DNA of 27,125 nucleotides from a virus. A program made the translations under genes and the position numbers. Shown here piece after piece: positions 1 through 27,125 of this stretch. The notes below the pieces were generated by a model. The model worked only from the letters and a program-made list of their open reading frames with translations. It did not search any database and was not told the origin of the DNA. Where the stretch lies: positions 1 to 27,125 of IMG/VR virus record IMGVR_UViG_3300037488_000854; one strand, 5' to 3'. Each line of letters begins with the position of its first letter. Position 1 is the stretch's first letter.

Positions 1-3000
1 CTCTTGATTGAGTAAGTGTGAATTGAACTGTTTTATTTCCGCAATACGTTACATTGAATCCAATCAGTCTGTTCGCTCCTGTATTATTTGCGGATATAAG
101 AGCTGATATATCTTGAGTTCCGTATCCTGAAGTAGCATAACCAGATACCCAGCTTACTCCGTACCCAAGGTTTACAAGGGAGATTGTCCATGGTATATCG
201 CTAATTACTGTAAATAGGAATCTCAATACAGTACTCAAAGTCTTATTTACATTTAACGAATCTCTACTAAGTGAAAGTTTACAAGCTACTGATGAATTAT
301 CATTTGCAGCAAGTACATAATGATTTTGATGAGGATCATAAGCTCCCAATTTTTGTTTATTAGGATTGTCTCTCATTAAGTCTCTAAAGAAATCTTTCAT
401 TCCTGGATTGATTTCTTGGATTTGATTACCTCTAATGTTTAATACAGTCCCTCTTCTAGCGTCAGTACAGAAAATATCTTCTCCCCATAAAGCAAATGAT
501 TCAGGGTTTGAACTTATTCCATTCTCGTAAGGTAACGCTATTTGTGTCCCTAATACTTCTGGAATTGAAACTATTTGACCACCACCAACTGAATCTGAAA
601 GCAAATTCTTACCATAAAGAACTGAACTTATCTTATCATACTGGAATACTAATAGATCGGTATCTCTTGCGTGTATTTTTTTAATTGGACCAAACTCTTT
701 TGCTATATATTTAAAGTTAGCAATTGACAAGTTAAATTCATTTAATCGATCAATACTAGTGTTTATTCCAAATATCTCGCTATAACAGAGTGCATTTTCA
801 CTTATTTTACGTTTATACCCTTCAACTACTGCATTTGATCTTACGCTATATTCAATAACTCTTTCATTCCAATCATCAAGAAGTCTATTAGATTCTAATC
901 CATTTCCAAATGACCATCCATTGAAATCACTATTTATTGTATTAGGGTTATTAATCTTTATAATAGCTGGAGATGTTGAATAGTTTGATTGATCAACGTC
1001 TGTAATACTATAAGAAACTCCACCAGGAGTTACAGGTCCGGGACCAGGAAAAGCAAAGTCAATAACTATATTATACGCATCTGGTACTTGAAGTATAGTA
1101 TAAACTCCATTAGGGACGTAAGCCTGATTAGAAGCTGTTACATATATAGTTTCTCCTACATTAAATGTGTGAGGTATACTAGCAGATGTAGGCACGGTTG
1201 GAGCTACTGCTTGACCTAGATTTGTTTTCCCAGCAGCATAAGATGGTGCTGTGAAATCTTCATAAGCCCATAAAACTTTATGCAAACCATTTAATATAGG
1301 TCGAGTTCCAATAAGCTCGTGGAAAATTTCGCTATCGTTATCTTCTGGCTCTGTTTCGCATATAGTCGTAGTATCTTGTTGCTTTATACTAAAATCTACA
1401 ACTATTTTTGATTGATCATAGTTAGTTAATCCATATGGACCAGGGTTGCCAGGTACAGACAAATTGTTAGGATCAACTGATGATTCTAACAACATCCTTA
1501 CTGGATATATTAACGAATTACCTCCTGTTGTACTTCCTGTTTTTATTGTATTTGATTGAAAATCTGTATTATTTCCATGCACTAATGTCCAATCATATCC
1601 TCTTCTAAATCTTACATTTTTAGATCTTATATCACTTCCTGTTTGATCAATGTATGTAAATTCATTACATGATCCCGATTCGTACCACCACTCTTCTAAA
1701 TTGACATAATCAGCAGGAGACGGAGCGAAAACCTGAAGACCAATCTGAGAGCTTGGGTTATACGTATCTTCTTTTATATTTAATGTAATTACAGCTCCTG
1801 TTTGTATAGGTATATCTGTATCTGTTTGTCCCGGATCTGATCCAGACCAATTAGCCCCCGGAACTATAGCTGTTCTACTTAGGTCTATATAATGACCATT
1901 ATTTACAGAACCTCTACAATTAAGTACCCATCTATCTCCAATAGTTCCTGTGCTTGTAAATAAAATTTCAGCAAAACTTATAGTTGTTGTTCCATTTATA
2001 GGATATAGAGATATATTAGATCCAATATTCATGGACACGCCTGAAGCTTTTATTAAAGGTTCATCACTAAGTAGGCTATTGTCACTTGCTGCATCCCCCG
2101 ACATAGAATATTTAAATGTACCTACTCCGTCTATTTCTATAATAACCCTTGAATCATGAAGGAATAGATAATTAGTGACAATTAATTGTAAAATGCCGCC
2201 ATTACCTAACCCATAGTGAATTGGGTTTTCCATGTATTTCTCTAATTGTGGTGAAATAAGAAATGCAGGTGTTTTGTGAGATAAAGATCTGTCAACTATT
2301 CCTCCACCTATTCCTGTACTGTTATATGAAAAAGTTCCAGACGAATTAATTTCATTTTGAGAATCTACTTTAATTTTAAAATATAATCCCGGCAACTCAA
2401 AATTTGATGATCCAGATATAAAGTCTGCTTCTTGATTTTTTAATTCCAATACTTTGTACTTCTTGTTCGATAATGTAGGTCCTGATGCGTCTGCTTTGAA
2501 TATTATATATCCACCGATTTTCACCTTATCTCTATCTGATTCATTTATCAAAAAGTATCTGTAATTTCCTTGCTTATAAAATAATATAGGGAACATATTA
2601 TAATATTTACCCTTACTCTGTTTGATAACTAATCTATAACTAGTAGCCCAAGATGGAGGTTCATTTTTTATTTGCAACTTTAAACTATTCCCTGTAATAG
2701 AATTAGCTGGAGATACGTAAGTGGTATTATTTTCTGAAGTTAATACTGTTGTTGTTCTTCCATAATCGTCTAAATAAGTAATACCTACCTCATAATCTCT
2801 GTCTGACCTAAACGTTTGAATAGGTGTGTTTACGGGAGTTGACTCTGGTATATTACTTAATGAAAGGTCTATTTTTATAGCATCTCCATTGGATCTTGTT
2901 ATGTCAAAAAATTGGGTGTAATTTCCATAAACTAATCTGTTCCCAGCTATAGTTTGACACTCTGCTAGTAACGGAACGTTATCAAAAATTCTATTTACTT

Positions 3001-3937
3001 GATCTGGAGTTAATACCGTATATATTTTATTATTTTTAAATCTAAATGATTGTGAAGTAAAATCAGCATATCCAAGTTTAGATTTATTAAATGATTCAAT
3101 TATAGATATGTTTGAGTTTCTAGTGTCTCGCATTAATAATTGGACCTCAACTACATTTAGACCTCCTGTGTTGAAATAAATATCAGCTTGGTTATATTTA
3201 TTCTTCATAGAAGCATTATTACCAGCTAAGAAATCTAACTCATATGTACTAGGCTTGAATCCAACTCCAGAAAATGGAGACATCGCACTATACTGATTAT
3301 CAATGTATTTATATCTATACGAAAAATAAATAAATTTTTCCTCAATATTGTTTGACTGAGAATTATTTGAATCTATAGATAAAAATATTTTTGGACCAAC
3401 AAGTGGAGGAGCAAGAATAACTTTCAAGTCGTCAAGCATTCTTGCATCATCTATATTATAAGATTTAGCTCTTGAAACCTTAATTTTTCTAGGTTCATTA
3501 AAATTATCAGTCCAATATAAAAATCCATTTATATAATTTATTCCAGTAACAACGTAGTCGTGACTAAAGTTAAGCTTACTAGCTGTTGTTGGTGTTGCTT
3601 TGTTTGATTGTAAAACCCTTGTAATAGTGTTGTTTAATTCACTATATTCAAAAATTCCATCAAAAGTATCGCCAGCTATTAAGTAATAAATTAAATTATC
3701 TCTTTCATATTTCACAGTACCTATATTTCTACAATTAGCTGTAGATCTACCAGTAACCGTTGCTAAATCTCCTATCTTAGTATTCCCTAAAGAGTTTTGA
3801 CCTGCTCCGACATTAGACCCTTCAGAAGTGTCTACAGTCATATTTAAAGCATTTCTATAAGTCCCTGGTTGGATTAGTCTCTCATCAGAGTCTTTATCCA
3901 TTCTGCCTTGAACAAAAGTATTTCCAAATTCCGCCAT
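1..3937 (-). CDS. Giant neck/tail structural protein ('stabilization'-type), 3' end outside window
   Basis: The reading frame is open from ATG at 3937 to the left edge, giving at least 1312 residues; the C-terminus is missing. The N-terminus holds GRMDKDSDERLI (residues 11-22), then TYRNALNMTVDTSEGSNVG (26-44). I recognise this signature from large structural proteins of crAss-like and other Bacteroidetes podoviruses, often named stabilization protein. A following FLYWTDNFNEPRKI stretch (139-152) looks like a beta-propeller or beta-sandwich blade. The whole protein is rich in short beta-strand, Asn/Ser/Thr segments with no membrane segment or enzymatic motif. It follows two ring-protein-like genes by a few bases, which fits a neck, tail hub or muzzle component assembled after the portal. 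The exact role is inferred; that it is a virion protein is likely. Confidence 0.75.
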   Translation of the reverse strand, partial: MAEFGNTFVQGRMDKDSDERLIQPGTYRNALNMTVDTSEGSNVGAGQNSLGNTKIGDLATVTGRSTANCRNIGTVKYERDNLIYYLIAGDTFDGIFEYSELNNTITRVLQSNKATPTTASKLNFSHDYVVTGINYINGFLYWTDNFNEPRKIKVSRAKSYNIDDARMLDDLKVILAPPLVGPKIFLSIDSNNSQSNNIEEKFIYFSYRYKYIDNQYSAMSPFSGVGFKPSTYELDFLAGNNASMKNKYNQADIYFNTGGLNVVEVQLLMRDTRNSNISIIESFNKSKLGYADFTSQSFRFKNNKIYTVLTPDQVNRIFDNVPLLAECQTIAGNRLVYGNYTQFFDITRSNGDAIKIDLSLSNIPESTPVNTPIQTFRSDRDYEVGITYLDDYGRTTTVLTSENNTTYVSPANSITGNSLKLQIKNEPPSWATSYRLVIKQSKGKYYNMFPILFYKQGNYRYFLINESDRDKVKIGGYIIFKADASGPTLSNKKYKVLELKNQEADFISGSSNFELPGLYFKIKVDSQNEINSSGTFSYNSTGIGGGIVDRSLSHKTPAFLISPQLEKYMENPIHYGLGNGGILQLIVTNYLFLHDSRVIIEIDGVGTFKYSMSGDAASDNSLLSDEPLIKASGVSMNIGSNISLYPINGTTTISFAEILFTSTGTIGDRWVLNCRGSVNNGHYIDLSRTAIVPGANWSGSDPGQTDTDIPIQTGAVITLNIKEDTYNPSSQIGLQVFAPSPADYVNLEEWWYESGSCNEFTYIDQTGSDIRSKNVRFRRGYDWTLVHGNNTDFQSNTIKTGSTTGGNSLIYPVRMLLESSVDPNNLSVPGNPGPYGLTNYDQSKIVVDFSIKQQDTTTICETEPEDNDSEIFHELIGTRPILNGLHKVLWAYEDFTAPSYAAGKTNLGQAVAPTVPTSASIPHTFNVGETIYVTASNQAYVPNGVYTILQVPDAYNIVIDFAFPGPGPVTPGGVSYSITDVDQSNYSTSPAIIKINNPNTINSDFNGWSFGNGLESNRLLDDWNERVIEYSVRSNAVVEGYKRKISENALCYSEIFGINTSIDRLNEFNLSIANFKYIAKEFGPIKKIHARDTDLLVFQYDKISSVLYGKNLLSDSVGGGQIVSIPEVLGTQIALPYENGISSNPESFALWGEDIFCTDARRGTVLNIRGNQIQEINPGMKDFFRDLMRDNPNKQKLGAYDPHQNHYVLAANDNSSVACKLSLSRDSLNVNKTLSTVLRFLFTVISDIPWTISLVNLGYGVSWVSGYATSGYGTQDISALISANNTGANRLIGFNVTYCGNKTVQFTLTQSR

Positions 3938-3940
3938 TTC

Positions 3941-4846
3941 TTATGCTTTAATTACTTTAGACTGACCTCTTAATGACATTAATAATCGAGAAGGATGTAA
4001 ATTACTAAGTCTTATTTTAGTATTATTTAATTCAGCCTTTCTTTCTTTTTTAGCTCTTTCTTTTACATATTCTGGCACACCTCTTTTGTTACTTAGCAGT
4101 GACCATTTAACATGTTTATGAATAAAATCTTCAGCTAGTTTATTTATAACTACAGCTGAATCATCTCCATTTGCCATCCCGTCAGAAACATACTCTAAGA
4201 CAACTAATCGATTAGCCATATTAGAGCTAAAATCTATAACCCCATTTTGTATTCTAAATGTTGGATTAACATTTGCATTCTCAGGTTCAAGTCCATACAT
4301 TGCTCCAACTCTATATCCAAAGAACCAATCTCCATCACAATTCCATCCCCATTGACCGTTGAATGGTCCTAATCCATTGTAAAGTGTTTGAGTAGTTCTG
4401 GCAATATCTAAAGCTGAATCTCCAATAAGTATCTCTCCATTAACATCAAATAGAATGTTTTCGTTATTATCTTGAAGATACCCAAGAGCTGAATTAGCTT
4501 GTCTATTCTCTACTAAAGGTAATAATGTTCCATTTATATTTATAGATATTCTAACATAATTCACATAGTCAGAAGGAAGAATAAATTTCAAGTTAGTCCC
4601 AACTTCAAGCTCGATGGTTTTAAAAACCTTTAGAGCATCAAAATTTAATAGCTTAATGCCTTTTTTCATGTGAAATAATATCTCATGCCTAGCTACATTA
4701 TTAAGCTCTTTATCATTTCCTACATACATCGTAGCGAAATCATTATAAGATTCTACTAAAGTTACATATTGGTATGATCCCCAATTAGCGTCTAACGGAA
4801 TTGTTCCGTTATTCTCGTAATAATTATATGGAGTTATATATGCCAT
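3941..4846 (-). CDS. Ring/connector-like virion protein, 301 aa
   Basis: This 301-residue protein starts MAYITPYNYYENNG and has a mixed alpha/beta make-up. A middle part contains beta-strand stretches (ILPSDYVNYVRISI, about 93-107) and a Trp/Gly-rich loop (GPFNGQWGWNCDGDWFFGY, about 160-178). The C-terminal third is strongly basic and helical (KERAKKERKAEL, about 264-275). It sits between a smaller ring-type protein and the giant neck/tail protein with gaps of only two or three bases, so the three are probably translated together. Family knowledge: crAss-like phages place several ring proteins below the portal in this part of the genome. I assign it as a neck ring or tail-tube-like component by position and general appearance, not by a diagnostic motif. 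Confidence 0.55.
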   Translation of the reverse strand: MAYITPYNYYENNGTIPLDANWGSYQYVTLVESYNDFATMYVGNDKELNNVARHEILFHMKKGIKLLNFDALKVFKTIELEVGTNLKFILPSDYVNYVRISININGTLLPLVENRQANSALGYLQDNNENILFDVNGEILIGDSALDIARTTQTLYNGLGPFNGQWGWNCDGDWFFGYRVGAMYGLEPENANVNPTFRIQNGVIDFSSNMANRLVVLEYVSDGMANGDDSAVVINKLAEDFIHKHVKWSLLSNKRGVPEYVKERAKKERKAELNNTKIRLSNLHPSRLLMSLRGQSKVIKA

Positions 4847-4848
4847 AA

Positions 4849-5580
4849 TTATGCTTTTTCTTGATTATTTTGAACTTCATCTGATTTAGCTGCTTGAGCA
4901 ACTTCTTCTTCTCTAACTGTTATCCCTGCGTAACCTAGTATTTTTATAATCAAATTATACTCTTCATTCAAAGGTAATTCAAAATCTTGATAATCTGTAG
5001 CACCTTGATCGAATAATGGCTCGCCCGCTGATAATGTTACATACGTCCATTTCGGATCTGCCGGATAACGAAGATAAACAACATTTACATTAGTTATTAT
5101 TGTCGATGGATATATCCTTATTCCTTGAGTATCCAATGTATAAATAGGAAATAATAATGAAGGAGTGGTTGTAGATGAATTTAATAATGTTCTTAACGTA
5201 CTGATTGGAACTTGTTCGATTTCTACTGCATCATTATAATAAATCTTTTCAATTCTATATGTTTTCGCTTCTACAGGAAAAGTTGGAACTGGTGCTTCAC
5301 CAGGAACATAAAATTTTTGAGTAGTACCGTTATAATGTAAAACGGTAGGTGTAAGAAATCTATCTATAATTTCTCCAAGCTTAAATACAATATCTGAATA
5401 CCCACTTCCATGAAGTCCAGCGTTTTGTTTAGCTAATGCAATGCTATAGTCGTAAAACAACTTTTCATATATTTCAATTTGAGCCTGCTTACTGTAAAGA
5501 TTAAATTCCTCTGGAGATATATAACCTCTATTGTCTTTATTAACTATTGATAAGACTGTATTTCTAACGCTATTAATCAT
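4849..5580 (-). CDS. Head-tail connector / ring protein, 243 aa
   Basis: The N-terminal part contains DNRGYISPEEFNLYSKQAQI (residues 16-35), a motif I recognise from small connector or ring proteins in many Bacteroidetes and marine podoviruses. An N-terminal helical part is followed by beta-rich sequence with RIYPSTI and VVYLRYPADPKW, and an acidic, Gln/Glu-rich tail (EEEVAQAAKSDEVQNNQEKA). It is the first gene of the last virion block and has its own promoter at 5597-5626, just after a terminator, so this block can be expressed separately from the head genes. The predicted role is in the portal-proximal ring that joins head and tail. Confidence is good for 'virion connector' and low for the exact ring position. 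Confidence 0.65.
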   Translation of the reverse strand: MINSVRNTVLSIVNKDNRGYISPEEFNLYSKQAQIEIYEKLFYDYSIALAKQNAGLHGSGYSDIVFKLGEIIDRFLTPTVLHYNGTTQKFYVPGEAPVPTFPVEAKTYRIEKIYYNDAVEIEQVPISTLRTLLNSSTTTPSLLFPIYTLDTQGIRIYPSTIITNVNVVYLRYPADPKWTYVTLSAGEPLFDQGATDYQDFELPLNEEYNLIIKILGYAGITVREEEVAQAAKSDEVQNNQEKA

Positions 5581-5596
5581 GCTTGTCGATTTTACA

Positions 5597-5626
5597 CAAA
5601 GATAACATAAAAAAAGGCACTACAAA
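5597..5626 (-). promoter_or_regulatory. Bacteroidetes-type promoter for the neck/tail block
   Basis: On the minus strand TTTG (5626-5623), 18 bases, then TATCTTTG (5604-5597), an exact TAnnTTTG -7 box. The start codon is 16 bases further on. The -33 TTTG lies in the loop of the terminator for the preceding gene. Confidence 0.75.
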
Positions 5627-5639
5627 CGCAGTGCCTTTT
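5609..5639 (-). terminator. Rho-independent terminator after decoration protein gene
   Basis: Perfect 10-bp stem (AAAAGGCACT / AGTGCCTTTT at 5612-5621 and 5630-5639) with an 8-base loop, followed on the minus strand by a run of seven T. It lies 23 bases past the stop of the 171-aa gene. Confidence 0.85.
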
Positions 5640-5661
5640 AATTTTATTTTACTGATTACAA

Positions 5662-6177
5662 TTAAGCAATAGCAGTAGAGATAACAGCAACTCCTGTTGG
5701 TAATACAATAGGGAATACCGTTTTAGGCTTACTATTTACATCAATTGATTCGATTAATGCATTTTGAATAGCAGTTCTCATTGAAACTTCACCAGTAGCA
5801 AGAGTGCTGTGAGTAACAGTAAGTATATCAGCACCTGTACTTCCAGATCCGTAAGTAATTGTAGCTGTAGAAGTTGTTGCTTGCTGAACAACTAATGCTG
5901 AATCAACTGCTAAAATCTGATCAACCGTTACTGTAGCTGAATAAATTACAAACGCTTTAGCTGTTGGAACTACATCCGCACTCAAAGAAAGCACAGTGTT
6001 ACTATCTACGGCTGTTACAGTACATGATACTGTGTCAGTTGTATTTTGAACAATATCACCAACTTTCACTGTAGTCAAAAAATCCTGTCCTGATTGAGTA
6101 AGTTTGTTAGCTGTTGATGCCGTTGATGTACCTGAGTCTACAACCGCAGCTAATGGTACTGAAATAAATTTTGTCAT
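5662..6177 (-). CDS. Capsid decoration / head-fibre-like protein, 171 aa
   Basis: A Thr/Ser/Val/Ala-rich, beta-strand protein without Cys or Trp. The N-terminal two thirds contain TSTASTANKLTQSGQDFL (about 18-35), KVGDIVQNTTDTVSCTVTAV and NTVLSLSADV, the recurring pattern of small beta-sandwich virion proteins. The C-terminal part (STLATGEVSMRTAIQNALIE) looks like a short helix with an end cap. It is the second gene after the major capsid gene and is closed by a strong terminator, which fits a high-copy surface protein of the head. A promoter-like box at 6208-6215 may give it extra expression. It could instead be a minor head fibre or an auxiliary capsid protein. Confidence 0.55.
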   Translation of the reverse strand: MTKFISVPLAAVVDSGTSTASTANKLTQSGQDFLTTVKVGDIVQNTTDTVSCTVTAVDSNTVLSLSADVVPTAKAFVIYSATVTVDQILAVDSALVVQQATTSTATITYGSGSTGADILTVTHSTLATGEVSMRTAIQNALIESIDVNSKPKTVFPIVLPTGVAVISTAIA

Positions 6178-6207
6178 TTTTTCTTATTTTTATTAATTAA
6201 TAAGTTG

Positions 6208-6215
6208 CAAATATA
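6208..6215 (-). promoter_or_regulatory. Promoter -7 box upstream of decoration gene
   Basis: Exact TATATTTG on the minus strand in the short gap after the 261-aa gene, 30 bases before ATG at 6177. No good -33 match is seen at the usual spacing, so this is weaker than the other promoters. Confidence 0.45.
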
Positions 6216-6222
6216 CTAAATA

Positions 6223-7008
6223 TTATGCAAACTTTTTTGCAAGAAATAAGTAGAAATCTTTACCGTCATTAGTCTTTAACCATGATGAAAGAACCTCAAT
6301 CTTATCCCTGTCAAAAGGAACTGTTATTATTTTACTTTTGTTATCTTCTAAGTTGTAGAAAATATCTTTCTCTCCTCTAAATGTAACAAACTTTTTCTCA
6401 AAAGCCAATGCAGCAACATTACTTACATCTAAATCTGGATCGTCTAATATCTCTAAAAATTCTTCAGGACTTTCTCCTGCTAATGAAATTAAATTCATTC
6501 TTAATTCATCAGACGACATTTTCTCAATATTACCTTCTAAATGAACTCTTGCAATTGCTAACATTTTCTTATCCGATAGACTCAATACAGCACTCTTAGC
6601 TTTTAATTCTAATAATGACTCTTCAACTCTAGCTTTTGCGTCTGCCGCTGGATTATGCTCAAAAAAAGTTTTACCTCCATTAATAACATTCTCAGGGTGA
6701 TGTAGTAAGAAGTATTGAACATTTGGATTATCAATTCCTGCTGAAAACTTTCCGTCTTCAAAATCAATTGGTTCAATTATAGCTGTTCCATCTTGATCAT
6801 TTTCAAAAGGTGATGGGTGGTTTCTTGAATATCTTAAAGCTTCATTTGAATGATTGTCTTTATCAACAAATAATAGTCTTTTATCTTTTTTATCTCTAAC
6901 CTGTAAAGAAAAACTTAACGGAGCTAATCCATCACAAAGGATATAATCTCTTTCTCTAGGCTCTTGTCTTGGTAGTAATTTTGCTCTTGTGTCTTTTACT
7001 TGTTCCAT
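6223..7008 (-). CDS. Conserved phage head-associated protein, 261 aa
   Basis: I recognise this as a conserved phage family without a firm function. The N-terminal part has PLSFSLQVRDKKDKRLLFVD (30-49), then HPSPFENDQDGTAIIEPIDF and a 'FLLHHPENV' segment. A helical middle (about 125-195) contains LSLSDKKMLAIARVHLEG and SPEEFLEILDDPDLDVSN. The end (FVTFRGEKDIFYNL, then KIITVPFDRDKIEVLSSWL) is a small alpha/beta unit. Similar proteins sit among head genes in marine and Bacteroidetes phages. It lies just downstream of the capsid terminator with no clear promoter of its own in the gap, so it probably depends on read-through. Scaffold-interacting or head-completion roles are possible; none is shown. 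Confidence 0.5.
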   Translation of the reverse strand: MEQVKDTRAKLLPRQEPRERDYILCDGLAPLSFSLQVRDKKDKRLLFVDKDNHSNEALRYSRNHPSPFENDQDGTAIIEPIDFEDGKFSAGIDNPNVQYFLLHHPENVINGGKTFFEHNPAADAKARVEESLLELKAKSAVLSLSDKKMLAIARVHLEGNIEKMSSDELRMNLISLAGESPEEFLEILDDPDLDVSNVAALAFEKKFVTFRGEKDIFYNLEDNKSKIITVPFDRDKIEVLSSWLKTNDGKDFYLFLAKKFA

Positions 7009-7032
7009 TATATTTGATTTAATTTAAATTAC

Positions 7033-7065
7033 AAAAAAATATGGGGAATATTTCTACTCCCCATA
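7033..7065 (-). terminator. Strong terminator after major capsid gene
   Basis: TATGGGGA (7040-7047) pairs with TCCCCATA (7058-7065) around a 10-base loop, followed on the minus strand by seven T. It starts 12 bases past the stop of the capsid gene. Confidence 0.85.
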
Positions 7066-7076
7066 AATAAGTGATA

Positions 7077-8438
7077 TTATTTGAATGTCATGAAGTTATT
7101 CGCTCCTAACGTTACTAAACAACGCTCAGATAAATAATTAACTTCCATTGCATCCAAATCAGATGTTTGATTATCATCAGCACCTCCACCAGTGATCCAA
7201 GTTTTTAACTTTCGGTCAGTACGTGAATTAGCTCTGTATCTCATATGTAAGAAAGGACGAGTTACTTTAGAACCCATAACTTCATCATAAACTGATTTAG
7301 TCCCAGAAGGTACTAATAATCCAGATACTTTACCTCCGATTAAACCACCTCTAGTAGATGCATCGTTAAGATATTTCCAATCACATTTGTAGAAATCATA
7401 AGAACCTCTACGGAAATTAGTGAATCCTAATTTTAATCCCATCTCTTTGTTGTTGTCAAACATACCCCAAGAAGAACCTGTAGTAGATTGAGCAGCAAGC
7501 ATGTCGTCAGTATCATTAGCAAATGATCTGTTTTGGTAGATTGCATTTTCAGCAATAGCACCATTTTTATCCAAGCGAGCAGTAACTAAATCCCAATCTC
7601 CTAATGTAGATGGATTCCCAGCAGACCAAACGTTACCTCTTGTAGCAACTGAATCAAAAAGACCAGAAGTTCCAGAAGAACCACCACCTAAATAAGTTTC
7701 AGCAGCAGAACCAGTAGCGGCAGGAATATGCTCAATCATCATCATTTCCAATTGATCTTCGTAACGAACACGAGTATCTGATTGAGATTTCAAGTACCAT
7801 AAGAATCCAGTACCACCATCAGTTTGAACTTTAATCCATCCAATTTGAGCCATATCAGAACCAGACACGATAAATTTATCTTTAATGATAACTGGTTTAG
7901 TAGAGTATATAGATGTGTCAGAAGTATTGCCCCCAACCATTCCGCTTGATCCTTTTTGGAACTCAGAACCGTAAACGAATACAGTAATAGTTTCAGCAGC
8001 AGCGAATGGAGATGCAGATACAACAGTGTAATAAGCTACAGTAAATGTAGTTGATGTTACTGCTTTTACGATAGCTTTTGCTTCAGCTCCTAAAGAACCC
8101 GACATGAAAACTACTTGATTTAATCTCATATTACTTGTACCAGACGCTAAAGTGATAACTTCAGTACCAGCGGTATAAGTACCATGAGTACATAGTGTAT
8201 ATTTTGTGTGAAGTCTTGCTTCTTCACTCCATTTCACTAAATCTGATTCCAATGGAATTTCAGCTTTTAGATTTCTTAATGTAGATCCAATAGATCTATT
8301 TCCATATCTAGCAAATTCTTCTTCATGAATGTCAGGCATATATTGAGCCGTGAAGTCGAAGTTTGTAAGATAATTACTTGGTACTGCTACAGCAGTAGAA
8401 CTTGGAGTTAATGAAAACCCTGGTACATTTAATCCCAT
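7077..8438 (-). CDS. Major capsid protein, 453 aa
   Basis: Called from size, position and composition: it follows portal and a scaffold-like gene and is closed by a strong terminator, the usual layout for an HK97-fold capsid gene. The N-terminus is a Ser/Thr/Val-rich arm (1-30). A beta-rich insertion (about 80-158, with GTYTAGTEVITLASGT and STTFTVAYYTVVSAS) looks like a surface domain set into the N-terminal part. Later parts include RYEDQLEMMMIEHIPAA and, near the end, MRYRANSRTDRKLKTWITGG and LSERCLVTLGANNFMTFK. No known protease site can be defined. The start is preceded by two copies of AACAAATAAAAA-like sequence, an A-rich leader suited to strong translation in Bacteroidetes. Confidence 0.75.
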   Translation of the reverse strand: MGLNVPGFSLTPSSTAVAVPSNYLTNFDFTAQYMPDIHEEEFARYGNRSIGSTLRNLKAEIPLESDLVKWSEEARLHTKYTLCTHGTYTAGTEVITLASGTSNMRLNQVVFMSGSLGAEAKAIVKAVTSTTFTVAYYTVVSASPFAAAETITVFVYGSEFQKGSSGMVGGNTSDTSIYSTKPVIIKDKFIVSGSDMAQIGWIKVQTDGGTGFLWYLKSQSDTRVRYEDQLEMMMIEHIPAATGSAAETYLGGGSSGTSGLFDSVATRGNVWSAGNPSTLGDWDLVTARLDKNGAIAENAIYQNRSFANDTDDMLAAQSTTGSSWGMFDNNKEMGLKLGFTNFRRGSYDFYKCDWKYLNDASTRGGLIGGKVSGLLVPSGTKSVYDEVMGSKVTRPFLHMRYRANSRTDRKLKTWITGGGADDNQTSDLDAMEVNYLSERCLVTLGANNFMTFK

Positions 8439-8463
8439 TTTTATTTGTTTTTATTTGTTGATA

Positions 8464-9552
8464 CTATTGATATTTAGTCCCACCAGTATTAGGATTGTAG
8501 AGTTCAACTTTGATACCTGAGTTATTTGCTTGTGACTGACTAGCCCCTCTAGTCATATCTATATTTTTAGATTCTTTTTCAAAACTTCCTACCTGATCTG
8601 CTTTACCTTGCTCATAAAAGAACTTAGCAAATTTTTCAGGGTCGTTAGCCACAGCCAATGCTCTATGGTAATCATTTGCGTTATTCAAGTTTCCTTCTCC
8701 GTCTAAGAATTTCCCAATGAATTTTCCTAGATCAGATTGTTGTTCTTTCATTGTTGCAACATCTCCTGGTTTATAAACGATGTCTTGATTCTCTCCTATT
8801 TTAAATCCGAAACCTTCAAATTTATCAGAAAATAATTCATTCGTTTTTTGACTAAAGACGCTAGAACGCTTTTGTTGATTCTCCTGCTCTCCTAAATTAG
8901 CAGTTTTTTGTTGCAAATAAGCTATATAAGATTCTTTCTCTTCAGCTGGAATGAAACTTTCACTTGACGCAAGTGGAGCTTTATATTTTTCCTTTTGAGT
9001 TTTGAAATAGTCTTTAGCTATTGCAATTTCTTTCTTTTGTTTAATTCCCTTCATTCTAATTTCTGCGTCTGTATCAATATCTTCATCAGAAGAAAATTCA
9101 CTTAGCAAATGTTCGATGTCATCGTTATCCAGTTCTGGATTCATTTGCTTGTAATACTCAGCAAGAACTACATTCGGGTTCTCTTTTTCAAAGTCTCGAT
9201 TGACTTTCATGTAATCATCTAGTCCACGACCTGTCTCTTTTTTAAATTTATAGAAACTTGCTACATCTTCAGGAAGCTCTTCCTGATTTTGCTCTGCTTT
9301 AGTTTCAAATAAAGCTTCTAAAGAGTCAGCTTCACGACCAAACTTATTTTTAATATATTCTAACGCACTATTGTCGTCTATTTCAAGTTTTACTTCGTTT
9401 TGTGACGTATCACTAGAAGTATTATCAGCGTTATTATCGGTGGTATTGTCACCTGTGCTTGTATCAGCTGTATCATTTGTTTCCGTAGTTTCGTTTGACG
9501 TTTCCACTATGTCGTTACCAAAATCATCGACTCTTGTTACTTTGATTTCCAT
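8464..9552 (-). CDS. Scaffolding-like protein, 362 aa
   Basis: This is a highly charged, mostly helical protein with no hydrophobic core segments. Residues 15-55 are a low-complexity acidic tract of Asp, Asn, Thr and Ser. The middle (about 55-250) is rich in Glu/Lys heptad-like helices (EEFK, ENQQKRSSVFSQKTNELF), and the end contains FIGKFLDGEGNLNNANDYHR and an unstructured tail. Lying between portal and major capsid and having this composition, it is the natural scaffold candidate, which would guide capsid assembly and leave before DNA packaging. It has its own promoter at 9578-9608, so scaffold and capsid can be made in excess over portal and terminase. No protease gene is visible nearby. 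Confidence 0.65.
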   Translation of the reverse strand: MEIKVTRVDDFGNDIVETSNETTETNDTADTSTGDNTTDNNADNTSSDTSQNEVKLEIDDNSALEYIKNKFGREADSLEALFETKAEQNQEELPEDVASFYKFKKETGRGLDDYMKVNRDFEKENPNVVLAEYYKQMNPELDNDDIEHLLSEFSSDEDIDTDAEIRMKGIKQKKEIAIAKDYFKTQKEKYKAPLASSESFIPAEEKESYIAYLQQKTANLGEQENQQKRSSVFSQKTNELFSDKFEGFGFKIGENQDIVYKPGDVATMKEQQSDLGKFIGKFLDGEGNLNNANDYHRALAVANDPEKFAKFFYEQGKADQVGSFEKESKNIDMTRGASQSQANNSGIKVELYNPNTGGTKYQ

Positions 9553-9577
9553 TCTATTAGATTTAATTTAATTTTTA

Positions 9578-9608
9578 CAAATTTAGTATTAATTTTTGAA
9601 TTTTTAAA
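9578..9608 (-). promoter_or_regulatory. Promoter for scaffold and capsid genes
   Basis: Minus-strand TTTA (9608-9605), 19 bases, then TAAATTTG (9585-9578), an exact TAnnTTTG box, 25 bases upstream of ATG at 9552. It lies in the 64-base gap after the portal gene. Confidence 0.6.
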
Positions 9609-9616
9609 AAGAGAGA

Positions 9617-12049
9617 TTATCGGGGGTCAAATTCTGAGAGATTAAACGAATCAAGTGAATCTTCATTCGATTCAAAGTCAATTGGAGCAGTATTATTTTT
9701 ACGTTGATCAATCAACTTAGATTGCCTACTAGCTTCTTGATCTACTCGCTTATTTTTTGCTTCCTCTTTTTTATCATCTCTTTCAATTAATTTCTGATCG
9801 TCAGCACCTTTTAATTGCATTTGATACTCAAACTCTAATGCCATTAATTCTTTTTTAGCTTCAACTTCAGCTGCCATTTTAGCTATATCAGCTTGTGATT
9901 GAGCTTGAATTACAGCTATCTTAGTTTGTGATTGAGCTTGTAATTCTGCTTGCTTACTTTCTGCCGCTGCTTGTTGAGACTGCATATTAGCTTGCATCTG
10001 GTATTGAGCTTTCATTTGCTCCGCTTGTTCTAACTTCTTAGCTTTGTTTTTACGTTTAAGTTTAAGAAGTTCATTCGCTAACTTTAAGTTTCTTATATGT
10101 CTTAAATCAATAGCGTCTTCAAGATCGATTTGATCTCTACTTAATGCCATTTGGATATTAGCTTCCAATTGTGCTTTTTGTTCTTCGTCAGGTTCTAATT
10201 CGATGAACATTCCAAATGAATAAAGATATAGCTCTTTAATATCCTCAAGTATTGCTACATTGAATTTACCAATCTGCATTGCAAACTCTTCTTTAAAGTC
10301 TGAATGTTCAAGTATGTCAGAAATTCTTAATGAAAGTCCAACAGCTAAGTCTTTAGATATTTTAAGTCCTGCCTTTAATATATGATTAGTAGCTGTATTA
10401 CTGCTTAATGCTGCTAATTTTTGAACTCCGACTAATGCATCAGGATTTGGAGTTGATCCATCTCTAATCTCATTTACTCCGACACAATCTCTTAACATAT
10501 TTAAAAGATTCTGATAATCTCCCCAAAGAGCTGACATCTTAGACTGACCACTGTTTGAAGTAAGCTCTTGAATTGGGATTTTAGCATTGTTATATTCTCC
10601 ATCAGTAGTCTGACTTCTACCAATAACACTACCTGTTTGGAAATAAAGTTTTAACGCTTCTTCTGGTCCATATGCTGCTCCAGTTCCTAAGTCAACTTCA
10701 TTAAGTCCGTCTGCATCAATAAATACTCCGTCAGGAACTATTCTTGACTTGACTTGTTGCATTTTAATAGCTGTCAATTGAAGTTGATCTCCAATTGGAA
10801 TCATTCGTTTTGTGCTAGATTCAATAACTCCCATATACATTTGAGGAGCGTTGAATACATAACTAGGTAAAACTCTTTGAGACGCAGCTTTGGGGCGAAC
10901 CATATTTTTAAGAAGTTCCCATTTCAAAACGATATTGCTTCCTAAAACGATTGCTCCGTCATACCATACGTCGATTACATTGTCTACTCTTTCAAATAGA
11001 TCAGCATCTTCTTTTGATGGGTTGAAATTACCTTCTTTCCTTAGTATTTTAGAACCTCCATTTGCAAGTTTCTTTTTCTTGTAAACGTGTTTGCTTTCAG
11101 TCTTGTAATTGAAATAAAGTATATTTACTATTTCATCATTAAATGCTGAATCATTTACATTATTGTAAGCTGGGAAATGATTTATCCATGCTGAGCCATA
11201 CTGCTTTGCTTCTAATAATTCAGTATCTGTAAGGTTTGGATTTATTTTACGTAGCTCAGTATAATGCACTTGTTTAACTTCTCCAAAGTAAAAACCGTCA
11301 TTGAAATCACCAGCTTTAGTTTGACTCCATACGCAATCTGCCGGATCGACATACTCGACTATTGCTCCTACTGAAGTATTGAAAGAATGTTTTACCGCCC
11401 CAATGCCAATAGTCACTAAGTCATAATTTACTTTAGGTTTGATGTAATCTTTATAATTACTTCCTTCAAGTATAGAGTCAATTGCTGTTTCTTCAGCTAT
11501 TTCAATTGATGGTTTATATTTAAGTTGCATATACAACTCAAGCTCTTCATCTGTTTCTGGAATTTCGTCATGAGGAATGCTGTTAATATCTACCCCGAAT
11601 TGCTCTTTTGTTTGAGCCATAAAATCTTTTGAAGCCATATCGACTTCCACCATATCTTGAAAAAGATTCTTCTTCTCTGCTGACATAATGTCTTGAGATT
11701 CAACTTTTATCTTGTAAAGACGGTCATTCATTCCATTTGTAAGAACATCTACAAATTTTGGAATCACTTTTATAATAGACCAATCTAAATTTAAGTGAGA
11801 CATATCCCCATTGACGGCAAGTAAGTTTTTATACTGCTGAATTGATTGTTCCCCTCTTGCGTACAATCTTGTGTTGTGGAAATCGCTATATTGGTTGTAA
11901 AATTTACATCCACCACCAGTCTGTCTAAACCATTCACTTTCAATAGCTCTTCCAACCTTCAACCCGTAAGCTAGTGTTTTCTTTTCTTCGTCAGTTGCGA
12001 ATTGATCAGGAAATGATAAATTCTTTATATCGATAATTGGTTTCTCCAT
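9617..12049 (-). CDS. Portal protein, 810 aa
   Basis: The portal forms the dodecameric DNA gate at the head vertex. I recognise the N-terminal signature ARGEQSIQQYKNLLAVNGD (64-82) followed by LNLDWSIIKVIPKFVDVL (86-103) and NGMNDR as that of large portals from crAss-like and related phages. The central part has SNYKDYIKPKVNYDLVTIGI and VEYVDPADCVW, the usual stem/wing region. The last 150 or so residues are a long Gln/Ala/Lys coiled coil (about 650-790, with AAESKQAELQAQSQTKIAVI), much longer than in small portals and likely reaching into the head. Its start overlaps the terminase stop as TAATG, so it is coupled to the upstream gene. Confidence 0.85.
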   Translation of the reverse strand: MEKPIIDIKNLSFPDQFATDEEKKTLAYGLKVGRAIESEWFRQTGGGCKFYNQYSDFHNTRLYARGEQSIQQYKNLLAVNGDMSHLNLDWSIIKVIPKFVDVLTNGMNDRLYKIKVESQDIMSAEKKNLFQDMVEVDMASKDFMAQTKEQFGVDINSIPHDEIPETDEELELYMQLKYKPSIEIAEETAIDSILEGSNYKDYIKPKVNYDLVTIGIGAVKHSFNTSVGAIVEYVDPADCVWSQTKAGDFNDGFYFGEVKQVHYTELRKINPNLTDTELLEAKQYGSAWINHFPAYNNVNDSAFNDEIVNILYFNYKTESKHVYKKKKLANGGSKILRKEGNFNPSKEDADLFERVDNVIDVWYDGAIVLGSNIVLKWELLKNMVRPKAASQRVLPSYVFNAPQMYMGVIESSTKRMIPIGDQLQLTAIKMQQVKSRIVPDGVFIDADGLNEVDLGTGAAYGPEEALKLYFQTGSVIGRSQTTDGEYNNAKIPIQELTSNSGQSKMSALWGDYQNLLNMLRDCVGVNEIRDGSTPNPDALVGVQKLAALSSNTATNHILKAGLKISKDLAVGLSLRISDILEHSDFKEEFAMQIGKFNVAILEDIKELYLYSFGMFIELEPDEEQKAQLEANIQMALSRDQIDLEDAIDLRHIRNLKLANELLKLKRKNKAKKLEQAEQMKAQYQMQANMQSQQAAAESKQAELQAQSQTKIAVIQAQSQADIAKMAAEVEAKKELMALEFEYQMQLKGADDQKLIERDDKKEEAKNKRVDQEASRQSKLIDQRKNNTAPIDFESNEDSLDSFNLSEFDPR

Positions 12050-14280
12050 TATTTATTCAATTGACTGCTGTTTCCATCATTGTTGTATCTTGCAAATTTA
12101 ATAATATTTTTCGGTTTTTTTACTTCACTAGCAACAATATGTTTTCTAGTAGCCATAATGGCTAATCCAGAGCTGATTGATGCGTCATATTTGGTCCTAT
12201 TATTTATATCAAATGCAGCCCAATCTTCTAGTGTTCTATTGAAAAACATATCCCCCATACTGCCTGCTTCTCTATAGTGACCCACCTCGTCAATACCTAC
12301 AAACTCATGTACGAATGATTCGATAGATGATGCGTGAGCTTGCTTCATGTCTTCAGAACTATTTGGAACTCCGCCAATTTCTCTTTCAGAGACAGATAAG
12401 TCAGTGAATTTTTTATCAGGTCTGTTCATAGCGAATTTTCTATATCCTCTATTTTTAAAGTGATAAAGTAAACGAGCCTTATTATTTTCAGCAAGCATTG
12501 GCATACCGTAAAACACACAAGCCATCAAAACTTCTTCAAACATTATATCAGCAGTTAACGGTCTATGCACATACTCAAGGAAAAACTGTCCTACAGGTGC
12601 GTTACTCATGTGCCACTTAGTTCTACCGTGTAAAGCTCCCTTTGATCCGCCACCTCCAACAACTCCTGAAATATCATAAGAGTCACATCCAAATGCTCCA
12701 ATATGCTCATTACCTGGATGCCATTGACCATTTACATTTACCTTATTATTTCTCATCTCTATCGGAGGAAGCCACGAAACTAAGAACGGTCCGTTTTTAT
12801 CTGGAGTCCATACAACCTCTGAATCTAATACCCCGTCTTTCCAATGGAAGTATCCCTTTGTAAGAAATTTTTCTTTAACTAAGGAGTCATTGTAATCTAT
12901 TTGTGCGTATATCTTTGTTAAATCAAATAAAGACTGCTTTGCTTCATCTCTGAATGCGTGAGATGTTGTCCTTGGATACTGTCTGTAATGCTCATTTTGA
13001 TCATCTGCATCACCTTTTTTAGCTTCAAGTTCATTGTTCCAATAAGTAATAGCTCCAGTATCTATCATCTCACCATCAATGCCTTCTATCGGGACTCTAG
13101 GATCTTCAATTACTGCATGACCAAATCTATCGATACACCCTTCAAAGTTATGCTCCATTGGGATAAAAAGTGAATATAACCCACTCTTAGTTTGTCCGTT
13201 CTTACTTCTTTTTCTTGGATCTGAATCTAAATACATTTGCTTGTAGTTAGCTCCTCCTTTTGCTAATGCATTAAGTGTTGATCCCATCATACATTTACCA
13301 ATAATTTTTAAACCTAACCTAAGGCAAGTTTTTCTTACTCTCCAACCATTAAGAATGTTGAATGGTTTTTCTAATTTTCCAGACTCATCCTCTATAAGTA
13401 ATTTTAATTTCTCCCCATCATAGGCGTTGTCCGATGTGTTAGACCAGTCAATTGATGTATTAAGACCTTCCTCTTCATCAATTGAATCTAATACCATATT
13501 CTTTTTAGTAATTTTTGAAGATGGTATTCTAAATGCTAGTTCAGTTTTAGGATTCGTAGTACCATCTCTAATTGGAGCGAAGAAAAATGGATAGTTATTC
13601 ATAATTGGAACAACTTTGTCAGTAAACATTATTTTGGCATCACCCCCAGTTTTTGAACATATTCCAATTCTTGAATCTGATAATGAACTACCTATATTAT
13701 TTACTTCAGAAGATGCCATATAAGAGAATCCAGAACGTCTATTCTTAACGTAGCATAATCCATAACATCTATTGTCAGCTTTACATGCTTCCCAATAAAT
13801 AAAAAAAATACGATTTGAATCACGAAAATCAGGAAGTCCAATATCGATTTTAGACCATTGAAGGTACATGTAGTGAGACCCAGTAAGGTAGGTGGCTTCT
13901 CCTTTGTTATTAAAGAAATGACCAAACTCTCTGTTGCGGTATTCCTCTTCTATAAACGGAACGTATTTATGTTTAAAAGCATTATCCATTCGTTCCCAGT
14001 CGAATATCTTCTTTAATCTGGAAAGTTCTTTAGGGTATTCTTTAGGTTTCCAATAGGCTAGTTCGTCCTTTAGTTTTAATCCGCTAGGAGCTTCAGGAAG
14101 TCCGATATGTAATCCTTCTATTTCATAAATATCTCCAACTGTTCCATCTTTTGAAATAACTATAAGGTCACACTCAGCATCATACCCGTACTTCCATTGC
14201 TTTTTCTTATTACGTAAATTCATCTTTGACCGATCTACGTAATCATAAGCTACTCGATATAATGCGTTATCTTTAGACAT
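12049..14280 (-). CDS. terL: Terminase large subunit, 743 aa
   Basis: This is the packaging motor ATPase and nuclease. The ATPase part shows a Walker A-like segment VKNRRSGFSYMAS (178-190), which lacks the classic GKT/S, a Walker B segment KLLIEDESGK (293-302) and a motif III segment GKCMMGSTLN (328-337). The RNase H-like nuclease part shows GCDSYDISGV (531-540, D533 or D536 candidate), an acidic patch around E598 and KYDASISSGLA (697-707, D699). The frame is open upstream to 14382, but I chose ATG at 14280 because the extra 34 residues are read out of the preceding gene, while MSKDNALYR overlaps that gene's stop by 8 bases, like the other junctions here. Its stop overlaps portal's ATG. Confidence 0.9.
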   Translation of the reverse strand: MSKDNALYRVAYDYVDRSKMNLRNKKKQWKYGYDAECDLIVISKDGTVGDIYEIEGLHIGLPEAPSGLKLKDELAYWKPKEYPKELSRLKKIFDWERMDNAFKHKYVPFIEEEYRNREFGHFFNNKGEATYLTGSHYMYLQWSKIDIGLPDFRDSNRIFFIYWEACKADNRCYGLCYVKNRRSGFSYMASSEVNNIGSSLSDSRIGICSKTGGDAKIMFTDKVVPIMNNYPFFFAPIRDGTTNPKTELAFRIPSSKITKKNMVLDSIDEEEGLNTSIDWSNTSDNAYDGEKLKLLIEDESGKLEKPFNILNGWRVRKTCLRLGLKIIGKCMMGSTLNALAKGGANYKQMYLDSDPRKRSKNGQTKSGLYSLFIPMEHNFEGCIDRFGHAVIEDPRVPIEGIDGEMIDTGAITYWNNELEAKKGDADDQNEHYRQYPRTTSHAFRDEAKQSLFDLTKIYAQIDYNDSLVKEKFLTKGYFHWKDGVLDSEVVWTPDKNGPFLVSWLPPIEMRNNKVNVNGQWHPGNEHIGAFGCDSYDISGVVGGGGSKGALHGRTKWHMSNAPVGQFFLEYVHRPLTADIMFEEVLMACVFYGMPMLAENNKARLLYHFKNRGYRKFAMNRPDKKFTDLSVSEREIGGVPNSSEDMKQAHASSIESFVHEFVGIDEVGHYREAGSMGDMFFNRTLEDWAAFDINNRTKYDASISSGLAIMATRKHIVASEVKKPKNIIKFARYNNDGNSSQLNK

Positions 14281-14563
14281 TTTTCTTAGCGTTTGATTCA
14301 GCAAATCTTCCTGATGGAATTTCTTTTCCTTTATGCAGTTCAGCTTCTTCAGCTTTATCTTTCTCATTAGAAATTTTATCAAGCATCTCGATAGCGTCTA
14401 TAAAAGCCAACTTTTTTGCTTGTGCTGCATTCTTCATTTTCTCAGCTGAAATATCAGATCTATTAACTAGGATTGGTGCTTCAAGTATTTTTATTAATTC
14501 ATCCACTCCCTTTTCAGCAGCAGCGATTAATCTAGCTCGTTTTACTTTTAAATCTTCAGACAT
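14273..14563 (-). CDS. Small helical protein, possible small terminase, 96 aa
   Basis: A highly charged, almost wholly alpha-helical protein (KVKRARLIAAAEKGVDELIK, then ISAEKMKNAAQAKKLAFIDA and KISNEKDKAEEAELHKGKE). It lies directly before the large terminase, overlapping it by 8 bases and the upstream gene by 16 bases. Position and size suit a small terminase subunit, which would bind phage DNA and recruit the motor. I see no helix-turn-helix that I can defend, so this is an inference from place. A head-assembly or DNA-binding helper is the alternative. Confidence 0.4.
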   Translation of the reverse strand: MSEDLKVKRARLIAAAEKGVDELIKILEAPILVNRSDISAEKMKNAAQAKKLAFIDAIEMLDKISNEKDKAEEAELHKGKEIPSGRFAESNAKKNV

Positions 14564-15114
14564 AAATTTCTAATATTCATTCTAAATAATCTTCTTTTAT
14601 CTATAAAAAATTCATACTCCATCTCAGGTTGAAATGAAATTGAATCTCCTTTTTTTATTTTTCCATCCTTGGATTCAGGAATATATTCTACCGTTCCCCA
14701 AAGTTCTTCATCAACTCCTAAAGTCATGAATTGTTTTTGCTGTTTCTCAATTGGAGAAATAAAACAATACGGAAATGGAGCTTCCCAATCTGTAGCTTCA
14801 GGCTTCTTATATAGGTAAAATTGCTCTGAGTCAATCAGATAGATATTATCTTTATATTTTGACCAGGAGCTACGTTCTTCACCTTGCATACCGTAATATA
14901 TTCTAAAGACGTTATGATGAACTACAAGTACATCTCCTTTTGAAATTGGACCATCGTAATACATCGGGACTTCAAGTACGGTAGCAAATCTATTGACTGC
15001 TTTATGATCTTCAATCGAAGAGCTAGTCACTAATTTTTTATCTCCGAACTTGATTACGTTGTCATATCTGACATCATTAAGAGGAGATACTATAAAATAA
15101 TATGGTGATACCAT
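14548..15114 (-). CDS. Tandem GroES-like fold protein, 188 aa
   Basis: Two co-chaperonin-like units can be seen. The first (about 4-104) has NRFATVLEVPMYY (41-53) and ISKGDVLVVHHNVF (57-70), matching the GroES 'RGEVLAVG ... VKVGDxVxF' pattern. The second (about 115-188) has WGTVEYIPE (139-147), KIKKGDSISFQPEMEYEF (152-169) and a closing IDKRRLFRMNIRNLCLKI (171-188), matching the GroES C-terminal 'iDgeeylimrexDilAki' strands. Phage proteins of this second type are known as GroES-like. No clear mobile-loop triplet is seen in either unit. Its place, two genes before terminase, suggests a role in folding or building head or packaging proteins; it could also be a structural protein that has kept only the fold. 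Confidence 0.6.
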   Translation of the reverse strand: MVSPYYFIVSPLNDVRYDNVIKFGDKKLVTSSSIEDHKAVNRFATVLEVPMYYDGPISKGDVLVVHHNVFRIYYGMQGEERSSWSKYKDNIYLIDSEQFYLYKKPEATDWEAPFPYCFISPIEKQQKQFMTLGVDEELWGTVEYIPESKDGKIKKGDSISFQPEMEYEFFIDKRRLFRMNIRNLCLKI

Positions 15115-15329
15115 TAAATATCTATTGAATGTTCAACACTAACTGGCATTGTTTTAGAAATTGTTTTCCATCTGACAACTGCTTCGTTTTTTAGAATCCA
15201 AATATCATATCCTTCTTTACTCTTAAGTATTTCACTTACTGAGAAAGTTTGATCCATTACATTTTGACCAACTACATAATGCATTTGCTTGAATGGGTCT
15301 GAACCTACGGATAGTTTTCTGATACTCAT
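15114..15329 (-). CDS. Conserved small phage protein with HYVVGQ motif, 71 aa
   Basis: A small beta-rich protein: IRKLSVGSDPFKQMHYVVGQ (3-22), then YDIWILKNEAVVRWKTISK (41-59) and an NMP-like ending (KTMPVSVEHSIDI). I recall the 'MHYVVGQ' and 'VVxWK' features from short conserved phage proteins found near packaging genes; no function is established. It overlaps its upstream neighbour by 4 bases (ATGA) and its downstream one by TAATG. Confidence 0.55.
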   Translation of the reverse strand: MSIRKLSVGSDPFKQMHYVVGQNVMDQTFSVSEILKSKEGYDIWILKNEAVVRWKTISKTMPVSVEHSIDI

Positions 15330-15565
15330 GATAGTTGTCCGGTGGTAAGATTAACTTTTCCTTCTCCATACTTTTCTTTGACTTTATCCATTAATTCTTG
15401 GACTTCGTGCTCATGTTCTGAAAAGTTAGATAGTGCCATTTGCCTGCGAGTTTTTAATTTCTCTTCTGCAATAGTTACTGATGCTATCTCTAATTTTGAG
15501 TTGTAGTATAGTTCGTGAGCTTTCGATAGTTCGATCAGTTCTTCTGCTGTTACTTTTTTTGACAT
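15326..15565 (-). CDS. Small coiled-coil phage protein, 79 aa
   Basis: Helical and charged over most of its length (EELIELSKAHELYYNSKLEI, then EEKLKTRRQMALSNFSEHEH) with a 'KEKYGEGKVNLTTGQLS' ending that I recognise as common in small phage proteins near head genes. It is the first gene of the packaging operon and has the best promoter of the window just upstream (15588-15619). Function unknown. Confidence 0.55.
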   Translation of the reverse strand: MSKKVTAEELIELSKAHELYYNSKLEIASVTIAEEKLKTRRQMALSNFSEHEHEVQELMDKVKEKYGEGKVNLTTGQLS

Positions 15566-15587
15566 TTTAATTAAATTTGAATTTTAA

Positions 15588-15619
15588 CAAATATACAACT
15601 TAGTTTATATAAAAACAAA
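15588..15619 (-). promoter_or_regulatory. Promoter of the packaging operon
   Basis: Minus-strand TTTG (15619-15616), 20 bases, then TATATTTG (15595-15588): both boxes exact. ATG follows at 15565. The -33 TTTG lies in the T-rich tail of the preceding terminator. Confidence 0.8.
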
Positions 15620-15642
15620 AAGCCGACAATAATGCCAGCTTT
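15611..15642 (-). terminator. Terminator at the end of the lysis region
   Basis: On the minus strand AAAGCTGGC (15642-15634), loop ATTATT, then GTCGGCTTT (15627-15619): nine RNA pairs, two of them G-U, followed by TTGTTTTT. It lies 23 bases past the stop of the 156-aa gene. Confidence 0.75.
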
Positions 15643-15664
15643 AATGTTAATGCAAATATAGTAA

Positions 15665-16135
15665 TTAAATTACATTAATTATCTTTATCCATGTGTTTGT
15701 TAATAATCCATTTGTAGCTGTAGCTATCAATGTCCCAGCACTTACACTAGCTAGTGTAGTAGCTATTCTAATTGTATTGTTGTCTATTTTTAATAAAGTA
15801 ACTTCAATAAATCTATCTCCAGATCCATTAGATCCTACAATAAGAACTGGAATTCCTGTAAAAGCTGACGCTCCAACTGCTTGGTACGCTCCATTCCCAA
15901 TATATGACCAAGTAAGTGCTCCCATTGGATTTAATCCTAATGTTGTAACTATTGGTGCGTTAGTAGATGTCTGGGTTATTATTGCGTTATAATATACTTC
16001 AACACCTGATGAAGCATCTAAATTTAATATATCTAAAGTAGTGATATTTTTTGTTTTTCCAGTAACTCCGTCAGAGCATATTATCTTATCAGTAAGTTTT
16101 GCAGCTGGTGAAGTTGCGTAATTTTTTATTTGCAT
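15665..16135 (-). CDS. Small fibre-like virion protein, 156 aa
   Basis: The N-terminus (MQIKNYATSPAAKLTDKIIC, 1-20) followed by GVTGKTKNITTLDILNLD resembles the start of phage fibre proteins of the type '...dkligtd..gktknfTladI'. The remainder is small-residue and beta-rich (TLGLNPMGALTWSYIGNGAY; TTLASVSAGTLIATATNG), as in trimeric fibre tips. It is the last gene before the terminator and follows the lysis enzyme by three bases. It may be a minor fibre or adhesin tip; function is inferred from style only. Confidence 0.45.
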   Translation of the reverse strand: MQIKNYATSPAAKLTDKIICSDGVTGKTKNITTLDILNLDASSGVEVYYNAIITQTSTNAPIVTTLGLNPMGALTWSYIGNGAYQAVGASAFTGIPVLIVGSNGSGDRFIEVTLLKIDNNTIRIATTLASVSAGTLIATATNGLLTNTWIKIINVI

Positions 16136-16138
16136 AAT

Positions 16139-16717
16139 TTAAAAGCTTTTTAAGATAATTACTGTTAACGGTCTCTTATTCATGAATTTCATCCAAGCGT
16201 CAAATTGTTTTAATACATTGCGAACCAGGCAAGCTAATGACCAGTCGTTTATAAACGTAGAATTAACTCCTGCATGATGACAATTTGCTCCAATTATATT
16301 ATTATGAATAGTACCTATTTCTTCAGCTTTGTCGTTTAGATTATTGTCTCTATAGTATGGGTAAGGTTTGTTCTGAGTGTAAGCTGGGTATTTGCCTTTA
16401 TGTAAGCCATATTTGTGAGAATCATAAACTACTATATCTGACTTTAATACACCGCAACCTTCAGAATTATATTTCTTAAATTCTTTCAATCCAGTTAATC
16501 CTGCATTTGACGTTCCGGTGCAAACCATTATAAATTTAGGTTTTATACCATTTGAAGTGCATTCAAATGTATAAACCTTATCATCAAATACATTTGGATT
16601 ATCGGATATGTTTCTTATCCAAATATCATATACGCCAATTTTCCATCCTGTAAATGTAGGTAGGCTTTCAACATGCTCTAGTATTTCTTTATTTGTATAA
16701 TTTCTTAATAATATCAT
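16139..16717 (-). CDS. Peptidoglycan-active lysis protein, WSxxC family, 192 aa
   Basis: I recognise the layout of a phage lysin-like family: a GLHKGKYPAYTQNKPYPYYR segment (104-123) followed by DNNLND, then IIGANCHHAGVNST (141-154) and NDWSLACLVRN (157-167). In the usual family members this last part reads 'His-x..G-x-WSAGCQ', thought to carry the nucleophilic Cys as in L,D-transpeptidase-like folds. Here the Ser-Ala-Gly-Cys is Ser-Leu-Ala-Cys; the Cys (C163) and the His pair (H147, H148) are kept. No signal peptide or membrane segment is seen, so a holin is needed, and small membrane proteins lie just upstream. Start overlaps the stop of the 34-aa gene (TAATG). The chemistry is not established. 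Confidence 0.6.
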   Translation of the reverse strand: MILLRNYTNKEILEHVESLPTFTGWKIGVYDIWIRNISDNPNVFDDKVYTFECTSNGIKPKFIMVCTGTSNAGLTGLKEFKKYNSEGCGVLKSDIVVYDSHKYGLHKGKYPAYTQNKPYPYYRDNNLNDKAEEIGTIHNNIIGANCHHAGVNSTFINDWSLACLVRNVLKQFDAWMKFMNKRPLTVIILKSF

Positions 16718-16821
16718 TATGAAAAATTTTGTCTATTGTTTATATCGTCGTCTATTTTTTTAAGTATTATAACAATTAATCCTACGATTATAATACTTAA
16801 CAAGGCAAATAACGAACTCAT
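16717..16821 (-). CDS. 34-aa single-span membrane protein
   Basis: MSSLFALLSIIIVGLIVIIL forms one membrane helix (about 3-20), followed by a charged cytoplasmic-type tail (KKIDDDINNRQNFS). The gene is too short for usual cut-offs, but its ATG overlaps the stop of the 66-aa gene (ATGA) and its stop overlaps the start of the lysin (TAATG), so both ends fit the coupled operon exactly. A helper holin or spanin-like role is possible. Confidence 0.65.
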   Translation of the reverse strand: MSSLFALLSIIIVGLIVIILKKIDDDINNRQNFS

Positions 16822-17018
16822 ACTGTCTTTTTTGCGTGATAAACGGCCTTACCACTGAATACAACCGCACCAATCGACAAGGCAATTATACCAATTGGAT
16901 TAACAACTAATCCAGTAGCTAAAACAGTTGCACAAATGATCCCTATTTTGGTGCAAAAAATACCATCTATCTTATCTTTTAGTGGCGTTTCTTTTCTTAT
17001 TTTATCAATTAATTTCAT
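16818..17018 (-). CDS. Small two-span membrane protein, holin candidate, 66 aa
   Basis: A charged N-terminal 20 residues (KLIDKIRKETPLKDKIDGIF) is followed by two membrane helices, about 24-40 (TKIGIICATVLATGLVV) and 42-58 (PIGIIALSIGAVVFSGK), joined by a tight Asn-Pro turn, and a basic end. This hairpin shape is that of small class II holins. It lies two genes before the lysin. It is a good holin candidate but one of several membrane proteins in the cluster. Confidence 0.55.
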   Translation of the reverse strand: MKLIDKIRKETPLKDKIDGIFCTKIGIICATVLATGLVVNPIGIIALSIGAVVFSGKAVYHAKKTV

Positions 17019-17019
17019 A

Positions 17020-17385
17020 TTATTTTTTTTTAGATTTGAAATAGTATTGGAAAAAAAATGTAAAAAACTTTGGTATATTCTCTATAAAAGATACAGCTAT
17101 TTTTGCAAATGATAATTCCAACGTATCAAGAATTAATAAACTTATTTGACCAATTACAATAGCTAAAAATACTTGCGCTTGAGTATTTTCACTTATCCAA
17201 CTTAACCAATGCACAACAAAACCAAGTATACCCCATGTAACTAAAGCACCTCTCCAAAAAGCTTTAAATAAACAAATTAAAAATTGATGCCAACTCATTT
17301 TATTTTCTTTATTCTTTTTAATTGCGCTATTAATTGCGCTTGCACCTCCAATACCTGCAACTATCATTTCTATTCTATCGTTCAT
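17020..17385 (-). CDS. Membrane protein, holin candidate, 121 aa
   Basis: The N-terminal GIGGASAINSAIKKNKENK (12-30) precedes long hydrophobic stretches at about 36-65 (FLICLFKAFWRGALVTWGIL then GFVVHWLSWI) and 71-91 (AQVFLAIVIGQISLLILDTL); the end is basic (YYFKSKKK). The 'AGIGGASAIN...K' start followed by a membrane region resembles LydA-like phage holins. It overlaps the previous gene by 11 bases. Either this or the 66-aa protein could make the lysis hole, with the other as partner or antiholin. Confidence 0.5.
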   Translation of the reverse strand: MNDRIEMIVAGIGGASAINSAIKKNKENKMSWHQFLICLFKAFWRGALVTWGILGFVVHWLSWISENTQAQVFLAIVIGQISLLILDTLELSFAKIAVSFIENIPKFFTFFFQYYFKSKKK

Positions 17386-17737
17386 TTTTACTATTAATTG
17401 ATTTTACAAATTCAAAAATTACTATAACTATAGGTGTAAATATAACCAATAAGTCTATATAATGAAAATTTGCATCGTGGTAAATTAGTCGGTCAATTAT
17501 ATCTTCAGTAATAAAAGATAGTAAAGTATTAATTAAATATGATTCTAAACGCTCATTTTTACTAGTGAATTTATAAGCTAACAAAGCAAATAATCCAAAA
17601 CAAGAAATAAATGCAAGTCTATAAATCCAATAGTTATTTTGTTGCTCAATAGTTTCAGTTATTGGAACTATATGGGAAGCTAATAAATGACTAAAGCAAT
17701 AGAAAAATATTGATATTAATACTAAAGTAGATTTCAT
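17375..17737 (-). CDS. Three-span membrane protein, 120 aa
   Basis: Hydrophobic segments are at about 3-21 (STLVLISIFFYCFSHLLAS), 38-57 (IYRLAFISCFGLFALLAYKF) and 93-110 (YIDLLVIFTPIVIVIFEFV), with a basic C-terminus. The first could instead be a signal peptide. I do not recognise a family. It overlaps both neighbours (ATGA upstream, 11 bases downstream) inside the lysis cluster. Confidence 0.5.
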   Translation of the reverse strand: MKSTLVLISIFFYCFSHLLASHIVPITETIEQQNNYWIYRLAFISCFGLFALLAYKFTSKNERLESYLINTLLSFITEDIIDRLIYHDANFHYIDLLVIFTPIVIVIFEFVKSINSKNER

Positions 17738-17841
17738 TTTACTGGGTTACCTGGTTTAGTTGGGTTTGGATTAACTGTATCAGCTGATCTAGTTTTAGGA
17801 TTGCTTTTAACCGTTACTTTTTTTGTAATTTTTGCTTTCAT
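17734..17841 (-). CDS. 35-aa basic Asn/Pro-rich peptide
   Basis: The peptide starts MKAKITKKVTVKSNPKTRSA and ends in NPNPTKPGNPVK. It has no hydrophobic segment. Its stop overlaps the next start as ATGA, and its ATG follows the NlpC-like gene by five bases after an A-rich stretch. It is supported only by position and coupling. Function unknown. Confidence 0.5.
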   Translation of the reverse strand: MKAKITKKVTVKSNPKTRSADTVNPNPTKPGNPVK

Positions 17842-17846
17842 AACTT

Positions 17847-18344
17847 TTATATTTGGTTTATTCTTTTTTTCCATCCTTCAAGTAGAATTTTAGTATTGCA
17901 ATCTACAGGTAAATAACCTTGACTGTCTATCCATTCTAAACAATGTGAAAATGACTCTGAACAAATTTCTTTCTCGTCTTCATTTTTAACAGCTTCTAAT
18001 TTATCTTTATTACCTAATAATTTAGAAATTATATGTCTTGGGTAACGTAAAATAAATAATCTATAATCATAAGGAGTTTCATCAATATGATCATATATAT
18101 TTTGCTTAACATTCTTATAAGTTACAGGTATTTCAAACTCATCGTACTTATAATTATATTTTTTTAACCATGTACTATATTTTCTTATCCTAAATCCATC
18201 GCTTTGGGAATCCGCAATAAATACTTGACCACCCGCAACAACTTTAAAAGCTACATGAGTAATTTTAGATTGTGTAAATAAAGTTATCGCCTTACTTATT
18301 GGAGAATTTCCATAGCAAATTAATGCTGTAATTTCGTCTTTCAT
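17847..18344 (-). CDS. Permuted NlpC/P60 (YiiX-like) papain-fold protein, 165 aa
   Basis: The N-terminal half has ISKAITLFTQSKITHVAFKV (16-35), the 'S.i...t.s..sHvg' element of permuted NlpC/P60 enzymes, with H30 as the likely catalytic His. The second half has DEKEICSESFSHCLEW (123-138), where C128 sits in the 'yvCSelv' position of the nucleophile; PYDYRLF (91-97) is also typical. Permuted members have the His before the Cys, as here. Known members cut amide or thioester bonds, including peptidoglycan peptides. No signal peptide is seen. Its place among lysis genes suggests a second wall enzyme, but a role in the infected cell or in the virion is possible. Confidence 0.65.
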   Translation of the reverse strand: MKDEITALICYGNSPISKAITLFTQSKITHVAFKVVAGGQVFIADSQSDGFRIRKYSTWLKKYNYKYDEFEIPVTYKNVKQNIYDHIDETPYDYRLFILRYPRHIISKLLGNKDKLEAVKNEDEKEICSESFSHCLEWIDSQGYLPVDCNTKILLEGWKKRINQI

Positions 18345-18460
18345 TTTTTAAATAATCTTATTATACATATAATTGGAAATACAATTAATACAATTGCAAT
18401 CGCTAAAAAGTCAAATGGATGCTTAACAACTTGTCCCCATATCGTAATTAATGCGATCAA
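18341..18460 (-). CDS. 39-aa single-span membrane protein with TTG start
   Basis: The frame starts TTG at 18460, where TTGA overlaps the stop of the upstream gene, and ends with TGA overlapping ATG of the NlpC-like gene. It reads MIALITIWGQVVKHPFDFLA and then AIAIVLIVFPIICIIRLFKK, with one strong membrane helix (about 18-34) and a basic end. No ATG or GTG start exists in frame. The fit at both ends makes it credible in spite of its size. It may be a small holin or membrane helper. Confidence 0.6.
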   Translation of the reverse strand: MIALITIWGQVVKHPFDFLAIAIVLIVFPIICIIRLFKK

Positions 18461-18954
18461 TTGATTTTAAACATTATCGACATTTTAATGTTCTGAAACA
18501 ATTCTGAAAGTTTATGAAACAACTCAATATTTTCAGTTGAAATAGTCGTACAGTTAATCGTTAAATCATTATTGAATATCAATATACTTCCATTTGTAAA
18601 AGTTGCCTTTATAGTGTTAATAGGATTCGTATAAATTTCTTCAAAGATTGTTCTAAGTTCAATTATGTCGTCCCATAATCCTAGATCGAAAACTGTTAAA
18701 TCGTTCAATGTAGATGTACAAGTATTATTCATGTAATCAACGTTTATTTCATTAATAATTGATTTTATAGTTCTCCAATGTATATTAGTACTAATATATT
18801 CTTTTGCAGTATGTTGAGTATATGTTATAATACTCTCGCCTTCAACAATAAATTCAAGACCATCTCTAGATATTATTATATTATCCTTTGTATTTAAAGT
18901 ATTTGAAAAATCAAAAGTATTCAATTCACTTATATTTTTAAAATCGTACCCCAT
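18457..18954 (-). CDS. Hypothetical protein, 165 aa
   Basis: I do not recognise this protein. It is acidic and Asn/Thr/Ile-rich, with alternating beta-like stretches (IIISRDGLEFIVEGESIITY, about 26-45; IKATFTNGSILIFNNDLTIN, about 115-134) and a helical end (NIELFHKLSELFQNIKMSI). It has no membrane segment or signal. It follows the LamG-like gene by two bases and is coupled to the 39-aa gene, so it bridges the fibre and lysis groups; a small structural or chaperone role for the adhesins is possible but unsupported. Confidence 0.5.
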   Translation of the reverse strand: MGYDFKNISELNTFDFSNTLNTKDNIIISRDGLEFIVEGESIITYTQHTAKEYISTNIHWRTIKSIINEINVDYMNNTCTSTLNDLTVFDLGLWDDIIELRTIFEEIYTNPINTIKATFTNGSILIFNNDLTINCTTISTENIELFHKLSELFQNIKMSIMFKIN

Positions 18955-18956
18955 TT

Positions 18957-19655
18957 TTATCCGTTTAAAGTTTTTCCAGCACCTCCATTGTGCAAATATA
19001 AATGATCATCAGCTGTTAGTAAACCTTGATAAAACCCAAATTCATCAACTTTGCCGTCGTCATGAGCGAATTTAACACCATCTGATAGACACCCAAAATT
19101 AACATAATTTGATCCAGATATAGTAGGAGTACAGGCTGTTAATACAGTATTACTTACTACACCATTTATATATAATTCAACACTTATACCTTTCTTGTAA
19201 GTCACTCCAACTGTGTTCCAAGAATTAACATTAAGTAAAGATGTTGTTTGGGGTATACTAATAGCACCCGAAGGCCCATTTATAAAAAATTGAAAAGGAT
19301 ATCCGCCTACAATATCGTAATAGAAAATACAACCCTTACCAGTATTAAGCCAATAACTCCAAGGTGAGTGACTTAATAATCCTGCTATGTAATAATATTG
19401 AAAAACAATACTAAAATCTTGATCAACTTCATTTGTAAATGTGCTAAATCCTAGATCTACCGAATCATTTAAACCGTCAAAACTTACACAATCGTTTATC
19501 CTTCCAGTTGCATATCCAACACCTCCAATACCAGTTCCATTAAACGAGCCAACAGAATCGGTAAATGTATTGTCAAATTTCCAAAAATGCGTACATATCC
19601 CCCAAGGGAAAGTATAAGCTGGTGAGCTTTGTATTAAACTTCTATAATAACTCAT
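18957..19655 (-). CDS. LamG/concanavalin A-like adhesin, 232 aa
   Basis: This is a LamG-type jelly-roll lectin fold. CTHFWKFDNTFTDSVGSFNG (about 21-40) is the opening 'xxyWkFdg...D.sG...G' strand; ATGRINDCVSFDGLNDSVDL (about 49-68) is the 'GkiGnAlsFdG.nDyv' strand; later NSWNTVGVTYKKG and VELYINGVV are the central strands, and DEFGFYQGLLTADDHLYLHN (about 204-223) is the typical closing 'DEvgiy.raLt.dei..LYN'. Such domains bind sugars or proteins on the host surface. It lies between the duplicated-domain fibre and the lysis group and is one base from the fibre gene, so it is probably a receptor-binding subunit of the tail. Confidence 0.7.
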   Translation of the reverse strand: MSYYRSLIQSSPAYTFPWGICTHFWKFDNTFTDSVGSFNGTGIGGVGYATGRINDCVSFDGLNDSVDLGFSTFTNEVDQDFSIVFQYYYIAGLLSHSPWSYWLNTGKGCIFYYDIVGGYPFQFFINGPSGAISIPQTTSLLNVNSWNTVGVTYKKGISVELYINGVVSNTVLTACTPTISGSNYVNFGCLSDGVKFAHDDGKVDEFGFYQGLLTADDHLYLHNGGAGKTLNG

Positions 19656-19656
19656 A

Positions 19657-21048
19657 TTAAGCTGGTTTAGTTATCCAATATTCAACGCGTGTTCCTGAAA
19701 CCCATTCAGCAAATATAACGTTTAATACTCCATTAGTATAAGTCCCTGTTCCCATTTTAACCCATCCAGCAGGATATGTTGGCTCAACCGCTTTGTTATG
19801 GTAAATCTTTTGAATATATCCTATTTTTGCGTTTGTTAAATCGTCTGTTAAATTTGCTGTTGATGGAGTTCCAAAAGTATTCCAAATAACAGGAACTTCA
19901 AAACTAATAACTGACCCTGTAGAAGCAACCGTTTTACGGGGAAAAACAGTATCAAAATAAGAAAGTAAATAAACTTTTATATTTGCCCATGAAAATTTCT
20001 TCACCGTTGTACTTGCTGGATCAGTAACTTGAATCATCATCGTATCTAATGGAGCAGGAGAAATAGTAAGAGCGTCTATAAATGTTTGCTCCGTTGTTGC
20101 CGTTATAGTTGCTGTAAATGCAATATTACCTGTTGTTCCTATTAGTAAGTTAGTAAGCGTTTTAGTGTCTTGTTGAAATATAGATCCTTTAAATGTTCCT
20201 TGATATACTTCCCATAGTCTAGGATAAAATGATCCAGCAGCATAGGTAATTCTTCTCAATAACCATTTAGTACTTGCTGAACCTAATTTTAGTAATATGT
20301 AGTCTCCATTCTTTGTAGCGTCAGATTGATCTTTAACTAAGATTGTCATATTAATAAAAGGAGCAACACCGCTAATCGTAGGGAAAGCCCCATTAGTAGT
20401 TGCTGCATATGTAGCTAAATACCCTGGATATGTTGCGTTAGTTGTTCCTGATGTGTAAGTAGGTGAATTTGGAAGTACAGCTGTTGTTACTGTATCTACA
20501 AATCCTAATTGAGCTGTTGTAGTAATTGGTGCTGGAATGCTTCCGTAGACAATACTGTCAGTCCCTATAACTGGATCTACTGTGCTTTGAAGGAAATATT
20601 TATTAGCATTTATAGTCCCTTCAATAACATTTACTTGAGATGGATAAATTTCAGCTGTTTCATCGTAAGTAGTTAGTCTGGTAAGCACAAACTTAACTCC
20701 TGCCGAACCTAAAGTGGTTACTTCATAAAGTCCATTCTGGAGTTGTGCGGCTTGATCTTTTACTAAAACTGTATCCTCAGCAGCCATTGTTACTCCATCG
20801 ATATTAGCTAAAGCTCCATTAGTAGATTTAGTTAACGTTCCTGCTCCATTATCGTAAACACAAGTAGCTAATGCAGCTGTTGTAGCAACCCTACTATAAA
20901 AGGTAGTACTAGTTGTAGATCCTGAAGTCCCTGAAGCAGCATTTGTCCATGTAGATGTTACCGAATCCCAAACTAATGAATCGCCAGACTGAGGATTGTA
21001 AACACTTGAATCTTCAGCTTCAGATATTGATAGATTATCTAAATTCAT
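19657..21048 (-). CDS. Tail fibre protein with duplicated domain, 463 aa
   Basis: The N-terminus has GDSLVWDSVTSTWTNAASG (22-40), a common fibre attachment-type segment. Two copies of a fibre module follow: one around 58-170 with VLVKDQAAQLQNGLYEV (94-110), one around 188-315 with ILVKDQSDATKNGDYIL (236-252). Each copy has the 'VLVKDQ...NG.Y.v ... w.l.R...y' pattern well known from phage fibres. The C-terminal part (about 370-463) with YPAGWVKMGTGTYTNG looks like a tip domain. There is no enzyme motif. It is in the middle of the fibre operon, and the neighbours (121-aa beta protein upstream, LamG downstream) suggest one adsorption device. Confidence 0.65.
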   Translation of the reverse strand: MNLDNLSISEAEDSSVYNPQSGDSLVWDSVTSTWTNAASGTSGSTTSTTFYSRVATTAALATCVYDNGAGTLTKSTNGALANIDGVTMAAEDTVLVKDQAAQLQNGLYEVTTLGSAGVKFVLTRLTTYDETAEIYPSQVNVIEGTINANKYFLQSTVDPVIGTDSIVYGSIPAPITTTAQLGFVDTVTTAVLPNSPTYTSGTTNATYPGYLATYAATTNGAFPTISGVAPFINMTILVKDQSDATKNGDYILLKLGSASTKWLLRRITYAAGSFYPRLWEVYQGTFKGSIFQQDTKTLTNLLIGTTGNIAFTATITATTEQTFIDALTISPAPLDTMMIQVTDPASTTVKKFSWANIKVYLLSYFDTVFPRKTVASTGSVISFEVPVIWNTFGTPSTANLTDDLTNAKIGYIQKIYHNKAVEPTYPAGWVKMGTGTYTNGVLNVIFAEWVSGTRVEYWITKPA

Positions 21049-21050
21049 AA

Positions 21051-21416
21051 TTACTTACTTAAAATCATTGAAAAAATTCCTGTCGATCCACCTGATACAT
21101 ATTGAATTTTCATATATCTAGCAGAGAAATGATCGCTATAAATCATTCTGTCTTTTGATACCGTAATATCAACATTTGTAGCTGAAGTACTTAATGGATG
21201 ATATTCTCCAGCTAATGAATTAGAATGTAATATAGTTACAGTCGGTAACCCTGGGGTAACTCCTGCATATCCTTCAATATCTAATGACCATTCAACTGTT
21301 GATGGAAACTCAATTGCTTCAGATGTAAATGATGTCGCAGCGTTCCAATCTGTTACATCAACATAAGCTGCTGATGTTAAAACTTGCGGAGTTATGAATT
21401 TTTTCTGTTTTAACAT
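21051..21416 (-). CDS. Beta-rich virion protein, 121 aa
   Basis: A small beta-sandwich type protein: SAAYVDVTDWNAATSFTSEA (15-34), then STVEWSLDIEGYAG and PTVTILHSNSLAGEYHPLS, closing with FSARYMKIQYVSGGSTGIFS. Such short jelly-roll proteins are often fibre adaptors or tip-binding subunits. It has a promoter-like box 16 bases before its start and lies three bases before the fibre gene. Function inferred from fold style and place. Confidence 0.45.
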   Translation of the reverse strand: MLKQKKFITPQVLTSAAYVDVTDWNAATSFTSEAIEFPSTVEWSLDIEGYAGVTPGLPTVTILHSNSLAGEYHPLSTSATNVDITVSKDRMIYSDHFSARYMKIQYVSGGSTGIFSMILSK

Positions 21417-21431
21417 GATCTATATTTTTAA

Positions 21432-21439
21432 CAAAGATA
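21432..21439 (-). promoter_or_regulatory. Promoter -7 box upstream of the fibre genes
   Basis: Exact TATCTTTG on the minus strand in the 28-base gap before ATG at 21416. No good -33 match is seen at the usual spacing. The same 8-mer is the -7 box of the promoter at 5597. Confidence 0.5.
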
Positions 21440-21444
21440 ACAAT

Positions 21445-21732
21445 TTATTTCTTACTTCCTCTCGCACGAACATCTCCTGGTGAATCAGTTTTGCTTCCTC
21501 TATTTACAGAAGCTTTTTTTAATGTCAATCCACTCTTAGTGTGAGCTACATCTTTGCCATCTCCAACTCGTGATTTTCCAGCTTTATGATTGGCTAAATT
21601 CTTTTTATTTAATTCAACTCGCTTTTTTACTTGCTCTGGTTTCTTGTTGTATTTAGCCTGATAAGCTCTATGCTTCTCCGCTGCTTTCGGACTCGATGCG
21701 TAAAACAGTGCCGTCTTTCCCTTTGCTGCCAT
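21445..21732 (-). CDS. Small very basic protein with GDGKDVxH motif, 95 aa
   Basis: Almost one third of residues are Lys or Arg. ALFYASSPKAAEKHRAYQAK (8-27) is followed by a Lys/Asn-rich middle and then GDGKDVAHTKSGLTLKKASV (57-76) and NRGSKTDSPGDVRARGSKK. The 'DGKDVxH...N.g...' ending resembles that of small basic phage proteins with a degenerate HNH-like core, whose role (virion or DNA-associated) is unsettled. Its first 65 bases overlap the end of the 74-aa gene in another frame. Non-specific nucleic-acid binding is likely from charge. Confidence 0.55.
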   Translation of the reverse strand: MAAKGKTALFYASSPKAAEKHRAYQAKYNKKPEQVKKRVELNKKNLANHKAGKSRVGDGKDVAHTKSGLTLKKASVNRGSKTDSPGDVRARGSKK

Positions 21733-21892
21733 ATGGTATTAATTTATTTAATTTCTCTTGTCTTTCTGCACATCCGCAATCAACTCCTAATGCTTCAGAA
21801 GCCATTGAAACGGCATAAGCGATACCAGTCCGTTCAGTCAAGAATGCTATAGTATCGCCCAGCCCTTTTTGTTTCTTAATGACCTGAATCAT
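21668..21892 (-). CDS. Small conserved phage protein with CGC motif, 74 aa
   Basis: The sequence runs QKGLGDTIAFLTERTGIAYA (8-27), then GVDCGCAERQEKLNKLIPYG (36-55). I recall the 'GLGDTIxxxTxxTGI ... CGCxxRxxxLNxxxPY' pattern from short Bacteroidetes phage proteins; the paired Cys could bind a metal. No function is known to me. It is coupled to the 46-aa gene by ATGA and shares 65 bases with the start of the 95-aa gene. Confidence 0.6.
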   Translation of the reverse strand: MIQVIKKQKGLGDTIAFLTERTGIAYAVSMASEALGVDCGCAERQEKLNKLIPYGSKGKDGTVLRIESESSGEA

Positions 21893-22029
21893 TTCTTTTT
21901 AATAGTCATCTTCCTTTCCATCGCTCTTTGCTTCGGTCCTTCAGATTTTTCATGTTTCTTCATAGCTACCTTACTTGCGTATTTTTCACCTGTCTTTTTT
22001 TCGATTACTACTTTTTTCTTGATTGCCAT
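21889..22029 (-). CDS. 46-aa basic peptide
   Basis: Lys-rich peptide starting MAIKKKVVIEKKTGEKYASK and ending ERKMTIKKK. Its TGA overlaps the ATG of the next gene (ATGA), and it lies 22 AT-rich bases after the beta-helix fibre gene. It is below usual length limits but fits the operon exactly. It may be a nucleic-acid-binding or small structural protein. Confidence 0.6.
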   Translation of the reverse strand: MAIKKKVVIEKKTGEKYASKVAMKKHEKSEGPKQRAMERKMTIKKK

Positions 22030-22051
22030 TTATATTTATTTTAATTATTTT

Positions 22052-23350
22052 TTATTTAATTTCGGTTATTACAAAATTCATGTCAGTTACTGTAATATTT
22101 TGCGACGAAGTATTGTTTGAGCAATGTATCTCTAGATAGTCTCCGTTCGAATGACTTACAACGCAATTAAAAGATATATTTTCGGATCTTCCACCGCCAT
22201 TTGAGGTGGATTTAGTTCTTGATGGTGTCCTAATTGCTCCTAGCTTTGAATCATAAAAACCAAACTCGCACACGTGATTAGATCCTGAAGTGAACGATAC
22301 AGAGCAAGAGATTAAATATTTACGACTTATTGTAGCGTTATTTGTTAACCTATTATTAGTCATTGTATACTTACTATTGTCCGCACTTGCTGTTGTTGTT
22401 CCTAGCACTTTGTAAAATGTATTAGATGCACTTATAACAGTCGCAGTCGCGTTGTTTTGCATATACAATTGACCATTCACGGCAGTATTTGTAATACCTA
22501 CACAAGCCGTGTAGAGTGCCTTATTACTTGTTTCGGTTACGCCGGTTAAATAAGTACCACCTCCTGAGAAGTTGACGGTATCTAAAATATATCTTTCATC
22601 TGAAATAGTAGCCGAACTACTTACATTTATACCTATTTCACCACTTAAACAAACGAATGAAGAGTAAATGATTCTAAAACGTCTGGTAATGTTTGCAGTC
22701 GCTGAAATTATTATAGTTGTTTGTCCCGTAACACCATCAAACAAAGTACCGTTAAATCCTATTGTTCCAATCGTTCCATCTAAGGTAATATTAGCAGAGT
22801 TTAAAAAAGCAGAACTTTCTATAATTACGTTTGAATAGTCTTTTATCGTTCCAACAGTTGCACAATCTAAAAAATTTACACCGTTCCAATCTAATGCCGT
22901 AGTAGTTCCGTCACCATCTAAATTAAATACCGTTCCGCTTGTAAATGATATATTTCTAATTGGTAAAGAATAAACCGAAGTAATTAAAGCAGTCGAAGCA
23001 CTTAACCCCGTAGACGTTAATAAACAGTTTTCGGAACTTGCACCGAGTATAACAGTATTTGCACCGCAAACAATCCTACCACCTAACAAATCAATAGTAG
23101 TGGTAAAGTAGTAAGTTATATTTGCTAGTAAAGTATAAACAGTTGAAACTGGAGCAGGTAAATCAGAAATAGAATTAACAAAAATAAAGTTATTATTAAT
23201 GTTAGATATATTTGACCACACACCATCATCCTTTAAAAATTTTGTTCCGTCCGACGTTCCAGTACCTAGATTTTCAGTATGTATGGTTTCATTCTTTCCG
23301 AATGGAATGATTTTACCTAATACATTTTTTAATGGTCTGCCAAATATCAT
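22052..23350 (-). CDS. Beta-helix-like tail fibre / adhesin, 432 aa
   Basis: I start the protein at ATG 23350 (MIFGRPLKNVLGKI), which lies next to a good promoter; the frame is open for 36 more codons upstream, but these run back through the promoter and into the divergent gene. The N-terminus has a fibre-type GTGTSDGTKFLKDDGVWSNI (about 29-48). The middle (about 60-300) is a run of short strand-turn units (FDGVTGQTTIII; FLNSANITLDGTIGTIGF) typical of a right-handed beta-helix. The last 110 or so residues (YLISCSVSFTSGSNHVCEFG, then SENISFNCVVSHSNGDYLEI) resemble a C1q/TNF-like jelly-roll tip. It is likely a receptor-binding or polysaccharide-binding fibre; no catalytic residues can be named. 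Confidence 0.65.
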   Translation of the reverse strand: MIFGRPLKNVLGKIIPFGKNETIHTENLGTGTSDGTKFLKDDGVWSNISNINNNFIFVNSISDLPAPVSTVYTLLANITYYFTTTIDLLGGRIVCGANTVILGASSENCLLTSTGLSASTALITSVYSLPIRNISFTSGTVFNLDGDGTTTALDWNGVNFLDCATVGTIKDYSNVIIESSAFLNSANITLDGTIGTIGFNGTLFDGVTGQTTIIISATANITRRFRIIYSSFVCLSGEIGINVSSSATISDERYILDTVNFSGGGTYLTGVTETSNKALYTACVGITNTAVNGQLYMQNNATATVISASNTFYKVLGTTTASADNSKYTMTNNRLTNNATISRKYLISCSVSFTSGSNHVCEFGFYDSKLGAIRTPSRTKSTSNGGGRSENISFNCVVSHSNGDYLEIHCSNNTSSQNITVTDMNFVITEIK

Positions 23351-23382
23351 ATTGCAAATATAATAAATAATCCATAATTTTG
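23351..23382 (+). promoter_or_regulatory. Rightward promoter of the regulator gene
   Basis: ATTG (23351-23354), 20 bases, then TAATTTTG (23375-23382), an exact TAnnTTTG box. Only four bases separate it from ATG at 23387, so the transcript is expected to be leaderless or nearly so. Confidence 0.7.
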
Positions 23383-23385
23383 AAA
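23355..23385 (-). promoter_or_regulatory. Leftward promoter of the beta-helix fibre operon
   Basis: Minus-strand TTTC (23385-23382), 19 bases, then TATATTTG (23362-23355). Four bases separate it from ATG at 23350. It shares almost all of its sequence with the rightward promoter. Confidence 0.7.
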
Positions 23386-23386
23386 C

Positions 23387-23989
23387 ATGCAAATAAAAAA
23401 ACATAGAACTAGAGAAGAGAACGAAGCCCTTCTTAAAGAAAGAAAAAAGATAGTTCATGATACGTCTTCAATGGTCGAGCCAAGAAAAAGAGAAAGGATT
23501 CAAAGATTTGCTCCAATAAATGATATTTTAAAATACTATCGAGTTGTAAGATTCTACACCATGAAAAAGTATCAAATATCTCACTTTGATTTAGAATTTC
23601 TATTCTTCTTTTATTCAGAACAATTATTCAGTAGAAAAGAATTAATGAAAGTGTCTTCTGTATATGGATTTAATGATGAAAAATTTAGAGGTCTTTATAA
23701 AGATGGTTGGTTCATAAAATGGAGAGAACATGCTGGAGGTCGTCAAGCAGCTCTATACGAACTTTCTCACAAAGCTAAAATGATGATAGCTGACTTCTAT
23801 AAACATTTAGACGGAACATTACCTATTCCTACAAATGAAGATGGCTGCTGTATATTTAATAAAGCAGCCATCAAAAGTGAAAAATTACTAGCTGATCATA
23901 TTGTTTTAATGAACAGCAAAAATAAAGCTAAAGTACAAGAGCAAGATCTCGTTGAGAAATCAACCTTAAAGTTTCGCCGGAAATCGTAA
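23387..23989 (+). CDS. Winged-helix-like regulator, 200 aa
   Basis: The only rightward gene. After a very basic N-terminus (1-38), a MarR-like winged-helix layout can be traced: YQISHFDLEFLFFFYSEQLF (about 62-81) as first helices, SRKELMKVSSVYGFNDEKFR (82-101) as the helix-turn-helix, GWFIKWREHAGGRQAALYEL (107-126) as the wing, and SHKAKMMIADFYKHL (127-141) as the dimer-type helix. This is the MarR order of helices, recognition helix, hairpin and 'T.kG' helix. It probably binds DNA and may control the shared divergent promoter region. The tail (about 180-200) is basic and is encoded in sequence that overlaps the end of the GroES gene on the other strand. Specific targets unknown. Confidence 0.6.
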   Translation: MQIKKHRTREENEALLKERKKIVHDTSSMVEPRKRERIQRFAPINDILKYYRVVRFYTMKKYQISHFDLEFLFFFYSEQLFSRKELMKVSSVYGFNDEKFRGLYKDGWFIKWREHAGGRQAALYELSHKAKMMIADFYKHLDGTLPIPTNEDGCCIFNKAAIKSEKLLADHIVLMNSKNKAKVQEQDLVEKSTLKFRRKS

Positions 23990-24200
23990 GGTTATGTCCC
24001 TGAATACTATCGAATATAATTTTCGATCCCACTTCAAGTTTGTCTTTATATTCAACAGCGTGACCCACTAAAACAATCTCGGCTTCCTTCCAATTGTTCG
24101 ATGCCTTCTTTGCGTCCGTCTGTTGGAATTGACCTTTAACTCGTTCGACTTTTAGTTCCGGAGTTTCTCTGATTAAAATGTATGTTCCTATTGCTATCAT
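23928..24200 (-). CDS. groES: Co-chaperonin GroES, phage-encoded, 90 aa
   Basis: The GroES core is clear: EAEIVLVG (39-46) fits 'RGEVLAVG', LEVGSKIIFD (55-64) fits 'VKVGDIVIFN', and ISGETLRLISQRDLALVL (73-90) fits 'iDneevLimsesDILAiV'. Length is close to the usual 95-97. The mobile loop region (about 16-33) reads KVERVKGQFQQTDAKKAS where bacterial GroES has GGIVLTG, so the hydrophobic triplet that docks on GroEL is not recognisable. Its ATG overlaps the groEL stop (TAATG), so the two are made together. The gene order, groEL first, is opposite to the usual bacterial groES-groEL operon. Its 3' end overlaps the regulator gene on the other strand. Confidence 0.8.
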   Translation of the reverse strand: MIAIGTYILIRETPELKVERVKGQFQQTDAKKASNNWKEAEIVLVGHAVEYKDKLEVGSKIIFDSIQGHNLTISGETLRLISQRDLALVL

Positions 24201-25837
24201 TATTCCCTGATGTTACTAATTACCGCAGCAGTCGACATTATCGTCCCTGCCACACTCACTGCATTCTTTAATGCGTTTCTAGTTACTTTCGTTGCGTCAA
24301 TAACACCCATTTCTTCCATCATACCAAACTCCCTAGTCTTAGCGTTGTATCCAAAGCCGTTTGTTTTAGCGTCCGCTATCGTTGGAACAATCTTAGTTAC
24401 ATCAACTCCAGTATTTCTTACGATAGTTAAGAATGGTGCTTGAAGTGCTTCATTCAGTATGTCAAAAGCTGCCATTTTATTTACGTCATTAGAATCGCAC
24501 GTAATCGCTTTCAGTGAGTTAATAAGTGCAATACCACCTCCAGGAGAAATACCAAATTCAATCGCTGACTTAACAGCAAAAACAGCATCCTCAATTCTAT
24601 CTAGAAGTTCCTTTTGTTCAACTTGTGAGTTAGCCCCGACGAAAATAACTCCAACCCCCCCTGAGATATTAGCAATACGTTCATTTAGATTTTTCTTATC
24701 GATGTAAGAATTTGTATGTTTAAGCATTTCTTTTAAATCAGAAACATGTTGTGGTATTCTGTCTACGAATGGAACTAACTCATCATATTCATTTCCGTCT
24801 GCGTCTTCTTTAATTATTACTTGGTCACTCGTATCTCTAACTATAACTGTATAATCCTTCCCTACAACAATCTTTTTAGCTAATCCTAAATCAGCAATCG
24901 AAAGTCCTTGCAAATTATCTCCAGTCTTTTCATTAACAAATGTAGCGTTTAATGCAATACCTAAGTCGTTCATTAAGTCATCCTTAGCATATCCAAATCC
25001 AGGAGGTATAATAACGCAAGCTTTCAGCCCGTTCTCGCGAATGTTCTTGTTTAAGGTAAATAATGCTTCAGGACTAAGTGTTCCGATAATCAATATAGAC
25101 CCGTTTTCACTCATTATATGTTGCAACATTGGCACAAGAACGCTAATATCTTTAATTTCTGTGTCAGTAACTAGTATATAGGAATTTTCAAGGATACACT
25201 CTTGAGTCTTCTGATTATTGACCATAACGTTGCTCACCCAACCTCTTTCAACTTTGATTCCGTTAGTGATCTTTGTGTATGTTTCTGATGACGGACTGTC
25301 TTCGATAGTTACATGTTTTACTTTATCATAAACTCCAGCTACTAGTTTACCGATTTTTGTATCGTTATTTGATGCGATTATAGCTATATTTAAAGTTCTC
25401 TTTTTGGTGATTTTTAAAGATGTTCTTTCAAGTTCTGCTTCTAGTTCGAGTGTATATTCATTTATAAAACGAATAATTTCACTCATATTATATTTTAAAT
25501 CTTCATACGATTCAGCAGCTTCTAGTAATGCCTGAACTAAACAAATTGTCGTTGTTGTACCATCACCTGATGCTGTTACTGAAGCTTCAGCAGCTGACTT
25601 TACCATTGTAGCTGCAAGATCCTCTACAGCGTCTAAAAGATTTACAGACCTTGCAATACTAATGCCATCTTTTGAAATTTTTAAACCTCCAACAATATTC
25701 GCATCTTCTATTAAAGTAGTCCTACCCATCGGTCCGAGTGAAGAACACACTACCTTTGCTATTTTATCAATTCCACTCTTTAATTTTTTTCTTGCTTCAT
25801 CGTCAAAAACGATGTTTTTTGGGATTCTTCCTGCCAT
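24200..25837 (-). CDS. groEL: Chaperonin GroEL, phage-encoded, 545 aa
   Basis: A full-length chaperonin subunit, alignable to E. coli GroEL from end to end. Nucleotide-site motifs are kept: LGPMGR (34-39), SKDGIS (55-60), GDGTTTT (91-97), RIEDA (414-418, holding the Asp that matches E. coli D398) and GVIDATKVTR (511-520). The apical domain (about 190-375) is the most divergent: RGWVSNVM stands where GroEL has RGYLSPYF, and PPGFGYAKDD replaces APGFGDRRK. The protein ends at SNIRE, without the GGM-repeat tail. It probably forms a folding chamber for phage proteins with the adjacent GroES; whether it makes a single or double ring cannot be told. It has its own promoter. Confidence 0.93.
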   Translation of the reverse strand: MAGRIPKNIVFDDEARKKLKSGIDKIAKVVCSSLGPMGRTTLIEDANIVGGLKISKDGISIARSVNLLDAVEDLAATMVKSAAEASVTASGDGTTTTICLVQALLEAAESYEDLKYNMSEIIRFINEYTLELEAELERTSLKITKKRTLNIAIIASNNDTKIGKLVAGVYDKVKHVTIEDSPSSETYTKITNGIKVERGWVSNVMVNNQKTQECILENSYILVTDTEIKDISVLVPMLQHIMSENGSILIIGTLSPEALFTLNKNIRENGLKACVIIPPGFGYAKDDLMNDLGIALNATFVNEKTGDNLQGLSIADLGLAKKIVVGKDYTVIVRDTSDQVIIKEDADGNEYDELVPFVDRIPQHVSDLKEMLKHTNSYIDKKNLNERIANISGGVGVIFVGANSQVEQKELLDRIEDAVFAVKSAIEFGISPGGGIALINSLKAITCDSNDVNKMAAFDILNEALQAPFLTIVRNTGVDVTKIVPTIADAKTNGFGYNAKTREFGMMEEMGVIDATKVTRNALKNAVSVAGTIMSTAAVISNIRE

Positions 25838-25863
25838 TCTTATTGATTTAATTAAATTTTATA

Positions 25864-25871
25864 CAAATATA
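25864..25871 (-). promoter_or_regulatory. Promoter -7 box of the chaperonin operon
   Basis: Exact TATATTTG on the minus strand, 26 bases before ATG at 25837. The -33 region has only CTTA at 19 bases. A 15-base stretch (25864-25878) is identical to one at 15653-15667. Confidence 0.55.
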
Positions 25872-25918
25872 GTAATTATTTATATGTATTTAAGTAGTTT
25901 TTGACGCTATTTCAGTTA

Positions 25919-25942
25919 ATAAAGCTTTTTGATAAGCTTTAT
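25919..25942. terminator. Hairpin between DUF3310-like gene and groEL, weak terminator
   Basis: Perfect 9-bp inverted repeat ATAAAGCTT / AAGCTTTAT with a 6-base loop, just past the stop at 25950. No T-run follows on the minus strand, so termination may be weak; it could also be an RNA-processing or operator site. Confidence 0.45.
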
Positions 25943-25949
25943 GTGCATC

Positions 25950-26374
25950 TTATTTACTTTCGTTAATCCATAACTCAATTACATGAATCGACTTCTTAAG
26001 GTCTGATTCAAATTCTCCTTTCTTTTCGGATCTCTCCAACCTTTTAATCACATCAAAAAGATATGGATTCCACCCTCTTTCTTTCGCTATCTTGTAAAGA
26101 GACCCTTTGTCATTGTTGTAATGACTCGGTGTTTTATTAATTGGCTCTACAAAAGAATTGTCTATTTTACCTAGTTTTTCTTTAACCATTTCTTTCGGAT
26201 AAGAAAGTAAAATACCTCCAGGAAATTCAATTATGTATGTACCTATTGTGTAAATGTAATTTATTATCATCCCTACTTGACCGACCATTTCTTCATGCAA
26301 TCTAACGTAAGGGATTAATTCATTTCCTACAAATTTAAATCCTTGAATTTTTTGCCTATTAAGTCTTCTGTCAT
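25950..26374 (-). CDS. DUF3310-like protein with apparent frameshift, about 141 aa
   Basis: The ATG at 26374 overlaps the upstream stop (ATGA) and encodes MTEDLIGKK, then leaves frame in an A6 run (26348-26353) and meets a stop 21 bases later. With one more A, or a -1 shift, it continues as IQGFKFVGNELIPYVRLHEE and through to 25950. The uninterrupted part in the second frame could start only at a TTG at 26300 (116 aa). The first part resembles a 'GKkvrGFKF...GxvGxIxxY...YP' domain. The second part has NKTPSHYNN and KRLERSEKKGEFESDLKKS, the DUF3310 pattern of phage proteins sometimes annotated as nucleotide kinase without firm proof. The break may be a sequencing error, programmed or real decay. 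Confidence 0.6.
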
Positions 26375-26568
26375 AATTTAATTACATTTTTAATTTTTAC
26401 TCGTTTCTGTTTTATTTTGTTTGGGCGACGATTTCGCTTCGTCTTCTTAAAGTTATTCTTATTGATCCTACTCGACTGTTCTTTCTGGAATACTAAATTC
26501 TGTTCGTGAACTCCTACTGAAGTCGAACACGAAGTTAGTAAAACCGTCAGAAATACAATTAGTCGCAT
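26371..26568 (-). CDS. Small predicted lipoprotein, 65 aa
   Basis: The N-terminus MRLIVFLTVLLTSCS is a lipoprotein signal with a lipobox Leu-Thr-Ser-Cys (C14). The mature part is short and strongly basic (KNNFKKTKRNRRPNKIKQKR). It would sit in the periplasm, anchored to a membrane. Phage lipoproteins of this size act as outer spanins or superinfection-exclusion factors; its place away from the lysis cluster favours the second or an unknown role. It overlaps its upstream gene by 10 bases and its downstream gene by ATGA. Confidence 0.6.
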   Translation of the reverse strand: MRLIVFLTVLLTSCSTSVGVHEQNLVFQKEQSSRINKNNFKKTKRNRRPNKIKQKRVKIKNVIKL

Positions 26569-26696
26569 ATCACCAGGTATGGAACTCCGTCAAGAGTTTT
26601 TACAGTTCCGCTTAAAGCAAGCTCGTTTATCTGCTCGACAGTCGTTCCGTTCTGCTGCATTAAGTTAATCGTGCACTCCATGTAGATTAGTTTCAT
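26559..26696 (-). CDS. 45-aa hypothetical protein
   Basis: The protein starts MKLIYMECTINLMQQNGTTV and continues with EQINELALSGTVKTLDGVPY and LVICD. It looks like a small alpha-beta unit, with a possible helix-turn-helix-like 'TVEQINELALSG'. ATG overlaps the upstream stop (ATGA) and its end overlaps the lipoprotein start by 10 bases, both typical of this operon. I do not recognise a family. Confidence 0.55.
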   Translation of the reverse strand: MKLIYMECTINLMQQNGTTVEQINELALSGTVKTLDGVPYLVICD

Positions 26697-26965
26697 TTTA
26701 TTGAATTTTGCGAAATATTATTCGTATTACGCTGATTATTAAGTTTGTCAATTTCTCTAATTAAATCTGCAATCTGTCGGCACTTATGCTTTATAGCGTC
26801 AGTCTCGTCAACAACTTTACATTGAAGTCCAGCATGACTCATATGGATCTCTGAATACAGTAAGTTCTCAGACTGGATCTCTATCTCCATGAATCCGTTC
26901 TTCAGTAGTTTCCCCCAGTAAGGGTGTTTTATTGTGTATGTGTCCATTATAAATTCATTTAACAT
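26693..26965 (-). CDS. Hypothetical protein, 90 aa
   Basis: I do not recognise it. MDTYTIKHPYWGKLLKNGFM (7-26) is followed by EIEIQSENLLYSEIHMSHAG (27-46), a beta-rich half, and a charged helix (KHKCRQIADLIREIDKLNNQ). The start may be ATG 26965 or the in-frame ATG 26947; the first is closer to the upstream stop. Soluble, no signal. Confidence 0.5.
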   Translation of the reverse strand: MLNEFIMDTYTIKHPYWGKLLKNGFMEIEIQSENLLYSEIHMSHAGLQCKVVDETDAIKHKCRQIADLIREIDKLNNQRNTNNISQNSIK

Positions 26966-26967
26966 AT

Positions 26968-27125
26968 TTATAATTCAGTAGCTTCTTTGATTAATTTTTC
27001 TGCTTCATATATTAATTCGGTAATTTGAAGTTTATCATTAGGGGCTGTGAAACATAATTTTAACAACATTTCAAACATTTCAGGTCCTTTAGAAATTAGT
27101 AAAGCATTTGCTTTAGCTTGTTCGT
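26968..27125 (-). CDS. Partial hypothetical protein, C-terminal 52 aa
   Basis: The frame is open to the right edge; only the end is in the window. It is helical, with ALLISKGPEMFEMLLKLCF and KLQITELIYEAEKLIKEATE. The style is that of short conserved phage proteins of unknown function. Its stop is two bases before the next ATG. Confidence 0.5.
   Translation of the reverse strand, partial: EQAKANALLISKGPEMFEMLLKLCFTAPNDKLQITELIYEAEKLIKEATEL

Follow-up and report, generated by a model that had tools for sequence, protein, structure and literature searches.

This phage DNA encodes what we read, with a probability of about 0.77, as a private chaperonin system: an old operon with groEL in first place, a Bacteroidota-type promoter ahead of it and a coupled groES behind it, together with a tandem co-chaperonin encoded elsewhere, and with virion proteins as the probable clients. 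This reading is anchored in the identity, order and conservation of the genes, a conserved promoter box, the monophyly of the phage GroELs, the retained ATP-site residues and the predicted fold of the tandem protein. Within a large phage lineage the groEL-groES pair is common and old, and it is the double GroES that is the less expected part.

By the window we mean the whole stretch of DNA that was analysed, a 27,125-base virus fragment from IMG/VR in which the terminase, portal, capsid-like and other virion proteins are encoded on the same strand. The features discussed below are collected in Table 1.

Table 1. Positions in the window of the chaperonin-related genes, their neighbours and the promoter box
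Feature	Position	Strand	Description
TerL	12049..14382	-	Terminase large subunit; PHROG 6681, 1e-159; 60% identical to MW202828, 43% to elemo, 83% to L019
Tandem Cpn10	14548..15114	-	188 aa; two GroES-like domains, Cpn20-like by predicted fold; upstream of terminase; 1-nt overlap with preceding ORF
Convergent ORF	23387..23989	+	200 aa; PHROG 17028 (function unknown), 2.7e-10; between the pair and ORF 23458-22052
groES	23928..24200	-	Phage GroES (Cpn10); 90-aa ORF; second gene of the pair
groEL	24200..25837	-	Phage GroEL, group I chaperonin; 545 aa, uninterrupted ORF; first gene of the pair
TATATTTG	25864..25871	-	Fits the Bacteroidota -7 box; 26 nt ahead of the groEL start codon

Gene Identification and Arrangement

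Pfam PF00118 (Cpn60_TCP1) matches the window GroEL over residues 26-542 (E=1e-44, 153 bits with a cut-off of 34.3), which is the full-length match expected of a group I chaperonin, and PHROG 5725 (GroEL) matches it at E=1e-110. GroES, which PHROG also recognises, matches Pfam PF00166 (Cpn10) at E=2.7e-5 (24.5 bits, cut-off 21.1); since a sequence search of the PDB with this protein returned no match, fold comparison was used instead. Its AlphaFold (AF2) model, built from 54 relatives (pLDDT 80.5, residues 21-24 disordered), has only Cpn10-, GroES- or gp31-type chains among the PDB matches with E < 0.1, and Foldseek gives an E of about 1e-5 to Cpn10 chains; family model and predicted fold both identify a co-chaperonin.

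An earlier note on this DNA had described a complete, coupled pair, with groEL ahead of groES and a TAATG overlap, and all of this holds: the two ORFs (25837-24200 and 24200-23928) are intact and share one base, in TAATG. The same overlap is found at 12049 (TerL/portal) and at 15114 (before the tandem gene), and it is therefore the usual style of this phage, without special meaning for the pair. The note had also placed the pair apart from the structural operons, which is only partly right: the pair shares its strand with the structural genes and is located some 0.5 kb upstream of ORF 23458-22052, one convergent ORF intervening.

The convergent ORF and the 3' end of groES have 62 nt in common. 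The counterpart of this ORF in the contig L019 (281-880, minus strand; 32% protein identity) has an identical 62-nt overlap with groES.

Promoter

The -7 element of Bacteroidota promoters has the consensus TAnnTTTG, to which TATATTTG conforms. This box is frequent by itself (60 sites within the window), and the support for TATATTTG therefore comes from a conserved position across relatives: in 65 of 88 relatives the 120 nt ahead of groEL contain TAnnTTTG, usually between -23 and -34, with 7.5% expected from shuffling. Taken alone, the window has 13 occurrences of the full -33/-7 Bacteroidota pattern with 7.1 expected, which is near chance, and a scan of it for sigma-70 sites was uninformative (8 sites with 13 expected). 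The proposal that the pair has its own promoter thus draws support from the conserved box, which also points to a Bacteroidota host, and none from the sigma-70 scan.

Occurrence in Other Phages

The pair had been thought uncommon, a view that the databases contradict. GroEL is present in 270 of 50,697 annotated phage records (INPHARED), and scans of viral contigs with a TerL alignment and with a GroEL alignment gave at least 600 matches each; a scan with the single window GroEL sequence found no relative, and alignment-based scans were needed. Because such scans favour query-like sequences, the counts that come from them, here and below, describe this lineage rather than phage GroELs at large. 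The literature agrees: PMC5332604 reports GroEL from 36 Bacteroidetes phage genomes that are relatives of phi38:1, PMC11590407 mentions both GroEL and GroES in Panino, and marine plankton has yielded viral GroELs (Marine et al. 2017, as cited in PMC7185714 and PMC8390657).

Among annotated phages, MW202828 is closest (TerL 60%, GroEL 39-40% identical), followed by 68 Flavobacterium elemo phages and then by Cellulophaga and Maribacter phages. The same order with tight coupling recurs in MW202828, in the 68 elemo phages (the arrangement being inspected in one, the others scored by GroEL and TerL matches) and in about 90 viral loci examined. Among the loci fetched, which include a few duplicates, GroEL comes first in 97 and GroES in 7 (E. 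coli, Callevirus, immuto and a Bacteroides phage among them), and the two genes overlap or lie no more than about 10 nt apart in roughly half. Since groEL is carried by 13 of 13 records with at least 13 kb upstream of TerL, all groEL-less records having less than 12 kb there, it looks like a standing gene of this phage group.

Cellular loci have GroES first in 77 of 79 scorable cases and GroEL first in 2. One of these two is a phage contig (L195, see below), and the other is L261, from a Planctomycetota MAG.

Several known systems can be set beside the window. The Flavobacterium phages vB_FspP_elemo (Elemovirus) share the groEL-groES order, the TAATG overlap, podovirus-like structural genes and a tandem 'chaperonin cpn10' beside TerL, but their GroEL is only 32% and their TerL 43% identical, and their pair lies on the strand opposite the packaging genes. 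MW202828.1 (Podoviridae sp. ctfjg026, a circular genome from Manatee Spring) has groEL, groES, the convergent ORF and the packaging block in the same order, but its GroEL is 39-40% identical and its GroES has a canonical ILL loop. The Cellulophaga phages phi38:1, phi40:1 and Calle (Pervagoviridae) also possess a GroEL, on the sister branch to the window clade, a single GroES and a tandem Cpn10 beside TerL; in these phages, however, GroES lies upstream of GroEL (the bacterial order) with one ORF between them. T4 gp31 is likewise a phage-encoded lid of GroES fold, and is among the fold matches of the GroES model, but T4 is not known to encode a GroEL, and gp31 works with that of the host. Pseudomonas phage EL gp146 is a phage-encoded GroEL-like chaperonin that, unlike the one described here, sits on a distant branch (24% identity), has no known GroES partner and does not bind E. 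coli GroES (PMC7185714).

Origin of the Inverted Operon

Judged by phylogeny and identity, the inverted groEL-groES operon is an old phage trait. In a tree of 95 GroELs, built by a quick method and with long branches, the sequences from GroEL-first phages group together (SH-aLRT 97) to the exclusion of the 35 cellular GroELs sampled, and Callevirus GroEL is sister to this clade (SH-aLRT 88). The window GroEL is 70% identical to that of L099, less than 49% to all others and 33% to that of E. coli; the best non-phage GroEL among the matches listed from 84,980 species genomes reaches at most 37%. A single clade outside the cellular GroELs, with 70% identity to its nearest member and 33% to E. coli, argues that the operon was inherited rather than recently captured, as the earlier note had suspected from the gene order.

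The synteny of the nearest relative (L019/L099) matches that of the window, with identities of 88% for the tandem protein, 85% for the portal and 83% for TerL; groEL (70%) and groES (about 60%) fall below these values. Recent capture of a host groE operon, or an assembly that joins host and phage DNA, has nothing further to recommend it than the presence of a housekeeping-type gene, and we give it practically no credence. A captured operon should combine high identity to one host group with the groES-groEL order, and neither is seen here; GroEL forms its clade apart from the cellular proteins rather than within one host genus; the gene order is shared with independent contigs and with the circular genome MW202828; and GC content is uniform along the window. 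A pseudogene reading was rejected together with capture and chimera.

The claim of a phage-borne pair in a Bacteroidota-type, podovirus-like genome is likewise supported, and the pair appears to have been kept vertically in a large lineage of aquatic Bacteroidota podovirus-like phages. The best match to the window GroEL among those listed from the 84,980 species genomes (41%) is L195, a phage contig binned in a Cytophagales MAG. This contig of 3.4 kb holds a GroEL/GroES pair of the same phage clade and an opposite-strand ORF that resembles the convergent ORF; it is probably a phage contig, and offers a hint of the host.

A Predicted Tandem Co-Chaperonin beside the Terminase

ORF 15114-14548 is a predicted tandem co-chaperonin gene that the earlier note had missed. 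It matches PHROG 13932 ('co-chaperonin GroES') at 1e-17. The best PDB match of its AlphaFold (AF2) model (56 sequences, pLDDT 85.9) is to chain R of 7ekq (194 residues, TM 0.56, E 1.1e-4) and spans the full length of the model; this chain is a tandem co-chaperonin from the Chlamydomonas chloroplast, in complex with ClpP. About 30 further PDB matches are nearly all single Cpn10 chains. The chain contains two Cpn10 folds in the predicted model, rather than in a solved structure, and these are predicted to be fused head to tail as in the chloroplast Cpn20/Cpn21 type (7ekq), to which the phage protein, encoded beside a terminase, is only 11% identical.

The two halves differ in how they are recognised. 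The C half matches the phage GroES profile at 4.6e-6 and has the strand order of GroES (predicted models), whereas profile comparison gave no significant sequence-level Cpn10 match for the N half, which is assigned on its predicted fold only.

All 77 scorable loci have the tandem gene upstream of TerL, in most cases no more than about 1 kb away, and elemo, Panino, Callevirus and Pachyviridae possess it too. The complete Pachyviridae genomes of phi18:3, phi19:3, and phi13:2 retain it, along with a single GroES but without GroEL, and it is therefore the more constant member; across the wider group the tandem gene is constant, single GroES is frequent, and only part of the group has GroEL. GenBank labels genes of this type as cpn10 or GroES, and cpn10 is a listed core gene of Pervagoviridae (PMC8776804). 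The tandem (Cpn20-type) co-chaperonin has been called chloroplast-specific (PMC5780408), and our literature search found no description of a tandem co-chaperonin in phages.

Functional Residues

The nucleotide-binding and hydrolysis residues K51, D52, D87, T89, D398, and D495 (E. coli numbering, used throughout) are all kept in the window GroEL, with S in place of T30, and the nucleotide site is kept in essentially all 97 GroEL clade members. The GGM C-terminal tail is absent from the window GroEL and from all 97 clade members, and the inter-ring contact positions are variable within the clade.

Several positions of the apical face are changed. At the substrate/GroES-binding positions 199, 203, 204, 234, 237, and 259 the window GroEL has the hydrophobic residues W, V, M, V, L, and L, and positions 263/264 are N/K; the changes from E. 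coli include Y203V, F204M, V263N, and V264K. Residue L234 is V in the window and E in 90 of the 97 clade members, and with this exchange for Glu substrate binding in the lineage may differ from that in E. coli.

An apical insertion of about 18 residues (E. coli region 334-345) is present in the window GroEL and missing from L099, its nearest relative.

The GroES mobile loop is present and disordered in the model, but lacks the usual aliphatic (IVL-type) triad, which is replaced by QFQ(Q); the loop reads TFQ(F) in L019, and LLL, LIL or similar in most clade relatives. Given the apical changes and a GroES loop without the triad, docking between GroEL and GroES should not be taken as given: the presence of a partner with a predicted GroES fold is firm, whereas canonical docking is not.

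The combination V234/N263/K264 was found in four phages, three of them with unusual GroES loops, although these are few and related sequences. Either a co-adapted, host-independent lid contact or a weak lid would explain this small sample, and with only four related phages a general covariation between GroEL and the GroES loop is a hint only. Between the window GroES and that of the nearest relative, dN/dS is about 0.15 with dS near saturation; for groEL, dS is saturated and no dN/dS value is therefore given.

Working Model and Alternatives

A short operon behind the Bacteroidota-type promoter would yield both GroEL and GroES; the TAATG overlap would couple groES translation to the end of the leading groEL gene, whose upstream position may result in an excess of GroEL. 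Together the two proteins would form an ATP-driven folding cage for phage proteins with which the host system copes badly or which are too abundant for it, and the candidate clients are virion proteins (capsid, portal, or very large structural proteins); the capsid or neck protein proposed as a substrate in the earlier note is a plausible choice. The tandem protein, made with the packaging genes, could act as a lid, either alternative or mixed, on the phage or the host GroEL; in Pachyviridae it would work with host GroEL. All three proteins most likely fold virion proteins late in infection. Mass spectrometry has detected a related GroEL, phi38:1 gp054, in infected Cellulophaga and in free-virion (lysate) samples (PMC13288928), which speaks to expression and not to function.

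A more daring extension, which we regard as rather doubtful, is that GroES and tandem Cpn10 co-assemble into a mixed ring, for example three tandem proteins plus one GroES (seven domains), as an asymmetric cap for oversized virion proteins. The analogy is to chloroplast Cpn20 and Cpn10, which form mixed seven-domain rings (PMC5780408). Were this so, tandem co-chaperonins would have arisen independently in phages, and the tandem part would be able to use host GroEL where a phage GroEL is missing.

The chief competitor to a lid function for the tandem protein is that it is a virion or packaging component that merely has the GroES fold. We lean against this while granting it some plausibility, as the gene adjoins the terminase, evolves as slowly as terminase and portal, and persists in complete Pachyviridae genomes without GroEL. 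Those same genomes, however, still carry a separate single-domain GroES, which makes co-chaperonins acting on host GroEL the simpler reading; the C-terminal half of the Pachyviridae protein still scores as Cpn10 (E 1e-7), and in phi18:3 a structural gene two genes downstream is marked as detected by virion MS/MS but the cpn10 gene is not.

For the pair itself, one may ask whether GroEL is largely lidless, like the chaperonin of Pseudomonas phage EL, with the neighbouring GroES having drifted to another role or to a weak lid. The loss of the aliphatic triad in the window and in its nearest relative, when nearly all other clade members retain it, would fit, as would N/K at 263/264 in place of two valines and the failure of the EL chaperonin to bind E. 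coli GroES (PMC7185714). We nevertheless consider this unlikely: groES directly follows groEL here, whereas an EL-type system encodes no GroES partner, and both phages, like nearly all relatives, keep an intact, coupled GroES at this position. The low dN/dS of GroES (read with the near-saturated dS) and the retained disordered loop also count against it, and the joint occurrence of V234/N263/K264 with odd loops in three of four phages, few and related as they are, fits co-adaptation as well as loss. Very improbable, finally, is that the phage GroEL, rather than folding phage proteins, mainly targets the host chaperonin through mixed or poisoned rings; both proteins would share one cell and the inter-ring contacts do vary, but mere poisoning would need neither a dedicated GroES nor preserved ATP-site residues.

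Implications

Phage GroELs are known from giant phages and marine surveys, and their lids and clients are largely unstudied. The phage-private chaperonin proposed here would bring two different co-chaperonins, one of them of the tandem type that PMC5780408 holds to be specific to chloroplasts. The lineage is large and culturable, with isolates in elemo, Callevirus, and Pachyviridae, and it offers a natural series, from tandem protein and GroES without GroEL in Pachyviridae to all three elsewhere, in which the roles of these proteins in capsid folding could be separated. The series also bears on how a seven-fold ring can accommodate a lid whose fused domains are even in number.

Other Features of the Window

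The listed TerL ORF has a TTG start and overlaps the upstream ORF by 110 nt. As TerL of relatives is about 743-750 aa long, the true start in the window probably lies 27-35 codons further into the ORF.

Just upstream of the tandem gene is a 71-aa ORF (15114-15329, minus strand) with no family match. An ORF of like place and size is found in L019, and there is also a small ORF in L001 and Panino.

A 165-aa ORF at 17847-18344 (minus strand) has weak matches to PHROG 1128 and to a transglutaminase-like family, and its sequence resembles an NlpC/P60-type hydrolase.
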